64,000 nucleotides of DNA, taken from NCBI RefSeq assembly GCF_001486165.1, contig NZ_LN908977.1, positions 257,269 to 321,268 on the forward strand, in the 5' to 3' direction. Positions 1-64,000 of the stretch are shown here, piece by piece. This DNA comes from Bittarella massiliensis (ex Durand et al. 2017) (GTDB lineage: Bacteria; Bacillota; Clostridia; Oscillospirales; Ruminococcaceae). Each line of letters starts with the position of its first letter. The first letter of the stretch is position 1. The translations under genes and the position numbers were made by a program. Below the pieces are notes generated by a model that saw only the letters and a program-made list of their open reading frames with translations, searched no databases and was not told the origin of the DNA.

Positions 1-239
1 CCGCCGCGGTGGGGCTGCCCCTGCCCTGGCAGCACCGGGCCAGGGGGCAGGTCCCGTGAAAAGGGGGCACCGGTCTCGTTGCCGCCGCCGCAGCGCTCCC
101 TCCGGGTGCGGCCGGTACGGGAAAGGCCGCAGCGGGGCTCCACCATCAAAGACGACTCCTCTGCTGGCCGCCCTCTGGGCGGTCCGCCGTCATTTCCCCC
201 TTATCGTAGCAGGGCGAACAGGACAACAGCCTGTCCTAT
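1..239. other. Window edge, no confident gene
   Basis: A short open frame on the plus strand from base 3 to a TGA at 57-59 could be the last codons of a gene that begins outside the window, but 18 codons are too few to identify. The rest is GC-rich with small inverted repeats and no recognisable coding sequence. Confidence 0.3.
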
Positions 240-1145
240 TCAGCGGTGGCGGGCGGCGATTTTTTCGGCCTCTTCGCGCACCCGCTCCCTCATCTGGGGC
301 GGGTCGATGACCTCCGCCCCGTCGCCGAAGCTGAGGAACCAGGCGAGGGCCTCCTCCGGCCCGGCAAACCCCCAGCGGGCCAGCAGGCGGCCGTCCTCTG
401 CGACGGAAAAGGAGTCGGGGCCCCGCTCCTCCACCAGCCGGTATTTGGCCGCCGGGCAGTAGAGGGCAGTGACCAGGTAGTCATCGCGCATCTGGCTGCC
501 GAAGCGGCGCTTTTCCGCCGGCACCGGGCGGGGGACAAACCCCTCTCCGGCGGGGGTCAGGGCCCAGAGCCGCCCCAGCTTGTAGAGGCGGAAGTCCTGC
601 CGCTGGGTGCAAAAGCCGAAGAGGTACCAGTCCGACCACTTGAAGACCAGGGAGTAGGGCTCCACCCGCTTGTCGGCCTCGCCCTTGCCGTAGTAATAGT
701 GAAAGCGCACCAGCTCCTGCTGGGCGATGGCCCGGCGCAGCAGCTCGATCTTTTCGGACAGGCTGTCCTTGTAAAAGGAGGCCAGGTCGATGACCAGGTC
801 GCCGTCGGGGGAGAGGGGGGCCTCCCCCCGGGCGGAGACCTTCTGCAAAAACTGCTCGGCCGAGGAGGTCTTGCTGACGCTGTCGAGACCCCGCAGACCG
901 GCGAGGATGCCCTGCAATTCACCGGGGCTGAGCAGCCGCCGGTCGAGCTTGTAGCCGTCCATGATGGCGACCCCTCCGCCGCCGCCCCGGGTGCTCACCA
1001 GGGGGATGCCCGCGCGGCAGAGGGCGTCCACATCCCGCTGGATGGTGCGCCGAGACACCTCAAAGCGGGCCGCCAGCTCCGGCATGGTGGCCCGGTCGGT
1101 CTGCAAGAGGTAGGTCAAAATGCCCACCAGACGATCTGTTTTCAC
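240..1145 (-). CDS. WYL-domain transcriptional regulator
   Basis: A 301-aa DNA-binding regulator of the YafY/DeoR-like WYL class. Residues 1-60 form a winged helix-turn-helix (DRLVGILTYLL, then SRRTIQRDVDAL). The WYL domain follows and contains the name-giving W-Y-L at residues 173-175 inside a typical EPYSLVFKWSDWYL stretch. WYL domains are thought to sense ligands such as nucleotides. I chose the GTG at 1145 because homologous sequence begins there and a GGGGTG Shine-Dalgarno lies just upstream. The long reading frame further upstream runs antisense into the adenine deaminase gene and is not coding. The gene is divergent from that deaminase, so it may control it; this is inference. Confidence 0.85.
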   Translation of the reverse strand: MKTDRLVGILTYLLQTDRATMPELAARFEVSRRTIQRDVDALCRAGIPLVSTRGGGGGVAIMDGYKLDRRLLSPGELQGILAGLRGLDSVSKTSSAEQFLQKVSARGEAPLSPDGDLVIDLASFYKDSLSEKIELLRRAIAQQELVRFHYYYGKGEADKRVEPYSLVFKWSDWYLFGFCTQRQDFRLYKLGRLWALTPAGEGFVPRPVPAEKRRFGSQMRDDYLVTALYCPAAKYRLVEERGPDSFSVAEDGRLLARWGFAGPEEALAWFLSFGDGAEVIDPPQMRERVREEAEKIAARHR

Positions 1146-1226
1146 GCGCTCACCCCGCCGGTCAAATTGGATCGGAAACGCGGCTGTGCGCTCCCTCTGA
1201 AGAGAGTGTACGGCATTCCCGGCAAA

Positions 1227-1273
1227 TTGACAAGCGGTGACCCTTGTCCCCCCGGCCGCCGCTGTGCTATCAT
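1227..1273 (+). promoter_or_regulatory. Candidate promoter and operator of adenine deaminase
   Basis: TTGTCC (1244-1249), an 18-bp spacer and an extended -10 TGC-TATCAT (TATCAT 1268-1273) precede the deaminase start by about 65 bp. An inverted repeat GACAAG-N8-CTTGTC (1229-1248) overlaps the -35 region and is a plausible repressor site, possibly for the divergent WYL regulator. Confidence 0.45.
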
Positions 1274-1337
1274 GCAGGAAAGAGAAGGGATGTGCGGCCC
1301 CCGACGGGCCGCCTGTTTGCAGAAAGGGTGGTATGCC

Positions 1338-3068
1338 GTGTACCCAGTTGATTTGATCCTCGAGAACGCCCGGATATACAACAGCTATTTCCAGCGCTTT
1401 TTCCATGGCTATCTGGCCGTTTTGGAGGGGCGGATCTTCCATGTGGGCCTGGGGGAGGAGGGGCTGGAGGAGTTTTCGGCCCCGGCGCGCTTTGACTGCG
1501 GCGGGCGCTGCCTGATCCCCGGGCTGGTGGACGTGCACATGCACATCGAGAGCAGCATGGCCGCCCCGCTGCCCTTCACCGACTACCTGGCCCGCTGTGG
1601 GGTCACCACCATCGTCAGCGAACCCCACGAGATCGCCAACGTCTTTGGGTTCGAGGGGATCCGCGCCATCCTCGACGCCGCCCCCGACAGCGCGGTGGAG
1701 GTGCTCTGCGGCATCCCCAGCTCGGTGCCCTCCACCAGCGCCGCGCTGGAGACCACCGGCGGCGAGATCGGGCTGGAGGAGCTGAAGGAGCTGCTCCAAG
1801 ACCCCCGCATCGCCTGCCTGGGCGAGGTGATGAACACCCGCGGGGTGCTAAATGAGCCCGCCTGCAAGCCCAACGTTTTTACCCGCTACCTGCGCACCCA
1901 GGCCCCGGCGCTCCCCCTGGAGGGGCACTGCCCCCGCCTCAAGGGGGTCGACCTCTCCCGCTACCTCTTCACCGGCATCGACTCGGACCACACCGAGCAC
2001 GACTTGGAAGAGGTGAAGCATCGCTATTTTAAGGGGATGTTCTTCGAGTTGCAACAGAAGATGATGCTGCCCGAGGTGGTGGCGTTCATCGTGCAAAACC
2101 GCCTCTACGAGCAGACCGCCTTTGTCACCGACGACACCATGGCCGACGCCCTCGTCGACCGGGGCCACCTCAACGCCCTGGCGAGGGAGGCGGTACGACA
2201 GGGGATGCCCCTGGAACAGGCCGTCTACTGCGCCAGCTACACCGGCGCCCGGCGGATGCGGCTGTACGACCGGGGGGCCCTTGCCCCCGGCCGGCTGGCG
2301 GACATGGTGCTGCTCTCCGAGCGGGCCGAGGATTTTCTGCCCCAGCGCACCTACAAGGCCGGGCGGCTGGTGTGGGACGCGGCGGCCCCAGCCCCCACCC
2401 GCAGCCGCGCGGGGATGTTCCCGCCCCACTTCTACCGCTCGGTGCAGCTTTCCCCCATCGGGGAGGAGGCCTTTCGGGTGCCCGCCCCCCAGGGGGCCCA
2501 GCGGGTGACGGTGCGGGCCATGGGGGTCAGCCGCCTAAGGACCCAGACCACCGAGGAGCATCTCTCCCTGCCGGTGCGAGGGGGGCTGGTGGACTGGCAG
2601 GGCAGCGGCGCGGCCCTGGTCTGCGTCTTCGAGCGCCACGGCCGGGGCGGCGGCGTGGGCCGCGGGTTTGCCTGCGGCGACCTGCTGCAGCGCGGGGCGG
2701 TGGCCACCACCTACGCCCACGACCACCACAACCTGATGGCGGTGGGCCACAGCGCCGCCGACATGGCCCTGGCGGCCGAGCGGGTGCGGCAGTTGGGCGG
2801 GGGGATGGCGGTGGCCGAGGGCGGCGAGATCCTGGCCGAGATCCCCCTGCCGGTGGCGGGGCTGATGAGCGAGGAGCCGATGGAGGTCATCGGTTCCCAG
2901 TTGCGGGAGGTACAGCTTGCCCTGCGCCGGCTGGGGTACCGCCACTACGAGCCGGTGATGTCCCTGTGCACCCTCTCGCTGCCGGTGAGCCCGGCTTTGA
3001 AAATCACCGACAAGGGGCTGGTGGACGTGGCCAAAGGGGCGGTCGTCCCCCTGTTTTGTGAGGGATGA
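1338..3068 (+). CDS. ade: Adenine deaminase
   Basis: A 576-aa amidohydrolase of the Ade/AdeC family, which deaminates adenine to hypoxanthine in cytoplasmic purine salvage. The metal-binding motif HMHIESSM is at about 67-74 after the usual GLVDVH lead-in, followed by VTTIVSEPHEIANVFG and, later, GHCPRLKG and the SDHTEHD block. Length agrees with the family (about 570-600 aa). The start is the GTG at 1338, preceded by AGAAAGGGTGG; the ATG at 1333 is out of frame. It is a single-gene unit with its own promoter. No guanine or adenine riboswitch aptamer was recognisable upstream. Confidence 0.9.
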   Translation: MYPVDLILENARIYNSYFQRFFHGYLAVLEGRIFHVGLGEEGLEEFSAPARFDCGGRCLIPGLVDVHMHIESSMAAPLPFTDYLARCGVTTIVSEPHEIANVFGFEGIRAILDAAPDSAVEVLCGIPSSVPSTSAALETTGGEIGLEELKELLQDPRIACLGEVMNTRGVLNEPACKPNVFTRYLRTQAPALPLEGHCPRLKGVDLSRYLFTGIDSDHTEHDLEEVKHRYFKGMFFELQQKMMLPEVVAFIVQNRLYEQTAFVTDDTMADALVDRGHLNALAREAVRQGMPLEQAVYCASYTGARRMRLYDRGALAPGRLADMVLLSERAEDFLPQRTYKAGRLVWDAAAPAPTRSRAGMFPPHFYRSVQLSPIGEEAFRVPAPQGAQRVTVRAMGVSRLRTQTTEEHLSLPVRGGLVDWQGSGAALVCVFERHGRGGGVGRGFACGDLLQRGAVATTYAHDHHNLMAVGHSAADMALAAERVRQLGGGMAVAEGGEILAEIPLPVAGLMSEEPMEVIGSQLREVQLALRRLGYRHYEPVMSLCTLSLPVSPALKITDKGLVDVAKGAVVPLFCEG

Positions 3069-3239
3069 GCGGGAGAAAGCCGCGATAAAGGCCGTTGGAG
3101 CGGCCGGGTGCGCCCTGGCGGCCGCGCTTTTGGCGGCGGGTCCGGCTCTGGTGCCGGTGGCCCGAGCGGCAGTCGTCCCCCTTTCCAAAATAGAGGAGAG
3201 GCCGTTCCCCGGACCAAACGCAGAAGAGCGCCGCCGCCA

Positions 3240-3407
3240 GGGCTTTATAAAGTCGTTTTCTTTGCCATTTTGGCCGGGCCGACAGCGGCCCTTGACCCGG
3301 TGGTGGGATTTGAAATGGACAGCCGTTTTGGGCAGATGGCGGGGGAGAAGACGGCCCTCTGCCTCTCCCACCGGCTTTTCGGCCACCGCTTCTGCCGGGG
3401 CATCGCG
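3240..3407 (+). pseudogene. Decayed fragment of an ABC-transporter ATPase domain
   Basis: In one frame the 56 codons read like the Walker B to H-loop segment of an exporter-type ABC ATPase: GLYK...FAIL-AG-PTAALDP, then SRFGQMAGEKTAL and SHRL. In functional homologues the Walker B core reads ILDEPTAALDP. Here the catalytic D and E are replaced by A and G, and nothing recognisable of the Walker A half or the membrane domain precedes it. The fragment stops about 30 bp before the palindrome at 3438. It is a relic, not a gene. Confidence 0.6.
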
Positions 3408-3437
3408 GGCGGCCGATCCAGCGGGGCCCCCGTGAGG

Positions 3438-3475
3438 CTGGCTCTTATACACTTCTCGATGTGTATAAGAGCCAG
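3438..3475. repeat. Head-to-head Tn5-end-like palindrome
   Basis: A 38-bp inverted repeat with perfect 15-bp arms (3438-3452 and 3461-3475) around an 8-bp centre. Each 19-bp half resembles the Tn5/IS50 mosaic end: CTG-x-CTCTTATACAC is kept and each half has two mismatches. The head-to-head layout is what joined transposon ends give. It has no U-tract, so it is a poor terminator. It may be a tagmentation junction in the source library or a natural transposon scar. Confidence 0.6.
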
Positions 3476-3657
3476 GGTACGAACCACCGCGAGATGAGAA
3501 AGAGCGACGGGGGGATCTGGCCGTGGGGCAGGGGGCAAACGGCGTCTGCGCGTCCGCCTGGCCATCCCCGGCATCGTGGCCGCTTCGTGGCTATTATACC
3601 ATATTTCTTCGCCGGGGGAACCCGGTTTCACCGCTTTTCAAGGAGGTTTTAAAAGAG

Positions 3658-4695
3658 ATGAGACACCGCTTGTTTTCCGCCCGGGAGCCCGCGCGCCCGG
3701 CCCCCCTTTCGACCGAGGGGGACGCCATCTGCCTGGCCGGCGGCTGCTTTTGGGGGCTGCAAAAGTACCTCTCCCTCATCCGGGGGGTCACGGCCACCCA
3801 GGTGGGCTACGCCAACGGCTTTAGCGAAGATCCCAGCTACGAGGCAGTCTGTTACGGCAACACCGGCCACGCCGAGGCAGTGATGGTCCGCTACGATTCG
3901 GCCGTCCTCTCCCTGGAAGGGCTGCTGGAGTGCTATTTTGGGGCGGTGGACCCCACCATTCGCAACCGCCAGGGGGGCGATATGGGCAGCCAGTACCGCA
4001 CCGGCATCTTCTACTTGCGGGAGGGGGATCTCCCCGCCATCCGCCGGGCGGTTGCGCGGGTACAGGCCCAGTACAGCGCCCCGGTGGTCACCCAGGTGGA
4101 GCCGCTGAAAAATTACGCCCCGGCGGAGGAGTACCACCAGGACTACCTGCAAAAAAATCCCCAGGGCTACTGCCACATCGGCTCCGCGCAGTTTCGCCGG
4201 GCCGAGGCGGCCAATCCCCCGCCCAGGGAGGCGGGGGAGCGGGGGTGGAAAAACCCGCCGGAGGAGGTGCTGCGGGAGGAGCTGCCCCCCGAGCAGTACC
4301 GGGTGCTGCGCGAAAACGGCACCGAACCCGCCTTTGAAAACCCCTACTGGGATTTCTTTGACGACGGCCTTTACGTGGACGCCGCCACCGGCCAGCCCCT
4401 TTTCCTCTCCTGCGACAAGTTCGCCTCCGACTGCGGCTGGCCCGCCTTCTCCCGTCCGGTGGAGGGGGCGGCCCTCACCGAGCGCCGGGACGAGAGCTTT
4501 GGCATGGAGCGGGTGGAAGTCCGCTCCCAGGGGGGCGACAACCACCTGGGCCACCTCTTTGACGACGGCCCGGCGCAGACGGGCGGTCTGCGCTACTGCA
4601 TCAACAGCGCCGCCCTCCGCTTCATTCCCCGGGAAAGGATGGAGGAGGAGGGCTACGGCGCCTACCTCGCCCGGCTGGAAGGGCAGGGGAAGTGA
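3658..4695 (+). CDS. msrAB: Bifunctional peptide methionine sulfoxide reductase MsrA/MsrB
   Basis: A 345-aa fusion that repairs oxidised methionine: the N-terminal MsrA half reduces S-sulfoxides and the C-terminal MsrB half reduces R-sulfoxides. The MsrA catalytic motif GGCFWG has its cysteine at residue 30. The MsrB half has CGWPAF, DNHLGHLFDDGP and the catalytic RYCINSAALRF with its cysteine at about 314. The zinc-binding CxxC pairs seen in some MsrB proteins are not apparent. The A-then-B order is common in bacteria. The ATG at 3658 follows a strong AGGAGGT. Together with catalase at 8779 it suggests an oxidative-stress defence in a presumed anaerobe. Confidence 0.93.
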   Translation: MRHRLFSAREPARPAPLSTEGDAICLAGGCFWGLQKYLSLIRGVTATQVGYANGFSEDPSYEAVCYGNTGHAEAVMVRYDSAVLSLEGLLECYFGAVDPTIRNRQGGDMGSQYRTGIFYLREGDLPAIRRAVARVQAQYSAPVVTQVEPLKNYAPAEEYHQDYLQKNPQGYCHIGSAQFRRAEAANPPPREAGERGWKNPPEEVLREELPPEQYRVLRENGTEPAFENPYWDFFDDGLYVDAATGQPLFLSCDKFASDCGWPAFSRPVEGAALTERRDESFGMERVEVRSQGGDNHLGHLFDDGPAQTGGLRYCINSAALRFIPRERMEEEGYGAYLARLEGQGK

Positions 4696-4833
4696 GGGCC
4701 CACCCCCTCAAACCGTCCGTTGGCCGCCCGGGCGAGGGGAACAGGGCCCCGGCGCCTGCTGGGCAAACTCCCCAAAAAAGAGGGCGAAAAATCCCCGCTC
4801 ACCCTGCAAAAGGGGGATTCTCGCGGCCCGCCC

Positions 4834-4862
4834 TTGTGTTTTGGCGGAGGCTGTGCTATTTT
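4834..4862 (+). promoter_or_regulatory. Promoter of pnuC
   Basis: TTGTGT (4834-4839), a 17-bp spacer and TATTTT (4857-4862) with an upstream TG (extended -10). It would start a leader of about 100 nt that contains the hairpin at 4900-4951. Confidence 0.6.
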
Positions 4863-4899
4863 TATAAAAGTTATTTTGCCACCGGGCAAAGGGTGCGAA

Positions 4900-4959
4900 A
4901 AGCATTCGTCTGCACATCGTTAGGTCTTTGAAGATGTGCGAGCGGATGCTTCTTTTTTT
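4900..4959 (+). promoter_or_regulatory. Leader hairpin plus U-tract before pnuC: attenuator or riboswitch candidate
   Basis: Two 19-nt arms (4900-4918 and 4933-4951) pair with a single C-A mismatch and three G-U pairs around a 14-nt loop. They are followed by TCTTTTTTT (4951-4959), the form of an intrinsic terminator. It lies after the promoter and directly before the GGAGG of pnuC, so it should act in cis on pnuC. Transporters of this family are often under NAD+, thiamine or flavin riboswitches, but I could not match a known aptamer in the 30 nt upstream. Confidence 0.6.
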
Positions 4960-4972
4960 GGAGGTGCTTGCA

Positions 4973-5668
4973 GTGAACAGAAAGGCGTTGTCCAACTACT
5001 TCACAAGGGCGGAGAGGCTGCTGTGGTGCTCGTCGGTGCTGCTGATCACCCTCTCCTTCTGCCTTTTTGACCGGGCCAACTACCTGACCCTGGTCGCCTC
5101 GATCGTCGGCGCGACCTCGCTGGTTTTAAACGCCAAAGGAAACCCCATCGGACAGTTTTTGATGGTTGTTTTCAGCCTGCTGTACGGGGTGATCTCCCTG
5201 CGGTTTGCCTACTACGGGGAGATGATCACCTATCTCGGGATGACGGGGCCGATGGCCCTCTTCGCCCTCATCTCGTGGCTGAAAAACCCCTATGGCGGCA
5301 ACCGGGCAGAGGTGAAGGTGGACCAGTTGAAGCGGGGGGAGGGCGCCGTCATGCTGGCCCTGACGGCGGCTGTCACCGCGGTGTTTTTCTTTGTCTTGAG
5401 GGCCTTTCACACGGCCAATCTGGGGGTGAGCACCCTCTCTGTCGCCACCAGTTTCCTCGCCGTCTACCTCACCTTTCGGCGAAACCCCTACTACGCGCTG
5501 GCCTACGCGGCCAACGACCTGGTGCTGGTCGCCCTGTGGGGGATGGCCTCTTTGACAGACCCCTCCTACCTCTCGGTGGTCATCTGCTTTGCCATGTTTT
5601 TGCTCAATGACCTCTACGGGTTTGTCAACTGGCGAAGGATGCAGATCCGGCAGAGCGCGGCCCGATGA
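4973..5668 (+). CDS. pnuC: PnuC-family nicotinamide riboside/vitamin transporter
   Basis: A 231-aa integral membrane protein with about seven hydrophobic segments, matching PnuC: GNPIGQFLMVVFSLLYG near the N-terminus, YGEMITYLGMT in the middle and YAANDLVLVALWG near the C-terminus. The family imports unphosphorylated vitamins such as nicotinamide riboside by facilitated diffusion coupled to phosphorylation. I prefer the GTG at 4973 because GGAGG stands at the right distance. The ATG at 4928 would lie inside the leader hairpin. The exact substrate cannot be read from the sequence. Single-gene unit closed by the terminator at 5674. Confidence 0.85.
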   Translation: MNRKALSNYFTRAERLLWCSSVLLITLSFCLFDRANYLTLVASIVGATSLVLNAKGNPIGQFLMVVFSLLYGVISLRFAYYGEMITYLGMTGPMALFALISWLKNPYGGNRAEVKVDQLKRGEGAVMLALTAAVTAVFFFVLRAFHTANLGVSTLSVATSFLAVYLTFRRNPYYALAYAANDLVLVALWGMASLTDPSYLSVVICFAMFLLNDLYGFVNWRRMQIRQSAAR

Positions 5669-5673
5669 AGCGC

Positions 5674-5706
5674 AAAAAGGGCTCCCCCCAAGGGGAGCCC
5701 TTTTTT
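5674..5706. terminator. Bidirectional intrinsic terminator
   Basis: Stem GGGCTCCCC/GGGGAGCCC (5679-5687 and 5692-5700) with a 4-nt loop, an A5 run before it and T6 after it. It can serve both pnuC (+) and the dehydrogenase (-). A second small hairpin at 5711-5731 lies on the dehydrogenase side. Confidence 0.85.
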
Positions 5707-5754
5707 GTGGGAGAGGGGCGCAACCCCTCTCTCTTTGACAGCGGCGCGGGGAAA

Positions 5755-6909
5755 TCAGAGCATCGCTTTCAGCAGCTCTTCCAGCTCGGCCTGGCTTGCC
5801 TCCCGCGGGTTGTCGGCGGTGCAGACGTCGCTCATGGCCTGCTGGGCCAGGAAGGGGACGTCCTCCGCCTTGACGCCCAGGGCGCCCAGGTTGGCGGGCA
5901 CCCCCAAATCGGCCCCCAGCTGGCGCACCGCGTCGACCGCGGCCCTGCGGTACTCCTCCGGCGACATGTTGGCGGTGCCGTGCACCCCCATGGCCTTGGC
6001 GATGTCGCGGTACTTTTCGCCGGTGCACTCGGCGTTGAACTCCATTGCCCAGGGGAGGATGACCCCGTTGGTCAGCCCGTGGGAGGTGCCGTAGACCCCG
6101 CCCACCGCGTGGGCCAGGGAGTGGACGACGCCCCGCCCGGCGTTGGAGTAGCCCATCCCCGCCAGGTGCTGGCCCAGGGCCATGCTGCTGCGGGCCTCCG
6201 GGTCGTTTTCAAGGGCGGCTTTGCGCAGCGACCGGCCAATGAGTTCCACCGCCTTGAGGGTGAAGATGTCGCTCATGGGCCAGGCGCCCTTGCTGATATA
6301 CCCCTCGATGGCGTGGGTCAGGGCGTCCATGCCGGTGGCCACGGTCAGGTCCTTGGGCATGCCGGCCATCATATCGGGGTCGACAATGGCCACCACGGGG
6401 ATGTTGTGGGGGTCGTTGCAGACGATCTTGCGGCGGTTTTTCACGTCGGTGATGGTGTAGGAGGTGGTCACCTCGGCGGCGGTGCCGGCGGTGGTGGGGA
6501 CCGCCACGATGGGCACGGCCTGATTGAGGGTGAGGGGCCGCCCCTCCAGCGAGAGAACGTCGTCGTAGTCGGGGTTGTTGGCGATGATGCCGATGGCCTT
6601 GGCGGTGTCCATGACGCTGCCGCCGCCGATGGCGATCATGCAGTCGGCCTTGACAAAGTGGTAGGTCTGCACCCCGTGCTGCACGTTTTCGATGCTGGGG
6701 TTCTGGTGGATGTCGTCAAAGAGGCTGTATTTGATTTTGTTTTCGTCCAGGATGTGGGTCACCCGCGCCGCCACCCCCAGGCGGATCAGGTCCCGGTCGG
6801 TGACGATGAGGGCCTTTTGCCAACAGTGCTCCCGCACCTCGTCGGGAATCTTTTCGATGGCCCCGGGGCCAAAGTAGGACGTTTCGTTGAGCAGCATTCT
6901 CTGGATCAT
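5755..6909 (-). CDS. fucO: Iron-dependent alcohol dehydrogenase, lactaldehyde reductase (FucO) type
   Basis: A 384-aa group III dehydrogenase closely resembling lactaldehyde:propanediol oxidoreductase: an RMLLNET start, nucleotide motif AIGGGSVMDTAKAIGI, the VPTTAGTAAEVT block, and iron ligands in GMDALTHAIEGY and HSLAHAVGGVYGTSHG. It would reduce lactaldehyde (or other aldehydes) with NADH to 1,2-propanediol, a fermentation sink for fucose or rhamnose. No sugar genes lie nearby, so the physiological substrate is an inference. The ATG at 6909 follows GGGAGGG. It is a single gene with an AT-rich promoter region. Confidence 0.88.
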   Translation of the reverse strand: MIQRMLLNETSYFGPGAIEKIPDEVREHCWQKALIVTDRDLIRLGVAARVTHILDENKIKYSLFDDIHQNPSIENVQHGVQTYHFVKADCMIAIGGGSVMDTAKAIGIIANNPDYDDVLSLEGRPLTLNQAVPIVAVPTTAGTAAEVTTSYTITDVKNRRKIVCNDPHNIPVVAIVDPDMMAGMPKDLTVATGMDALTHAIEGYISKGAWPMSDIFTLKAVELIGRSLRKAALENDPEARSSMALGQHLAGMGYSNAGRGVVHSLAHAVGGVYGTSHGLTNGVILPWAMEFNAECTGEKYRDIAKAMGVHGTANMSPEEYRRAAVDAVRQLGADLGVPANLGALGVKAEDVPFLAQQAMSDVCTADNPREASQAELEELLKAML

Positions 6910-6972
6910 TTGTCAAACCCTCCCGCTGTTATTTGTGTTGGGATATGGATTCTCTCAACACCTTTAGTGTAG

Positions 6973-7000
6973 TATATATATGATAACAAACTATTAACAA
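6973..7000 (-). promoter_or_regulatory. Candidate promoter of fucO
   Basis: On the minus strand TTGTTA (6995-7000), a 16-bp spacer and TATATA (6973-6978). This short stretch is much more AT-rich than its surroundings and contains two direct AACAAA repeats that could be regulator sites. The half-site TTGTTAA resembles part of a Rex operator, but the second half does not match. Confidence 0.45.
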
Positions 7001-7113
7001 AAATAGAAAATGTAGATAGAATATACATATTTCTGCCAAAAAGACGCTAAACTTTTGCGCTTTCTTTTGTGCAGCTTGGGGGTGGGGCGGGCCCGCCGTT
7101 TGGGGCCGCGCCC

Positions 7114-7142
7114 TTTTGGTTTTTGGAGAAGTCTGCTATAAT
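7114..7142 (+). promoter_or_regulatory. Promoter of the Bax-inhibitor-like gene
   Basis: TTTTGG (7114-7119), 17-bp spacer, consensus TATAAT (7137-7142) with an extended TG. It lies about 70 bp upstream of the ATG at 7210. Confidence 0.65.
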
Positions 7143-7209
7143 GGAGCAAACCGCCGGGCGGCCCGCGCCCCCGGCCGGAAAAACCCACCCAAAAAAGGAG
7201 CGAGCGACC

Positions 7210-7938
7210 ATGTACGATACCCAGACCGGCGAATGGATCGAACCCGGCAAGGAGCCGATGTCCGCCCCCCTGCAGAGAGAGCCCGTCTACAAACACCTGG
7301 CGGCCACCTTCGGCTGGATGTTTCTGGCCCTGGCCATCACCTTTGTCACCTCTTATGCGGTATATGCCACCGGCGCCCTCTACTATGTCTTTGCCAGCCC
7401 CTACCTGCTCATCGCCATGGTGGTGGCCAAGCTGGTGATGGTGGCGGTCCTCAGCCGCAACCTCTACAAGTTCAGCGTGGGGGCGGCCCGGGCCATCTTC
7501 CTGGCCTACGCGGCCACCACCGGGGTAGTGCTCTCCTCCCTCTTTTTGCTCTACGACGTGCCCAGCGCCATCCTCCTCTTTTTGGCGGCCTGCGTCTACT
7601 TCGGGGCGATGGCGGCGGCGGGGATCATCACCAAAAAGGACGTCTCCGGCCTGGGGGGACTGGTGACCTGCGGCCTGATCGGGCTGCTGGTGATGACCGT
7701 GTTGTCGATGGTCTTTCGCCTCTCGGGGCTGGACATCGCCGTCAGCTTCATCGGCCTGGCCCTCTTCATGGGCATCACCACCTACGACGCCAAGCGGGCC
7801 AAGGACTACTATTACAGCTTTGAGGGCGACGGGGAGATGCTCAAAAAAATCTCCATCTACTCGGCGCTGAACCTCTATCTCGACTTCATCAACATCTTCC
7901 TCTATCTGCTGCGGCTGCTGGGCAAGCGCCGGAAGTAG
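7210..7938 (+). CDS. Bax inhibitor-1/YccA family membrane protein
   Basis: A 242-aa protein with a short soluble N-terminus (about 35 aa) and seven hydrophobic segments. Family landmarks are HLAATFGWMFLALAITF, ASPYLLIAMVV and, near the end, IGLALFMGITTYDAKRAK and SALNLYLDFINIFLYLLRLLG. Bacterial members such as YetJ have been described as pH-sensitive calcium leak channels; the role here is unproven. The ATG at 7210 follows AAAAAAGGAG at 9 nt. The broken acetyltransferase starts 10 bp downstream and would share the transcript. Confidence 0.88.
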   Translation: MYDTQTGEWIEPGKEPMSAPLQREPVYKHLAATFGWMFLALAITFVTSYAVYATGALYYVFASPYLLIAMVVAKLVMVAVLSRNLYKFSVGAARAIFLAYAATTGVVLSSLFLLYDVPSAILLFLAACVYFGAMAAAGIITKKDVSGLGGLVTCGLIGLLVMTVLSMVFRLSGLDIAVSFIGLALFMGITTYDAKRAKDYYYSFEGDGEMLKKISIYSALNLYLDFINIFLYLLRLLGKRRK

Positions 7939-7948
7939 AGCGGCGGCC

Positions 7949-8595
7949 ATGGTACTGCTCCCCACCCGGCGGGGGGAGCACCGCGCCACCGAGGAGCTGG
8001 TGCGGGAGGCCTTTTGGGACCTCCTCGCCCCCCGGGTGCGTGGAACACTACCTGCTGCACCGGCTGCGAGGGGATCCTGCCTACCTGCCGGGCCTGGACT
8101 GGGTGGCCCTGGTGGCCGGTCGCCCGGTGGGAGTGATCGCCTGCCCCCAGGCCCTGGTGACGGGGGCAGATGGGGTGCGCCGCCCGGTGGCCACCTTTGG
8201 CCCCATCGGGGTGTTGCCCGACTGGCGGGGGCAAAGGGTGGGTTCCGCCCTCATCGAGACCACCCTCCCGCTGGCCGCCGAGCGGGGGTACGGCGGGCTG
8301 GTCATCACCGGCGACCCCGACTGCTGCCGCCGCTTTGGCTTTCGCACCGGCAAGGCCTTCGGCATCCGCCCGGGCGATGGGTGCTATCACGCGGCCCTGC
8401 TGGCAAGAAGCTGCGCCCCGGCGAGCTGTCGGGGGTCGCCGGCCGCTACTGCGAGACGGAGGTGTTCTCCCTCTCCCCCGGCGATGCGGGCCTGCTGGCC
8501 TTCGAGAGGGGCTTTCCCCCCAAAGAGCGGGTGGAGGGCACCCCCTCCCGGCGGCGGTTTGCCCGCTCCGCCGCCCGCCTCTCCCCGACGACTGA
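7949..8595 (+). pseudogene. GNAT N-acetyltransferase with two compensating frameshifts
   Basis: Three frame segments together give a full YhbS-like acetyltransferase: an N-terminus in the ATG 7949 frame (ATEELVREAFWDLLAP), the CoA-binding core in the next frame (about 8036-8400; VATFGPIGVLPDWRGQRVGSALIE and GDPDCCRRFGFR), then back to the first frame (LRPGELSGVAGRYCETEVFSL, KERVEGTPSRRRF). Removing one base from the C6 run near 8030-8036 restores APGCVEHYL; adding one base near 8402 restores the second join. Either the gene is dead or these are sequence errors. The restored first frame stays open to 8707, through the terminator, so the original stop is unclear; the TGA at 8593 is in a third frame. 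Confidence 0.75.
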
Positions 8596-8600
8596 CCGGC

Positions 8601-8640
8601 AAAGTGCCCCGCTCCCACTGTGGAGCGGGGCACTTTCTTT
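8601..8640 (+). terminator. Intrinsic terminator
   Basis: A perfect 15-bp stem (8601-8615 with 8622-8636), 6-nt loop, then CTTTG. It closes the Bax-inhibitor/acetyltransferase transcript. Confidence 0.8.
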
Positions 8641-8778
8641 GACAGGTGGGGAAATTTTGTGGGCTGTTCTAAAAAAGCTGTACAAACCTTGTCTGATAAA
8701 CAATTGAAAAGGGGGCGTTGAGGGAATAAGCTGAGGGTAGAAGCTGTCACACCGCTGGAGTAGACGGAGGGATACAGA

Positions 8779-10290
8779 ATGGACGTTCAAAATTTGACCA
8801 ATGAAGTGGGCGCGCCGGTGGCGGAAAACGAGAACGCACTGACCGCGGGTCCCCGCGGCCCGGTGATGCTGCAGGATGTTTGGCTGCTGGAGAAGCTGGC
8901 CCACTTTGACCGGGAGGTCATCCCCGAGCGGCGGATGCACGCCAAGGGCTGGGGGGCGTACGGCAAGCTGACGGTCACCGGCGACATCTCCCGCTACACC
9001 CGGGCCAAGGTGCTGCAGCCCGGCGCGGTGACCGACCTCTTCCTCCGCTTCTCCACCGTGGCGGGGGAGCGGGGCGCGGCCGACGCCGAGCGGGACATCC
9101 GCGGGGTGGCGGTGAAATTCTACACCGAGGAGGGCAACTGGGACCTGGTGGGAAACAACACCCCCACCTTCTTCCTGCGCGACGTCCACAACTTTCCCGA
9201 CCTCAACCGGGCGGTGAAGCGCGATCCCCGCACCGGCATGCGCTCGGCGCAGAACAACTGGGATTTCTGGACGCTGCTGCCCGAGACCTTCCACCAGACC
9301 ACCATCGTCATGTCCGACAGGGGAATCCCCGCCTCCTTCCGCCACATGCACTTTTACGGGGAGCACACCTTCTCCCTCTACAACGAGGAAAACCAGCGGG
9401 TCTGGTGCAAGTTCCACTTCAAGACCCAGCAGGGCATCCAAAACCTCACCGACGCCGAGGCGGAGGCGGTGGTGGCCAAGGACCGGGAGAGCCACGGCCG
9501 GGACCTCTACGAGTCCATCGAGCGGGGCGACTACCCCCGCTGGACCATGTACGTGCAGATCATGACCGAGGAGCAGGCCCAAGCCCACTATGAAAATCCC
9601 TTTGACATCACCAAGATCTGGAGACACGGGGAGTTCCCCTTGATCGAGGTGGGGGTGCTGGAACTCAACCGCAACCCCGAAAACTACTTTGCAGAGGTGG
9701 AGCAGTCCGCCTTCACCCCGGCCCATGTGGTGCCGGGCATCGGCTTCTCGCCGGACAAGTTCTTGCAGGGGCGGCTCTTTGTCTACGGCGACGCCCAGCG
9801 CTACCGGCTGGGGGTCAACTACAACCAGATCCCGGTCAACCGGGCCCGCTGTCCGGTGAGCGATTACCACCGGGACGGCGCCATGCGCACCGACGGCAAC
9901 TACGGCGGCGCGCCCGCCTACTCCCCCAACAGTCAGGGGGCCTGGGCGGCCCAGCCGGGGGTGATGGAGCCGCCGCTGGACCTGTCGGGGGCCATGTACG
10001 CTTACGACCCCAAGGACGACCCCACCGACAACTGTTTCCGCGCGGGGGGCGACCTCTGGCGGGTGATGACCCCGCAGCAGCGCGACCTGCTCATCGAGAA
10101 CACCGCCAGAAATATCGAGCCGGTGAGCAAAAACGTCAAGTACCGCCATGCCGTCCACTGTTACCTGGCGGACTTGGAGTACGGCCGCCGCATCACCGAG
10201 GCCATGGGGCTGGACTTTGAAAAGGTCAAGGCCCTCTCCCGCCTGCCCCACCAGAAGTTGGTGGAGGCCACGTTGGGGGAGATGGAGTAG
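8779..10290 (+). CDS. katA: Catalase (monofunctional haem type)
   Basis: A 503-aa clade-3-like catalase that dismutates hydrogen peroxide to water and oxygen. The catalytic histidine is at about 54 ([12 protein letters not shown]), the catalytic asparagine at about 127 ([11 protein letters not shown]) and the proximal haem tyrosine at about 336 ([14 protein letters not shown]). Length and the absence of a flavodoxin-like C-terminal domain fit small-subunit catalases. The ATG at 8779 follows GGAGGG at 7 nt. A TTGT-N7-ACAA dyad near 8688-8702 could be a regulator site, but no PerR box was recognised. Catalase implies haem availability; hemZ lies elsewhere in the window. Confidence 0.95.
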
Positions 10291-10296
10291 AAACAA

Positions 10297-10328
10297 GGGA
10301 CCCGGCGCTTTGGCGCCGGGTCCCTTTT
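10297..10328 (+). terminator. Intrinsic terminator of katA
   Basis: A 12-bp GC-rich stem (10297-10308 with 10313-10320 plus TCCC), TTTG loop and T4 tail. Confidence 0.85.
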
Positions 10329-10797
10329 CAGTTGCCATTCCCGCAGCGGCCCGCCGTCCGGCGCTGCGGGGGGAGGCAGGTGTTGCCGCCCGGCCGTCCC
10401 TCCCCGACTTCAATCGGGGGCTGGGGGAAAAGACAAATCTGCTTTTCATCGGCAAGAGCGAGTGGGGGAGAGGTGGCCTGCCCCAACGGAGGGCCGGTGG
10501 GGCTTTTTCTCCAGTCGAAAAGCAGCGACCGAATACGGGTGGGGGCCGCTGATTGGAAGGTTGGAAAGAGGAAAAGGGGGGCCTGCATTTTGAAAGGGAC
10601 CCAATCGAGGGCGATGCTGCCAAGCCACCGGCAGCTTGGCGGCTCTGCCCTTCGGCGAGGGAGGCGATTGCCTTGGCGGGCAGCGCCCTCGGACCGGGCT
10701 GTTGCCCCACTTCGGTTGGCCCCTGCGCCCGCCGTCTCTTTGTATTCATCCCCCTGCAAAGGTGGGTGCCTCCCTTGAAAGGGCGGGGGAGCGGCCC
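10329..10797. other. GC-rich intergenic region without a recognisable gene
   Basis: About 470 bp between two convergent genes. Open frames occur on both strands but their composition is simple GC drift and none has a convincing Shine-Dalgarno site plus domain. A small CCAAGC/GCTTGG hairpin near 10620-10640 is the only structure noted. Confidence 0.6.
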
Positions 10798-12048
10798 CTA
10801 GCGGCAATATCCGTCGGGCAGGGGGCGGTGGGGGTACTGCACGGCAATGCGGTTTTCCGGCAGGGGGTCAAAGAGGTAGAGTGCGGTGAGAAAGAGCCAC
10901 TCGGCCGGTTTCATCAGCAGATAGATGGCGTCCGCCAGGTAGGGGGAGCGGATGTGCCGGGCCACCGGGTAGCCCAGCCGGTCGTAGAGCCCCCGCACCA
11001 GCCGGTGAAAGGGGGGGGTGCGCTCCTCCAGCAGCTGTTCAAAGGCGTTGGCCACGCAGAGCTGCCGGTTGACCGTCACCTGGTGGCCGTGGCGGCAGCC
11101 CGGGCGCAGGGGTTTGACCAGCCGCCGGTGCCCGCCCGCCGCCACCGTGCAGAGGTAGTGCTCGTCGTAAATGACATTGGGGGGAGAGACCTGCCGGGAG
11201 AGGTTCCAGTCGCTGGTCTCGCTCCAGGCCCGCAGCACCGCGTCGGGCGCCTGGCCAAAGAGGGCCAGCAGCCCGACGAGGACCCCCAGCAGGGGCCACA
11301 TCAGCAGCCCGGCGAGCCAGGGCCAGTTGGCGGCGTTTTCGAGCAGGGCGGCCATCCATCCCAGCAGGGGGCGGGTCTGGTAGCGCGCCGCGGCCTCCCG
11401 CCGGGAGCACTGTTCCCGCCACTGGGCCACCAGATCCCGCACCGCCTTGGCGGCGATGAGAAGGCAGTTGGCGGGGAAAAGGGCCAGCAGCCAGTACCGG
11501 GCGGTGAACACCTGCGCGATCCAGAGCAGGCAGACGCCGCAGCCCAGGTAGAGGGCGGCCATGGCCAGCACCGCCGCCAGGGGCGGCAGTTTGGGCAGGG
11601 GGACCAGCCGCAGCAGCAGGTATCCCAACAGCCCCACGGCCGCCAACACCGCCACAGTGGGCGCCCCCCAGCTGGCGACGGGGGTGTGTCGCTGGGCGTT
11701 TTGCAGGGGAACCGGCCAGTCGGCAAAGCGGATCTCCGAGACCGAGAGGAGAAGGGCGGTAAAGAGAGCCCCGGCCGCCAGTGTCGCCCCCTCCACCGCC
11801 TGTCCGGCCCGGCGGGCGGCTGCCCCCTTGGCGCGGCGGATCAAAAAGGCCAGGTTGAGGAGGGTCAGAAGGAGGGGCCAGACCAGAAAGAGGCCGACGC
11901 CCGCCGATACCGCGAACAGCCCCGAAAGGGAGGAGGCGCGGCCCAGCGCCGCAGTCAGACAGCCCAGAAAGCCCAGGGCCTGCCCGGCCGCCAGCGACCA
12001 GAGGAGCGGATGGCGCAGGAAGGCCCCTTTGGCCTTGGCGGGGCTCAT
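10798..12048 (-). CDS. Multi-pass membrane protein, DUF6688-like
   Basis: A 416-aa protein with about eight hydrophobic segments in its first 280 residues and a conserved soluble C-terminal part (YDEHYLCTVAAGGHRRLVKPL, RHGHQVTVNRQLCVANAFEQLLEE, then PENRIAVQY), which I associate with the DUF6688 family of unknown function. The ATG at 12048 overlaps the stop of the anti-sigma gene by four bases (ATGA), so translation is coupled. It is the last gene of the sigma/anti-sigma operon and may be the envelope component that system protects or senses. The longer frame extending to 12540 overlaps the anti-sigma gene and is not coding. Confidence 0.75.
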   Translation of the reverse strand: MSPAKAKGAFLRHPLLWSLAAGQALGFLGCLTAALGRASSLSGLFAVSAGVGLFLVWPLLLTLLNLAFLIRRAKGAAARRAGQAVEGATLAAGALFTALLLSVSEIRFADWPVPLQNAQRHTPVASWGAPTVAVLAAVGLLGYLLLRLVPLPKLPPLAAVLAMAALYLGCGVCLLWIAQVFTARYWLLALFPANCLLIAAKAVRDLVAQWREQCSRREAAARYQTRPLLGWMAALLENAANWPWLAGLLMWPLLGVLVGLLALFGQAPDAVLRAWSETSDWNLSRQVSPPNVIYDEHYLCTVAAGGHRRLVKPLRPGCRHGHQVTVNRQLCVANAFEQLLEERTPPFHRLVRGLYDRLGYPVARHIRSPYLADAIYLLMKPAEWLFLTALYLFDPLPENRIAVQYPHRPLPDGYCR

Positions 12049-12650
12049 CCCCTTTTCCCCCGGGACGCGAGGCCCAGCCAGCGGCCGTAGAGGAGGGCCA
12101 GCAGCAGCTGAACGCCCCCCGCTGCCAGGGCGATGAGCAGGCAGGGGAGAAGGCCGCCTCCTCCTTGCCCCCAGCCGCGGTAGTACCAGAGGGCAAGGGC
12201 GTCGCCCCCCAGGCAGAGCAGGGCGGTCAGTCCCCCCGAAACGGCGGCAAAGAGGGGGGCACTGCGGTATTCCCTGGCAAAGAAGTAGTGGATGAGGGAG
12301 AGAAAGAAACTCACCCCCGGCACCACCAGCCAGAGGGCGGCCCGCCCCTGGGGCAGGGTGTGCCAGCCCCCCTCCACCATCACCCCGGCAGCGGTGAAGA
12401 GCAGGGCGGTGAGGAGGATGGCCGCCAACAGGGAGTTGGCCCAGCGGCGGCGGATGTTGGCGAGGACGGTCCCCTCCGGCGGGGGGGCGGCGAGGGGGAG
12501 GTCGAGCCCCGCCTCCATCTCCGCCAGAGCGCGGCGGCAATCGGCGCAGCCGGCCAGGTGCGCCTTTACCGCCCGGCGCGAGGCGTCGCTGCAGACCCCG
12601 TCCAGGTAGAGGGGGAGCAGGTCGCGTATCAAATCACAGTCAAAGTCCAT
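12045..12650 (-). CDS. Membrane-bound anti-sigma factor with zinc finger
   Basis: A 201-aa protein. The N-terminal about 45 residues form an anti-sigma zinc finger (H-x3-C-x2-C as HLAGCADC), followed by a linker and about five hydrophobic segments. Such proteins hold their partner ECF sigma at the membrane until an envelope signal arrives. I chose the ATG at 12650 because AAGGAGG lies 9 nt upstream; the ATG at 12659 sits inside that Shine-Dalgarno. The start overlaps the end of the sigma gene by 11 bp, the usual coupled arrangement. Confidence 0.85.
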   Translation of the reverse strand: MDFDCDLIRDLLPLYLDGVCSDASRRAVKAHLAGCADCRRALAEMEAGLDLPLAAPPPEGTVLANIRRRWANSLLAAILLTALLFTAAGVMVEGGWHTLPQGRAALWLVVPGVSFFLSLIHYFFAREYRSAPLFAAVSGGLTALLCLGGDALALWYYRGWGQGGGGLLPCLLIALAAGGVQLLLALLYGRWLGLASRGKRG

Positions 12651-13140
12651 CCAAACCATCCTCCTTCATGACGGCGATGAGCCGCCGTTTGGCCCGGTAG
12701 TAGAGCACCCGTGCCCAGCTTTCAGAGCGGCGGAAGTGGCGGCTGATCTCGGCTAGCGAGAGCCCCTGCAGGGCGTGCAGGGCAAAGACGGTGCGCCCCG
12801 GCTCGGTCAGCCGCTCCACCTGGTGGAGGATGGCCTCCGCCGCCTCTCGTTCCTCCTGGCGCAGGAGGGCTGGGTCCTCCGCTGCCGCATCGGCCACAGC
12901 TCCCTCCAGGGGGAGCTGGCGGCTCTGCCTGCGCCGGGCGTCCAGATAGAGGTTTTTGCCGATCTGGCAGAGCCAGGAGGAGAGCCGGCAGTCCCCCCGA
13001 AAGCCGTCCAGCCGGGTCAGGGCGCGGACAAAGGTCTCCTGCAACAGCTCCTCCGCCTCGCCGGGATCGCCGGTCAGCCGCAACAGGTAGCCGTAGACCA
13101 GGGGGGCGTTCTCCCGGTACAGCTGTTCAAATTCATCCAC
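12640..13140 (-). CDS. ECF-type RNA polymerase sigma factor
   Basis: A 166-aa sigma-70 family factor with only regions 2 and 4. Region 2 spans about 5-75 (EELLQETFVRAL, FRGDCRLSSWLCQIGKNLYLD). Region 4 spans about 105-160 and has the -35-recognition helix in LSLAEISRHFRRSESWARVLYYRAKRRL. It starts at GTG 13140 behind a G-rich Shine-Dalgarno. Anti-sigma and membrane genes follow in the same operon, and an ECF-like promoter directly upstream suggests autoregulation. Confidence 0.9.
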   Translation of the reverse strand: MDEFEQLYRENAPLVYGYLLRLTGDPGEAEELLQETFVRALTRLDGFRGDCRLSSWLCQIGKNLYLDARRRQSRQLPLEGAVADAAAEDPALLRQEEREAAEAILHQVERLTEPGRTVFALHALQGLSLAEISRHFRRSESWARVLYYRAKRRLIAVMKEDGLDGL

Positions 13141-13167
13141 GGCGGCTTCCCCCCTCTCTTCTGGTAA

Positions 13168-13194
13168 GACGTCCTGCCCCTTCCCGCCGTTACA
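13168..13194 (-). promoter_or_regulatory. ECF-type promoter of the sigma operon
   Basis: On the minus strand TGTAAC (13189-13194), a 17-bp spacer and CGTC (13168-13171), followed by TTA. AAC-containing -35 and CGTC -10 elements are typical of ECF promoters, so the sigma factor probably activates its own operon. Confidence 0.55.
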
Positions 13195-13274
13195 GCATCC
13201 CGCTTTTTTTCTGCCCCTTCGCCCCGGCGGTCATCCGGCCGCCGGGGCGGGCGGGAGGGGGAAAACGGCAGAGA

Positions 13275-13308
13275 AACGGGCCGCCCGCCCTCTGGCGAAC
13301 GGCCCGTT
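13275..13308 (-). terminator. Possible terminator of the crp-merR operon
   Basis: Inverted repeat AACGGGCCG/CGGCCCGTT (13275-13283 and 13300-13308) with a 16-nt loop, followed on the minus strand by a moderately T-rich stretch. It lies just after the MerR stop. Confidence 0.45.
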
Positions 13309-13324
13309 GCGGTCGGGTCGGCGG

Positions 13325-13708
13325 TCAGTCCCGGCTGCGGCGCAGCTTGCTCTCGGCGGCTGCCAGCCGGTCATAGCCCTCGATCTTGCGGTCAAGCCTT
13401 GCCAACACCGCCTGCATCTCCTCGATGCGCTCCGCCAGCCGCTGCCGCTGCTCCACCAGCAGCAGTTTGCGGGCCGGGGCGGTCTCCTCCCCCTGCTGGA
13501 AGAGGGCGACATACTCCACCAGCGACTCGATGGGGAGCCCCGCCCCCCGCATACACTTGATGAATTCGACCCAGCGGCAGTCCTCCTCGTCGTACTCGCG
13601 GATGCCACCGGCGCTGCGGTGTACCGGGGGGATCAGCCCGATGCGCTCGTAGTAGCGCAGGGTGTCGGCGGACAGGTCGTAGGTGCGGCTCACCTCGGCA
13701 ATGGTCAT
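13325..13708 (-). CDS. MerR-family transcriptional regulator
   Basis: A 127-aa regulator. The N-terminal winged helix has the family signature TIAEVSRTYDLSADTLRYYERIGLI, then GGIREYDEEDCRWVEFIKCMR, and the C-terminus is a dimerising coiled coil (about 75-120). The effector-domain cysteines of metal sensors are missing, which fits the AdhR/YfmP-like aldehyde- or redox-responsive group. Its start overlaps the Crp gene stop by ATGA. It is a good candidate to act on the 19-bp-spacer promoter before the cupin at 17190; that link is inferred. Confidence 0.87.
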   Translation of the reverse strand: MTIAEVSRTYDLSADTLRYYERIGLIPPVHRSAGGIREYDEEDCRWVEFIKCMRGAGLPIESLVEYVALFQQGEETAPARKLLLVEQRQRLAERIEEMQAVLARLDRKIEGYDRLAAAESKLRRSRD

Positions 13709-14412
13709 GGCGCAGTCTCCTCTCTCTTGTTTGGATCGTCTGTTTTTGTCGTCCCTCTGCCGGCCTGCGCCCGGCGGGCGAGTTCCTCGGGGCGTTTGAC
13801 CCGGTAGCCCTGCCGGCTCTTTTGCAGCACTCCCTCGCGGCAGAGGTCGGCCAGCAGGCGAAAGACATGGCGGTAGCTGGTGCCGACGGAGCAGGCCACG
13901 TCGGTGAGTTGGTCGCAGAACAGCCCGCCGGGCGCGTTCTTACAGATGTAGGCGCAGAGCCGCTCCTGTGCCGAGCAGAGGGAAGAGAGGGCGTAGTTTT
14001 CAGAGCTCCTCTGCAACTTGTCGGCCAGCACCGCCCCCAGCCGCTGCCAGAAGGGGATGTTTACCCGCAGCTGCTCGGCGACGCTGGCGCGGTCGACCGA
14101 GACGCACTCAAAGTCGGAGATGGCCGTCACCGTGGTGGTGGCCGACCGCTGGTGGGTCAGCAGTTCGATTTCCCCCATCATCCCGTCCGAGAGATAGTAG
14201 CAGAGGATGAGGTTTTTGCCGACCGGTGTGGAACGGGAGACCTTGGCCAGCCCCTTGACCGTCAGGGCCAGGCCCTCGATCTCGTCTCCCTCCCGCACAA
14301 TGACCTCACCCGGGTGGTAGCGCAGGGCCGCGCAGTGTTCCCGCGCCACCCCTTGCAGGTTGTACTCGGCGAGTTTGGCCAGATGCCGCTCCTCCAGCTC
14401 GCACCGCTCCAT
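13705..14412 (-). CDS. Crp/Fnr-family transcriptional regulator (YeiL-like)
   Basis: A 235-aa protein. The cyclic-nucleotide-binding-like beta barrel spans about 20-130 (YHPGEVIVREGDEIEGLALTVKG, SDGMMGEIELL) and a winged helix near the C-terminus carries SVGTSYRHVFRLLADLCREGVL. The cysteines expected of an Fnr iron-sulfur sensor are not arranged in the classical N-terminal cluster. The start at ATG 14412 opens a two-gene operon with the MerR gene. It is divergent from the YdcZ-type transporter, which it probably controls. Confidence 0.85.
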   Translation of the reverse strand: MERCELEERHLAKLAEYNLQGVAREHCAALRYHPGEVIVREGDEIEGLALTVKGLAKVSRSTPVGKNLILCYYLSDGMMGEIELLTHQRSATTTVTAISDFECVSVDRASVAEQLRVNIPFWQRLGAVLADKLQRSSENYALSSLCSAQERLCAYICKNAPGGLFCDQLTDVACSVGTSYRHVFRLLADLCREGVLQKSRQGYRVKRPEELARRAQAGRGTTKTDDPNKREETAP

Positions 14413-14432
14413 CGGTTTCGCCCCCTCTCTAC

Positions 14433-14461
14433 AAGATAGGATCGCACCCCTTCCCCCAAAA
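14433..14461 (-). promoter_or_regulatory. Candidate promoter of the crp-merR operon
   Basis: Minus-strand TTTTGG (14456-14461), 17-bp spacer, TATCTT (14433-14438), about 20 bp upstream of the ATG at 14412. Confidence 0.45.
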
Positions 14462-14529
14462 CACCATGACAAATGTCCTATGCCGTCCCGGCACGATTTG
14501 GTATCCTCATGGCAGGGAGGGATGAAACC

Positions 14530-15426
14530 ATGTATCAACTGCTCGCTCTTTTGACCGGCGTCACCCTTGCGGTCATGGTGTCCATCAACGGCAACCTCAC
14601 CGCTGCATACAGCGTCTTTGTGGCGGCGGCGATCGTCCACCTGGTGGGTTCGCTCTTCGCCCTGGTCCTCTGCGCGGCCCAGCGGGAGAAGCGGCCCCTG
14701 TGGGGCCACCGCCCCCGCTGGATCTACCTGGGTGGTGCCATCGGGGTCTTTACCACCGTCTTCAACAACCTCGCCTACGGGAAAATCAGCATGACGAGCA
14801 TCGTCGCCCTGGGGCTGTTGGGGCAGACGGTGGCGGCCCTCGCCATCGACCACTTCGGCCTGTTGGGGATGGAAAGGCGCCCCTTTCAAAAGAGCTCCCT
14901 CATCGGGCTGGCCTTTTCCCTGGCGGGCATCGCCATGATGCTCGACCACACGGTCGCCGCCGCGGCGGTGGCGGTGGCGGTCTCCCTCGGCGCGGGGGTG
15001 ACGGTGGTCCTCTCCCGCACCGTCAACGCCCGGCTGGCCGAGCAGACGGGACCCCTGCGGGGCTCCCTCATCAACCACCTGGTGGGGCTGCCCATCACGG
15101 TGGTGCTGGCGCTGGGCTCCATCTGCCTGGCGGGCGGGGCAGAAGTCGGCAGCGGCGCGGGACGGCCCTGGATCTACCTCGGGGGCGTTTTGGGGGTGGC
15201 GGTGGTGCTGCTGAGCAACCTGACCGTCCCCCGCGTGCCGGCCTTTCGCCTGACCCTCCTGCTCTTCATCGGGCAGATCTTCACCGGCGTCCTGCTGGAC
15301 CTTCTCCTGGGCAACCGCTTTTCCGACGCCACCTTCCGCGGTGGGCTGGTCATTGCCGCGGGGGTCATTGTCAACCTTGTGGTGGAGAGGTGGGCCGCCC
15401 GCAAGGGGGAGAAGGGAGAGACCTAG
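14530..15426 (+). CDS. YdcZ-type DMT-superfamily transporter, tandem duplicated
   Basis: A 298-aa integral membrane protein with about ten hydrophobic segments, made of two homologous halves of about 145 aa. Each half begins with a helix-rich stretch and has a PRWIYLGG / RPWIYLGG motif (about 61 and 214), then an asparagine in the next helix (VFNNLAYG and LLSNLTVP). This is the two-domain form of the DUF606/YdcZ family; the substrate is unknown. The ATG at 14530 follows GGGAGGG. Divergence from a YeiL-like Crp gene suggests local control. Confidence 0.82.
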   Translation: MYQLLALLTGVTLAVMVSINGNLTAAYSVFVAAAIVHLVGSLFALVLCAAQREKRPLWGHRPRWIYLGGAIGVFTTVFNNLAYGKISMTSIVALGLLGQTVAALAIDHFGLLGMERRPFQKSSLIGLAFSLAGIAMMLDHTVAAAAVAVAVSLGAGVTVVLSRTVNARLAEQTGPLRGSLINHLVGLPITVVLALGSICLAGGAEVGSGAGRPWIYLGGVLGVAVVLLSNLTVPRVPAFRLTLLLFIGQIFTGVLLDLLLGNRFSDATFRGGLVIAAGVIVNLVVERWAARKGEKGET

Positions 15427-15437
15427 CGTCTATCGCA

Positions 15438-15474
15438 AGAGGGCGGCCGGTATACAGTCGGCCGCCCTCTTTTG
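15438..15474 (+). terminator. Intrinsic terminator of the YdcZ-type gene
   Basis: An 11-bp stem (15438-15448 with 15460-15470), 11-nt loop and a T4 tail. It lies between two convergent genes. Confidence 0.8.
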
Positions 15475-15477
15475 GGG

Positions 15478-16644
15478 CTAGAGGCAGGCGCGGAAGATGG
15501 CCTCCACATCGGCCGGGCGCAGGGGGCGATAGCCCCGCAGCACCCCGTCGCCGCAGGCCTTTTTGGCCATCTCGGCGAAATGGGTGTCGTCGATGCCCAG
15601 GGCGGTGAAGGTGCTCTTCAGTCCCAGGGTGTCAAAGAGGAAGGCGGAGAGCCGGGCAATGCCCTCTCTGGCGGCCTCCTTGTCGGGCAGGGCGGCATCG
15701 ACCCCGAAGACGCTCCTGGCAAAGCGGGCAAGGCGGGGGGCGCTCTCCTCGTCGAGGATGTGCTCCATCCAGCGGGGGGTGAGGATGGCCAGCCCCAGGC
15801 CGTGGGTGATGTCGTAAAAGGCGGAGAGCTCATGCTCCATGGGGTGGCAGCTCCACTCACAGGTCTGGCAGGTGCGGGTGAAGCCGTTGATGGCCCAGGA
15901 GGAGGCCCACATCAAATTGGCCCGGGCCTCGTAGTTCTCGGGTTCCGCCAGCGCCACCGGGGCCGCGTGGACCACCGTCTCCATCAGCCCCTCCATCATC
16001 CGGTCGAGCATGTAGAGGCTGCCCTCGGCGTTGAAGTAGGTCTCCATGAGGTGGGAGAGGATGTCGGCCGCCCCACAGGCGGTCTGGTAAGGCCCCACAG
16101 TGTAGGTGGCGGTGGGGTCGAGGAAGGAGACCTTCGGCCGCATGGAGGGGTGGCCCCTGCCGATCTTGTCCCGGGTCTCCAGGTTGCTGATGACGCCGCC
16201 CGCATCCATCTCCGAGCCGGTGGCGGACAGGGTCAACACGGTGACGATGGGCAGGCAGTTGGTGATGGGGGCTTTGTCGGACAGCAGGTCCCATGCGTCG
16301 CCGTCGTGGTAGTACCCCGCGCCGATGAACTTGGTGGCGTCGATGGTGGAGCCGCCGCCCACCGCCAGCAGCACGTCGATTTCGTGCTCCTGGCAGAGGG
16401 CGACCCCCTTGTTGACCGAGGTGATGCGGGGGTTGGGCTCGATGCCCGAGAGCTCGAAGAAGGTGAGGCCCGCCCGCTCGATCTCCGCGACGACGCGGTC
16501 GTAGAGACCGGTCTTTTTGATGGAGCCGCCGCCGTAGGTCAGCAGCACCCGGGTGCCGAATTTCTTCAGCTCCTCCCCCAGATGGGAGAGCTGGTCGGGC
16601 CCGAAATAGACCTTGGTGGGGATATCGTAAACAAAATTTTGCAT
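15478..16644 (-). CDS. Iron-containing alcohol dehydrogenase, butanol dehydrogenase (BDH) type
   Basis: A 388-aa group III dehydrogenase of the BdhA/YugJ branch. It has the family N-terminus YDIPTKVYFGPDQL, nucleotide motif AVGGGSTIDATKFIGAG, TLSATGSEMDAGGVISN, and metal-ligand histidines in ADILSHLMETYF, CHPMEHELSAFYDITHG. It likely reduces aldehydes with NAD(P)H during fermentation; aldehyde choice cannot be told. The ATG at 16644 follows AAAGGAG. It has its own strong promoter and lies just downstream of the cupin gene, with which it may form an aldehyde-response set. Confidence 0.88.
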   Translation of the reverse strand: MQNFVYDIPTKVYFGPDQLSHLGEELKKFGTRVLLTYGGGSIKKTGLYDRVVAEIERAGLTFFELSGIEPNPRITSVNKGVALCQEHEIDVLLAVGGGSTIDATKFIGAGYYHDGDAWDLLSDKAPITNCLPIVTVLTLSATGSEMDAGGVISNLETRDKIGRGHPSMRPKVSFLDPTATYTVGPYQTACGAADILSHLMETYFNAEGSLYMLDRMMEGLMETVVHAAPVALAEPENYEARANLMWASSWAINGFTRTCQTCEWSCHPMEHELSAFYDITHGLGLAILTPRWMEHILDEESAPRLARFARSVFGVDAALPDKEAAREGIARLSAFLFDTLGLKSTFTALGIDDTHFAEMAKKACGDGVLRGYRPLRPADVEAIFRACL

Positions 16645-16717
16645 TGGAAAACTCCTTTCATCTGGCCGAAGGAGGGGCAGATGCGGCATCCCTCCAGCGC
16701 AAGTTCCTCTCGATCCC

Positions 16718-16746
16718 ATTTTAAAGCGCCAGCCGGCCGGGGTCAA
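16718..16746 (-). promoter_or_regulatory. Promoter of the BDH-type dehydrogenase
   Basis: Minus-strand TTGACC (16741-16746), exactly 17 bp, TAAAAT (16718-16723). It is near consensus and about 75 bp upstream of the start. Confidence 0.7.
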
Positions 16747-16788
16747 TAGCCCTATTGGGCGGATTTTTTGGTGCAGGCGGCGATCGGT

Positions 16789-17190
16789 CTACCCGTCCAC
16801 CGGCTCTAGCCACTCGGTCGAGCCGCCGTCGGCGGGCACCTCGACCGCCAGGTGGGAAAACCAGCTGTCCGGCGCCGCGCCGTGCCAGTGCTTGACATCC
16901 GGCGAGATGTTGACCACATCCCCCGGGCGGAGTTCTCGGGCGGGCTCGCCCCAGGCCTGGTAGTACCCCCGTCCCCCGGTGACCAGCAGGATTTGGCCGC
17001 CCCGGCGGTGGATGTGCCAGTCGTTGCGGAAGACAGGGGCAAAGGTGACGTTGGCGATGTTCACCCCCCTGTCGGTGAGCATTTCCAGATAGGATTTTCC
17101 GCTGAAGTGGGCGGCAAAGGCGGTGTTTTCCGCCCCCATGGGGAAGACGGCGCCACTGCCCAGGTCGTGCAGCCCCTTTTCTTCGTCCAT
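16789..17190 (-). CDS. Small cupin-domain protein
   Basis: A 133-aa single-domain cupin. The metal-binding motifs are visible: NDWHIHRRGGQILLVTGGRGYYQ (motif 1) and GDVVNISPDVKHWHGA (motif 2), giving three to four histidine ligands. Close relatives are annotated as cupins associated with carboxymuconolactone-decarboxylase-like or aldehyde-responsive operons; the reaction is not known. The ATG at 17190 follows AGGAGGG at 6 nt. Its promoter has a 19-bp spacer with a central dyad, the hallmark of MerR activation. Confidence 0.85.
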   Translation of the reverse strand: MDEEKGLHDLGSGAVFPMGAENTAFAAHFSGKSYLEMLTDRGVNIANVTFAPVFRNDWHIHRRGGQILLVTGGRGYYQAWGEPARELRPGDVVNISPDVKHWHGAAPDSWFSHLAVEVPADGGSTEWLEPVDG

Positions 17191-17247
17191 CTCTCATCCC
17201 TCCTCAAACGGCGACGCGCAAGGGCCGCTGTTTTGTTGTCTGGTTTT

Positions 17248-17278
17248 AGGATAAACCCTGGAGTTCACTCCAAGTCAA
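17248..17278 (-). promoter_or_regulatory. MerR-type promoter of the cupin gene
   Basis: Minus-strand TTGACT (17273-17278) and TATCCT (17248-17253) are separated by 19 bp instead of 17. The spacer contains the perfect dyad TGGAGT-TC-ACTCCA (17259-17272). This architecture is characteristic of MerR-activated promoters, in which the regulator untwists an over-long spacer. Confidence 0.8.
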
Positions 17279-17319
17279 GGGCCAATTTTGCGCTGCCTTT
17301 CAGTAGGGGTCAAGCGGCA

Positions 17320-17350
17320 AAAATGCCCTCTGGAGCACTGCTCCAGGGGG
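17320..17350 (-). terminator. Intrinsic terminator of the HNH gene
   Basis: A 12-bp stem with one G-U-type mismatch (17326-17337 with 17339-17350), followed on the minus strand by T5 (A5 at 17320-17324 in the given strand). It lies about 110 bp after the HNH stop. Confidence 0.7.
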
Positions 17351-17458
17351 CGGTTTTGGGAGACCACAAGAGAGAGGGAAGACGGGCGAAAAGGGAGGAT
17401 GTCCAATGTGCGAAGGAGGCACAGGGTCCACTGGTTTTTTACATCCTGTCAGAAAGCG

Positions 17459-18151
17459 TCATTCAACGGGCTTTTCTTCCTGTTTGGCCATGGTGATGAG
17501 TGTTTTTGCATCGTCCCCCAGGAAGCGGATGGTGCCGCGATCGCCGTCCTGAACAAAAAGGTGGTCCGGGAGATCGTCGTTTTGTGGCCTGGAATTTTTC
17601 AGGTGGATTAGGGGAGTGTGGGCTTCACTTATGTACTGCATCAGAAAAATGAGAAACTCTTTTTGGAGTTCCAGCATATCCCTGTCAAAGCCTCCAGCTG
17701 GATTGCGATGCCCGTCGATGTCGAGATATAAAACGCGCTTTTTCCCGGGATGAGCCCTCTGCGCCTCAGCTGCCAGTTCCATTAGAATGCACGCCGACGT
17801 ATCGAAGTCCTCATCTTCGTATACGACGTGGTAGATAGCCACTTTTTTACTCTCCAGTGCTGTGTAAGCGCTATCGCTGAGCCCTCTGTCAAGAATGCCG
17901 CTGGCTGTCATTGATTCGACTTGTTGGTAATAGTGGTCCCTCATCTCCCTGATCTGCTTTCTCTTGGCGGGATTTTCACCAAATAGGTCGTGACATCTTG
18001 CGCACAGCGGAACGGCGTTGTCCAGCGTGTCATCGCCGCCTTCGTGTTGTGGCTTAATGTGGTGAACCTCCACAAACGGCTCCCCACAAACCACACATCT
18101 AAAATTGCTTTTCCTCTTGGCGGTCAACTTGGTTTGCTCACTAAAGGGCAT
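17459..18151 (-). CDS. HNH endonuclease with unassigned C-terminal domain
   Basis: A 230-aa protein. Residues about 18-75 form an HNH nuclease module: CVVC, then VEVHHIKPQHEGGDDTLDNAVPLCARCHDL, with both zinc CxxC pairs and the HH/N/H catalytic pattern. The C-terminal about 130 residues (VAIYHVVYEDEDFDTSACILMELA, RVLYLDIDGHRN) are not recognised. The ATG at 18151 follows GGGAGGT. Base composition is clearly lower in GC than the chromosomal neighbours, and the gene sits between the cupin and the left end of the tet(W) element, so it is probably acquired. It may be a nuclease in defence or mobile-element biology; this is unproven. Confidence 0.8.
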   Translation of the reverse strand: MPFSEQTKLTAKRKSNFRCVVCGEPFVEVHHIKPQHEGGDDTLDNAVPLCARCHDLFGENPAKRKQIREMRDHYYQQVESMTASGILDRGLSDSAYTALESKKVAIYHVVYEDEDFDTSACILMELAAEAQRAHPGKKRVLYLDIDGHRNPAGGFDRDMLELQKEFLIFLMQYISEAHTPLIHLKNSRPQNDDLPDHLFVQDGDRGTIRFLGDDAKTLITMAKQEEKPVE

Positions 18152-18268
18152 GGGCTACCTCCCTTTTCTCACGGGCATCTCTCTGGGAGACAAAACGACC
18201 CGCTTGCAAAAATGACAGACGAGCCTAGGCGCGCCTGTCATCAAACACTTACTTTACTTGAGATAGCT

Positions 18269-18278
18269 ATTCCCACTC
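18269..18278. other. Left att core
   Basis: ATTCCCACTC, identical to 27125-27134. Read on the minus strand it encodes E-W-E then TAG, the same last residues as GuaA, as expected of a site taken from the 3' end of guaA. Confidence 0.75.
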
Positions 18279-18329
18279 GGCAAATTCAGATATAGTAGGG
18301 TGTATTTGAGGTGATTTCGCAGGAAAAAC

Positions 18330-18347
18330 TTTCGCAAATATGTTAAT
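18330..18347. repeat. 18-bp copy of the xis/xre intergenic region
   Basis: An 18-bp sequence beginning TTTCGCAAATATG is identical here and at 26244-26261, in the same orientation. The right copy lies between the excisionase and the XRE gene. The left copy suggests remains of a duplicated or related element end, or a second regulator site. Confidence 0.65.
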
Positions 18348-18381
18348 ATTCCACCTGCTATTTTCGGCTGTAAAGTTTATT

Positions 18382-18399
18382 AGTATCAAAATAGTATCA
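18382..18399. repeat. Left arm-type integrase sites
   Basis: Two direct AGTATCA repeats (18382-18388 and 18393-18399), period 11 bp. The same pair with the same period lies at 27046-27063 by the right end. Confidence 0.6.
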
Positions 18400-18465
18400 C
18401 AAAAGGCTGGGAAATACAACAGAATTATGTGGAGCTCTACATAATTCCGGCACGGACGGACGCTG

Positions 18466-18546
18466 TCAGGCACAGCGGATAACAGCCTTGCAAGAGGCGT
18501 TGTACCTGCGCTGGATATATTCTTGATAGGCTTTCTGGTCTGTCAT
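18466..18546 (-). pseudogene. Truncated small ORF, N-terminus of a sigma-like element gene
   Basis: ATG at 18546 follows GAGAGGGGG and encodes 26 residues (MTDQKAYQEYIQ..., then CKAVIR) before TGA. The opening resembles the start of small sigma-70-like/HTH proteins common on Firmicutes conjugative elements, which run to 130 aa or more. The rest is missing, so it is likely cut by a deletion near the element end. The identification rests on few residues. Confidence 0.35.
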
Positions 18547-18716
18547 GGAAATTCCCCCTCTCTGAATAATAGTGCGGGGCGGCAGTACTCCTTGCTGTCG
18601 CCCCTTGATTGCCTACCAGCAAAGACGGGCGGGGCTGTCAACGACGGCGCGAAGCGGCGTTCATTTTATCGTTGACTGGCTCGGCTGGGTTTGCTATTTA
18701 CCCGACAAACTTGAAT

Positions 18717-19484
18717 TTATTTTAAGCTATCACGTTTTACCTTCTTAAGCCTTACTATCATTACCATAGGAATTTCTTTGTTGGTTTTGAAACATTCTTC
18801 ATAAAATCCATCAATGACAAATCCAGCTCTAAAACAAAGGTTAAAAATATCTTGTATGGAACGATGATAATAAATCTGCTCTTTCGGTTGCCCTTCAATC
18901 GCTATATCATAGTAACTGTGCGGTGTCATATATTTTTCAGTCAACGTGACAAAACAAGGGTGTTGCGTTGCAAAGACAAAAATTCCGCTTTCCTGCAACA
19001 GTTCATAAACAGCCATAAGAAGTGGTTCAATGTCCGTAATATCCATAATTGCCATATTAGAAACTGCTTTCGTAAAGGCTCGATTTCTTTTTAATTCTAA
19101 TATACTTTTTCTATCGGTCGCATCCGCCACACAAAATTCAATTTGTTTTGCATATTGTGATTGCCGTCTTTTAGCCAATTCTATCATTTTTTTGCTGTAA
19201 TCAAAAGCGACAACCGAAGCACCTCTTTGTGCAAGATACGAAGAATAATTTCCATTGCCACACGCAATATCCAAAATGTAATCCGCAGGATTAGGAGATA
19301 GAAGTTCCGTTACTTTGGGGCGCACTACCTCTCTGTGAAATTCATTAGATTCGTCACCCATTGCATTATCCCAAAATTGTGCGTTCTCCTCCCAGATTTT
19401 TTTACTTTCCTCTGTTCCCATGTTCTCTCCCACTCCCAAAATTTGCTTTTTTGCTTCCATTAAATCTTCCTTACGATATTCCAT
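18717..19484 (-). CDS. Class I SAM-dependent methyltransferase downstream of tet(W)
   Basis: A 255-aa protein with a Rossmann methyltransferase fold: motif I YILDIACGNGNYSSYLA at about 92-108, VVAFDYSKKMIELAKRR, then the post-motif region ATQHPCFVTLTEKY. The substrate is unknown. The ATG at 19484 has GGAGGGTAACA in front. It starts 50 bp after tet(W) and reads in the same direction, so it is probably co-transcribed. It is much richer in AT than the chromosome and even than tet(W), so it has a different origin. A methyltransferase accompanying tet(W) is known from other tet(W) elements. Confidence 0.85.
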   Translation of the reverse strand: MEYRKEDLMEAKKQILGVGENMGTEESKKIWEENAQFWDNAMGDESNEFHREVVRPKVTELLSPNPADYILDIACGNGNYSSYLAQRGASVVAFDYSKKMIELAKRRQSQYAKQIEFCVADATDRKSILELKRNRAFTKAVSNMAIMDITDIEPLLMAVYELLQESGIFVFATQHPCFVTLTEKYMTPHSYYDIAIEGQPKEQIYYHRSIQDIFNLCFRAGFVIDGFYEECFKTNKEIPMVMIVRLKKVKRDSLK

Positions 19485-19534
19485 TGTTACCCTCCATAAC
19501 TTCTGATTGTTGCCGTCTTGACGATTATGTATCT

Positions 19535-21454
19535 TTACATTACCTTCTGAAACATATGGCGCACCTTGTCCAGGCGGTTGTTTGGACGGCGGGGCTGGAT
19601 GACCGGCTGGCCGACAGCGGCCTGATACCCTTTTAGCTCTGTAAGGCATACGCTCTGCCCGTTGGTGTAAAAGGCCAGATCAGTACGGTATGCCTGTATA
19701 CAGCGGGCGGGAATCTCGCCAGTAAAGACAACTTCATCCTTTTTTACCTGGGCCGTTTCGATGGTGGCACAGTATTTCGGTGCATCATGATAAGCCCTGG
19801 AAAGGTATTCCTGGGGCGCATAGAGGGTGAAGGAGAGATAAGGTTCCAGCAGCTGCGTCCCCGATTCCTTCAATGCCTGTTCCAATACAATCGGGGCCAA
19901 TGAGCGGAAGTCCGCCGGCGTGCTGACTGGACTGTAATAAAGCCCGTATTCAAAGCAAATCTTACAGTCCGTTACGTTCCAGCCGAACAAGCCCTGCTCC
20001 AGCCCGTAACGGATACCATCCCTGACAGCGTTTTGAAAACTCTGGTTCAAGTATCCCAGCGAAACCCGGCTCTCGTATTGTACGCCGGAGCCAAGCGGGA
20101 GTGGTGTAACAGACAGTCCGATAGATGCCCAAAACGGGTTGGGCGGCACCTCGATATGGATGGTGTGGCTGGCTGCTTTGAGCGGCCGCTCCATATAAAT
20201 GACGGTGGGTTCCTTTACCACTGTTTCAATCTTGTATTTTTCCGACAGCAAAGCGGAAACGACCTCCAACTGCACCCGGCCCAAAAAAGAAAGAATGATC
20301 TCATGGGTGATGGAATCCACTTCGCAGCGCAAAAGCGGGTCAGTATCCGCAAGTTGCGTAAGAGCGTCCAGCAGCCGTTCTCTTTGCGCTGCCGTTTTCG
20401 GCGCAATCGTCGTCCGCAGCATGGGGAGGGGGGCCTCGCGCCACCTTTTACGAGGGAGCCGGGTTTGATCCCCTAATACATCGTTTAACCTCACGCTGTC
20501 GCTGGGAAGGATAACAATTTCGCCCGGATAAGCGGTGTCTGTCCGAACAATTTCCCCTTTGGATGGAATACGCATCTCTGTGATTTTCAGCTTTTCTCTC
20601 CCGGCCAGGGCCACCGTATCCCGCAGGCGCAGCGTTCCGCTGTATAGCCGCAGATAGACACGCCGCTGGCCGCAATCGGTGTACTCAACCTTGAAAACGC
20701 TGCCGCATAGGGTGGCGCTCCCCTGTTCCCCAATCGGTTGGAACAGTCCTGTCACCGCATCCATCAACGGTTGAATGCCAAGGCCCTTTTTGGCGCTGCC
20801 ATGATAGACCGGAAACAGGGAGGCTTCTTGAACCCGCCGCTGTTCCTCCCGCGCAAGTTTTTCCTGGCTGATTGGTTCTCCTGCGATATACTTTTCCAAT
20901 AATGCATCGTTATTTTCGATGACCGCATCCCATGCTTCTATGTCGGTATTTTCCTCCAGGACTATTTCCGGGGACAGCGACACCGTCTGCTTGATGATAA
21001 TATCGGCGGAGAGCTTATCCCGAACAGACTGAACCACGCTCTGCAAATCAACGCCAGCCTGGTCGATCTTGTTGATAAAGATAACGGTGGGAATGTTCAT
21101 TTTCCGCAGGGCATGGAACAGAATACGGGTCTGGGCCTGCACGCCATCTTTCGCGGAGATCACCAAGATGGCCCCATCTAAAACAGCCAAAGAGCGGTAC
21201 ACCTCCGCCAAAAAATCCATGTGGCCGGGCGTATCCACAATGTTAACTTTACATCTGTGCCACTGGAAGGAAGTGACTGCCGCTTGAATGGTAATCCCAC
21301 GCTGCCGCTCCAAAAACAAGGTGTCCGTCCTCGTTGTCCCTTTTTCGACGCTCCCTGGTTCTGAAATGGCTCCACTGGCATATAGCAGACTCTCCGTCAA
21401 GGTCGTCTTTCCAGCGTCTACATGGGCAAGAATCCCGATATTGATAATGTTCAT
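19535..21454 (-). CDS. tet(W): Tetracycline resistance ribosomal protection protein Tet(W)
   Basis: A 639-aa EF-G-like GTPase that removes tetracycline from the ribosomal A site. The full length equals Tet(W), and the sequence agrees with Tet(W) as I recall it almost throughout. GTPase motifs: [13 protein letters not shown] (about 10-22), the switch II region VDTPGHMDF and NKID. The C-terminal domain IV/V loops are complete, ending [20 protein letters not shown]. No frameshift or truncation is seen. The ATG at 21454 follows GGAGG. Expression is probably inducible through the leader attenuator upstream. It is the resistance cargo of the integrative element. Confidence 0.97.
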
Positions 21455-21486
21455 GTCTATCCTCCATACAAGGCCCGAATGGGCGC

Positions 21487-21524
21487 AAAAATCCCCAGCG
21501 GCTAATACTTTTACCGCTGGGGAT
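21487..21524 (-). promoter_or_regulatory. Attenuator terminator of tet(W)
   Basis: On the minus strand an 11-bp stem ATCCCCAGCGG/CCGCTGGGGAT (21514-21524 and 21491-21501) with T5 after it, ending about 30 bp before the tet(W) start. A leader hairpin that terminates without drug and is bypassed when ribosomes stall is the known control of tet(M)-like genes. Confidence 0.8.
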
Positions 21525-21549
21525 CATGACTTCGGACACACAGAAACAT
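21511..21549 (-). CDS. Putative leader peptide of tet(W)
   Basis: A 12-codon frame ([12 protein letters not shown], then TAA) that ends inside the upstream arm of the attenuator stem. A ribosome slowed by tetracycline here would prevent the hairpin from forming. Called from position and precedent in tet(M)-type leaders, not from protein similarity. Confidence 0.5.
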
Positions 21550-21728
21550 ACACGACTTACATAAGCCGCGGTCCGTCACGATATTTACTAAAAAGGCAAA
21601 AGTATTCTTAAAATTGGGTACAAAAACCAAGCCCCTGCAAGGGGCAATCATTTTTGCGCCCATTATCAAATTTTATTTAAGAATACCTTGCCGCATATTT
21701 GATAGACTCCTCAAATCAGGATAATAGC

Positions 21729-21757
21729 AGTATATCATAGTACGCTCTAAAAAACAA
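21729..21757 (-). promoter_or_regulatory. Promoter of tet(W)
   Basis: Minus-strand TTGTTT (21752-21757), 17-bp spacer, TATACT (21729-21734). It would produce a leader of about 270 nt before the tet(W) start. Confidence 0.65.
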
Positions 21758-21789
21758 GAAATCATTTTACCGATTCCACAAATAAAATC

Positions 21790-21815
21790 GGAGGGTATTC
21801 ACTGGAATACCCTCC
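21790..21815 (-). terminator. Terminator of the mob gene
   Basis: An 11-bp stem (21805-21815 with 21790-21800) followed on the minus strand by GATTTTATTT, 12 bp after the relaxase stop. Confidence 0.75.
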
Positions 21816-21826
21816 GGTTTTGGTGA

Positions 21827-23014
21827 TTATCGTGCGTCTATCCGAATTTTTGACTTTGCGGCCCGTTTCCGTTCCTTTTCGGCATGTTCCTGCTGGTAAG
21901 CTGCCTCTAATATTCTGTCCACTTGTTCTGGGCCAAAGGCCCTTTTGACCCGCTCATAGTCAGCGGAGACTTGCCGCATGGCCTTGTTTTCCAACTTGAC
22001 CTCCTGCAATCGATCAGACAGGCGGATGTTGCTCTCCCTCACCCGGCCATAGTCCCCTTGCAGACGCTCAAATTTCCCCCGCAGCTCCACATAGGCCAGA
22101 TACAGGGAGCGCAGCACCTTGACGATTTGGGCCAGCAGGGGCTTTGCCTTTTTCTCTCGGTAGGCCCGGCCTGTTTCCAGCGTTCCCGGCTCCGGCAAAA
22201 TCTCCTCCGGATTGGCGGAGAAATCCGCTGCCAACCGCTCCATATTTTTCACCGCCGGGGCAAGTTCTTTGAGCCGCCGTTCCTGGCTCTCCACCTGGTT
22301 TTCTTTCTCCGCCTTGACCGTCTCCAGAACGGCGATCTCCTTTGCCCGCTGCTCTTTCTTGTAGTCCAGCACAGACAAGTGCTTGTCGTGGGTGCCTTTG
22401 TCCTCCCACTCAATCCCGTGGCGCTCCATGACCAGGGAAAGCTGCTCCTTTTCCGAGCGCACCCACTGGCTCCACTCTGTGTCCCCTCTGGTGCCGCCCT
22501 GGAAACCCTGGGCCGCTAACGCCTGTTTCAAAGATACCCTCGTGTCCAGCCCTCGCTTGCTCCCGGTGGTGAATGGTACAAAGTCAATGTGCAGATGGGG
22601 CGTAGCCTCGTCCATGTGGAGGTGGGCAGAGAACACCCGGAGTTGGGGGTTGCGCTCTTGAAAGCCCTTCATGTACTCGTCCAAAACCGCTGCCGCAAGC
22701 TGTCCCTCCTCGCTGTCGGCGCTCATATCATCTCGATTGCCCACTTGCAGGATGATTTCATGGAACGGCTTTTCCTGCTTGCCGGAGCGGATCTTCTCAT
22801 AGTAATCCTCTATCCTTCTGTCGGCCCTGGTTTGTTTAGCGTTGTACCGTTCCAGAGCCTCGTCAAAGAGTTCATGGTACACCGCCTTGATATTCTCCTG
22901 GCAGTAGGTTATATTCAAGTGGGAGCGTTCCGGGTCAGTGTTCTTGGCGTGGAATTTTCTACTGTTATGGTTCACCGATCCTTGGCCCACCATGGCGCTG
23001 ATTGTCCTTTTCAA
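21827..23014 (-). CDS. mob: Mob/Pre-family relaxase (plasmid recombination enzyme)
   Basis: A 395-aa relaxase of the MobV/Pre type. It nicks one strand at oriT to start mobilisation. The N-terminal catalytic domain has the metal-binding histidines in HLHMDEATPHLHIDFVP (about 131-147). After about residue 215 it becomes a charged coiled coil, as usual for this family. I take the TTG at 23014 as start because GGAGGAGGG lies 5-8 nt upstream; the ATG at codon 8 is an alternative. An oriT-like hairpin and nick motif lie just upstream. No coupling protein or secretion genes are present in the element. Confidence 0.87.
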   Translation of the reverse strand: MKRTISAMVGQGSVNHNSRKFHAKNTDPERSHLNITYCQENIKAVYHELFDEALERYNAKQTRADRRIEDYYEKIRSGKQEKPFHEIILQVGNRDDMSADSEEGQLAAAVLDEYMKGFQERNPQLRVFSAHLHMDEATPHLHIDFVPFTTGSKRGLDTRVSLKQALAAQGFQGGTRGDTEWSQWVRSEKEQLSLVMERHGIEWEDKGTHDKHLSVLDYKKEQRAKEIAVLETVKAEKENQVESQERRLKELAPAVKNMERLAADFSANPEEILPEPGTLETGRAYREKKAKPLLAQIVKVLRSLYLAYVELRGKFERLQGDYGRVRESNIRLSDRLQEVKLENKAMRQVSADYERVKRAFGPEQVDRILEAAYQQEHAEKERKRAAKSKIRIDAR

Positions 23015-23088
23015 ATCAATCCCTCCTCCCTTTTCCGCCGCGCAAGCGGCGAGCCTTTGTTACTTTCTGCGAAAGTAACGCAAAAGCA

Positions 23089-23132
23089 CTTTTGACAGCC
23101 TGACGGCCATCAAAAGCGCATTTGCGCCCTAC
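23089..23132. other. oriT candidate
   Basis: Inverted repeat CTTTTGA/TCAAAAG (23089-23095 and 23110-23116), then, 5-15 bp further, TTTGCGCCCTA (23121-23131). The TGCGCCCT core equals the nick region of IncQ/MOBQ-type origins (AAGTGCGCCCT), where it also follows an inverted repeat. It lies directly upstream of the relaxase gene. Confidence 0.5.
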
Positions 23133-23297
23133 GGGGTGGTGTGGGGGCTTTGCCCCCGGCAACTGCGGTTGCCTCCCCCAGCAGGGCCGCCCTTTGAAAA
23201 GGGCACCCTGCACCCCGCCTAAACTTTGTCACTCGCCGTTGGGCAGGGTGGAAAGGCCAGGGGCCTTTCCACCGCCCGGCAAGTGTTTTCCGTGGGC

Positions 23298-23370
23298 CGA
23301 AAGTCAAGGGGTACGGGTTGTATTGACTTGCGGCAATCTCCACCCGCAGGTATGCCCCCCTTGACTTTCG
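23298..23370. repeat. 14-bp long-range inverted repeat
   Basis: CGAAAGTCAAGGGG (23298-23311) pairs perfectly with 23357-23370 across a 45-bp loop. It could form a cruciform or single-strand hairpin next to the iteron-like array, as in single- or double-strand origins. Confidence 0.6.
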
Positions 23371-23381
23371 CCCCCGCTCCC

Positions 23382-23465
23382 CGTGACAGCCGTGACGACC
23401 GTGACGATGTTTTACACACCGCCTCCGCACTCCGAAAAGCTGTCACAGCTGTCACGGTCGTCACG
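23382..23465. repeat. Iteron-like array: 3 direct plus 3 inverted copies
   Basis: CGTGAC occurs at 23382, 23391 and 23400 (9-bp period). Its complement GTCACR occurs at 23442, 23451 and 23460, also 9-bp period. A 36-bp gap with an AT-rich GATGTTTTACACACC lies between. The arrangement looks like binding sites for a replication initiator or the element's DNA-binding protein. The last inverted copy overlaps the stop codon of the RepA-like gene. Confidence 0.65.
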
Positions 23466-24615
23466 CCTGGGGTTCCTCCAACGTGAGCTTGATACTCCGC
23501 CCGGCATGGGTTCGGGCGCTTTCATAGTGGATGTGGTACTCATAGGACAGCCGCCACGCCCGGACATTCAGCCGCATAGCCAGGGCATTGGGTTTCATAT
23601 CCAGCCCCAGGGCGGCGACAAGTTCCGTGGCCGTCCCTCTCCACTCTGGCCGTTCCGCCGTTACCAGGGCGGCAACAGCCTCCAACACCGGGTCAGGCGG
23701 CTCCTGCCGCAGCTCCGTTTCCCGCCGCTCCAGCTCCCACACAAGCCGTTCCTCGTCCCGCTTGAGGTAGAGGCGCTGGTCTTGCTGATCCCGCCCAGAA
23801 ATGTCCAGGGTGGCGGCGTTGTCTGCCCGCCGCTCCTTTTGGAGCAGAAAGGCCCCGTCTGCCGCACCCAATAAGCCGTTGGTGCCGGAGATCATATCAA
23901 ACTTATCATCGGCCTGCTGCTTGCGGGTGTGATGTACAACCAGGAGGCAAACCCCGCTTATATCGGCAAACCGTTTCAGTTTGGTGATTACCTCATAGTC
24001 GTTGGCATAGCTGTACTTCTCTGCCCCGGCCTCCCGGATTTTTTGCAGGGTGTCGATGATAATAAGCCGGGTGTCCGTGTGTTCCCGGACAAAGCCCTTT
24101 AGCTGCTCCTCCAGGCCACCGCCGAGCTGCTTAGCTCCGATGGCAAAGAACAGGTTTCCGGTACTCTCTACTCCAAACATCCGGTACAACCGCTCCTGTA
24201 AGCGACGGTGGTTGTCCTCCAGGGCCAGATAGAGGACTGTCCCCTGGCGCACCTCATACCCCCACAGGGAAAGGCCCATACTCACATGATAGGCAAGCTG
24301 GGCCATGAGAAAGGACTTGCCCACCTTGGGAGCGCCCACAAAGAGATATGTCCCCGCATAGAGCAGACCGTCTACCACAGGAGGTCTGCCGGGGTACACC
24401 TGTTCGTAGAGGTCATTCATAGACACGGTAGGCAGATAGGCCGGGTCATTGACCCGGCTTATCTGCCGCAGGATTTCCTCCAAATCTCTTTCCGGGGGCT
24501 TGTGTTCTGTCACGCCCTCTGCTATACTTTGGTTAGGTTTTTGTGAGAGCGACTGTCCCCCGTCTGCGCCAACAGGCGGATATGGGGCAGTCGTTTTCTC
24601 TTGCAATCTATCCAT
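23461..24615 (-). CDS. RepA-like AAA ATPase/replicative helicase
   Basis: A 384-aa RecA-fold ATPase of the RepA/DnaB-like hexameric class found on mobilizable plasmids and elements. Walker A is GAPKVGKS at about 94-101, Walker B RLIIIDTLQ near 185-193, and a conserved VVHHTRK follows. The C-terminal about 80 residues look like a winged-helix DNA-binding tail (RGTATELVAALGLDMKPNALAMRL). The ATG at 24615 is 3 bp from the stop of the upstream gene, so the two are co-translated. With the iteron-like array beside it, it suggests the excised circle can replicate. Confidence 0.8.
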   Translation of the reverse strand: MDRLQEKTTAPYPPVGADGGQSLSQKPNQSIAEGVTEHKPPERDLEEILRQISRVNDPAYLPTVSMNDLYEQVYPGRPPVVDGLLYAGTYLFVGAPKVGKSFLMAQLAYHVSMGLSLWGYEVRQGTVLYLALEDNHRRLQERLYRMFGVESTGNLFFAIGAKQLGGGLEEQLKGFVREHTDTRLIIIDTLQKIREAGAEKYSYANDYEVITKLKRFADISGVCLLVVHHTRKQQADDKFDMISGTNGLLGAADGAFLLQKERRADNAATLDISGRDQQDQRLYLKRDEERLVWELERRETELRQEPPDPVLEAVAALVTAERPEWRGTATELVAALGLDMKPNALAMRLNVRAWRLSYEYHIHYESARTHAGRSIKLTLEEPQA

Positions 24616-24618
24616 CTA

Positions 24619-24939
24619 TCAATCCTCCCTCATGCCGTCCATGATGGCGGCGATCAGCCGGATGGTGTCCAGCAACTCCCCATCCACGCCATTCCCGGCC
24701 TCGATACGCTCCAGTTCTTCCAGAACGGCGGCCAGCTCGTTCCGCAGGGCCTTATACACCCTGGGGTTGCCCTGTACCACCACATCCCGGCACAGCAGCC
24801 GTCGGGTGATGTAGTCCTGTTTGGTAAGGCCGGAGAGCCGCACAGCGGTTTCAATTTCCCTGTCCTCATCCGGGGACACCCGGAAAGCCACAGTTTTGTT
24901 TCTCCAGCGGTTGTGTCGGTCAAGATTTTTCACTGACAT
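24619..24939 (-). CDS. Small MobC-like/ribbon-helix-helix accessory protein
   Basis: A 106-aa protein whose first half reads like a ribbon-helix-helix DNA-binding domain (NKTVAFRVSPDEDREIETAVRLSGLTKQDYITRRLL) and whose second half is helical. Proteins of this type assist relaxases at oriT or control plasmid genes. It sits between the integrase and the RepA-like gene and is coupled to the latter. Which DNA site it binds is unknown; the 9-bp-period repeats are candidates. Confidence 0.7.
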   Translation of the reverse strand: MSVKNLDRHNRWRNKTVAFRVSPDEDREIETAVRLSGLTKQDYITRRLLCRDVVVQGNPRVYKALRNELAAVLEELERIEAGNGVDGELLDTIRLIAAIMDGMRED

Positions 24940-24942
24940 GAT

Positions 24943-26019
24943 TTAGGCCCCCTTTCGCTCCATGTCCAGTTTGTCCGCCATCTCCGCCTGCCGGGTGGGG
25001 AACAGGTGGGCGTAGCGGTAGGTAATATCAATGCTTTCATGTCCCACCCGGTCAGCGATTGCCAGGGCCGTAAAGCCCATGTCAATGAGCAGCGAAATGT
25101 GGGAGTGCCTCAGGTCGTGTATTCTGATCCGCTTTACCCCGGCCTCTTTCGCACCCCTGTCCATCTCCCGGTGGAGGTAGGATTTTGTCACCGTGAAAAT
25201 GCGGTCGGTGGGCTTCACCCCATACAGGCTCTTGATATAGTCTCGCATTTCTTCACAGAGGAAAGCGGGCATTTGAATGACCCGGTTGCTCTTAGGGGTC
25301 TTGGGGTCGGTAATCACATCCTTGCCCTTAATCCGCTGGTAGGACTTGGAGATGGTGACGGTCTGTTTCTCAAAGTCGAAGTCGCCAGGAGTGAGGGCCA
25401 GCAGCTCCCCCTCCCGGACGCCGCACCAGTAGAGCATTTCAAAGGCGTAATAGGAAAGGGGCTTGTCCATCATGGCCTCGGCGAATTTCAGATACTCCGC
25501 CTTTGTCCAGAACAGCATTTCCCGTCCCTTTGGCTTTCCCATATTGCCCGCCTGGGCAGCGGGATTGACCTTTAGATTGTAGTGCCGTACCGCATGGTTG
25601 AACACGGCGCTCAACTGATTGTGCAGCGTTTTTAAGTACACCGGAGAGTAGGGCTTGCCGTTCTTGTCCCGGTAACCCAGCATTTCATTCTGCCAGGCGA
25701 TGACCTCCTTGGAGTGAATGTCGCACATCTTCCGCTTGCCGAAGTACGGCACCAACTTCTTGTAGAGGATATGCTCTTTCGTCCCCCAGGTGTTTTCCTT
25801 GATACGGCCTTTCATGTCCGCCACATAGACAGCCACGAAGTTTTCAAAGGTCATTTCCAGGTCGGCGGTCTGTTGTTGCAGGAATGTCCGCTCCCACTCC
25901 AGAGCCTCCCGCTTGGTGGGAAAGCCCCGTTTCATTTTCTTTACTTTCTTGCCCGTCCAGTCCTCGTAGTAAAAGGACGCATACCATGTGCCCTTTGCCT
26001 TGTCTTTGTATGCCGGCAT
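24943..26019 (-). CDS. int: Tyrosine-type site-specific integrase
   Basis: A 358-aa integrase of the Tn916/phage-Int group. The N-terminal arm-binding domain (WYASFYYEDWTGKKVKKMKRGF) is followed by a SAM-like core-binding domain (about 57-150) and a catalytic domain with R202 (GVREGELLAL), H301/R304 (HDLRHSH), H327 and the nucleophile Y336. All are intact, so it is probably active. The ATG at 26019 follows AGGAGGG; the upstream ATG in the frame lacks such a site. It catalyses insertion into, and with Xis excision from, the guaA 3' end. Confidence 0.92.
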   Translation of the reverse strand: MPAYKDKAKGTWYASFYYEDWTGKKVKKMKRGFPTKREALEWERTFLQQQTADLEMTFENFVAVYVADMKGRIKENTWGTKEHILYKKLVPYFGKRKMCDIHSKEVIAWQNEMLGYRDKNGKPYSPVYLKTLHNQLSAVFNHAVRHYNLKVNPAAQAGNMGKPKGREMLFWTKAEYLKFAEAMMDKPLSYYAFEMLYWCGVREGELLALTPGDFDFEKQTVTISKSYQRIKGKDVITDPKTPKSNRVIQMPAFLCEEMRDYIKSLYGVKPTDRIFTVTKSYLHREMDRGAKEAGVKRIRIHDLRHSHISLLIDMGFTALAIADRVGHESIDITYRYAHLFPTRQAEMADKLDMERKGA

Positions 26020-26032
26020 TGTGGTTCCCTCC

Positions 26033-26221
26033 TTATTGTCTGTCCCGCAGCCCATAGAATTTTTCCTCGAAGTAGCGCCTGCTTACCCGTCCGGGAATGG
26101 TGAGAAAGCCTTTTTTCTTCAGCTCCTCGTTCATCTCCCGCACCAGCTTGTAGGCGTAGGGCTTGGAAATGCCCAGCTCCCTGGCGACCTCCTCTGCTCT
26201 CACAAACAGCTCCTTTTCCAT
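26033..26221 (-). CDS. xis: Excisionase-like small HTH protein
   Basis: A 62-aa MerR-like winged helix (LFVRAEEVARELGISKPYAYKLVREMNEELKKKGF, then GRVSRRYFEEKFYG), the usual form of excisionases encoded just upstream of integrases. The ATG at 26221 follows AAGGAGGT. It is separated from int by 13 bp and divergent from the XRE regulator. Confidence 0.8.
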   Translation of the reverse strand: MEKELFVRAEEVARELGISKPYAYKLVREMNEELKKKGFLTIPGRVSRRYFEEKFYGLRDRQ

Positions 26222-26243
26222 GGTCAGCACCTCCTTATTTTAG

Positions 26244-26364
26244 TTTCGCAAATATGTTAATGTCACCATCTTCATTATACATTAACATAAGTGTTAATGT
26301 CAAGAATTTATTTCGCATTTTTGTTAAAGATTATCTTGCATCTTTCGCTTTTTTGCGCTATACT
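26244..26364. promoter_or_regulatory. Operator/promoter region between xis-int and xre
   Basis: A perfect dyad CATTAACA-TAAG-TGTTAATG (26280-26299) and an extra half site TGTTAATG (26255-26262) lie in an AT-rich intergenic region. For the XRE gene, TTGCAT (26336-26341), 17-bp spacer and TATACT (26359-26364) form a clear promoter. The dyad is the probable binding site of the XRE repressor over the xis-int promoter. Confidence 0.65.
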
Positions 26365-26387
26365 ATTGGCAAAGGCGGTGGGATATT

Positions 26388-26945
26388 ATGACAGTCGGAG
26401 ACAAGATAAAGAAAATCCGCACCTTTCGAGGCATGACACAAAAGGAATTGGGGCTTGCTATCGGCTTTGAGGAAAAGGGAGCGGACAACCGGATCGCCCA
26501 GTATGAGACGAATTACCGTGTTCCGAAACGGGAACTGCTGGACAAGATGGCCGAGGCGCTGCGGGTAGACCGCCAGAACTTCTACACCATCGCCCCCGGC
26601 TCTGCCGAGGACTTCATGCGGACATTCTTCTGGCTGGACGAGGACAGCCCTGGCGCTATCCGCCTGTTCCAACTTGTCCGCAATCCGGGCAGAGCAGGGG
26701 CCGCTGATGATACCGCTGTACGGTACAATGATAGCGATGACTGGCCCGCACACCCTCCCGTGGGTATGTACTTCCAGTATGGCCTTGTGGACGAGTTCAT
26801 GCGGGAATGGCTTTTTCGTCAGCAGGAGTTACACGCCGGGGAGATCACCAGGGAAGAGTATTTTGAATGGAAACTCAACTGGCCCCATACCTGCGACGAT
26901 GGCCTGGAAAGCGAATATTATATCCCTTGGCGGAAAAATAAATAA
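26388..26945 (+). CDS. XRE-family regulator of the element
   Basis: A 185-aa protein with an N-terminal helix-turn-helix (TVGDKIKKIRTFRGMTQKELGLAIGFEEKGADNRIAQYE; about 1-65) and a C-terminal domain typical of element-borne repressors (FMREWLFRQQELHAGEITREEYFEWKLNWP). Divergent from xis-int, it is the likely switch between maintenance and excision. ATG 26388 with GGCGGTGGG upstream. Confidence 0.88.
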   Translation: MTVGDKIKKIRTFRGMTQKELGLAIGFEEKGADNRIAQYETNYRVPKRELLDKMAEALRVDRQNFYTIAPGSAEDFMRTFFWLDEDSPGAIRLFQLVRNPGRAGAADDTAVRYNDSDDWPAHPPVGMYFQYGLVDEFMREWLFRQQELHAGEITREEYFEWKLNWPHTCDDGLESEYYIPWRKNK

Positions 26946-26955
26946 GACAAGCAAA

Positions 26956-27003
26956 AAAACCGCCCTGCTGAATTTGTCGTTCAGCAGGGCGGTTTTGCTT
27001 GTC
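26956..27003 (+). terminator. Terminator of the XRE gene
   Basis: A 17-bp perfect stem (26956-26972 with 26980-26996) ending in GGTTTTGCTTGTCC. It separates the element's regulator from the convergent guaA. Confidence 0.85.
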
Positions 27004-27045
27004 CTTTTGGGATTTTTCTCTTGAGAATACCGGGCGGACACAAAT

Positions 27046-27063
27046 AGTATCAATCCAGTATCA
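27046..27063. repeat. Right arm-type integrase sites
   Basis: Direct AGTATCA repeats at 27046-27052 and 27057-27063 (11-bp period), with a weaker AGTATG at 27068. They mirror the pair at the left end. Confidence 0.6.
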
Positions 27064-27122
27064 AGAGCAGTATGGACGGGCAAAAAAGCCTGTATTCATG
27101 CGGGTTTTCGCCGTTTCGAGCG

Positions 27123-28658
27123 TCATTCCCACTCAATAGTAGCCGGGGGCTTGGTGGTCACGTCGTAGACGATGCGGCCGATGCCCGGCAGCTCGCCGAT
27201 GATGCGGGTGGATATCTTCTCCAGCACGTCATAGGGGATGCGGGCAAAGTCGGCGGTCATGAAGTCGTCGGTGGTGACCGCCCGCAGCGCCAGGGTGTAG
27301 CCGTAGGTGCGGAAATCGCCCACGACCCCCACCGTCCGCTGCTCGGTCAGCACGGCGAAGTACTGGCTCAAACTGCCGGACTCGCCGGCCTTGTCCAGCT
27401 CCTCGCGGAAGATGAAGTCGGCCTTTTGCAGCAAGTCGACCTTTTCGGGGGTCACCTCGCCCATGACGCGGATGCCCAGGCCAGGGCCGGGGAAGGGCTG
27501 GCGCCAAACCATCTCCTTAGGCAGACCCAACAGGATGCCCAGGCGGCGGACCTCGTCCTTAAAGAGCATGTTCAGCGGCTCGACGATGTCCTCGAAGTCC
27601 ACATGCTCGGGCAGGCCGCCCACGTTGTGGTGGCTCTTGATGACGGCGCTCTCGCCGCCCAGGCCGGACTCCACCACGTCGGGGTAGATGGTGCCCTGAG
27701 CCAGGAAGTCCACCTTGCCGATCGTCTTGGCCTCTTCCTCGAAGACGCGGATGAACTCCTCGCCGATGGCCTTGCGCTTGGCCTCGGGCTCGGTCACCCC
27801 GGCCAGTTTTCCGAAAAAGCGCGCCTGGGCGTTGACCCGCTTGAAGTTGACATCCATCTTGCCGAAGGTCTCCTCGATGGCGTCGCCCTCTTTGTAGCGC
27901 ATCAGGCCGTGGTCCACAAAGATGCAGGTGAGCTGCTTGCCGATGGCGCGGGAGAGCAGGGCCGCACAGACCGAGGAGTCCACCCCGCCGGAGAGGGCCA
28001 GCAGCACCTTTTTGCCGCCGATGCGCTCTTTCAGCCGGGCGATTTCGCTGTCCAGATAATTCTCCATGTTCCAGTCGCCCACACAGCCGCAGATGTCAAA
28101 GAGGAAGTTGTGCAGCATCCCGTTCCCCTGCTGGGTGTGGTTGACCTCCAGGTGAAACTGCACCGCGTAGAGCTTTTTCTCGGGGCACTCCATGGCGGCC
28201 ACCGGGCAGTTGTCGGTGACGGCGGTGACGGAGAAGCCGGCGGGCGGCTGGGAGATGTAGTCCACATGGCTCATCCAGACCACGCTCTCCTGCTGGATGC
28301 CCGCAAAAAACGGGGTCTCCCCCACCACCTTGCAGACGGTCTTGCCGAACTCGCCCACCGGGGCCGCCTCGACCTTGCCGCCGAACATGTGGGCCATCAT
28401 CTGGGCGCCGTAGCAGATGCCGAGGATCGGCACCCCCAGCTGGTAGAGGGCCGGGTCGCACTGGGGCGAGTCGGGCAGGTAGGCGCTGTTGGGCCCGCCG
28501 GTAAAGATGATGCCGGACGGGTTCCCGGCCCGGATCTGCTCCACCGGCGCGGTGTGGGGCAGCACTTCGCAGTAGACCCCCAGGTCCCGCACCCGGCGGG
28601 CAATCAGCTGGTTGTACTGGCCGCCAAAGTCAATGACATAGATGAGCTGATGTTTCAA
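27123..28658 (-). CDS. guaA: GMP synthase (glutamine-hydrolysing)
   Basis: A 511-aa enzyme converting XMP to GMP with glutamine and ATP. The class I amidotransferase half has nucleophile C82 ([11 protein letters not shown]) and FHLEVNHT. The ATP-pyrophosphatase half has the P-loop [11 protein letters not shown], and the C-terminal dimerisation domain ends PPATIEWE. The start is TTG 28658 behind GGGGG, which gives the family's normal length and N-terminus ([19 protein letters not shown]); the frame upstream has no match. Its 3' end is the target of the tet(W) element. No guanine riboswitch is apparent in the leader of about 115 nt. Confidence 0.95.
27125..27134. other. Right att core, inside guaA
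   Basis: ATTCCCACTC lies at the very end of guaA (codons E-W-E and stop). Integration here restores the gene's C-terminus, so guaA is not destroyed. Confidence 0.75.
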
Positions 28659-28783
28659 ATTGATACCCCCGCTGTCTGTTTTGATGTCAAGGCGTACAAA
28701 AGGCGGCCCAACCGGCGCCACCGGCGCGTCGGACCGTCCGCCTGCCCGGCGCGCTGCCGGACAGGCTGTCTCTCACTCCATCT

Positions 28784-28812
28784 ATTGTGCCATGGGGCTG
28801 TCGAAAAAGCAA
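28784..28812 (-). promoter_or_regulatory. Candidate promoter of guaA
   Basis: Minus-strand TTGCTT (28807-28812), 17-bp spacer, CACAAT (28784-28789). It begins just after the tmcAL stop, so guaA can be expressed independently. The leader contains a GC-rich hairpin ending GGCCGCCTTTT about 40 bp before the start. Confidence 0.4.
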
Positions 28813-28819
28813 TCGCTTC

Positions 28820-29959
28820 TCATATCTTTGTAAACTTTTGCCGATAGCTTTCCCCCTGCGGCAACGGTTTCTCAAAGCAGTTTGCATAGACGGTGTCGGC
28901 GCGGTCCTCCACCCGGCCGAAGGAGGTGCCCTCCGCCCGGGCCAGGCTGTGGCAGACCGGCAGCCGCTGGGGCCCCCGCAGCAGGGCGAGGCCGGTCTCG
29001 GTGGCCCCCAGGATGCGCAGGCAGTCGGGCGGGGCGAGGACATCTTCCCGGCGGATGTCCAGCAGCAGGCACCAGACGGCTCTCCGCACCCGGGCGCGGG
29101 TGTGCTGGCGGCTGGCGCAGCGGGCGGCCAGCTCCTCCAAATCGGCGGCGCCGTCGGCACAGGCCTGCAGCCGGCGAGCCAGCCCCTCGTCGCAGAAGGG
29201 GAGGGCTGCCAGCCGCTCGAGGGGGGCCAACTGCACCGCCAGCACAGCCGTCCGCCCCAGCCAACGGCTGTCTGCCAGGGGGTGCGGCTCCGGCAGCCCC
29301 TTCGGCAGATAGGGGGCCGCCTCCTCGCCCTTTTCGGCGCGCAGCAGGGCGCGCAGGGCGCTGGCGCTGGCGGTCTGCCCCCCCAGGCGGCTGTCGTGGT
29401 GGCCCGCGCCGATGCGCCGGATGGGGAGGATATCCATCCCCGCCCCGGCGCGGCGGATGGCCAGCAGGTATTCCAGCGCCAGGGTGTCGTTGGGGGAGGA
29501 GAGGAGCGCCGCCTCTCCCCCCAGGCGGCGGCAGGCTTCGGCCCGGGCGGCGGGGTACCCCAGGTTCCCCCGCTGCAGCGCTTTGGCCAATTGGACAAAG
29601 GCCTCGCTCTCCACCAGCTCGGCAGTTGCCTCCAACCCGGCCCGGTCGCCGCTCTCGCTGCCGAAAAAGAGGGTGCCCACCCCCAGCGCGGCCAGCAGGG
29701 AGACCCCGCCCTGGGCGTAAAATTGGGCCGAGGAGAGGCAGTGGGCGGTGGGGATCTGCACCACCAAGTCGGCCCCGTTTTCCAGCAGGGCCCTCGCCCG
29801 CACCCACCAGGGGAGGAGGGCCGGCTCCCCCCGCTGGACAAAGTTGCCGCTCATGGCGCAGACCACCGCCTCCGCCCCGCGGGCCCTGGCCTGCGACAGC
29901 AGCCAGATGTGCCCGGTGTGGAGGGGGTTGCACTCGCAGACGACCCCGAAAATCCGCAC
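28820..29959 (-). CDS. tmcAL: tRNA(Met) cytidine acetate ligase
   Basis: A 379-aa member of the TmcAL/YlbM family, which uses acetate and ATP to make N4-acetylcytidine at the wobble position of elongator tRNA-Met. The nucleotidyltransferase fold shows VCECNPLHTGHIWLL (HxGH at 14-17) and the family signature SGNFVQRGEPALL. Length is slightly below 400, as usual. The start is GTG 29959 with AAGGAGGG. It is divergent from acetate kinase, a recurrent neighbour in Firmicutes that links it to acetate supply. Confidence 0.92.
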   Translation of the reverse strand: MRIFGVVCECNPLHTGHIWLLSQARARGAEAVVCAMSGNFVQRGEPALLPWWVRARALLENGADLVVQIPTAHCLSSAQFYAQGGVSLLAALGVGTLFFGSESGDRAGLEATAELVESEAFVQLAKALQRGNLGYPAARAEACRRLGGEAALLSSPNDTLALEYLLAIRRAGAGMDILPIRRIGAGHHDSRLGGQTASASALRALLRAEKGEEAAPYLPKGLPEPHPLADSRWLGRTAVLAVQLAPLERLAALPFCDEGLARRLQACADGAADLEELAARCASRQHTRARVRRAVWCLLLDIRREDVLAPPDCLRILGATETGLALLRGPQRLPVCHSLARAEGTSFGRVEDRADTVYANCFEKPLPQGESYRQKFTKI

Positions 29960-30005
29960 AAATACGCCCTCCTTCCGGCTTTTCCCCTTGCACTTTTTCC
30001 CATTT

Positions 30006-30022
30006 TATACTACTATATAGTA
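30006..30022 (+). promoter_or_regulatory. AT-rich promoter core between tmcAL and ackA
   Basis: TATACT (30006-30011) and the palindrome TACTATATAGTA (30011-30022) form the only AT-rich stretch between the divergent genes. TATAGT at 30016-30021 is the best -10 for ackA; the -35 is not clear. Confidence 0.4.
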
Positions 30023-30084
30023 CGCAAGTGTGTTCGTCAACAAACGAGGACAGGCGAAAAATCAATTGAGGGGGAACTTTTTTC

Positions 30085-31278
30085 ATGAAAATATTGGTCA
30101 TCAACGCCGGCAGTTCGTCGCTGAAGTACCAGCTCATCGACATGCAGGACGAGAGCGTTCTGGCAAAGGGCAACTGCGAGCGCATCGGCGTAGACGGTCT
30201 CATCACCCACAGCGCTGGGGATAAAAAAATCGAGAAGAACATGCCCTTCCCGACCCACAAAGAGGCCTTCATGGCCGTGGTCGAGATGCTGACTTCCGGC
30301 GAGGGCAAGGTCATCGACAACGTGCAGGAGATCTCCGCCGTCGGCCACCGGGTGCTGCACGGCAGCGAGAAGTACAAGGTCTCCACCGTGGTGACCGACC
30401 AGGTCATCGACGACATCCTCTCCTTCAAAGAGCTGGGCCCCCTGCACAACCCCCCTCAGGCCATCGCCATGCGCGCCTGCCAGGAGGTCTTTGGCAAGGA
30501 GATGCCGATGGTGGCGGTGTTTGACACCTCCTTCCACCAGAGCATGCCCCGCAAGGCCTACATGTTCGGCATCCCCTACGAGTACTACGAGAAGTATTCC
30601 ATCCGCCGCTACGGCTTCCACGGCACCAGCCACCGCTATGTGACCGCCCGCTACGGCAAGATCAAGGGCGGCCTCGAGGGCACCAAGATCATCACCTGCC
30701 ACCTGGGCAACGGCAGCTCCATCGCCGCGGTCAAAGACGGCAAGGTGGTGGACACCACCATGGGCTTCACCCCGCTGGACGGCTTTATCATGGGCACCCG
30801 CTCGGGCGGCATCGACCCTTCGGTGGTCACCTACCTGATGAACAAAGAGGGCTTCACCCCCGACGAGATGAGCGACCTGCTCAACAAAAAGTCGGGCTTC
30901 CTGGGCCTCTCCGGCGTCTCCAGCGACTGCCGCGACCTGCGCCAGGCCGCCAACAGCGGCAACGACCGGGCCAAGATGACGTTGGAGATCGTGGTCTACC
31001 AGATCAAAAAGTTCATCGGCAGCTACATCGCCGCCATGAACGGGGTGGACGCGGTCATCTTCACCGGCGGCATCGGCGAGAACGACGACGTCTTCCGCGC
31101 CGAGGTCTGCCGCGAGATGGAGGCCCTGGGCCTCTCCTTTGACGAGGAGAAGAACAAGGCCGCCTCCCGCCAGGACGCCAAGTTCAGCGCCGAGGGCTCC
31201 AAGGTGGAGGCCTGGGTCATCCCCACCAACGAAGAGCTGATGATTGCCCGGGACACCCTGGAACTGATCGAAAAATAG
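30085..31278 (+). CDS. ackA: Acetate kinase
   Basis: A 397-aa kinase that converts acetyl phosphate and ADP to acetate and ATP, the energy-conserving step of acetate fermentation. Signatures: MKILVINAGSSSLKYQ at the N-terminus, the second signature YGFHGTSHRYV, phosphate motif CHLGNGSS and TGGIGEN. The ATG at 30085 follows GAGGGGGAA. Phosphotransacetylase is not in the window. Codon usage is strongly biased to C- and G-ending codons, as expected for a highly expressed gene. Confidence 0.97.
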   Translation: MKILVINAGSSSLKYQLIDMQDESVLAKGNCERIGVDGLITHSAGDKKIEKNMPFPTHKEAFMAVVEMLTSGEGKVIDNVQEISAVGHRVLHGSEKYKVSTVVTDQVIDDILSFKELGPLHNPPQAIAMRACQEVFGKEMPMVAVFDTSFHQSMPRKAYMFGIPYEYYEKYSIRRYGFHGTSHRYVTARYGKIKGGLEGTKIITCHLGNGSSIAAVKDGKVVDTTMGFTPLDGFIMGTRSGGIDPSVVTYLMNKEGFTPDEMSDLLNKKSGFLGLSGVSSDCRDLRQAANSGNDRAKMTLEIVVYQIKKFIGSYIAAMNGVDAVIFTGGIGENDDVFRAEVCREMEALGLSFDEEKNKAASRQDAKFSAEGSKVEAWVIPTNEELMIARDTLELIEK

Positions 31279-31296
31279 ATCCATTTGACGGCAAGA

Positions 31297-31327
31297 GCCC
31301 GCGCCCCTTGTGGCGCGGGCCCTTTTT
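31297..31327 (+). terminator. Terminator of ackA
   Basis: A 9-bp GC stem (31297-31305 with 31312-31320), loop CCTTGT, then CCTTTTT. Confidence 0.88.
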
Positions 31328-31334
31328 GGTCGGC

Positions 31335-31381
31335 AAAAACCGGGGTCCTCCCTCTCTGCCAGAGAGGGAGGACCCCGGTTT
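31335..31381 (-). terminator. Terminator of the M20 amidohydrolase gene
   Basis: An exceptionally long, perfect 21-bp stem (31337-31357 with 31361-31381), 3-nt loop, with T5 following on the minus strand. Confidence 0.88.
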
Positions 31382-31402
31382 CAGTGGGGACAGAAGCGGC
31401 CT

Positions 31403-32590
31403 TTACTTGTGGGCCTTCAGCCAATCCAGGGCGCACTGGGCGTAGAGGGCGGCCCCGGTGGGGAGGACCGACTCCTCCGGCACCATGCCGGGGTTGTGCA
31501 TCGAGCACTGGTGCCCCTCGCCGATGCTGCCGGCCCCCAGGTTGAGGTAGCAGGAGGGGACGTACTGGGCCACGTATGTAAAGTCCTCGGTCCCGCTGGA
31601 GGGGGGGACCGCTTGCACGTCCTTCTCGGGGACGACCTTGGCGCAGTAGGCGGCCAGTTCGTCGCAGGTGTCGGCGTCGTTGACCAGGGGGGGCATGCCG
31701 TAGACAAACTCCACCTCGGCTTCGGCCCGGTAGACTTTGGCCGTGCCCTCGGCCACCTCTTTGATCCGCTTTTTCAAAAACTCGCGGCGCTCGTGGGTGG
31801 TGGCGCGGATGGACGCCTCCATCACGCAGTGGCCGGAGACGGTGTTGCAGGTGTCGCCGCCCTCGATCTTGCCGACGATCATCACCGAGCCCTCGGTGGT
31901 GGACACCTCGCGGGCGATGACCTCTTCCAAAGCCACCACGATGTGGGCCGCCACGCTGATGGCGTCCACCCCCAGCTGGGGGGTGGAGCCGTGGGTGCCA
32001 AAGCCCTTGACGGTGATGCGCACCATGTCGCCGGAATTGGCGGCGGTCCCCCGCACGTACTGAACGGCCCCGGTGTAGGAGTCGGGCAGCCCCACCGAGA
32101 GGTGGATGGCCATGGCCGCGTCGACCTTGGGCCCTTCCAGCACCCCGGCCTCCACCATGGCCTTGGCCCCGGCCAGCTGCTCCTCACCGGGCTGGAACAT
32201 CAGCTTGACGGTGCCATCCAGCTCCGCCTCCCGTTCCTTGAGCAGCTTGGCCGCGCCCAGCAGCATGGCGGTGTGACAGTCGTGCCCGCAGGAGTGGCAG
32301 TTGCCGTTGTCTGCGGCAAAGGGGAGGCCGGTCACTTCCCGCATGGGAAGGGCGTCCATGTCGGCGCGCAGCAGAAAGGTCTTGCCGGTGCCGGCCGGTT
32401 TGCCCACCAGGGCGACGATGCCGGGGCCGCAGGGCTGGGGGTCAAGGCCGAAAGAGCGCAGCTTTTCGGCGACCAGAGCCGTGGTCTGGGGCAGGTCCAG
32501 CCCCACCTCTGCGTAGCTGTGCACCGCTCTGCGGTTCCAGCGGATCTCCTCCTCCAGTTGCTTGGCGCGGTTCAAAAACAGATTCTCCAA
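31403..32590 (-). CDS. M20 family amidohydrolase/metallopeptidase
   Basis: A 395-aa hydrolase of the M20D aminoacylase-like family, which removes acyl groups from N-acyl amino acids or related compounds. Metal ligands are visible in CHSCGHDCHTAMLLG, FQPGEEQLAGAKAM and near the C-terminus in MHNPGM. The dimerisation domain insertion lies at about 190-305. I take TTG 32590 as start because AGAGGTG lies 6 nt upstream; in-frame codons further up (including an ATG at 32644) lack such a site. Start choice is uncertain by about 18 residues. Substrate is not assignable. Confidence 0.83.
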   Translation of the reverse strand: MENLFLNRAKQLEEEIRWNRRAVHSYAEVGLDLPQTTALVAEKLRSFGLDPQPCGPGIVALVGKPAGTGKTFLLRADMDALPMREVTGLPFAADNGNCHSCGHDCHTAMLLGAAKLLKEREAELDGTVKLMFQPGEEQLAGAKAMVEAGVLEGPKVDAAMAIHLSVGLPDSYTGAVQYVRGTAANSGDMVRITVKGFGTHGSTPQLGVDAISVAAHIVVALEEVIAREVSTTEGSVMIVGKIEGGDTCNTVSGHCVMEASIRATTHERREFLKKRIKEVAEGTAKVYRAEAEVEFVYGMPPLVNDADTCDELAAYCAKVVPEKDVQAVPPSSGTEDFTYVAQYVPSCYLNLGAGSIGEGHQCSMHNPGMVPEESVLPTGAALYAQCALDWLKAHK

Positions 32591-32705
32591 TGCGAACACC
32601 TCTTTCTCACTTTCGCGATTTTTCAGCCGCCGGGCCATCTGCACAGGGTGCAGGGATTTGGCCCGACAGCTGCTCTGCGGCTATCATACCACAAAAAGAG
32701 GCTGC

Positions 32706-32755
32706 AAAAAAGGGGCGCGGCCACTGCATTTGTGCAGTTGCCAAGCCCCTTTTTT
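32706..32755. terminator. Terminator after the DUF378 gene
   Basis: Outer stem A6GGGGC/GCCCCT6 (32706-32716 and 32745-32755) with an inner CACTGCA-type hairpin. The minus strand ends in T6 after the DUF378 stop. Confidence 0.8.
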
Positions 32756-32774
32756 GTGGATTTTGCGCCCGTGT

Positions 32775-32990
32775 CTACTCGGTGACATCCAGCGCACGGC
32801 TGTCTTTGAACAGCAGGGCGATACACCAGATCCCGGCGATCCCCACCACAGTGTAGATGATCCGGCTCACCAGAGAGGCCATTCCGCCGAACAGGTAGGC
32901 CACCAGGTCGAAGGAAAAGATACCCACCAGCCCCCAGTTGAGGGCCCCGATGATGACCAGTACCAGGGCAATTTTGGATACGACTCCCAT
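32775..32990 (-). CDS. Small DUF378-family membrane protein
   Basis: A 71-aa protein with two membrane helices. It has the family motif VLVIIGALNWGLVGIF at the N-terminus and a second helix (IIYTVVGIAGIWCIALLF). It resembles Bacillus YuzA; function unknown. The ATG at 32990 follows GGAGGT at 10 nt. The open frame extending upstream is not coding. Confidence 0.85.
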   Translation of the reverse strand: MGVVSKIALVLVIIGALNWGLVGIFSFDLVAYLFGGMASLVSRIIYTVVGIAGIWCIALLFKDSRALDVTE

Positions 32991-33139
32991 ACAAATGGTA
33001 CCTCCATCCGCAGAAATATTGAAAATGACAGCGCCTTGCAAACGCTTCACCTCTAGTATGGGTGGGAGGGGAGGATTTATGCACCGGCAAATGAATTTGA
33101 AAAAACGGCCTTTTTTTATTTTTTGTTCTTTTTTCCTGC

Positions 33140-33742
33140 TCATCCCCCAAAGAGGATGTACAGGCCGTATAGCTCGACGGCACAGCCCAGCACCCGCCCC
33201 AGGATAGAGGCGCGGCGCAGGCCCAACTTGGCATAGGTCTGCGGGGTGCAGAAGGGGAAGAGGACGAGGGTCGCCCCCAGCAGGGTCATGCCGCCCCCAA
33301 CGGTGTAGTTGACGGGAAAGCGCGACTGAAAAAGGGAGCCGCCCACCATCAGGAGACAGGAGAGGACGATGCCCGCCCAAAACCATTTCAGGTGCTTTTG
33401 AATGCCCGCCATCTCCCGGCCGTAGGCAGCCCGGCAGTCCTCGCTGCAAAAGGCGCTCTCCCGCCCGGAGTCGCCGTAGAAGACGGCGCGCCGGCCGCAC
33501 CGATCGCAGATGCGCTTGGTCCCCTCCTCCACCTGCAGGGAGGAGGAGTACCGGCCGGTGAGCTGTTCCACCGACCGGTGAAACAGCTCTGCCAGGGCGA
33601 CGAGGTTGGCGGTGCTGGGCCGGCTGGCGCCCCGCTCCCAGCGGGAGACGGCCTGCCGGCTCACCTCCAGGGCCTCCGCCACCTGTTCTTGCGAGAGGCC
33701 GGCCTGCAGCCGGGCCTCGCGGATGTTTTCTGAAAGGGACAT
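33140..33742 (-). CDS. XRE regulator with zinc-binding and membrane segments
   Basis: A 200-aa protein: an N-terminal helix-turn-helix (SENIREARLQAGLSQEQVAEALEVSRQAVSRWERG), then a four-cysteine segment CDRCGRRA ... FCSEDCRAAY at about 79-105 (zinc ribbon-like), then two or three hydrophobic segments. Membrane-anchored XRE proteins of this design are common in Clostridia; the signal is not known. ATG 33742 with GAGGTG upstream. Confidence 0.82.
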   Translation of the reverse strand: MSLSENIREARLQAGLSQEQVAEALEVSRQAVSRWERGASRPSTANLVALAELFHRSVEQLTGRYSSSLQVEEGTKRICDRCGRRAVFYGDSGRESAFCSEDCRAAYGREMAGIQKHLKWFWAGIVLSCLLMVGGSLFQSRFPVNYTVGGGMTLLGATLVLFPFCTPQTYAKLGLRRASILGRVLGCAVELYGLYILFGG

Positions 33743-33873
33743 CTCTTTTCACCTCGCTCCAAGGATATCACACCCCGGGGCAAAGGGCCAGCAACCGGGG
33801 GGCAAGTATCGGTTGCGGCGGGCTGTTTCTTGAAAGGCCCCCCCGCAAAGGCGATGGCGGCGGAAAAAGGCAG

Positions 33874-33917
33874 AGAGAGGGGGCGGGGCAGGCGCGAACC
33901 TGCTTCGCCCCCTCTCT
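33874..33917 (-). terminator. Terminator of the padR-HAAS operon
   Basis: A 12-bp stem (33906-33917 with 33874-33885) and, on the minus strand, CTGCCTTTTTCC after it. Confidence 0.7.
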
Positions 33918-33935
33918 CGGGGAGGTGGGGAGTGG

Positions 33936-34928
33936 CTACCGGCAGCCGTAGCGGGCGGTGCGGTAGAGGGTCTCGGCGGTGTCGAGGACCAGGGAGAAGA
34001 GGATACAGGCCAGGACGATGTCGTTGAGGTGGAGAAAGAGGGGAAGGAAGCCAGCGGGGGTGTTTTGCTCCACCAGGGCAATCAGCTCGCCGCTGAAAAA
34101 GGGCTGGATGCGAAGCGAAAAGTAGGCGATCCCGCCGGTGAAGAGGTGAAGGGTGGTGGAGACCGCCGCATAGCGGACGGAGTAGCGCCCCTCGACAAGG
34201 GCGAAGAGGTGGACGACGCCCGCCAGCAGGAAGAGGAGGATCGCCCCGGCGACGAATCGGCCCTCTGCCTGGGGGGACAGCAGCTGTATCGGCCCCTGTC
34301 CGGCAAACGCGGCCGCGGAGAGAGCGGAAAAGTTGAGCATGACGGTCACCATGACGGCGGCCCCCACCACCCCGACGATGGATTCCCCCCGGCTGATGCG
34401 GGCCTTCTCGGTGGGGATGGGTGGGAGAGCGGAGATCCAGTCCGCGGGCTGTTCCCGCCTACCCGGCACCCCCAGGCGGTCGAGAAGGGCAACCACCAGG
34501 GTGACGACGGCGAAGAGGGGGAAGGCCCAGGTGAAGAAGGAGCGCAGCAGGAAGAGGGGCGAGGGGGCGACCGAGATGCCGCTGCCCTTTAGCAGGCTGA
34601 TCAGCGTGCCGATCCCCCAGACGGCAAAGTGGATGGCGGCGCACCCGCCCAGGGAGACGGCCAGGGCGGCCTTGTAGGGGCCGTACCAGAGGGGGCTGAT
34701 GAGGCCGCGCCCCTCGCGGGCGCCGTAGCGGCGGGCGAGGGCCTCCGGGGGGCCGAACCCCTCTAAAACGGCGCGGATGTCACTCTCCTCCGCCGCTCGG
34801 CCCTGGCAGCGGGCGTCCAGCATGTCGGCAATGTCGGCCCGCAGCTCCCGCTCGATGTCGGCGCGGCTTTTTTTTGGCAGGTCCTTGGTTGCGGCGTAGA
34901 GGTAGCGCTCGACGGTTTCAAAGGTCAT
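33936..34928 (-). CDS. HAAS-type membrane protein paired with PadR
   Basis: A 330-aa protein with a soluble N-terminal permease-prefix/HAAS domain (about 1-75: VERYLYAATKDLPKKSRADIERELRADIADML) and about seven hydrophobic segments. HAAS-domain proteins are almost always encoded with a PadR-like regulator and are believed to be its target or signalling partner in envelope stress. The ATG at 34928 overlaps the PadR stop by 11 bp and has AAAGGAGG in front. Confidence 0.8.
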   Translation of the reverse strand: MTFETVERYLYAATKDLPKKSRADIERELRADIADMLDARCQGRAAEESDIRAVLEGFGPPEALARRYGAREGRGLISPLWYGPYKAALAVSLGGCAAIHFAVWGIGTLISLLKGSGISVAPSPLFLLRSFFTWAFPLFAVVTLVVALLDRLGVPGRREQPADWISALPPIPTEKARISRGESIVGVVGAAVMVTVMLNFSALSAAAFAGQGPIQLLSPQAEGRFVAGAILLFLLAGVVHLFALVEGRYSVRYAAVSTTLHLFTGGIAYFSLRIQPFFSGELIALVEQNTPAGFLPLFLHLNDIVLACILFSLVLDTAETLYRTARYGCR

Positions 34929-35265
34929 TTTTTGCCTCCTTTTCGATCTCTTCCACGCTGTGGGAGAGCTGTTTCCACTGTTCTTGCAGCTGCTGGTAGA
35001 CGACAGCCCCCTCTGGGGTGAGGGAGTAGTACTTGCGGGGTTTGGCCCCGTCGGTCTCCCACACGCTGTGCAGGAGCCCCTGTCCCTCCAACCGGCGCAG
35101 CAGCGGGTAGAGGGTACCCGCCTCCACCGGGATGCCCTTTTGCGCCAGGGTGCTGACCAGGTGGTAGCCGTACATGGGGCGGCGCAGCAGCCCCAGAGTG
35201 CAGAGAACAAGGGTCCCCCGCCGCAGTTCTTGCTCCAAGCTGCCCAACAGATCGTCTTTGCCCAT
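34918..35265 (-). CDS. PadR-family transcriptional regulator
   Basis: A 115-aa regulator with the PadR winged helix: LRRGTLVLCTLGLLRRPMYGYHLVSTL, EAGTLYPLLRRLEGQGLL and the wing RKYYSLTPEGAVVYQQL, then a short C-terminal helix. ATG 35265 behind AAAAGGGGGG. First gene of a two-gene operon with the HAAS protein. Dyads in the promoter suggest it represses itself. Confidence 0.9.
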   Translation of the reverse strand: MGKDDLLGSLEQELRRGTLVLCTLGLLRRPMYGYHLVSTLAQKGIPVEAGTLYPLLRRLEGQGLLHSVWETDGAKPRKYYSLTPEGAVVYQQLQEQWKQLSHSVEEIEKEAKNDL

Positions 35266-35310
35266 TGAAATCCCCCCTTTTGATGCCTGGCAGACAGGTG
35301 GTGATAAGCA

Positions 35311-35360
35311 ATACACTGTATTTGCAATTTCATTATAGTGTGTATCACATACTATTGCAA
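35311..35360 (-). promoter_or_regulatory. Promoter and operator dyads of the padR operon
   Basis: Minus-strand TTGCAA (35355-35360), 17-bp spacer, consensus TATAAT (35332-35337). A TGTG-TAT-CACA dyad (35339-35349) sits in the spacer and ATACA-C-TGTAT (35311-35321) covers the transcription start, both good places for a PadR repressor. Confidence 0.7.
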
Positions 35361-35790
35361 GCAAAAAATAAAAAAAGAGCGATTTTATTTGACTATCCAT
35401 CCTCCTGCGAGGTATACGGATCAAAATAAAGTCGGCCGGGAGTGAGGAGTCACCTGCTTGGTCTCACCCCGCGCGGGCGTGAGACCTGGATGCTGAGGTA
35501 GGGCAAGCCAGACCTCTCTTATTTCAATCCACTCACCCTACGTGGGGACGTGGGGCGAACTGGGACTTTTCCAGAGCCCCATTCTCAGCGTGTACAGTGG
35601 TCGTCCCCCACACAGGTGTGCAGAGTGAAATCTCTGGCAGTGAGGTAGGGGCCGGCGGGACACCGGCTCCGCACCCCACGCGGATATTTAGAAGGAGGGG
35701 GAGCGGCTGTCCCAATCCCTGCCCCGTATCCCTGCTCCGTTGGGAAGATAGCAGTTCTGGTCGGGGGGCCCAAAGGGGGGCGACAGAAAG
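35361..35790. other. Intergenic region upstream of padR
   Basis: About 430 bp without a convincing gene. It contains the possible relic CRISPR (35454-35552) and a sequence at 35600-35631 that weakly resembles a type I-C repeat in the opposite orientation. Short open frames here have no recognisable product. Confidence 0.55.
35454..35552 (-). CRISPR. Possible two-repeat relic CRISPR, type I-C-like
   Basis: Read on the minus strand, 35521-35552 is 32 nt long and ends in the type I-C handle GTGGATTGAAAT. It is followed by a 35-nt spacer-like stretch (35486-35520) and then a second unit at 35454-35485 that keeps the palindromic stem GTCTCAC...GTGAGAC but has lost the 3' handle, as terminal repeats often do. 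The repeat and spacer sizes fit type I-C. There are only two units and no cas genes in the window, so this is tentative. Confidence 0.4.
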
Positions 35791-35820
35791 AGGGGGAACG
35801 GGCGGATGCCCGTTCCCCCT
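35791..35820 (-). terminator. Terminator of the methyltransferase gene
   Basis: A perfect 13-bp stem (35808-35820 with 35791-35803), GGAT loop, and a pyrimidine-rich CTTTCT on the minus strand. Confidence 0.65.
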
Positions 35821-35921
35821 TGTGCAGAGAGGTCGGATGGGTGAACTTCGCGTTTGGCAGGAGGTGCGGCGGGGCGCCCCTTTGGCGGGGTCACAGCCTC
35901 GTCGGGGAAAGGTGCGCCGGT

Positions 35922-36650
35922 CTATTCCCTCTCCGCCCGCAGGAGGGCGGTGCCCTCGTTTTGGTAGAGGAGCTCGACGCGGGCGAAGCCCGCCTCAGTC
36001 AGCAGTTCGGTCTGGTGTGCGAGGGTGAGGGGGATGTCGATGTGGACAAACGCCCCTTCGGGCAGGTCGCTTGCCTGCCGGCGGCGGTGGTATTCGGCCA
36101 GACAGAGATCCTCCTCTTCCTGGCAGCAGGCCAGGTAGTCGCACTCCAGATAGCAGCCGCCGCTGCGGACGGCCCGGTAGAGTTTGCGGTAGATCTCCCT
36201 CTTTTTCTGGTAGGGGAAGTGATGGAGGGTCTCAAAGGAGAGGGCGGCGTCGTACTGCCGCCCTTCAAAGGGATAGCTGAAGTAGTCGGCACAGATGGTC
36301 TCCACCCGGGAAGAGGGATAGTTCTGCCGCAGCTTTTCGAGCATGGGTGCGGAGAGGTCGATGCCGGTGACCCGCAGGTCGGGGAAACGGCGCAGGAGGG
36401 AGGCCAGCTCCAACCCGGTGCCGCAGCCGATGTCCAGCAGGGTGGAGAGGCCGTCGGGCAGGTAGTCGGCCAGCGCCTCGTACTCGGCCGCCCAGTGGGC
36501 CAGGTGAACGCCCTCGTACTGGTCCAGCCGGTGGGCGAAGAAGGAGGACATCTCCTCGACAGGGGTGTCCCGCTCCCCCTCCAGCCAGCTGCGCAGCTCG
36601 GCGAGATAGGCGGCCTGTTCTTCGGGGGTGCGGATTTTGCTGACGAGCAC
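35922..36650 (-). CDS. Class I SAM-dependent methyltransferase
   Basis: A 242-aa protein with motif I LLDIGCGTGLELASLL at about 69-84, acidic motif II VTGIDLSAPMLEKL, and FETLHHFPYQKKREIYRKLYRAVRSGG typical of small-molecule methyltransferases. The substrate is unknown. The start is GTG 36650 with AAAGG at 8 nt; the extension upstream overlaps mutM and is not coding. It follows mutM with 5 bp between stop and start and is probably in its operon. Confidence 0.82.
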   Translation of the reverse strand: MLVSKIRTPEEQAAYLAELRSWLEGERDTPVEEMSSFFAHRLDQYEGVHLAHWAAEYEALADYLPDGLSTLLDIGCGTGLELASLLRRFPDLRVTGIDLSAPMLEKLRQNYPSSRVETICADYFSYPFEGRQYDAALSFETLHHFPYQKKREIYRKLYRAVRSGGCYLECDYLACCQEEEDLCLAEYHRRRQASDLPEGAFVHIDIPLTLAHQTELLTEAGFARVELLYQNEGTALLRAERE

Positions 36651-36655
36651 TGAAA

Positions 36656-37498
36656 TCACCTTTCTTTTGTCAGTGGGGGCTGGCAGCAGGGGCAGTAGAC
36701 GCTGCTGCGCCCGCCAATGACGGTTCGGCAGAGGGGTGCGCCGCAGGCAGGGCAGGGCTCCCCCCCGTGGCCGTAGACCTGAAAGAAGGAGCTGCCCCGG
36801 TAGTTGCGCCCCCCGCTGGCCAGGTACTCCTCGGGCGAGGTCTCCTTGCCCTGGATGGCGGCCCGGAGGATGGCGGGGATCTGCCGGGCCAGGCGGGCGA
36901 CCTCCTCCTGGGTGAGGGTGTTTGCCGGGCGGGTGGGGCAGATGCGGGCGGCAAAAAGGGATTCGTCGGCGTAGATGTTGCCGATGCCGGCGACGATGGA
37001 CTGGTCGAGAAGGCACTCCTTGACCGCCCTTTTGCGCCGCGCCAGCTGTCCGGCCAGGTAGGCGGCATCAAAGGCGGGGTCAAAGGGCTCCGGCCCCAGG
37101 CGGTCGATGCCGGTAAAGCGGTCCTCCTCCCCCGCCCGCAGGAGCCAGAAGCGGCCGAACCGGCGCAGGTCGATGTAGCGCAGCTCGCTGCCGTCGTCCA
37201 GGGTGAAGACCAGGTGGGTGTGCTTTTCCTGGGGGTGGCCGCTGGGGGTGGGCAGGAGGTTGCCGGTCATCCTCAGGTGGAGGACGAGTCGGTCGCCGCT
37301 CTCCAGGTGCAGGGTGAGGAATTTGCCCCGCCGGTCGACGGCGGAAAAGGTCTGTCCCTGCACCAGGCGGCAAAACTCCTCCGCCCCCGGGCGGGCGATG
37401 ACTTTGGGGTTGTGGGCGGTGACCCGCTGGATGCGGCGGCCCCGGATCTGGGGTTCGACGACCCGCTTGACGGCTTCGACTTCTGGCAGTTCTGGCAT
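36656..37498 (-). CDS. mutM: Formamidopyrimidine-DNA glycosylase
   Basis: A 280-aa base-excision repair enzyme that removes 8-oxoguanine and ring-opened purines and cuts the abasic site. The N-terminus PELPEVEAV supplies the catalytic proline and glutamate. The helix-two-turn-helix is in LLDQSIVAGIGNIYADESLF, and the C-terminal zinc finger CPACGAPLCR...YCPCC is complete. ATG 37498 with GAGGAG. It fits with the other oxidative-damage functions in the window (msrAB, catalase). Confidence 0.95.
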   Translation of the reverse strand: MPELPEVEAVKRVVEPQIRGRRIQRVTAHNPKVIARPGAEEFCRLVQGQTFSAVDRRGKFLTLHLESGDRLVLHLRMTGNLLPTPSGHPQEKHTHLVFTLDDGSELRYIDLRRFGRFWLLRAGEEDRFTGIDRLGPEPFDPAFDAAYLAGQLARRKRAVKECLLDQSIVAGIGNIYADESLFAARICPTRPANTLTQEEVARLARQIPAILRAAIQGKETSPEEYLASGGRNYRGSSFFQVYGHGGEPCPACGAPLCRTVIGGRSSVYCPCCQPPLTKER

Positions 37499-37687
37499 GG
37501 CGCTCTCCTCTTTTCTGGTGGCCGCAGTGGGCCGGTTTGACCCGTTCAGTGTAGCATCTTTGTCCCCATTTGTCGATTGGGGGTGGGGGAAGGGGTTGCG
37601 GCGACCGGCCCCGGGGCGGTATACTGGTGGCCAGGGAGGGGCGCGTCCAAGCGGGCCGCCCCACATGTCAAAGGGGAGGAACAGGCG

Positions 37688-38215
37688 ATGGCGGGGAGGA
37701 TCTATCTCATCACCGGAGTGATGGCGGCGGGCAAGTCCACCGTGGCCCAGCTGCTGGCCGAGCGGATGGCGCGGGGCGTGCACCTGCGGGGGGATGTTTT
37801 TCGGCGGATGATCGTCGCCGGCAGGGAGGAGATGAGCGAGACCCCCACCCAGGGGGCCCTCGACCAGTTGGCCCTGCGCTACCGCCTGGCCGCCCAGGCG
37901 GCCAAGACATACTGTGAGGCCGGCTTCACGGTAGTTTTGCAGGACAACTACTACGGCCGGGCGCTGCCCGAGATGATCGAGCTGCTGCGGGGATACTCCG
38001 TCTTCCCAGTGGTGCTCTGCCCGCGGGCAGAGGTGGTGCGGCGGCGGGAGGCCGGGCGGGGCAAGACCGGCTACACCGGCTTTGCGGTGGAGCGGCTCTG
38101 CGCCGACTTCCTGCGGGAGACCCCCCGTCTCGGCCTCTGGCTCGACAGCTCGGAACAGACCCCGGAGGAGACGGTGGAGGCCATTTTGCAGCACAGCGGG
38201 GGCGCGGTCGGGTGA
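37688..38215 (+). CDS. P-loop small-molecule kinase-like protein
   Basis: A 175-aa AAA/kinase-fold protein with Walker A GVMAAGKST (about 10-18), an LRGDVFRRMI segment and QDNYYGRAL. It resembles chloramphenicol phosphotransferase/AAA_33 proteins, which phosphorylate small hydroxyl compounds. The actual substrate cannot be inferred; calling it a resistance gene would be unjustified. ATG 37688 with GGGGAGGA. It is convergent with the V-ATPase operon. Confidence 0.7.
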   Translation: MAGRIYLITGVMAAGKSTVAQLLAERMARGVHLRGDVFRRMIVAGREEMSETPTQGALDQLALRYRLAAQAAKTYCEAGFTVVLQDNYYGRALPEMIELLRGYSVFPVVLCPRAEVVRRREAGRGKTGYTGFAVERLCADFLRETPRLGLWLDSSEQTPEETVEAILQHSGGAVG

Positions 38216-38230
38216 GAAAAAGCGGGCGCA

Positions 38231-38265
38231 AAAAAACAGGCGGGCAAGCTGCTCGCCTGTTTTTT
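38231..38265. terminator. Bidirectional terminator
   Basis: A 12-bp stem AAAAAACAGGCG/CGCCTGTTTTTT (38231-38242 and 38254-38265). It serves the kinase-like gene and the end of the V-ATPase operon. Confidence 0.85.
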
Positions 38266-38285
38266 ATCTGGGGCCGTGGGGGCGG

Positions 38286-38927
38286 TCAAGCGGGTCGGTC
38301 ATCGGCCGCCTGGGCGGCTTTTTCCTTCTGCGCCTTGATCACCTTCAGACGGGAGAACTCCTCCCGGTCCTTCTCCTCCAGGGCCTCGGTGATGGCCTTT
38401 TCTGTGGCCTTCAGGTCGGGGATGATGATGTGCTCCAGGGCGTTGGCCCGCTTCTGGGTCTTGCGGATGGCCCCGGCCAGCCGGTAGACGCTGTTCTCCA
38501 CCTCGGCCAGGCGGACCGACAGCTCCTTGACCTTTTGAAACTTGCGGTAGGCGTCGTCGAATTTGGAGTTGGACAGCTCGAAGCCGTAGACCGGCCGGGG
38601 GTCGGCGTCCTCGTAGGTGAGGTGGGGGATCTCCACCCCCATCACGCTGCGGGAGGTCATCTGCAAGCTGTCGTCCACCGGGACGCTGCCCACCAGGTGG
38701 TCGATCTTGCCCAGGGACATGTTGGCCTGCTGCAGGGCAAAGTAGGCCTGGCGGAAGGTGGCGCTCACCTCGTCCTTGATGGCCTTGGCCTCGTCCACCC
38801 GCTGCATCAGCTCGCGGATGAGGACGTTGCGCTTGCGGTCCAGCAGGTCAAAGCCCAAGCTGGACAGGTCCAGGGATTTGCGGGTGGCCATCAGATTGGC
38901 CTTGGTGGCGAATACCTGCCCGGCCAT
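38286..38927 (-). CDS. atpD: V/A-type ATP synthase subunit D
   Basis: A 213-aa central-stalk subunit. The long antiparallel coiled coil is visible from the start (FATKANLMATRKSLDLSSLGFDLLDRKRNVLIRELM) and at the end (AGAIRKTQKRANALEHIIIPDLKATEKAI). It transmits rotation between the A3B3 head and the membrane ring. Its ATG overlaps the B-subunit stop by one base (TGATG). It is the last gene of the operon, before a strong terminator. Confidence 0.93.
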   Translation of the reverse strand: MAGQVFATKANLMATRKSLDLSSLGFDLLDRKRNVLIRELMQRVDEAKAIKDEVSATFRQAYFALQQANMSLGKIDHLVGSVPVDDSLQMTSRSVMGVEIPHLTYEDADPRPVYGFELSNSKFDDAYRKFQKVKELSVRLAEVENSVYRLAGAIRKTQKRANALEHIIIPDLKATEKAITEALEEKDREEFSRLKVIKAQKEKAAQAADDRPA

Positions 38928-40327
38928 CAGCCGTTCTCCTTGTTGAAGGCCTCAAAGATCTCGGGGCGGTAGTACTGGTCCACCAGCTTGTTGTCGATGC
39001 GGTCCAGGGCCTGCCGGGGCAGGATGCTCAGCAGTTCCCAGGCCAGGTCCAGGGTCTCGTCGATGGTGCGGCCGCCGTCCTCCCCCTGGTTGAGGAAGCG
39101 CTTTTCAAACTCTCGCCCAAAGACCAGGACCTTCTTGTCGGTGTCCGAGAGCTCCTCCTCGCCGATGACCGAGGCCAGGCTGCGGGCGTCCTGCACCTGG
39201 GCGTAGCAGGCAAACAGCTGGTTGGAGACGGCGGAGTGGTCCTCTCTGGTGTACTCGGCGCCGATGCCGTCCTTCATCAAACGGGAGAGGGAGGGCAGCA
39301 CCGAGACCGGCGGGAAGATGCCCTGGTTGTCCAGCCCCCGGTCCAGAACGATCTGCCCCTCGGTGATGTAGCCGGTCAGGTCGGGCACCGGGTGGGTGAT
39401 GTCGTCGTTGGGCATGGTGAGGATGGGGATCTGGGTGACCGAGGCGTTTTTCCCCTTGATGATGCCGGCGCGCTCGTAGAGGCTGGCCAGGTCGGAGTAG
39501 AGGTAGCCAGGGAAGCCCTTTCGGGCCGGGATCTCGCCCTTGGAGGAGGAGAACTCCCGCACCGCCTCACAGTAGGAGGTCATGTCGGTCATGATGACCA
39601 GCACGTGCTTGCCCAGCTCGTAGGCCAAAAATTCGGCGGCGGTCAGGGCGCAGCGGGGGGTCATGATCCGCTCGACGATGGGGTCGGAGGCCAGGTTGAG
39701 GTACATGACCACGTTGCTCATGACGCCGGCCTCTTCAAAGCTGCGCTTGAAGTAGTCGGCCACATCGTTTTGCACCCCCATGGCGGCAAAGACGATGCAG
39801 AAGTCCTCCCCGTCACCGATCTTGGCCTGCTTGACGATCTGCACCGCCAGCTTGTTGTGGCTCATCCCCGAACCGGAGAAGATGGGCAGCTTCTGCCCGC
39901 GGATCAGGGTGGCCAGGCAGTCGATGGAGGAGATGCCGGTCTGGATGTAGTTTCGGGGGTAGACCCGGGAGACCGGGTTGATGGGCTTGCCGTTGACGTC
40001 GGCAAACTCGGTGGCGTGGATCTCGCCCAGGTTGTCGATGGGACGGCCCGCGCCGGAGAAGATCCGCCCCAGGATCTGGGGGGAGAGGGGGATCTGCATG
40101 GTGTGCCCGGTGAGGCGGGTCTTGGTGTTTTTCAGCGAGAGGCCCTCGGTCCCCTCGAACACCTGGATGACCGCCCGCTCGCCCTCGATCTCGACGATGC
40201 GGCCGGTGCGGGTCTCGCCGCTGTCCAGTCGGATCTCGACGATCTCGTCAAAGCTGACGCCCTGCACCTTGTCCAGCACCACCAGGGGGCCGTTGATCTC
40301 TTTTAGTCCTACATACTGTAAACTCAA
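38927..40327 (-). CDS. atpB: V/A-type ATP synthase subunit B
   Basis: A 466-aa non-catalytic nucleotide-binding subunit of the A3B3 head: [14 protein letters not shown], a degenerate P-loop region ([17 protein letters not shown]), [12 protein letters not shown] and [12 protein letters not shown]. The start is a TTG at 40327 behind GAGAGGGGG. It follows the A gene by 16 bp. Confidence 0.94.
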
Positions 40328-40343
40328 ATTTGCCGCCCCCTCT

Positions 40344-42092
40344 CTAATTCATGGCCGCCAGGGTGGAGTCGATCTCCTGGCGGAGGCTGTCAAATTTGTC
40401 CAGCCGGTCGTTCTCAATGTCGTATTTCATCTTGTTGATCTTGTCAAACAGCCCGCTGCCGGCGATGGTGGTGACCGGGATCTGGCGTTCGTTCACCACG
40501 ATCAGGGCCTTTTTGTAGAGGTACCAGATGGTGCGCATCATCTCCAGCTGCTTCTCCAGGGGGACATAGGTGTCCTCTTTGTGGAAGGCGTTTTGCTGCA
40601 AGAAGCCGGTGCGGACCAATTTGGCCACCTCGATGATGAGCTTCTGGTCGTCGGGCAGCACGTCGGCGCCGATGAGCTTGACGATCTCCAGCAGCTGGCT
40701 CTCTTCCTGCAGGATCTGGGCCATCCGGCTGCGGTAGCGCAGGAAGCGCTCGCCCAGGTGGGCGTTGTACCAGCCGGCCAGGTCGTCCAGGTACTCGCTG
40801 TAACTGGTGGTCCAGTTGATGGCCGGGTAGTGCCGGGCGTAGGCCAGGGATTTGTCCAGCGCCCAGAAGCAGCGGACGAACCGCTTGGTGTTCTGGGTCA
40901 CCGGCTCGGAGAGGTCGCCGCCCTGGGGGGAGACGGCCCCGATGATGGAGATGGAACCCTCGCTGTCGTTTAGGTTGACCATGTAGCCGGCGCGCTCGTA
41001 GAAGGTGGCGATGCGGGAGGGCAGGTAGGCGGGGAAGCCCTCCTCGGCGGGCATCTCCTCCAAGCGGCCGGAAATCTCGCGCAGGGCCTCGGCCCAGCGG
41101 GAGGTGGAGTCGGCCATGATGGCTACGTGGTAGCCCATGTCCCGGTAGTACTCGGCCAGGGTGATGCCGGTGTAGATGGACGCCTCGCGGGCGGCCACCG
41201 GCATGTTGGAGGTGTTGGCGATGAGGACGGTGCGGTCGGTCAGGGGCCGGCCGGTCTTGGGGTCGATGAGGGAGCCGAACTCCTCCAGCACCTGGGTCAT
41301 CTCGTTGCCGCGCTCGCCGCAGCCGATGTAGATGATGATGTCCGCGTCGCACCACTTGGCGATCTGGTGCTGGGTCATGGTCTTGCCGGTGCCAAAGCCC
41401 CCGGGCACGGCGGCGGTGCCGCCCTTGGCGATGGGGAACATGGTGTCGATGACCCGCTGGCCGGTGATGAGCGGCTGGGAGATGGGGAGGCGGGTCTTGG
41501 TGGGGCGGGGGGTGCGGATGGGCCACTTCTGGCACATCTTCACCTCGTGGGTGGCGCCCCGCTCGTCCTTGACGGTGATGAGCACGTCCTCCACCCGGTG
41601 GGGACCGCTCTCGGCGGCGGTGAGGACGGTGCCGCTCAGGTGGGGCGGCACCATCACCCGGTGCTCGATGCGGGAGGTCTCAGGGCAGGTGGCGATGATC
41701 TGGCCGGGCGAGACCTGCTCCCCCGGTTTGGCGAGGACGGTGACGTCCCACTCCCGCTCGGGGTCGAGGGAGGGGATCTCCACGCCGGAGCCGATGAAGG
41801 CGCCCTCCTGATCTTCGATCTTTCCCAGGGGGCGCTGCACCCCGTCGTAGATGTTGGAGATGATGCCCGGCCCCAGGGTGACGCTGATGGGGCTGCCGGT
41901 GCCCAGCACCGGCTCCCCGGGCCGCAGGCCGGAGGTCTCTTCGTAGACCTGGATGGTGGTGGCCGCATCGTTGACGATGATGACCTCGCCCATGAGGCGC
42001 TTCTGGCCGACATAGACCATCTCGCCCATGGAGAAGTCCTTGGTGTCGCGCACCTTCACCACCGGGCCGTTGATGGAATAAATGGTGTTCAA
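40344..42092 (-). CDS. atpA: V/A-type ATP synthase subunit A (catalytic)
   Basis: A 582-aa catalytic subunit with the extended non-homologous region (about 110-190) typical of V/A-type A subunits. Walker A is GGFGTGKT near 230, followed by [11 protein letters not shown] and the [13 protein letters not shown] signature. The TTG start at 42092 is preceded by AAGGGGG; no ATG fits the conserved N-terminus [16 protein letters not shown] hydrolysis or synthesis here drives the rotor. Confidence 0.95.
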
Positions 42093-42157
42093 AAATATCG
42101 TACCCCCTTAGAAGTTGGTTGGGCAGGCAGAGGAGGGCCCATTGCCCCGCAAAGGGC

Positions 42158-42760
42158 CTAGATGGCCTTTAAGACCAGGCCCGAGTTGGCGTAGAACCAC
42201 GCCCGCTGCTCCTCCAGGGCGTTGTCCAGGGTCTCGTCGCAGGCGTAGCCCTCGTCCAGGTTCTCGGCGACAAAGCCGCCCACGGCGATGGCGTCGTCGT
42301 ATTCCACCCGGCAGGGGACGGAGAACGCCTCGCCGCAGAGCCCTTCCAGCGCCTTGTCGGCGGGGGAGAGGCGAACGGTGACAGAGGCAAAGGAGTGATC
42401 GGAGGCCACGGCCGTCAGCCGGGCCTTTAAGTAAGCGGCGTATTCGGGGGACTGGTGAAAGGCCACCAGCCGGGCCCGGGCGGCCTCAAAAATCTCTTTG
42501 GCATAGCCCTCGCTGCGCTGCAGCAGCTCGGTGCGGTATTGCAGGGTGGCCTTGGAGATGGCGGTGGTCTCCCGGGTGTGGATGTCCTTTTTGGCCTTTT
42601 CCACATAGCGGGCGGCGTCCTCGTTGGCCTTGGCCTCCGCGTCGGAGAGGGCGGAGATCCGCTTTTGCGAGGCGGACTTCAAAATGGCGCTCGCCTGCTC
42701 CTCCACCGTCTGTTCGATCTCCTTGCGGATGAGTTCCAATTTTTCTTCGTTTGAAAGCAT
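42158..42760 (-). CDS. atpE: V/A-type ATP synthase subunit E
   Basis: A 200-aa peripheral-stalk subunit. The N-terminal 110 residues are a long charged helix (EEKLELIRKEIEQTVEEQASAILKSASQKR), and the C-terminal globular domain ends with a LDNALEEQRAWFYANSGLVLKAI tail. It links the head to subunit I. Start ATG 42760; it ends 65 bp before the A-subunit start, a small gap containing the A-subunit Shine-Dalgarno. Confidence 0.85.
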   Translation of the reverse strand: MLSNEEKLELIRKEIEQTVEEQASAILKSASQKRISALSDAEAKANEDAARYVEKAKKDIHTRETTAISKATLQYRTELLQRSEGYAKEIFEAARARLVAFHQSPEYAAYLKARLTAVASDHSFASVTVRLSPADKALEGLCGEAFSVPCRVEYDDAIAVGGFVAENLDEGYACDETLDNALEEQRAWFYANSGLVLKAI

Positions 42761-42770
42761 CTAAGCCACC

Positions 42771-43079
42771 TCAAATCTTCACGCCGATGGCGTCTTTGAT
42801 GTACCGGGCCAGGTTCTCCTCCAGGTGGGAGGAGCCGTGCCGGTCGGGGATCTCCACGATCAGGGTCGTCTTGCTCTGCTGTTTGTACTGGTAGACCAGG
42901 TCCTGACAGAGGGAGACCAGCTTCTGGGTCATCAGCACCACGGCGATGTCGGGGTCCTCCATGGCGGTTTTGAGGGCGGCCACCGTCTCGTCGTACTGGT
43001 GGACGACGGTCCCCTCCATCCCGGCCAGACGCATGCCCATATAGGTGTCGCTGTTGTCGCTGATCACAAAAAATTTCAT
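42771..43079 (-). CDS. atpF: V/A-type ATP synthase subunit F
   Basis: A 102-aa Rossmann-like subunit of the central stalk: FFVISDNSDTYMGMRLAGMEG at the N-terminus, VVLMTQKLVSLCQDLV in the middle and a charged C-terminus. It binds subunit D and regulates ATPase activity. Start ATG 43079; it is 10 bp before the E gene. Confidence 0.9.
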   Translation of the reverse strand: MKFFVISDNSDTYMGMRLAGMEGTVVHQYDETVAALKTAMEDPDIAVVLMTQKLVSLCQDLVYQYKQQSKTTLIVEIPDRHGSSHLEENLARYIKDAIGVKI

Positions 43080-43098
43080 TGCAGATGCCTTCTTTGGC

Positions 43099-43515
43099 TT
43101 AGACTTTGTTGAGGATCATGATGGAGATGAGCAGGCCGTAGATGGCGACGCCCTCGCCCATGGCCACGAAGATCAGGGATTTGCCGAAGGTCTTGTCGTT
43201 CTCGCTGACAGCGCCGATGGCGGCGGGGGCGGCGGCGGCGACAGCGATGCCGCAGCCGATGCAGGCCAGGCCGGTCACCAGGGCGGCGGCCAGGTAGGCC
43301 ATGCCGGCGGCGGAGGAGGAAGCGGCGGCAGCGGGGGCCTCAGCGGCGTAGCTGACCACCGGCAGGAGGACTGAGCCCAGGCAGGTGGCGCCGAAGGCGA
43401 TGAGCTGTTTCTTCATCATCGAGGGGGCTTTCTTCCCGGCTTTGCGGGCTTTGAACAGGTAGAAAAACAGGGCGGCGATGGCGGCGGTGGCCGCGGTCAG
43501 AAGCAGAATATCCAT
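43099..43515 (-). CDS. atpK: V/A-type ATP synthase subunit K (proteolipid)
   Basis: A 138-aa rotor-ring subunit. It has an N-terminal helix, a second short hydrophobic segment followed by an Ala/Ser-rich stretch, and a helical hairpin (GLACIGCGIAVAAAAPAAIGAV, then SLIFVAMGEGVAIYGLLISIMIL) carrying the ion-binding glutamate in GEGVAIYG. The Na+-type residues known from Enterococcus NtpK are not all recognisable, so the coupling ion is open. ATG 43515 behind GGAGG. A GC-rich hairpin precedes the gene and may stabilise its mRNA. Confidence 0.9.
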   Translation of the reverse strand: MDILLLTAATAAIAALFFYLFKARKAGKKAPSMMKKQLIAFGATCLGSVLLPVVSYAAEAPAAAASSSAAGMAYLAAALVTGLACIGCGIAVAAAAPAAIGAVSENDKTFGKSLIFVAMGEGVAIYGLLISIMILNKV

Positions 43516-43564
43516 AGTGATAAAACCTCCAATTAGAAATTGTCAAACGTATTTATGTTTCTCC

Positions 43565-43589
43565 GGGCGGCCCTAGAACAGGGCCGCCC
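43565..43589 (-). promoter_or_regulatory. Hairpin between atpI and atpK
   Basis: A perfect 10-bp stem GGGCGGCCCT/AGGGCCGCCC with a 5-nt loop and no U-tract, in the only large gap of the operon (about 110 bp). It is likely an mRNA-stability or processing hairpin that raises expression of the ring subunit. Confidence 0.5.
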
Positions 43590-43624
43590 GCCTTTCCCGG
43601 TGGGGAGTGGGCGCGCAGAGCGGT

Positions 43625-45655
43625 TCAGTTGGCGTGCTCGTGCACGATCTGGCTGATGGGGGTGAAGGGCACCCCTTCGCCCGAGTAGTAGCGGCCGAAC
43701 ATCTCGTAAAACTCCAGGCGCAGCACCTGGATGCCGACCACCAGGCCCTCCAGCCCGATGACGAAGAGGTTGCCCAGGGCCACGGTGACGGCATAGCCCA
43801 CCGGCCCGAACATCCCCGCCAGGGTGAAGACCACGCTCATCATCCCCGCGTGGCTCAGGATGAAGCCACCGACGCGGAGGAAAGACATGGTGTTGGCCAC
43901 AAAGGAGATGGCGATCTCCAGCATCTCAAAGATGTTTTCCAGGGCGTAGGCGCCAAAGCCCCCTTCGGGGAAGGCGTCCTTTTTCAGCAGGAGGTTGCCC
44001 AGGGGCACCCGCATGAAGATGCAGATGATGGGGATGACGATGCAGATGAGGATGATGGGCAGGTTCAGGGAGAAGCTGACCCCCAGCATCGGCAGGCCGA
44101 TGGCGCTGATGACCGTGGCGTAGAGGACAAAGCCGGCCACCCCGTTTTGGGAGAAGAGGGCCTTGCTGTAATCGCGGTTTTTCAGCCCGATGTAGATGTT
44201 CAGGGCCATCGAGGTGAGGATGAGCACCACCCCCAGGGCCACGGCGCCGATGAGCAGCACGTTGATGGTCTGGGCGTTCATCACCTCCACCGGCTTTTCG
44301 GCAAAGCCGATGGCCCGGTACAGCGGGTCGAGGGCGTGTTCAAAGCCGAAGACCGAGCCGTAGAGGAAGCCGAAGAGGGTGGAGCTGATGCCCATGCGCA
44401 TGATGATCTCGCCCAGGCGGGACTTCTTCCACTTGGCAAAGAGGAAGCCGCCCAGCACGATCAGCAGCCCCTGGCCCACGTCTCCGAACATGATGCCGAA
44501 GAGGAGGGTGTAGGTGAAGGCCACCAGGGGGGTCGGGTCGATCTCGCGGTGGCTGGGCACGCCGTACATCTCCACGTACATCTCAAAGGGGCGGGCAAAC
44601 CAGTTGTTTTTCAGCTTGGTGGGCTTTTCGGGGCGGGTGCCCTTTTCGTGGGCCTCCTTCATCGAGTGGGTCACCAGGCCGGGCAGCATGGGGACCGCTC
44701 CGTCGTCGGACTTCTCGGCGGTGACCACCACGGTGGGCAGGTCGCCGAAGAGGGCCTCGAAGTCGCCCTCCTTCCCCGCGGGGACGTAGCCGGCGAACTC
44801 GAAGTAGTCGCCGCCGGCGAACTTGTCAAAGCTGGTGCCCACGAACCGACGCACGCCGTAGGTCTCCTGCATGAACTGGACGGTGGCGTAGTAGGAGAGG
44901 AGGGTCTCCCGCCCCTCTTCCACCAGCCGGTCGCGCTCGCCCTTGCAGCCCTCCAGGGCCGCCTGTTCCTCGGCGAGCTTTTCCTCCAGGTAGGCGGCAG
45001 CGTCCTCCGGCTCGCCGTGGAGGTAGTCGGGGATGCGCACCCGCTCGAAGTAGAGGGCCTCCATGATGGAGTCCACCTCGGCGGCGTGCTGCTCCCCGGT
45101 CAGGTAGAGGCACCACTGGTAGTTTTTGTCGCTGGAAAAGGTGAAGAGGAAGAAGGGTTTGTCCTGGTAGTGCTCCAGCTTTTTGTAGTTTTCCAGCGGC
45201 AGCCGCCCAAAGCGCACCTTCAGGTACTTGGCCTTGAACAGCTCGTCAAAACTGGTGTGAAAGCTGCGGATCATGTCCAGGTGGGAGAGGTTGAGGCGGT
45301 GTTCCTCCACCAGCTTCGCGATCTCCTTTTCCTTTTGGTCGGCCGCGTCGAACCCCTGCCGGAACGACTCCACGAACCGGCGGACATCCGCCAGATTCAG
45401 GTCGTGACTGCTGCGCTCCAGCTGGTCGCCGGGCACCGCCACGGGGGTCAACCCGGCGTCGGTGCAGGCCGAGCGCAGGGCGTCGGCCAGTTCGGTATAG
45501 GGGTTTTCGGCGGAGGCGGCCTTGGAGACCGCCCCGCTCTTGGAGGTGATCTCCTCCGGGTGGAAGTAGTCCAGCCGGCTCAGCCGCAAGACCACCTCGT
45601 CCAAATTTTCCAGGCGACCGATCAGGCTGACCAGGGTCGTCTTTTGTATTGCCAT
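43625..45655 (-). CDS. atpI: V/A-type ATP synthase subunit I (stator a-like)
   Basis: A 676-aa subunit: the N-terminal about 330 residues are soluble and coiled-coil rich (the stator arm), and the C-terminal half has about eight membrane helices (TYTLLFGIMFGDVGQGLLIVLGGFLF, and FLRVGGFILSHAGMMSVVF). It forms the ion half-channels beside the K ring. I chose ATG 45655 (MAIQKTTLVSLIG), which has AAAGGAG upstream; the ATG ten codons earlier overlaps that site. Confidence 0.93.
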   Translation of the reverse strand: MAIQKTTLVSLIGRLENLDEVVLRLSRLDYFHPEEITSKSGAVSKAASAENPYTELADALRSACTDAGLTPVAVPGDQLERSSHDLNLADVRRFVESFRQGFDAADQKEKEIAKLVEEHRLNLSHLDMIRSFHTSFDELFKAKYLKVRFGRLPLENYKKLEHYQDKPFFLFTFSSDKNYQWCLYLTGEQHAAEVDSIMEALYFERVRIPDYLHGEPEDAAAYLEEKLAEEQAALEGCKGERDRLVEEGRETLLSYYATVQFMQETYGVRRFVGTSFDKFAGGDYFEFAGYVPAGKEGDFEALFGDLPTVVVTAEKSDDGAVPMLPGLVTHSMKEAHEKGTRPEKPTKLKNNWFARPFEMYVEMYGVPSHREIDPTPLVAFTYTLLFGIMFGDVGQGLLIVLGGFLFAKWKKSRLGEIIMRMGISSTLFGFLYGSVFGFEHALDPLYRAIGFAEKPVEVMNAQTINVLLIGAVALGVVLILTSMALNIYIGLKNRDYSKALFSQNGVAGFVLYATVISAIGLPMLGVSFSLNLPIILICIVIPIICIFMRVPLGNLLLKKDAFPEGGFGAYALENIFEMLEIAISFVANTMSFLRVGGFILSHAGMMSVVFTLAGMFGPVGYAVTVALGNLFVIGLEGLVVGIQVLRLEFYEMFGRYYSGEGVPFTPISQIVHEHAN

Positions 45656-45706
45656 AGTGCGTGATTCTCCTTTCGCGTCAGGCATTTCTCCAGGCGGTGG
45701 CGCCGC

Positions 45707-46753
45707 CTAGATGATGAGCAGCTTCTGAATGTCCTCCGGCTGCACCCCGTAGCGGATCCCCTCCACTATGTGGATGATGTTGTCGCACTCCACTGTGCCC
45801 AGGGTCACATAGGCCAGAAAGGCGGTGGCCGCCTTGGTGGCAAAGCTGATGTGGCGGCGGCTCAGGTGGTACTTGATGTAGCTGGTGTGGTACTCGATAT
45901 AGAGAAAATCGTCTTTGTCGAAGTAGTTTTTGTAGCTGCTCTGCGCAATCTCCCGGATGAAGGCGTCCCCGTTGGGGGCCGCGGCGAGGGATTGCAAAAA
46001 CCTGTCGGAGAGGCGGGAGTACTCGTTGTGGACGATGAACCGGTCCAGCTCCTCGGGTTTGTAGTGAAAATACACCTTGAGGCGGTAGAGGTTGGTGATG
46101 TTTTGCAGCTCCAGGCTGGTGGAGACGATGTCCATCATCTCCTGCCGGGTCTTGCCCTTGTAGGTCTCCTCGATGAGGGAGAACAGCCGGTTGTAGTACT
46201 GCTGGCGCAGGGCGATGACACAGCTGCTGACATCGAATTCGCCGGGGGCCAGGGCAAAGGGCTCCACCGTCTTGTAATAGGGGGTCTTTTCCAGCAGTTC
46301 CAGCAGTTCCCGCCCGGTCTCCGCTTGGCCCAGGGCCACCGCGTCAAAGGAGAGGTAGTCCAGCAGGAAGGTGGGCACTTCGGGGACAAAGTGGGTCTCG
46401 CCCTCGGCGTCCAGCCGGTTGATGCAGCCGATGAGCTGGTCCATCTCGATCTGGCCGATGAAGAAGCTGACGTACTGCTCGCGCTCCTTGCGGCCGGGCA
46501 GATAGCGCACCAGCCGCAGCAGGGAGTAAAACAGGTCTTTTTTCACAGTGGCTTCCAGCTGGCCGCGGTGCAGGGCCGCCGGGTTGACTGTGTCCATGGC
46601 GTCTTGGTAGTGGGTGCTGTTTTTGAGGTAGGCCGCCAGCTCACTCAAAGAGGTCTTGTGCAGCATCTCCCCGTACTGGGAGGGGGTGATCCGCTTGCCG
46701 TACATGGCCTTGATCTTGGCGAGGATGGCGTTTTGAGAGAAGGTCGTGAACAT
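45707..46753 (-). CDS. atpC: V/A-type ATP synthase subunit C
   Basis: A 348-aa all-helical subunit that connects the central stalk to the K ring. Family landmarks: AILAKIKAMYGKRITPSQYGEML at the N-terminus, LQNITNLYRLKVYFHY and a C-terminal GTVECDNIIHIVEGIRYGVQPEDI. The start is ATG 46753, 3 bp after the stop of the upstream coiled-coil gene. Confidence 0.93.
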   Translation of the reverse strand: MFTTFSQNAILAKIKAMYGKRITPSQYGEMLHKTSLSELAAYLKNSTHYQDAMDTVNPAALHRGQLEATVKKDLFYSLLRLVRYLPGRKEREQYVSFFIGQIEMDQLIGCINRLDAEGETHFVPEVPTFLLDYLSFDAVALGQAETGRELLELLEKTPYYKTVEPFALAPGEFDVSSCVIALRQQYYNRLFSLIEETYKGKTRQEMMDIVSTSLELQNITNLYRLKVYFHYKPEELDRFIVHNEYSRLSDRFLQSLAAAPNGDAFIREIAQSSYKNYFDKDDFLYIEYHTSYIKYHLSRRHISFATKAATAFLAYVTLGTVECDNIIHIVEGIRYGVQPEDIQKLLII

Positions 46754-46756
46754 GCC

Positions 46757-47071
46757 CTACTCACCGCCCACGCAGCGCTGCACGATAGCATCCACCAGAC
46801 TGTCTTTTCGCTGCTGGTAACTCTCGTCCAGCGCCTGCACCGCGTCGGCGTACCGTTTTTTCAGCTCCTCCGACCGGGCCTGCACCCGCGCGTCGCTGTC
46901 CTTTTGCAGTTGGGCCACCTCGGCCTTGGCTGTGGCCAGGATCTCGTCGCTGAGGGCCTGCTGCTGCTCTTCCAGCGAGTCGAGGATCTGGTTTCGCTGG
47001 GTCTCGGCGTCGGTCAGCTTTTTTTGGGCGCCCCGGTCGATCTCCAATAGGTTATGGATCAAATCTTCCAT
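46757..47071 (-). CDS. atpH: V/A-type ATP synthase G/H-like peripheral-stalk subunit
   Basis: A 104-aa, highly charged, uninterrupted coiled coil (DLIHNLLEIDRGAQKKLTDAETQRNQILDSL, then VAQLQKDSDARVQARSEELKKRYADAV). It pairs with subunit E as the peripheral stalk. It is the first gene of the operon. ATG 47071 follows AAAGGAGGC; the ORF extends upstream but has no family match. Naming varies between organisms (G, H or NtpF). Confidence 0.85.
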   Translation of the reverse strand: MEDLIHNLLEIDRGAQKKLTDAETQRNQILDSLEEQQQALSDEILATAKAEVAQLQKDSDARVQARSEELKKRYADAVQALDESYQQRKDSLVDAIVQRCVGGE

Positions 47072-47575
47072 AGAACCTGCCTCCTTTCCCGTGTGAAGTG
47101 AACGTTCCACGGATAATCCTACTCCTTTTTTGATGGCTCCGCAATGTTGCAACTCATAAAAACCGAAAGCTGGAAAAAAGCTTTTTTGAGCAGACGGCAC
47201 AAAAGAGGGGAGGAATACTGAGCATCCTGCCCAAAAAATTTAGCCGAGATTGATTTTGTCGAAAAGGGGAGGGGGAGCGGCGCGGTCGGTTTGACGAAAA
47301 GCGGAGCGAGAAAGCCGCTTTTTGACAGACGGGTCTGCGGCTGTTCCCGATGCGATAGGATCGGAAAAAAGAGGGGCGTTTATTCCCCCAAACGGGGCGC
47401 GGCGGGAGAAAAGGGGATATTTCTTCTTATATATAGCTGTCGTCGCCCCCGGGACAGGGCCGGGCGCGGCCGGGGCGGCGGGGAAACTTGCGCCGGGCGG
47501 CGGTAGGTGATAAAATAAACTGATATTGATTTTCTGCATCCCGCCGGGTTTTCCCGGCGGCCCGAATGGAAGTGG
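47072..47575. other. Intergenic region between the V-ATPase operon and recJ
   Basis: About 500 bp between divergent operons. The recJ side has a promoter and 5' hairpin (listed). The V-ATPase side shows an A/T-rich stretch around 47125-47190, but no promoter with good spacing could be fixed. The middle (47240-47480) is GC-rich without a supported gene. Confidence 0.55.
47488..47560 (+). promoter_or_regulatory. Promoter and leader hairpin of recJ
   Basis: TTGCGC (47488-47493), 17-bp spacer, TAAAAT (47511-47516). In the leader CCGCCGGG-TTTT-CCCGGCGG (47541-47560) forms a stable hairpin 15 bp before the start, which may limit translation. Confidence 0.6.
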
Positions 47576-49642
47576 ATGGCAACTTTGAGTATGAACCAGT
47601 GGATTTTACCCAACACCCCGGCGGAGAAATGGTCTGCCGTGGCGGCGCAGACGGGGCTTGCCCCCCTCTGCTGCAAGGTGCTCTGCGCCCGGGGGATCGA
47701 CACCCCCGAGAAGGTGGAGCACTACCAGAATGACCCCTGCGAGATCGAGGATCCCCTGCGCCTGATCGACATGGAGCGGGGGGCGGCCCGGATCCGCCGC
47801 GCCGTCGAGGAGGGGGAGCGCATCTGTGTCTTTGGCGACTACGACGCCGACGGCATCACCTCCACCGTGCTCCTCTACTCCTACCTGGACATCTGCGGGG
47901 CGGATGTGCGCTGGTACATCCCCTCCCGGGAGTCCGACGGCTACGGCCTCAGCCTCTCGGCGGTGGAGGCGCTGCACCGCGACGGGGTGCAGCTCATCGT
48001 GACGGTGGACAACGGCATCGCCTGCTGCCGGGAGGCCGAGCGGGCCGCCGAGCTGGGGATGGATCTGGTCATCACCGACCACCACCAGCCGGGGGCCGAG
48101 CTGCCCCGGGCCTGCGCGGTCATCGACCCCTACCGCAAAGACTGCCCCAGCCAGTTCAAGTGCCTGGCGGGGGTGGGGGTGGCCTTCAAGCTGGTCTGCG
48201 CGCTGGAGGAGCAGGACCCCCGGGTGATGCTCGACGAGTTCGCGCCCCTGGTGGCCATCGGCACCGTGGCCGACGTGATGCCCCTGAAGGGGGAGAACCG
48301 CCTCTATGTAAAGGAGGGGTTGGCCGCCCTGCCCTACTACGACAACCCGGGGCTGGCCGCCCTCATCGCCCGCTGCACCAAGGGCGGGGAGATCACCGCC
48401 CAGACCCTGGCCTTTACGGTGGTGCCCCGCATCAACGCCGCCGGGCGGATGGAGAGCGCCGAGAGCGCCGTCAAGCTGCTGACCTGCCTGGACGAGGGCG
48501 AGGCCGAGCGGTGGGTGGACGACCTCTGTGAGAAAAACGCCCAGCGCCAGCAGGTGGAGGGCGAGATCATCGAGGAGATCCGCCAGATGCAGTCCCAGCA
48601 CCCCGAGTACTTTGGCCAGCGGGTCATCGTGCTGGCGGGGGAGGGCTGGCACAAGGGCATTGTGGGGATCGTCTCCTCCCGGGTGGTGGACCGCTTCGCC
48701 AAGCCCTGCATCCTCCTGGTCCCCGACGGGGAGGAGGCCAAGGGCTCGGGCCGCAGTTTCGGCGACTTCTCCCTCTACGAGGCGTTGGAGAGCTGCGCCG
48801 ACTGCCTGAGTCGCTACGGCGGGCACAAGCTGGCCGCCGGCCTCTCCCTGCCGGTGGGGCGCATTGGCGAGTTTCGGGAGCGGATCAACGACTACGCCCG
48901 CAGGACCCACCCCACCATGCCCCTGCCCACCCTGCGCATCGACGCAGCGGCCGACTTCGGCGAGCTGACGCTGGAAAATGTGCTGGCGCTGGAGGAGCTG
49001 GGCCCCTACGGCCACGAAAACCCCAAGCCCAACTTCCTGCTGCAGGGGGTGCAGGTGGAGGGCGTCTACCCCATCTCCGACGACCGGCACGTCCGCCTCA
49101 AGCTGAAAAAGGGCGGGGCCACCCTCTTTGCCGTCTACTTCCGGGTCTCCTCGCAGGAGTTCAAGTACGCCCCGGGGGACCGGGTGGACGTGGTGGTGAC
49201 GTTGGACCTGTACCAGTACTTGGGGGAGCAAAACATCTCCATTAAAGTCAAGGACATCCACCCGGCTGGGCTCTCCCCTGCCATCTACGACGAGATGGCC
49301 CTCTACCAGAAAATCGAGCTGGGCGAGCCGCTGGACGACGGGGAGTTCGCCCGGGCCATGCTCACCCGGGAGCAGGTGGCCCTGTGCTACAAGGCCGCCC
49401 TCTACTTCGGCCCCGCCGTCGGCGACTTCGTCCTCTTTTACAACAAGATGGCCGGCAAGCCCATCACCTACTGCCAGATGATGTTGGCCCTCAACGTCCT
49501 GGCGGAACTGGGCATCCTGACGGTCAAGCGGGAGAAGGGGAAGGTCGTGCTCCTGGTCAACAGGGGGCAGAAGGCCGACCTGAACGCCTCCCGCATCCTG
49601 CGAGAATTGACTGCGAAAAGGACTGCTGCACTATGTATTTAA
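47576..49642 (+). CDS. recJ: Single-stranded-DNA-specific exonuclease RecJ
   Basis: A 688-aa 5'-3' exonuclease of the DHH family, used in recombination and mismatch/excision repair. Catalytic motifs: VFGDYDADGITSTVLL, VTVDNGI, VITDHHQPG, GVGVAFKLV and, in DHHA1, GSGRSFGDFSLYEAL plus YGGHKLAAGLSL. An OB fold and a C-terminal RecJ extension of about 115 residues follow. ATG 47576 is preferred over the ATG at 47591. The next gene, relA, starts inside the last ten bases. Confidence 0.94.
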   Translation: MATLSMNQWILPNTPAEKWSAVAAQTGLAPLCCKVLCARGIDTPEKVEHYQNDPCEIEDPLRLIDMERGAARIRRAVEEGERICVFGDYDADGITSTVLLYSYLDICGADVRWYIPSRESDGYGLSLSAVEALHRDGVQLIVTVDNGIACCREAERAAELGMDLVITDHHQPGAELPRACAVIDPYRKDCPSQFKCLAGVGVAFKLVCALEEQDPRVMLDEFAPLVAIGTVADVMPLKGENRLYVKEGLAALPYYDNPGLAALIARCTKGGEITAQTLAFTVVPRINAAGRMESAESAVKLLTCLDEGEAERWVDDLCEKNAQRQQVEGEIIEEIRQMQSQHPEYFGQRVIVLAGEGWHKGIVGIVSSRVVDRFAKPCILLVPDGEEAKGSGRSFGDFSLYEALESCADCLSRYGGHKLAAGLSLPVGRIGEFRERINDYARRTHPTMPLPTLRIDAAADFGELTLENVLALEELGPYGHENPKPNFLLQGVQVEGVYPISDDRHVRLKLKKGGATLFAVYFRVSSQEFKYAPGDRVDVVVTLDLYQYLGEQNISIKVKDIHPAGLSPAIYDEMALYQKIELGEPLDDGEFARAMLTREQVALCYKAALYFGPAVGDFVLFYNKMAGKPITYCQMMLALNVLAELGILTVKREKGKVVLLVNRGQKADLNASRILRELTAKRTAALCI

Positions 49643-51813
49643 GCTACGAACAGCTGCGCGAGAAGCTGGCCGCCGGCGACAAGTACGACCTGGCGGTCAT
49701 CGACCGCGCCTATCAACTGGCCTACGATGCCCACGGCGAGCAAAAGCGCCGCTCGGGCGAGCCCTATATCACCCACCCGGTACAGGTGGCCGCCCTCCTC
49801 TGGGAGCTGGGGATGGACACCGACTGCGTGGTGGCGGCGCTGCTGCACGACGTGGTGGAGGACACCCCCACCTCCCTGGACGAGGTCTCCAAGCAGTTTG
49901 GCCCCGACGTGGCGCTGCTGGTGGACGGGGTGACCAAGCTGGGCAAGATCCAGTTCACCACCAAGGAGGACGAGCAGGCCGAAAACATCCGCAAGATGCT
50001 TTTGGCCATGTCCAAAGACATCCGGGTCATCCTCATCAAGCTCTGCGACCGGCTGCACAACATGCGCACCCTGGAGGTGATGCCCGAGCAGCACCGCCGG
50101 GACAAGGCCCTGGAGGTGATGGAGGTCTATGCCCCCATCGCCCACCGGCTGGGCATCAGCTCGGTAAAGGAGGAGCTGGAGGACCTGGCCCTCAAGTACC
50201 TGGACCCCTTCGGCTACTACCAGATCCAGGAGTACCTCAACAGCCGCAAGGTGGATACCGAGGACTTTTTGGAGATCGTCACCGGCCGGATCCGGGAGCG
50301 GCTCAAGGACTACGAGGACGTCATCGAGATCTCCGGCCGGGTCAAGTCGATCTACGGCATCTACCGCAAGGTGTTCATGAGCGGGCGCAGCTTCGACGAG
50401 ATCTACGACATCGTGGCGGTGCGGATCCTCTGTAACACCGTCAACGAGTGCTACAACATCCTGGGGCTGATGCACGACCTGTTCCGCCCCATCCCCAACC
50501 GGTTCAAAGACTACATCTCCACCCCTAAGCCCAACATGTACCAGTCGCTGCACACCACCGTCATCTCCAAGGAAAAGATGCCCTTTGAGATCCAGATCCG
50601 CACCTACGAGATGCACCACACCGCCGAGTACGGCATCGCCGCCCACTGGAAGTACAAGGCCGGGGTGCGGGGGAGCGACAAGCTCGACGAGAAGTTGGCC
50701 TGGGTGCGCCAGCTGCTGGAGGCCCAGAAGGACTCGGAGGACGCCCGGGACATCATCACCAACATCAAGAGCGATCTGACCTTTGAGGAGGTCTACGCCT
50801 TCACCCCCAAGGGGGATGTGAAGAGCCTGCCCAAGGGCTCGACGGTGATCGACTTCGCCTACGCCATCCACTCGGGGGTGGGCAACTCGATGGTGGGGGC
50901 CAAGGTGGACGGGCGGATCGTCTCGCTGGACTACCAGATCCAAAACGGCGAGATCATCGAGATCATCACCACCAAGTCGCCCAACCGCGGCCCCAGCCGC
51001 GACTGGCTGAAGATCGTCCACACCAGCGAGGCCCGCAACAAGATCCGCAACTGGTTCAAAAAGACCCAGCGGGAGGAGAACATCCTCGAGGGCAAGATCG
51101 AGGTGGACCGGGAGTTCAAACGCAACCAGATCGCCGTCAACGACGAGCAGCTCGAACAGCTGCTGATGGGGGTGGGGAAGAAGTACCAGGTGGGCAGCCT
51201 GGACGACTTCTACGCCGCTTTGGGCTACGGCGGCATCAACCTGACCCGGCTGATGCCCCGCATCAAAGAGGCCTACTCCAAAATGGTCAACCCCGCGCCC
51301 CCGCCGGCCCCCCTCACCAAAGAGGAGGTGCCCCTGACCAAGTCCAAACACACCTCCTCGGGCGGGGTGGAGGTCGAGGGGATTGACAACTGCCTGGTGA
51401 AGTTTGCCAAGTGCTGCAATCCCCTGCCGGGGGACAGCATCGTCGGCTTCATCACCCGCGGGTTCGGGGTCTCGGTCCACAAGGCCGACTGCCCCAACGT
51501 GCTGGCGGCCAAGAATTTGGAGGAGAACAGCGAGCGCTGGGTAAAGGTCAAGTGGAGCGCCTCCAGCCGGGACTCCTTCAAGTCCACCCTGCAGCTGGTG
51601 GGGCTGGACCGGCAGGGGCTGTTTGCCGACATCTCCATCGCCCTCTCGGCCATGCGGGTGCCCATCTTTGCCATCAACGCCCGCAGCCTGCAAAACGGCT
51701 TTGCTGACGTGATGATCACCATCGGCATCTCCAACGTGGAACACCTGACGAGCATCATCGCCCGGCTACAGAAGATCCAGGGCGTGGAGAGCGTGCAGAG
51801 AAGCAGCCAATAG
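49633..51813 (+). CDS. relA: Bifunctional (p)ppGpp synthetase/hydrolase (Rel/SpoT)
   Basis: A 726-aa RSH protein. HD hydrolase domain (about 45-150; THPVQVAALLWELG, LLHDVVEDT, LCDRLHNMRTL), synthetase domain (about 240-350; RVKSIYGIYRK, YQSLHTTV), TGS domain (VYAFTPKGDVKSLPKGSTVIDFAYAIHS), zinc-finger-like CCNPLPGDSIVGFITRGFGVSVHKADC and a C-terminal ACT domain (LQLVGLDRQGLFADIS). Both catalytic sites look intact, as in the long Rel of Firmicutes. The ATG at 49633 overlaps the recJ end. Confidence 0.95.
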   Translation: MYLSYEQLREKLAAGDKYDLAVIDRAYQLAYDAHGEQKRRSGEPYITHPVQVAALLWELGMDTDCVVAALLHDVVEDTPTSLDEVSKQFGPDVALLVDGVTKLGKIQFTTKEDEQAENIRKMLLAMSKDIRVILIKLCDRLHNMRTLEVMPEQHRRDKALEVMEVYAPIAHRLGISSVKEELEDLALKYLDPFGYYQIQEYLNSRKVDTEDFLEIVTGRIRERLKDYEDVIEISGRVKSIYGIYRKVFMSGRSFDEIYDIVAVRILCNTVNECYNILGLMHDLFRPIPNRFKDYISTPKPNMYQSLHTTVISKEKMPFEIQIRTYEMHHTAEYGIAAHWKYKAGVRGSDKLDEKLAWVRQLLEAQKDSEDARDIITNIKSDLTFEEVYAFTPKGDVKSLPKGSTVIDFAYAIHSGVGNSMVGAKVDGRIVSLDYQIQNGEIIEIITTKSPNRGPSRDWLKIVHTSEARNKIRNWFKKTQREENILEGKIEVDREFKRNQIAVNDEQLEQLLMGVGKKYQVGSLDDFYAALGYGGINLTRLMPRIKEAYSKMVNPAPPPAPLTKEEVPLTKSKHTSSGGVEVEGIDNCLVKFAKCCNPLPGDSIVGFITRGFGVSVHKADCPNVLAAKNLEENSERWVKVKWSASSRDSFKSTLQLVGLDRQGLFADISIALSAMRVPIFAINARSLQNGFADVMITIGISNVEHLTSIIARLQKIQGVESVQRSSQ

Positions 51814-51821
51814 ATCCCCGG

Positions 51822-51850
51822 TGGACGATGGCCCGGCGGGGTGGTATACT
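51822..51850 (+). promoter_or_regulatory. Candidate promoter of the dtd operon
   Basis: TGGACG (51822-51827), 17-bp spacer, TATACT (51845-51850) with an extended TG. Lies directly after the relA stop. Confidence 0.5.
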
Positions 51851-51909
51851 TGTGAAAAATCGGCGGGCGGGCCATCCGCCGCCGGGAAGAAGAGAGAGGA
51901 GCGAGCGCG

Positions 51910-52368
51910 GTGAAAGCGGTATTGCAGCGGGTCACCTCGGCCGGGGTGGCCATCGACGGCGGGCCCCGGCAGGGCATCGGCCCCGGCCTGGTGGTCCTGT
52001 TCGGGGTGGAGGAGGGCGACCGGGAAGAGTACGTGGACGCCTTTGTGCAGAAGATCGTCCACCTGCGCATCTTCTCCGACGAGGCGGGGAAGCTCAACCT
52101 CTCCCTGCTGGACCAGGGGTATTCGGTGCTGGCGGTGCCCAACTTCACCCTCTGCGCCAACTGCAAAAAGGGGCGGCGCCCCTCCTTTGAGCGCTCGGCC
52201 CGCCCCGATTTCGCCTCCGCCTGCTTCGACGCGCTGGCGGCGGGGCTGCGGGCAGCCGGGGCGGCGGAGGTGGTCTGCGGCCGGTTCGGCGCCGACATGG
52301 CGGTGGACCTGGTCAACGACGGGCCGGTGACCCTGATTTTGGACTCGGCGGAGATCGTCAAACAGTGA
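51910..52368 (+). CDS. dtd: D-aminoacyl-tRNA deacylase
   Basis: A 152-aa DTD-family protein that hydrolyses D-aminoacyl-tRNAs and mis-charged glycyl-tRNA. MKAVLQRVTSAGVAIDG at the N-terminus and GADMAVDLVNDGPVTLIL near the end (the Gly-cisPro motif region) are typical. One deviation: the normally near-invariant SQFTL motif reads PNFTL here. Start GTG 51910 with AGGAG. It heads a compact run with the MBL hydrolase, hemZ and a nucleoside kinase. Confidence 0.92.
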   Translation: MKAVLQRVTSAGVAIDGGPRQGIGPGLVVLFGVEEGDREEYVDAFVQKIVHLRIFSDEAGKLNLSLLDQGYSVLAVPNFTLCANCKKGRRPSFERSARPDFASACFDALAAGLRAAGAAEVVCGRFGADMAVDLVNDGPVTLILDSAEIVKQ

Positions 52369-52402
52369 GAGGGCGGGGCTGCCCCGCGAAAGGAAGGAAC
52401 AC

Positions 52403-53020
52403 ATGGAAATTGGGATGATGACCCTGGGTGCCCTGGGCACCAACTGCTACCTGGTGTACGGCGAGAAGAAGACCGGCATCCTCATCGACCCGGCGGACAG
52501 CGGCGACACCATCATTCAGTGCATCAAAGCCGAGGGGGTGGATGTGAAGTACATCGTCCTCACCCACGGGCACTTCGACCACATCGGGGCCCTGCGGCAG
52601 GTGAAGGAGTTCACCGGCGCGCAGATCGCCATCCACGAGAAGGACGCCTACCGCCTGCCCCGGGCCGACCGGGAGGCCGCCCTCTTCGGCATGCCCTGCG
52701 AGGCCCAGCCCCGGGCCGACGTGCTGCTGCACGACGGGGACGGGCTCAAGGTGGACGACCTGCTCTTCCGGGTGCTCTTCACCCCGGGCCACACCGAGGG
52801 GAGCATCTGCCTGCTGGGGGGGAAGGCCCTCTTCACCGGGGACACCCTCTTCTGCGGCAACGTGGGGCGGACCGACCTGCCCGGCGGCAGCCTGCCCTGG
52901 CTGGAGACTTCCCTGGCCCGGCTGGCCGCACTGGAGGGCAACTACGCCGTCTACCCCGGCCACGGGGACGTGACCAACCTGGACGCGGAGCGGCGGCAGA
53001 ACCCCGCCTTTATGGCGTAG
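52403..53020 (+). CDS. MBL-fold hydrolase, glyoxalase II-like
   Basis: A 205-aa metallo-beta-lactamase-fold hydrolase. The binuclear metal site is complete: LTHGHFDHIGAL (HxHxDH), FTPGHTEGSICLL, LFTGDTLFCGNVGRTD and YPGHGD near the end. It lacks the C-terminal domain of true glyoxalase II. It is the small cytosolic form often next to dtd and relA in Firmicutes. Substrate unknown. ATG 52403 behind GAAAGGAAGG. Confidence 0.88.
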   Translation: MEIGMMTLGALGTNCYLVYGEKKTGILIDPADSGDTIIQCIKAEGVDVKYIVLTHGHFDHIGALRQVKEFTGAQIAIHEKDAYRLPRADREAALFGMPCEAQPRADVLLHDGDGLKVDDLLFRVLFTPGHTEGSICLLGGKALFTGDTLFCGNVGRTDLPGGSLPWLETSLARLAALEGNYAVYPGHGDVTNLDAERRQNPAFMA

Positions 53021-53030
53021 GGGCGGAGCG

Positions 53031-54533
53031 ATGAAGGTATTGGTATTGGGCCACCGCCTGCAGTACGAGGTGCAGAACCTGGTGGGTCTGTTCTTCCCCG
53101 GCGAGCGGGTGGAGACGGCCTTTGAAAAACAGCCCGACTGGCAGGTGCTGACCTACCTGCGGGAGGGGAGGGGCGCCACCCGGCTGCTGGTCCTCTGCCG
53201 GCTGGGGGAGGGCGGCGAGACCCTGCGGGCCCACTGCGCGGTGGCGCCGGGGGAACCGGGCCACAAACAGCGCTGCGAGATGGCCTTTGGCGAGCTGCTC
53301 TACCGCCTCTTCTCCCAGGTGACCGGTTACCGCCCCAAGTGGGGGGTGCTCACCGGGGTGCGGCCGGTGAAGAACATCCGCCGCCGGCTGGACGGGGGGA
53401 TGGACGAGGCGGGTCTGCGCCGCCTCTTCTGCGGGGAGTACCGCGTCAGCGAACAGAAGTTCGACCTGGCCCTGCAGACCGCCCGGGTGCAGGAGCGGGC
53501 CCTGGCCCCCCTCCCCCCGGCGGGGCCGCGGGATGTGAGCCTCTACATCTCCATCCCCTTCTGCCCCAGCCGCTGCCTCTACTGCTCCTTTGTCTCCCAC
53601 TCGGTGGAGAAGACGCATAAACTGGTGGAGCCCTATCTGGAGCTGCTGCTGCAGGAGATCAGCGCCACCTTCGCCCTGGTGGAGCGGCTGGGGCTGCGGC
53701 TGCGCACCGCCTACATCGGCGGGGGGACCCCCACCATCCTCACCGCCGGGCAGATGGACCGGCTGCTGGGGCACCTCTTCTCCCTGGTGAAAACCCCGCT
53801 GGAGGAGTTCACCGTCGAAGCCGGGCGGCCGGACACCATCGACCGAGAGAAGCTGCGGGTGATGCGGCAGTACCCGGTGAGCCGGATCAACATCAACCCC
53901 CAGACCCTGAACGACGCGGTGCTGGAGAGGATCGGCCGCCGCCACACCGCCGCCCAGACGGTGGAGAGCTTCTACCAGGCCCGGGAAGCGGGCTTTGCAA
54001 ACATCAACATGGATTTGATTGCCGGGCTCCCGGGGGACAGTTACAAGGGCTTTGTCTCCACCCTGGACCGGGTGGTGGCGCTGGACCCGGAGAATGTGAC
54101 GGTGCACACCCTCTCGGTCAAGCGGGCGGCCGATTTGAAGAGCACCGCGATGGTGCGCTACGCGGCGGCTGACGCCCCGGTGGAGCGGATGGTGGATTAC
54201 GCCGCCGCCACCCTGGGGGCGGCCGGGTACGACCCCTACTACCTCTACCGGCAGAAAAACACCCTCGCCAACCTGGAAAACGTGGGCTATGCCAAGCCGG
54301 GGTCCGAGGGGCTTTACAACATCTACATGATGGAGGAGCTGCACACCATCCTCGGCTGCGGTGCCGGATCGGTGACCAAGCTGGTGGGCCGGGGCACCCG
54401 CCCCATCGAGCGCAGTTTCAACTACAAGTACCCGCAGGAGTACATCCGCCAGTTTGCCACTGTGTTGGAGCGCAAGGGGAGTTTGGAGGAATTTTATGGC
54501 TGTCTTTCAGAAGCGGAACATCCCGCTGTATGA
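53031..54533 (+). CDS. hemZ: HemZ-type radical SAM coproporphyrinogen dehydrogenase
   Basis: A 500-aa oxygen-independent coproporphyrinogen III oxidase-like enzyme. The N-terminal about 165 residues are HemZ-specific (VTGYRPKWGVLTGVRPVKNIRR). The radical SAM cluster motif is IPFCPSRCLYCSF (CxxxCxxC), followed by TAYIGGGTPTIL and INMDLIAGLPGD. It would catalyse a late step of haem synthesis, or act in a partial pathway; other hem genes are not visible, although katA needs haem. ATG 53031, 11 bp after the hydrolase. Confidence 0.92.
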   Translation: MKVLVLGHRLQYEVQNLVGLFFPGERVETAFEKQPDWQVLTYLREGRGATRLLVLCRLGEGGETLRAHCAVAPGEPGHKQRCEMAFGELLYRLFSQVTGYRPKWGVLTGVRPVKNIRRRLDGGMDEAGLRRLFCGEYRVSEQKFDLALQTARVQERALAPLPPAGPRDVSLYISIPFCPSRCLYCSFVSHSVEKTHKLVEPYLELLLQEISATFALVERLGLRLRTAYIGGGTPTILTAGQMDRLLGHLFSLVKTPLEEFTVEAGRPDTIDREKLRVMRQYPVSRININPQTLNDAVLERIGRRHTAAQTVESFYQAREAGFANINMDLIAGLPGDSYKGFVSTLDRVVALDPENVTVHTLSVKRAADLKSTAMVRYAAADAPVERMVDYAAATLGAAGYDPYYLYRQKNTLANLENVGYAKPGSEGLYNIYMMEELHTILGCGAGSVTKLVGRGTRPIERSFNYKYPQEYIRQFATVLERKGSLEEFYGCLSEAEHPAV

Positions 54534-55416
54534 GATAAACTTCCGGGCCAAGGAGCCAACGGCGTTTATCGCCGCCTGCGACCACCGCTACGAGAGTGCC
54601 CTGGCCGCCATCGTGGGCGACGCGCTGGAGACCCTGGGGCAGAAAAACGTCTTTATGCTGGCGGGGCCCTCGGCCTCGGGCAAGACCACCACCGCCCACA
54701 AGCTGGCCGCCGCCTTTGGCCGGCGCTCGGTGGAGGCGCGGGTCATCTCCCTGGACGACTTCTACCGGGGGCGGGGCTTCTGCCCCAAGCGGGAGGACGG
54801 AACCGAGGACTACGAGACGGTCCACTCCCTGGACCTGGACTGCTTTACCGCCTGCATGGAGAAGCTGCTGGCTGAGGGGGAGGCGGAGTTCCCCATCTTT
54901 GACTTTCAGGTCAAGCAGCGCGCCGGGGAGACCCGGCACATCTCCCTGGGGAAGGACCAGGCCCTGATCATCGAGGGGATCCACGGGCTCAACCCCCTGC
55001 TGACCCGGGGGATCGAGGGGCGGGTGAAGCGGGTCTACGCCACCGCCATGGACCGGTTTGTGGGGGACGACGTGGTGCTCAAGACCAACGACCTGCGCTT
55101 TTGCCGCCGCATCGTCCGCGACTGCCGGCACCGCAACATCTCCGGCGCCGAGACGGTGGACATCTGGCCCTACGTCTGCGACGGGGAGTTCATCTACATC
55201 AAGCCCTACCGGTCCGAGTGCGACTACTACGTCAACACCGCCTTCGGCTACGAGCCGGGCATCTACGCCGGCTACCTGCGGGCGATTTTGGAGGGGATGG
55301 GGGACATCCCCCAGACCGGCAAGGTGGGGCACATCCTGCGCAAATTGCAGCGGTTTGTCCCCATCGACCCGGCGCTGGTGTCCAAAGACGCCATGGTGCA
55401 GGAGTTTATCGGGTAA
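54496..55416 (+). CDS. Uridine kinase-like nucleoside kinase
   Basis: A 306-aa P-loop kinase of the uridine kinase/PRK type: Walker A GPSASGKTTTAHKL at about 56-69, LDDFYRG, and the lid/Walker B region LIIEGIHGLNPLL. Nucleosides are the probable substrates. In many Firmicutes the family follows the hemZ region. ATG 54496 has TTTGGAGG at 8 nt and lies 38 bp inside the hemZ 3' end. Confidence 0.85.
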   Translation: MAVFQKRNIPLYEINFRAKEPTAFIAACDHRYESALAAIVGDALETLGQKNVFMLAGPSASGKTTTAHKLAAAFGRRSVEARVISLDDFYRGRGFCPKREDGTEDYETVHSLDLDCFTACMEKLLAEGEAEFPIFDFQVKQRAGETRHISLGKDQALIIEGIHGLNPLLTRGIEGRVKRVYATAMDRFVGDDVVLKTNDLRFCRRIVRDCRHRNISGAETVDIWPYVCDGEFIYIKPYRSECDYYVNTAFGYEPGIYAGYLRAILEGMGDIPQTGKVGHILRKLQRFVPIDPALVSKDAMVQEFIG

Positions 55417-55705
55417 AATCGGGGTGCGAAGGGGACTCGCCATCCCCCTCACAAGCATCCCTCTTGCAGCCTCCGCTCTGCCGCGAGGGCTGCAAGAGGG
55501 GTCCCGCCGGCGGCGGATGTCCGCCTGCGGGACGGATGGGAGGGGACTGCGCCCTCTCCCGCCCCCCCTGGCCCCCCTCTGTCTCCCCCCGCGGGGGAGA
55601 ACGGGGACGAGAGCTGGAGAAAAAATAGAGTGTTTGAAACCAGGTTGACTGGTTTAAACTGATACGCCCGCACATTTTGAAAGACGCGACAGGAGGTTTG
55701 CGACC
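55417..55705. other. GC-rich gap with inverted repeats
   Basis: About 290 bp. A perfect 13-bp inverted repeat CCCTCTTGCAGCC (55459-55471) with 55488-55500 lacks a U-tract. A second pair (TTGAAACCAG / CTGGTTTAAA, about 55634-55658) lies in the AT-rich stretch that probably holds the promoter of the zinc-ribbon gene. No gene seen. Confidence 0.5.
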
Positions 55706-56110
55706 ATGGGATTTTGGGACGATTTTGCCGACACCACCAAACAGGTATTTGACTACACCGGCAACAAGGCCGACGAGTTGGTGCAGAAGGGGAAGCTCAA
55801 GTACCGCATCGAAAAGCTCAGCTACCAGCTGCGCCAGCAGCAGCGGAAGCTGGGGGCCCTGGTCTACGGGCTGAAGAAGGCCGGCAAGGAGAATGCCCCC
55901 CTGCTGGACGAGTGCATGGGGCAGATCGACGCCCTGGTGGACCAGCTGCGGGAGGCCCGCAGCCAGTACGACAGCGTGGGCGGCAGCAAGAAGATCTACT
56001 GCCCCCGCTGCGGCTTTGAAAACGCCGACTACGCCCTCTACTGCATCTCCTGCGGGCAGAAACTGCAGGAGGACGAGGGCGAGAAGGAACCCCAGCCCCC
56101 CGAGGAGTAA
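55706..56110 (+). CDS. Zinc-ribbon protein of unknown function
   Basis: A 134-aa soluble protein. A helical coiled-coil region (about 25-90; YRIEKLSYQLRQQQRKLGALVYGLKK) is followed by a CPRCGFENADYALYCISCGQKL double-CxxC zinc ribbon and an acidic tail. Similar small proteins are widespread in Clostridia without known role. ATG 55706 with AGGAGG. It precedes glnN by 52 bp. Confidence 0.75.
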   Translation: MGFWDDFADTTKQVFDYTGNKADELVQKGKLKYRIEKLSYQLRQQQRKLGALVYGLKKAGKENAPLLDECMGQIDALVDQLREARSQYDSVGGSKKIYCPRCGFENADYALYCISCGQKLQEDEGEKEPQPPEE

Positions 56111-56162
56111 GGCGGCGGGCAGAAGAGAGAAGAAGAGAGAAGACAGGGAGAGAGGTACCTTT

Positions 56163-58281
<2,119 letters not shown>

Positions 58282-58283
<2 letters not shown>

Positions 58284-58673
58284 CAGGCGCGCTCCGCGCG
58301 GCTGTTTGACAGTCGATTTGCCGCAGCATAGCTGCGGCATTTTGCATTCGCAAAACCGTCGCCTGTCCGGCCTGGGGGCGACAGGCGCGCTTTGCGCGAC
58401 TGTTTGACATCCGATTTGCCAGGGCGCTGCCCTGGCATTTTGCCTTCGCAAAACCGTTGTCTGTCCGGCCTGGGGGCGACAGGCGCGCTTCGCGCGGCTG
58501 TTTGACATCCGATTTGCCGCAGCACCGCTGCGGCATTTTGCGTTCGCAAAACCATCGTCTGTCCGGTCTGGGAGTGACAGACGCGCTTTGCGTGACTGTC
58601 TGACATCCAACTTGCCAGGGCGCTGCCCTGGCATTTTGCATTCGCAAAACCATCGTCTGTCTGGCAGCTGACT
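58282..58673. repeat. Four-copy 98-bp tandem repeat with conserved stems
   Basis: Units begin at 58282, 58380, 58478 and 58576 (exact 98-bp period). Each has a stem GCCGCAGC/GCTGCGGC (copies 1 and 3) or GCCAGGGC/GCCCTGGC (copies 2 and 4), a TTTTGC-N4-GCAAAA hairpin and a CGYCTGTC/GACAGRCG pair across the unit border, with paired substitutions that keep the stems. The period is not a multiple of 3, so the long open frame across it is not a repetitive protein. The first hairpin is placed to end glnN transcription. Confidence 0.85.
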
Positions 58674-59023
58674 TGGGGAAAGGAACAGAGGGTTGTGCAA
58701 AATTGCCGTCTGTCCAGCACAGGGAAGGTGGGCGGAAGGATTTCGCAAAACCGCCCTCTCCCCGGCGCGGGGTGAAGGGGAACAAAAGCCGCACGGCATT
58801 GCGCGTCCGCTCGGCAGAAAAAGGGGAGGTGAGCGCTGCTTGGCCGGGGATGGGGCGGCAGATAGAGGTGCTGTGCGAGATGATGACTGCCTGCCTGGGG
58901 GTACCTCCCTTTGCCTCACAGCGGGCAAAACGCCTTTCCGAAGACGGTTCCCGCCCGACGGACAGATGGACACATCTTTCCCTTTTAGTGCCGGCGGCGG
59001 GCAACAACATGGCAAAATAGGGG
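58674..59023. other. Intergenic region before the EndoQ-UvrD gene
   Basis: About 350 bp, GC-rich. No gene supported. Two near-identical motifs (GGCAAAATAGGGGA at 59011 and GGTAAAATAGGGGA at 59085) lie on either side of a terminator. Confidence 0.5.
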
Positions 59024-59053
59024 AGAGGGCCGGAGGGATCCCGGCCCTCTTTT
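59024..59053 (+). terminator. Intrinsic terminator
   Basis: A 10-bp stem (59024-59033 with 59041-59050), 7-nt loop, T4. It stands just before the promoter of the EndoQ-UvrD gene. Confidence 0.65.
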
Positions 59054-59063
59054 CGTTTGCCCC

Positions 59064-59092
59064 TTTTCCGAGGGCACAAAAAGGGGTAAAAT
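59064..59092 (+). promoter_or_regulatory. Candidate promoter of the EndoQ-UvrD gene
   Basis: TTTTCC (59064-59069), 17-bp spacer, TAAAAT (59087-59092), about 28 bp before the ATG. Confidence 0.45.
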
Positions 59093-59120
59093 AGGGGAAA
59101 AAGACGAGAGAAGGGGCTTT

Positions 59121-62100
59121 ATGTATATCGCCGACCTGCACATCCACTCCAAGTACTCCCGCGCCACCAGCGCCGACTGCGACGCCCCCCACCTGGACCT
59201 CTGGGCCCGGCGCAAGGGGATCGGCCTGGTGGGGACCGGGGACTTCACCCACCCGGTCTGGCGGGCATCTCTAAAGGAGTGTCTGGAGCCGGCCGAGGAG
59301 GGGCTTTACACCCTCAAGGCGGAATACCGCCTGCCCGACGACACCGCCGGGGTGCGGGAGCCGCCGCGGTTTGTGCTGTCGGGGGAGATCAGCTCCATCT
59401 ACAAGCAGGGGGGCAAGACCCGCAAGGTGCACAACTGCATCCTGCTGCCCAGCTTGGAGGCGGCCGAAGAACTGGCCCAGAAGTTGGAGGCCATCGGCAA
59501 CGTCCACTCCGACGGGCGGCCGATTTTGGGCCTCTCCAGCCACGACCTGCTAGAAATCACCCTTGCGGTCTGCCCGGAGGCGGTTTTTGTCCCCGCCCAT
59601 ATCTGGACACCCCACTTCTCCCTCTTCGGGGCCTTTTCGGGCTTTGACACCCTGGAGGAGTGCTTTGGCGAGCTCACCCCCCACATCCATGCGGTGGAGA
59701 CGGGCCTCTCCTCCGACCCGCCCATGAACTGGCGGGTCTCGGCCCTGGATGGGCTGCAGCTGATCTCCAATTCCGACGCCCACTCCCCCCAGAAGCTAGG
59801 GCGGGAGGGCACCTTGATAGAAGGCCCCCTCTCCTTCGCGGGGATGGCCCGCGCCATCCAGACCGGCGAGGGGCTGGCGGGAACGCTGGAATTTTTCCCG
59901 GAGGAGGGGAAGTACCACCTGGACGGGCACCGAAACTGCGGCCTTTGCCTCTCGCCGGAGGAGACCATCGCCCTGGGCGGGGTCTGCCCGGTCTGCGGCA
60001 AGAAGATCACCATCGGGGTGGAGCACCGGGTGGAGGAGCTGGCCGACCGGCCCCGGGGCGCGGCCCGGCAGGGGGCCAAGCCCTTCGAGAGCGTCTGCCC
60101 CCTGCCCGAGGTGATTGCCGCCAGTGTCGGCGCATCGGCGGCGGGGAAGCGGGTGCAGGCCCAGTACATGGAGATGTTGGCGGAGCTGGGCCCCGAGTTC
60201 GCCATCCTGCGGGAGGTGCCCCTCTCGCAGATCGGGCTGGCTGCCGGCCCCTGTGTGGAGGAGGGGATCCGCCGCCTGCGGGCGGGAGAGGTGGAGCGCG
60301 TCCCCGGCTTTGACGGCCAGTTCGGAACAATCACCCTCCTCTCCCCCTCGGAGATCGAGGTGCTCAGCGGCCAGGTCTCCCTCTTTGGCGCGTCCCGGCC
60401 GGGGAGCCGCAAGAGGGCAGCGACCGGGGGGGCAAAGCGGCCCTCCAGACCCCAGAAGGGAGACGGGACGGCAGCCGCCGCACCGCTGGTGCAGGAGGGC
60501 CCGGCCCTCAACGAGCAGCAGCGTCAGGCGGTGGAAGCGGGAGAGAAAACGGTGGCGGTGATTGCCGGGCCGGGGACCGGCAAGACCGGCACCCTGGTGG
60601 CCCGCATCGCCCACCTGATCGAAAAGAAGGGGGTGCGCCCCACCGAGATCACCGCCGTCACCTTTACCAACCAGGCGGCGGCCGAGCTGCGGGCCCGGTT
60701 GGAGGGGCGTCTGGGGGGCAAACGGGCCCTGCGGGGGCTGACGGTGGGGACCTTCCACGCCATCTGCCGGGAGCTGTTGGGGGGCGCCGCCCTCATCGGC
60801 GAGGGGGAGGCGTTGGCCCTGTGCGCCCAGATCGCCGGGGAGATGGGACTGAAGATCGCCCCCCGCAAGGTGCTGGAAGGGATCTCCCGCATCAAGGGGG
60901 GAAGCGACCCTGCCAGCGCGGGGGTGCCCCTCTCCCTCTTCGAGGAGTACGGCCGCCGGCTGCAATCGGCCGGTCTGCGGGACTTTGATGACCTGCTGCT
61001 GGACGCCCTGGCGCTGGACACCGCCGGCAAGCGGTGCTTTCACCACCTGCTGGTGGACGAGTTCCAGGACGTGAGCGATTTGGAGTACCGGCTGGTGGCC
61101 AAGTGGAGCCAGGGAGGACGGCTCTTTGTCATCGGCGACCCGGACCAGTCGATCTACGGCTTTCGGGGGGCCGAGGGGCGCTGCTTTGAGCGGCTGCGGG
61201 CGGAGTGCCCGGTCCTGCGGGAGATCGCCCTGGTGAAAAACTACCGCTCCACCCCCCAGGTGCTGGGTTGCGCCCTCCCCCTGATCGCCCACAACCCGGG
61301 CGGCCCGCGGCGGTTGGAGGCCACACGCCCCGACGGGCCGGCGGTGCGGCTGCTGCGGGCGGGGAGCGAGTTTTCCCAGGGGATCGCCCTGGCCAAAGAG
61401 ATTGGGCGGATGACCGGGGGGATGGACATGCTCGCCGCCGGGACCCGGGGAAGGGAGCCGGAGCGGCTGCGCGCCTTTTCGGAGATGGCGGTCCTCTGCC
61501 GCACCCACCGCCAGCTGGAGACGGTGGAGGAGTGCCTCCGCCACGACGGCATCCCCTGCGTGATTGCGGGGCGGGAGGACTTTTTGCAGGACGAGCGGGT
61601 GCGGGGAGCGCTGGGCTTCTTTCGCTCCCTGCTGGAACCGGGAGACGCCCTCTCGGCCGCAGCGGGGCTGCAGTTGGGCTTTGGCTGCCCGGCCGACCTG
61701 ACGGCGGCCGTCGCCGCCCAGCTGGGGGAGACGGAAGCCTGGGACCTGCCCGCTTTGAGGGCCTCCTTCGGCGGTCAGAGCTGGGTCGACTGCTGGCTGG
61801 CGGCCGCCGAGGAGCTGCTGCCCCGGGCGGCCAAGGAGAAGCCCCGCAAGCTGCTGGAGCGGTGGGTCGCCCTCTGCCCGGGCGGAGGGGAGAAGGCGGT
61901 GGAGCGGCTGTTGGCAATGGCCGTCTTCTCCCCCACCATGCCCGCTTTTTTGGAGACCCTCCTCCTTGGAAGGGAGGGGGACTTGAAGCGGGCCTCGGGG
62001 CGGGAATACGCCTCGGGCGCGGTCTCCCTGATGACCCTGCACGGGGCCAAGGGGCTGGAGTTCCCGGTGGTCTTTCTGGCCGGGTTCAAAGACCGCTCCA

Positions 62101-62303
62101 TCCCCCTGGAATCGGGCCGGGGCCCGGTGGATAGGGAGGAGGAGCGGCGGCTGTGCTATGTGGGGATGACCCGCGCCAAGGAGGAGCTGATCCTCGCCGG
62201 ATGGGGAGACCCCTCCCCCTTTGAAAAGGAGCTGCCCGCCGGGGCCTGCCAAATCGAGACGGTGGGGGAGGCCCCCGCCGCCAAGCAGATGACCCTGTTT
62301 TGA
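59121..62303 (+). CDS. EndoQ-like PHP nuclease fused to UvrD-type helicase
   Basis: A 1,060-aa fusion. Residues 1-about 410 form a PHP metal-dependent nuclease like endonuclease Q, which cuts 5' of deaminated bases: DLHIHSKYS (H7, H9), GTGDFTHP, HIWTPHFS, SNSDAHSP and a four-cysteine zinc site C273/C276/C289/C292. After a basic linker, residues about 470-1045 are a superfamily 1A helicase: Walker A GPGTGKT at 483-489, TFTNQAA, VDEFQDV, GDPDQSIYGFRGA, KNYRSTP, SLMTLHGAKGLEF and YVGMTRAK. QVSLF (418-422) and the C-terminal QMTLF (1056-1060) resemble clamp-binding motifs. Probable DNA repair of hypoxanthine/uracil with strand unwinding. No frameshift; the ATG at 59121 follows AGAAGGGG. Confidence 0.88.
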   Translation: MYIADLHIHSKYSRATSADCDAPHLDLWARRKGIGLVGTGDFTHPVWRASLKECLEPAEEGLYTLKAEYRLPDDTAGVREPPRFVLSGEISSIYKQGGKTRKVHNCILLPSLEAAEELAQKLEAIGNVHSDGRPILGLSSHDLLEITLAVCPEAVFVPAHIWTPHFSLFGAFSGFDTLEECFGELTPHIHAVETGLSSDPPMNWRVSALDGLQLISNSDAHSPQKLGREGTLIEGPLSFAGMARAIQTGEGLAGTLEFFPEEGKYHLDGHRNCGLCLSPEETIALGGVCPVCGKKITIGVEHRVEELADRPRGAARQGAKPFESVCPLPEVIAASVGASAAGKRVQAQYMEMLAELGPEFAILREVPLSQIGLAAGPCVEEGIRRLRAGEVERVPGFDGQFGTITLLSPSEIEVLSGQVSLFGASRPGSRKRAATGGAKRPSRPQKGDGTAAAAPLVQEGPALNEQQRQAVEAGEKTVAVIAGPGTGKTGTLVARIAHLIEKKGVRPTEITAVTFTNQAAAELRARLEGRLGGKRALRGLTVGTFHAICRELLGGAALIGEGEALALCAQIAGEMGLKIAPRKVLEGISRIKGGSDPASAGVPLSLFEEYGRRLQSAGLRDFDDLLLDALALDTAGKRCFHHLLVDEFQDVSDLEYRLVAKWSQGGRLFVIGDPDQSIYGFRGAEGRCFERLRAECPVLREIALVKNYRSTPQVLGCALPLIAHNPGGPRRLEATRPDGPAVRLLRAGSEFSQGIALAKEIGRMTGGMDMLAAGTRGREPERLRAFSEMAVLCRTHRQLETVEECLRHDGIPCVIAGREDFLQDERVRGALGFFRSLLEPGDALSAAAGLQLGFGCPADLTAAVAAQLGETEAWDLPALRASFGGQSWVDCWLAAAEELLPRAAKEKPRKLLERWVALCPGGGEKAVERLLAMAVFSPTMPAFLETLLLGREGDLKRASGREYASGAVSLMTLHGAKGLEFPVVFLAGFKDRSIPLESGRGPVDREEERRLCYVGMTRAKEELILAGWGDPSPFEKELPAGACQIETVGEAPAAKQMTLF

Positions 62304-62709
62304 GTCGTGACGGCGGCGATGGATTGCTGTGTGAAAAATCCAGGTGTTGCCGCAGCGGACGAGATGCCGCGTGACGGCAGGGCGAGCGCGCCGTGCCGAA
62401 GGGAGAAGCCCACAGATTTCCAGTTTGCAATCAGCTCCTTTCTCGACGGGGAGGACCGGTCGATTGCCCTGCCTGTCAAAAGGAGAAAAAAGCTCTGCAC
62501 TCCCTGCTGCCTGTCGGGCAGGTTCAAGGGAAGCAGGCGGTATACCGAAAAGGAGAGCAGTGCCCTGGGGGAGAGGTATCCCCCTTTCACGAACCGGTCC
62601 CCCTCCGCCGGGAGCGGTGTGACAGCCGGTCTCTCGAACGGGTGAGCAGCGGGAGCGCCCACTGAGGGGGAGGGGGGTGCCCCGCCCTCGACCGGTCGGG
62701 GCGGGAACA
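62304..62709. other. Intergenic region, no gene seen
   Basis: About 400 bp GC-rich sequence after the helicase stop. Open frames on both strands have no recognisable domain. A CTGCCTGTCGGGCAGG hairpin near 62508-62523 is the only clear structure. It leads into the degenerate repeats. Confidence 0.5.
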
Positions 62710-63290
62710 GGGCCGAGGCCGAACCTACTGAGGCAGTAGGTCGTCCCGCCTGCCGGGGAGAGAGCCCTATTTGGGGCTGTCGGCTTTCCTTCTCTGTGGC
62801 GGTGACAAAGACCCTGTATCGGTTGAAAAGAGGGGGCCTCGAGGGATGGCATTGCCCCAATACAGGGGGAGTTTCTTCACAGAGAACGGTCAGCGAAGAA
62901 AACGGGCCGAGGCCGAACCTGCCAAAGCAGGAGGCCCTCTTGTCCGCTGAGGCGAGAGAAAATCGTTTGGGGCTGCCAGTCAACCCCTTTCTGTGATGGT
63001 GGAAAAGGCTCTGTGCCGCCTGGGAAAGGGAGACCCTACGAGTCGGCGCCGGCCCAGTGCGTGGAACGGTGTTTCCTCAGAGAAGGGTCGGCGCGGAAGC
63101 GGGGCCGAGCCTGCCGAAGTGGTAGGCCATCCCGCCTGCCGGGGAGAGAGGAAGCCCGGAGCTGCCAGCTGCCCTTTTCTCTGCGGCGTTGGTGAAGGCC
63201 ATGCACCGCCTGAAAAGAGGGGGCCCCGCGGGGCGGTACTGGCCCAATGTGTGAAACGGTGTCCCTGCAGAACAAGAGAGCGAACGCCTT
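62710..63290. repeat. Degenerate tandem repeat, about three units of ~196 bp
   Basis: GGGCCGAGGCCGAACCT-like starts occur at 62710, 62904 and 63102 (194- and 198-bp steps). Each unit continues with a CCCGCCTGCCGGGGAGAGAG-like or similar block, a TTGGGGCTGnCnG block, CTTTCTnTG, a GTGACAAAGnC-like segment and ATTGCCCCAAT / TGGCCCAATG-type blocks. Substitutions and small indels are many. Function unknown; the short plus-strand frames across it are not conserved between units. Confidence 0.6.
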
Positions 63291-63307
63291 TGGGCGCTCG
63301 CTCTCTT
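63274..63307 (+). terminator. Terminator-like hairpin
   Basis: AAGAGAGCGA...TCGCTCTCTT stem (about 15 bp with one mismatch, 63274-63288 and 63292-63307) followed by TGC. It separates the repeat region from the flippase gene. Confidence 0.6.
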
Positions 63308-63405
63308 TGCGCCTTTGGTCGGGGGAGCGGTGCCGCATATCCCTTTCCCCCAGGGCATATAAAAGGGGGAGAAGGCAGTGCGAAGAGGACGGGGGGAAAA
63401 GGCGG

Positions 63406-64000
63406 ATGGGCAGCAAAAGCAAGCGGCAGTCGTTTTTGGAGGGGGCGGTCATCCTGGCCGTCAGCACCATTGTGGTCAAGGCCATCGGCGCTCTCTTCAA
63501 GGTGCCGCTGATGAACCTCTTGGGCGGGACGGGAATGGCCTATTTCATGACCGCCTACGAGATTTTCAACCCCATCTACGCCCTCTCCATCGCCGGGTTC
63601 CCGGCGGCGGTCTCCCGCCTGGTGAGCGAGAGCGTGGCCCAGCGCCGCTACCGGGACGCCCGCAAGATCGTCCGGCTGTCGGTCTGGCTCTTTTTGGCGG
63701 TGGGGGGCGTGGGGTTTTGCCTCCTCTTCTTCGGCAGTGGACTGCTGTGCCGGCTGGTGGGCAACCCCGACGCCAGGCTGGCGGTGGCCATGTTGGCCCC
63801 CAGCCTCCTCTTCGGCTGCGTCACCTCGGCGGTGCGGGGGTACTACCAGGGGATGCGCAATATGATCCCCACCGCCGTCTCCCAGGTGGTGGAGGCGGTG
63901 GCCAAGCTGGTGCTGGGCATCGGCCTGTGCTACGGCACCTTTGTCTACACCCTGCAGGGCTACGCCGACACCGGCGCGGTCTTCGGCCGCCCGGCCGCGG
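63406..64000 (+). CDS. SpoVB/MurJ-like flippase, N-terminal part (cut by window end)
   Basis: The first 198 residues of a polysaccharide-type (MOP superfamily) membrane transporter: KSKRQSFLEGAVILAVSTIVVKAIGALFKVPL, then NLLGGTGMAYFMTAYEIFNPIYALSIAGFPAAVSRLVSE, and YYQGMRNMIPTAVSQVVEAVAKLVLGIGL. This pattern fits SpoVB and related lipid-linked precursor flippases of spore-forming Firmicutes. ATG 63406 behind GGGGGGAAAAGG. The 3' end is outside the window. Confidence 0.87.
   Translation, partial: MGSKSKRQSFLEGAVILAVSTIVVKAIGALFKVPLMNLLGGTGMAYFMTAYEIFNPIYALSIAGFPAAVSRLVSESVAQRRYRDARKIVRLSVWLFLAVGGVGFCLLFFGSGLLCRLVGNPDARLAVAMLAPSLLFGCVTSAVRGYYQGMRNMIPTAVSQVVEAVAKLVLGIGLCYGTFVYTLQGYADTGAVFGRPAA

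Follow-up and report, generated by a model that had tools for sequence, protein, structure and literature searches.

What kind of element is the tandem array that follows glnN, the glutamine synthetase III gene, in Bittarella massiliensis (ex Durand et al. 2017)? The initial annotation of the window (the whole stretch of 64,000 nucleotides analysed, from contig NZ_LN908977.1) had proposed a structured RNA, a protein-binding array or a mobile repeat family, on the basis of paired changes in the stems of four units with an exact 98-bp period. The period is confirmed. The array consists of four ungapped 98-bp units at 58282-58673 (tandem repeat finder TRF, score 495 at period 98, 628 at period 196), and the motif ATTTTGCNTTCGCAAAAC occurs 4 times, against 0.06 expected from shuffles. 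A repeat protein is excluded, as had been argued, since 98 (3 × 32 + 2) is no multiple of three. The glnN stop codon, TGA at 58281-58283, overlaps the first unit; the true start of this gene is probably later than that of the mechanical open reading frame (ORF) listed in Table 1. Two decayed pieces follow the array, and beyond them, on the same strand, lies a gene whose product has UvrD helicase domains (Pfam).

Table 1. Coordinates of the array, its neighbours and other repeats mentioned in the text.
Feature	Position or locus	Strand	Evidence or remark
glnN, glutamine synthetase III (mechanical ORF)	55893-58283	+	GSIII_N 1.1e-76, Gln-synt_C-ter, Gln-synt_C
Unit 1, hairpin type A	58282-58379	+	R2 model match 58308-58367, 60.9 bits
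Unit 1, hairpin A	58282-58306	+	
Unit 1, stem B	58308-58317/58358-58367	+	
Unit 1, linker T	58318	+	
Unit 1, stem-loop C	58319-58339	+	
Unit 1, stem-loop D	58340-58355	+	
Unit 1, linker CC	58356-58357	+	
Unit 2, hairpin type B	58380-58477	+	model match 58406-58465, 58.3 bits
Unit 3, hairpin type A	58478-58575	+	model match 58504-58563, 62.4 bits
Unit 4, hairpin type B, 3′ end decayed	58576-58673	+	model match 58602-58661, 56.2 bits
Two decayed unit pieces, 31 bases each	58694-58724, 58742-58772	+	repeat family D2, 68% and 77% identity
Short 21-bp tandem repeat, 2.1 copies	44013-44057		tandem repeat finder
Second module of genome G215	L288, L292, L294, L296, L298, L300		behind tRNA-Trp, Val, Ser, Leu, Leu, Thr

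Whether taken as RNA or as single-stranded DNA, the unit is predicted to form hairpin A and then, in units 1-3, a three-way junction made of stem B, one T, stem-loop C, directly stem-loop D, CC and stem B′. In the predicted fold of unit 4, A, C and D are kept and stem B is absent. Folded as single-strand DNA (87 nt each), the four units reach z-scores of -5.9 to -7.5. The arms of hairpin C alternate as described earlier, with GCCGCAGC/GCTGCGGC in units 1 and 3 and GCCAGGGC/GCCCTGGC in units 2 and 4. Two further paired changes had been reported, and each holds in part. At the unit borders, the change is exact between border 1/2 (CGCCTGTC/GACAGGCG) and border 3/4 (CGTCTGTC/GACAGACG), but border 2/3 is intermediate and mispaired (TGTCTGTC/GACAGGCG). 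The replacement of G-C by A-T in the first hairpin of unit 4 is present at columns 6/18, but in one of two registers only; the predicted fold takes the other, with G-T there.

The alternation had also been read as the duplication of a 196-bp dimer. This holds for hairpin C only, and the other columns do not alternate: over the 77 columns outside it, units 1 and 2 agree at 69, 1 and 3 at 68, 2 and 3 at 69, and 2 and 4 at 61. Since the units are not grouped as 1+3 and 2+4 there, hairpin C behaves as a cassette. A Bittarella massiliensis contig carries the same glnN locus, 91-93% identical in its surroundings, where a unit with a B-type hairpin is followed by a second, decayed unit with an A-like one, from which we infer that both hairpin types may be older than the split of the two species. 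The two units at the matching place also make an assembly collapse, which had been named as a possible artefact, unlikely.

The family was then sought beyond this locus. With blastn (E≤1e-3) the array matches one place only in its own genome, and plain blastn against 149 relatives gave mostly short, weak matches, among them tandem copies in genome G061 and a pair in G131. The core TTGCC..GGCATTTTGC..GCAAAACC recurs in both: G061, of another genus, has it in a 94-bp tandem array, and in G131, of another family, it stands next to a tRNA; as an exact pattern it is rare, being found in 3 of 394 genomes including the window's own. The array had no match in the phages searched. Five stretches of viral contigs fitted the core pattern, none with stem pairs beyond the four it requires, and were taken as chance. 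Among genome contigs 57 stretches fitted, of which 17 stood under Clostridia names and 16 were taken as real (L050 was unused); the other 40, non-Clostridia with three Bacilli among them, were counted as chance on the grounds of taxon and stem length, although stems are longer in L048 and a few more of them.

A first covariance model, built from 17 copies of the sequence-pattern search, detected the fold in at least 78 of 394 genomes at E≤0.01 and in at least 31 at E≤1e-6, the window's own being one of the 31. A second model found it in at least 11 of 391 genomes across the class at 1e-4, and a phylum-wide survey in at least 4 of 398, one being the own genome and two being weak. These surveys give lower bounds, as G063 was missed by the first-model survey and had 10 matches in the class-wide one. 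By these counts the family is concentrated in the window's own family and order, with a patchy distribution. In 19 chosen carriers the copies number 1 to 60 per genome at E≤1e-3, the richest having 60, 47, 25, 24, 21 and 17; G398, whose 47 copies lie at places identical to the 47 of G076, looks like the same genome. The own genome gave 20 matches at E≤0.01, which, less one antisense echo and one isolated weak match, leave 18 copies in six tandem loci with spacings of 98, 109, 117, 133, 139 and 175. A family of many copies per genome is shown by these searches.

The fold is conserved across this family. An alignment of 17 hand-chosen rows, from a pattern search that left all but the foot of C and the stem of D free, had a covariation score of 0.436, against 0.131 in shuffles. 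In an 81-row alignment, fitted to the covariance model, the score was 0.662, compared to 0.145 for shuffles and no more than 0.131 for slid versions; two-sided changes were found at 21 of the 23 core pairs (81 distinct rows), and 93% of cells were paired. Not all measures followed: out of five, two in the 17-row alignment and one in the 81-row alignment did not exceed shuffles. The number of two-sided pairs in the 17-row alignment was as high in 75/500 shuffles, and further pair types were not above shuffles in either alignment (117/500 and 481/500 as high). The two-sided changes at 21 of 23 core pairs indicate that the fold is selected or actively maintained, and the constraint on secondary structure first deduced from four units is strongly supported by related genomes. 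Unpaired parts are conserved as well. Before C, 109 of 126 parsed copies have a linker of a single nucleotide, and this is T in 46 of 47; the linker after D is CC in 63/126 and ACC in 26/126; stem-loop D is mostly TTTTGC..GCAAAA. Hairpin A stands directly before stem B in 104 of 136 upstream stretches, compared to 50 of 680 shuffled ones under a stricter score. A looser test for it (123/126 pass) is weak, because 372 of 680 shuffled upstream stretches pass too.

Paired changes in stems need not mean RNA, and a simple count of G-T against A-C pairs helps to separate DNA palindromes from RNA stems. On the plus strand, the element helices of 126 copies contain 18 G-T and 61 A-C among 3959 pairs, 23 of the A-C cases belonging to one site in one subfamily. 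The G-T share is 0.45%, compared to 7.9% in tRNA stems (58 of 731 pairs, 34 tRNAs) and 3.2% in terminator-like hairpins (34 G-T and 12 A-C of 1078 pairs, 104 hairpins) of the fetched loci; in the tRNA control only the G-T rate is a fair comparison, since no A-C occurs there and ARAGORN may mark only the pairs it allows. Counted as distinct sites per genome group, the core helices have 22 A-C against 10 G-T on the plus strand, that is, no excess of wobble pairs on this strand and a weak one on the minus strand. These counts therefore leave no RNA signature on the plus strand, and at most a weak one on the other. A C-to-T bias on one strand could be the source of the asymmetry. The element stems are near-perfect DNA palindromes. 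Rfam at curated thresholds gave no match on the elements, one run matching only tRNA and tmRNA, and the best score on an element in a permissive search was 27.2 bits, for a threshold of 70.

Copies often stand at the 3′ ends of genes, including tRNA genes. In the own genome, where context was taken from Pfam-supported genes (the context given by mechanical ORFs proved unreliable, with an antisense one across glnN), 5 of the 6 arrays lie behind such a gene on the same strand: glnN and genes for a response regulator, a sulfite-reductase-like protein, a methyltransferase and DUF4180, with a terminator-like hairpin between the last of these and its array. The sixth, L177, is antisense to both neighbours. 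At L175, by reading, hairpin A takes in the last codons of the host gene together with their inverted copy; a terminator overlapping the stop codon would look alike. The share of fetched copies near tRNAs varies (several genomes hold more copies than were fetched): 8/10 in G063, 4/7 in G262, 2/3 in G153, 1/4 in G215, 3/38 in mixed others, and none in G000 (17 fetched), G156 (23), G076 (15), G225 (20) and G319 (11).

The most regular placement is that of G131, all 13 copies of which lie behind tRNA or tmRNA genes. Ten have a tRNA within 300 nt and lie 3′ of it without exception, at a distance of 51-68 nt and antisense to it; two of the other three are behind tmRNA, and one is the farther copy of a pair behind tRNA-Ala. 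Five pattern-found copies from five other herbivore-gut genomes are placed likewise, as far as those copies go. The hosts of this type come from rumen, reticulum, jejunum and horse faeces. The arms of these copies match the neighbouring tRNA. At 8 of 15 tRNA loci the last 21 tRNA bases, which we take to be positions 56-76 in standard numbering, recur unchanged and in direct orientation behind the element; at the remaining seven, 11 to 19 of the 21 bases match, the best match in 800 shuffled flanks being 15. The tmRNA tail copy agrees at 19 of 21 bases. An inverted piece of the tRNA is also present at all 15 loci, with 12 to 17 of 17 bases matching (shuffled mean 9.8, best 13); other tRNAs' tails match it at up to 15, since tRNA tails are alike. 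In this type local host sequence is repeated around the element.

In G063 four near-identical copies of 110 bp each (96-100% to the query copy) lie at unrelated sites, behind intact tRNA-Pro, Glu, Pro and Leu genes. They start at the base after CCA in the orientation of the tRNA, and a fifth copy, of 77% identity, does so behind tRNA-Ser. Two of them, one behind tRNA-Pro and the one behind tRNA-Leu, stand between CCA and a terminator module which, in a congener, directly follows the CCA of several tRNAs. G215 has a second repeat module, GCAGCGTGACGCTGCACCC, with a terminator-like hairpin in most cases, directly after the tRNA CCA (Table 1). Other arrangements were seen. By reading, what stands before the elements at L255 and L272 is no tRNA gene but just a tRNA-like 3′ tail, of about 17 and 22 nt, that ends in CCA. 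At L119 (G153), a copy of the 3′ part of tRNA-Tyr lies ~240 nt behind the intact gene, the element coming immediately after it. On the minus strand of L284 and L286, the same three-way fold with a long stem D directly precedes a 25-aa hydrophobic frame (MDYISLILIIIILALIDEIIKNMKK, MDYISLILIIIILAIINEIIKNMKK) that resembles a small membrane-peptide gene; at L284 it is preceded by a sigma70-like promoter (by reading). The copies tailored to tRNA and tmRNA genes amount to a natural experiment on how a small DNA finds the 3′ ends of genes.

Of the three options in the initial annotation, a mobile repeat family fits best, and the structured RNA is argued against. The near absence of G-T, the occurrence of copies in either orientation to neighbouring genes, and the scatter of near-identical copies favour an element acting at the DNA level. 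A fold that works in the RNA of the preceding gene, whether by terminating transcription, by directing processing or by binding a protein, with tandem copies raising the dose, would account for the strong covariation and for the five own-genome arrays behind a same-strand gene, the window's starting right at a stop codon. Stem-loop C followed by ATTTT is terminator-like on the plus strand in all four units, and a -10-like TA(T/C)A(A/C/T)T precedes the core at constant spacing in 13/24 copies of G156 and 10/20 of G225 (3/15 in G076). We nevertheless consider such a 3′-UTR element rather unlikely. G-T pairs are 7-18 times rarer than in the control stems, and A-C exceeds G-T on the plus strand of the core helices in all six genome groups having either. 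The T tract has at most four T and then a G in 80 of 81 rows, and the G131 type already has terminator-like hairpins with T tracts between tRNA and element (by reading), with 15 of 15 tRNA-near copies antisense to the tRNA.

The tail copies, exact at 8 of 15 tRNA loci and nearly so at tmRNA, could instead be the attachment core, from T-loop to CCA, of a miniature integrative element that a site-specific recombinase inserts at tRNA and tmRNA 3′ ends, arrays being stacked integrations. That tmRNA is used besides tRNAs, and that tRNA-like tails precede L255 and L272, would suit this, but a single genome uses a wide range of tRNAs, no tail copy follows the element in the G063 type (by reading), and in many carriers, among them the window's own genome, copies lie away from tRNAs (0/17 near tRNAs in G000, 0/23 in G156), so that we hold it improbable. 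Near-perfect arms without G-T excess would also arise in functionless, palindrome-rich repeats whose arms are kept matched by fold-back template switching, and whose resemblance goes back to old duplications only; hairpin A of L175 would fit such copying. The conservation of the unpaired T, the CC linkers and stem D across families of the order, and the patchy, multi-copy distribution, make this very improbable.

There is thus about an even chance, in our estimate, that the array arose when a miniature, non-autonomous DNA element of a dispersed, REP/MITE-like kind was amplified in tandem at this locus. Near-identical dispersed copies, precise junctions at gene ends, repeated host sequence and near-perfect arms point to miniature mobile DNA followed by tandem amplification. 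Copies would move, or be copied, through a trans factor recognising the folded single strand, and a piece of host sequence on both sides would then allow tandem multiplication by unequal exchange or slippage. The near-perfect state of the arms may be due to recognition of the folded form, or to fold-back copying in which one arm serves to correct its partner; the inverted tRNA pieces and hairpin A of L175 suggest that fold-back copying may take place at gene ends. Any effect on the upstream gene, such as weak termination or protection of the mRNA 3′ end, would be secondary.

Certain observations go against mobility. The window's array was already at this locus before the split from Bittarella massiliensis and has not moved since, the majority of the copies examined in G156, G076, G225 and G319 lie away from tRNAs, and the regular 51-68 nt spacing behind tRNAs could reflect a host function instead. 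No excision and no true orthologous empty site was found, the tRNA-Leu 3′ flank of the congener being different DNA. By reading, the G063 element has no terminal inverted repeats, its ends being GCCGAATAA.. and ..TTAAATAGTCA, and no clear target duplication, at most CA being shared. Two candidate mobilisers were rejected for want of association with carriers: a Y1 transposase domain was found in 5 of 14 carriers (none in G063, G153 and G262) and 6 of 14 non-carriers, and a reverse transcriptase in 3 of 14 and 5 of 14, respectively. That the family forms a new class of mobile DNA in several families of one order, with exact insertion where genes for tRNA, tmRNA or proteins end, making its outer arms by inverted fold-back copying of the target end, and moved by neither Y1 transposase nor reverse transcriptase, is a doubtful proposal, which we put forward tentatively. 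A large, structurally defined repeat family would be added to gut bacteria. The searched parts of open-licence PMC papers contained no description of it.

How does the family compare with known systems? MITEs and miniature elements such as Correia repeats are small, non-autonomous and dispersed. The G063 element, of about 110 bp, is likewise small and dispersed, but its ends show no terminal inverted repeats, and the fold is conserved across families of an order. The rtT RNA or tyrT repeats of Escherichia coli likewise stand in tandem downstream of a tRNA gene and each carry a copy of its 3′ end; in contrast, the elements here match no Rfam family, and the genes they use include many tRNAs, tmRNA and protein genes. 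Among intergenic stem-loop families and terminator-like hairpins there are stable hairpins 3′ of genes, some of them repeated (PMC1590033). The present elements are also repeated, stable hairpins 3′ of genes, but they form a three-way junction, and their complementary A stretch comes after the T tract, not before it. REP, BIME and REPIN sequences, mobilised by RAYT (TnpA-REP) transposases, are described as short dispersed palindromic repeats whose tandem clusters carry flanking DNA (PMC3733652). Here 9 of 14 carriers have no Y1 (HUH) match. By eye, the alignment shows no GTAG or CGTC tag at a fixed place across the family, and CGTC ends stem B in most G156 copies. As with REP, BIME and REPIN, the elements are dispersed palindromes that form tandem clusters and reach high copy number (up to 60 per genome), in a larger unit built around a three-way junction.
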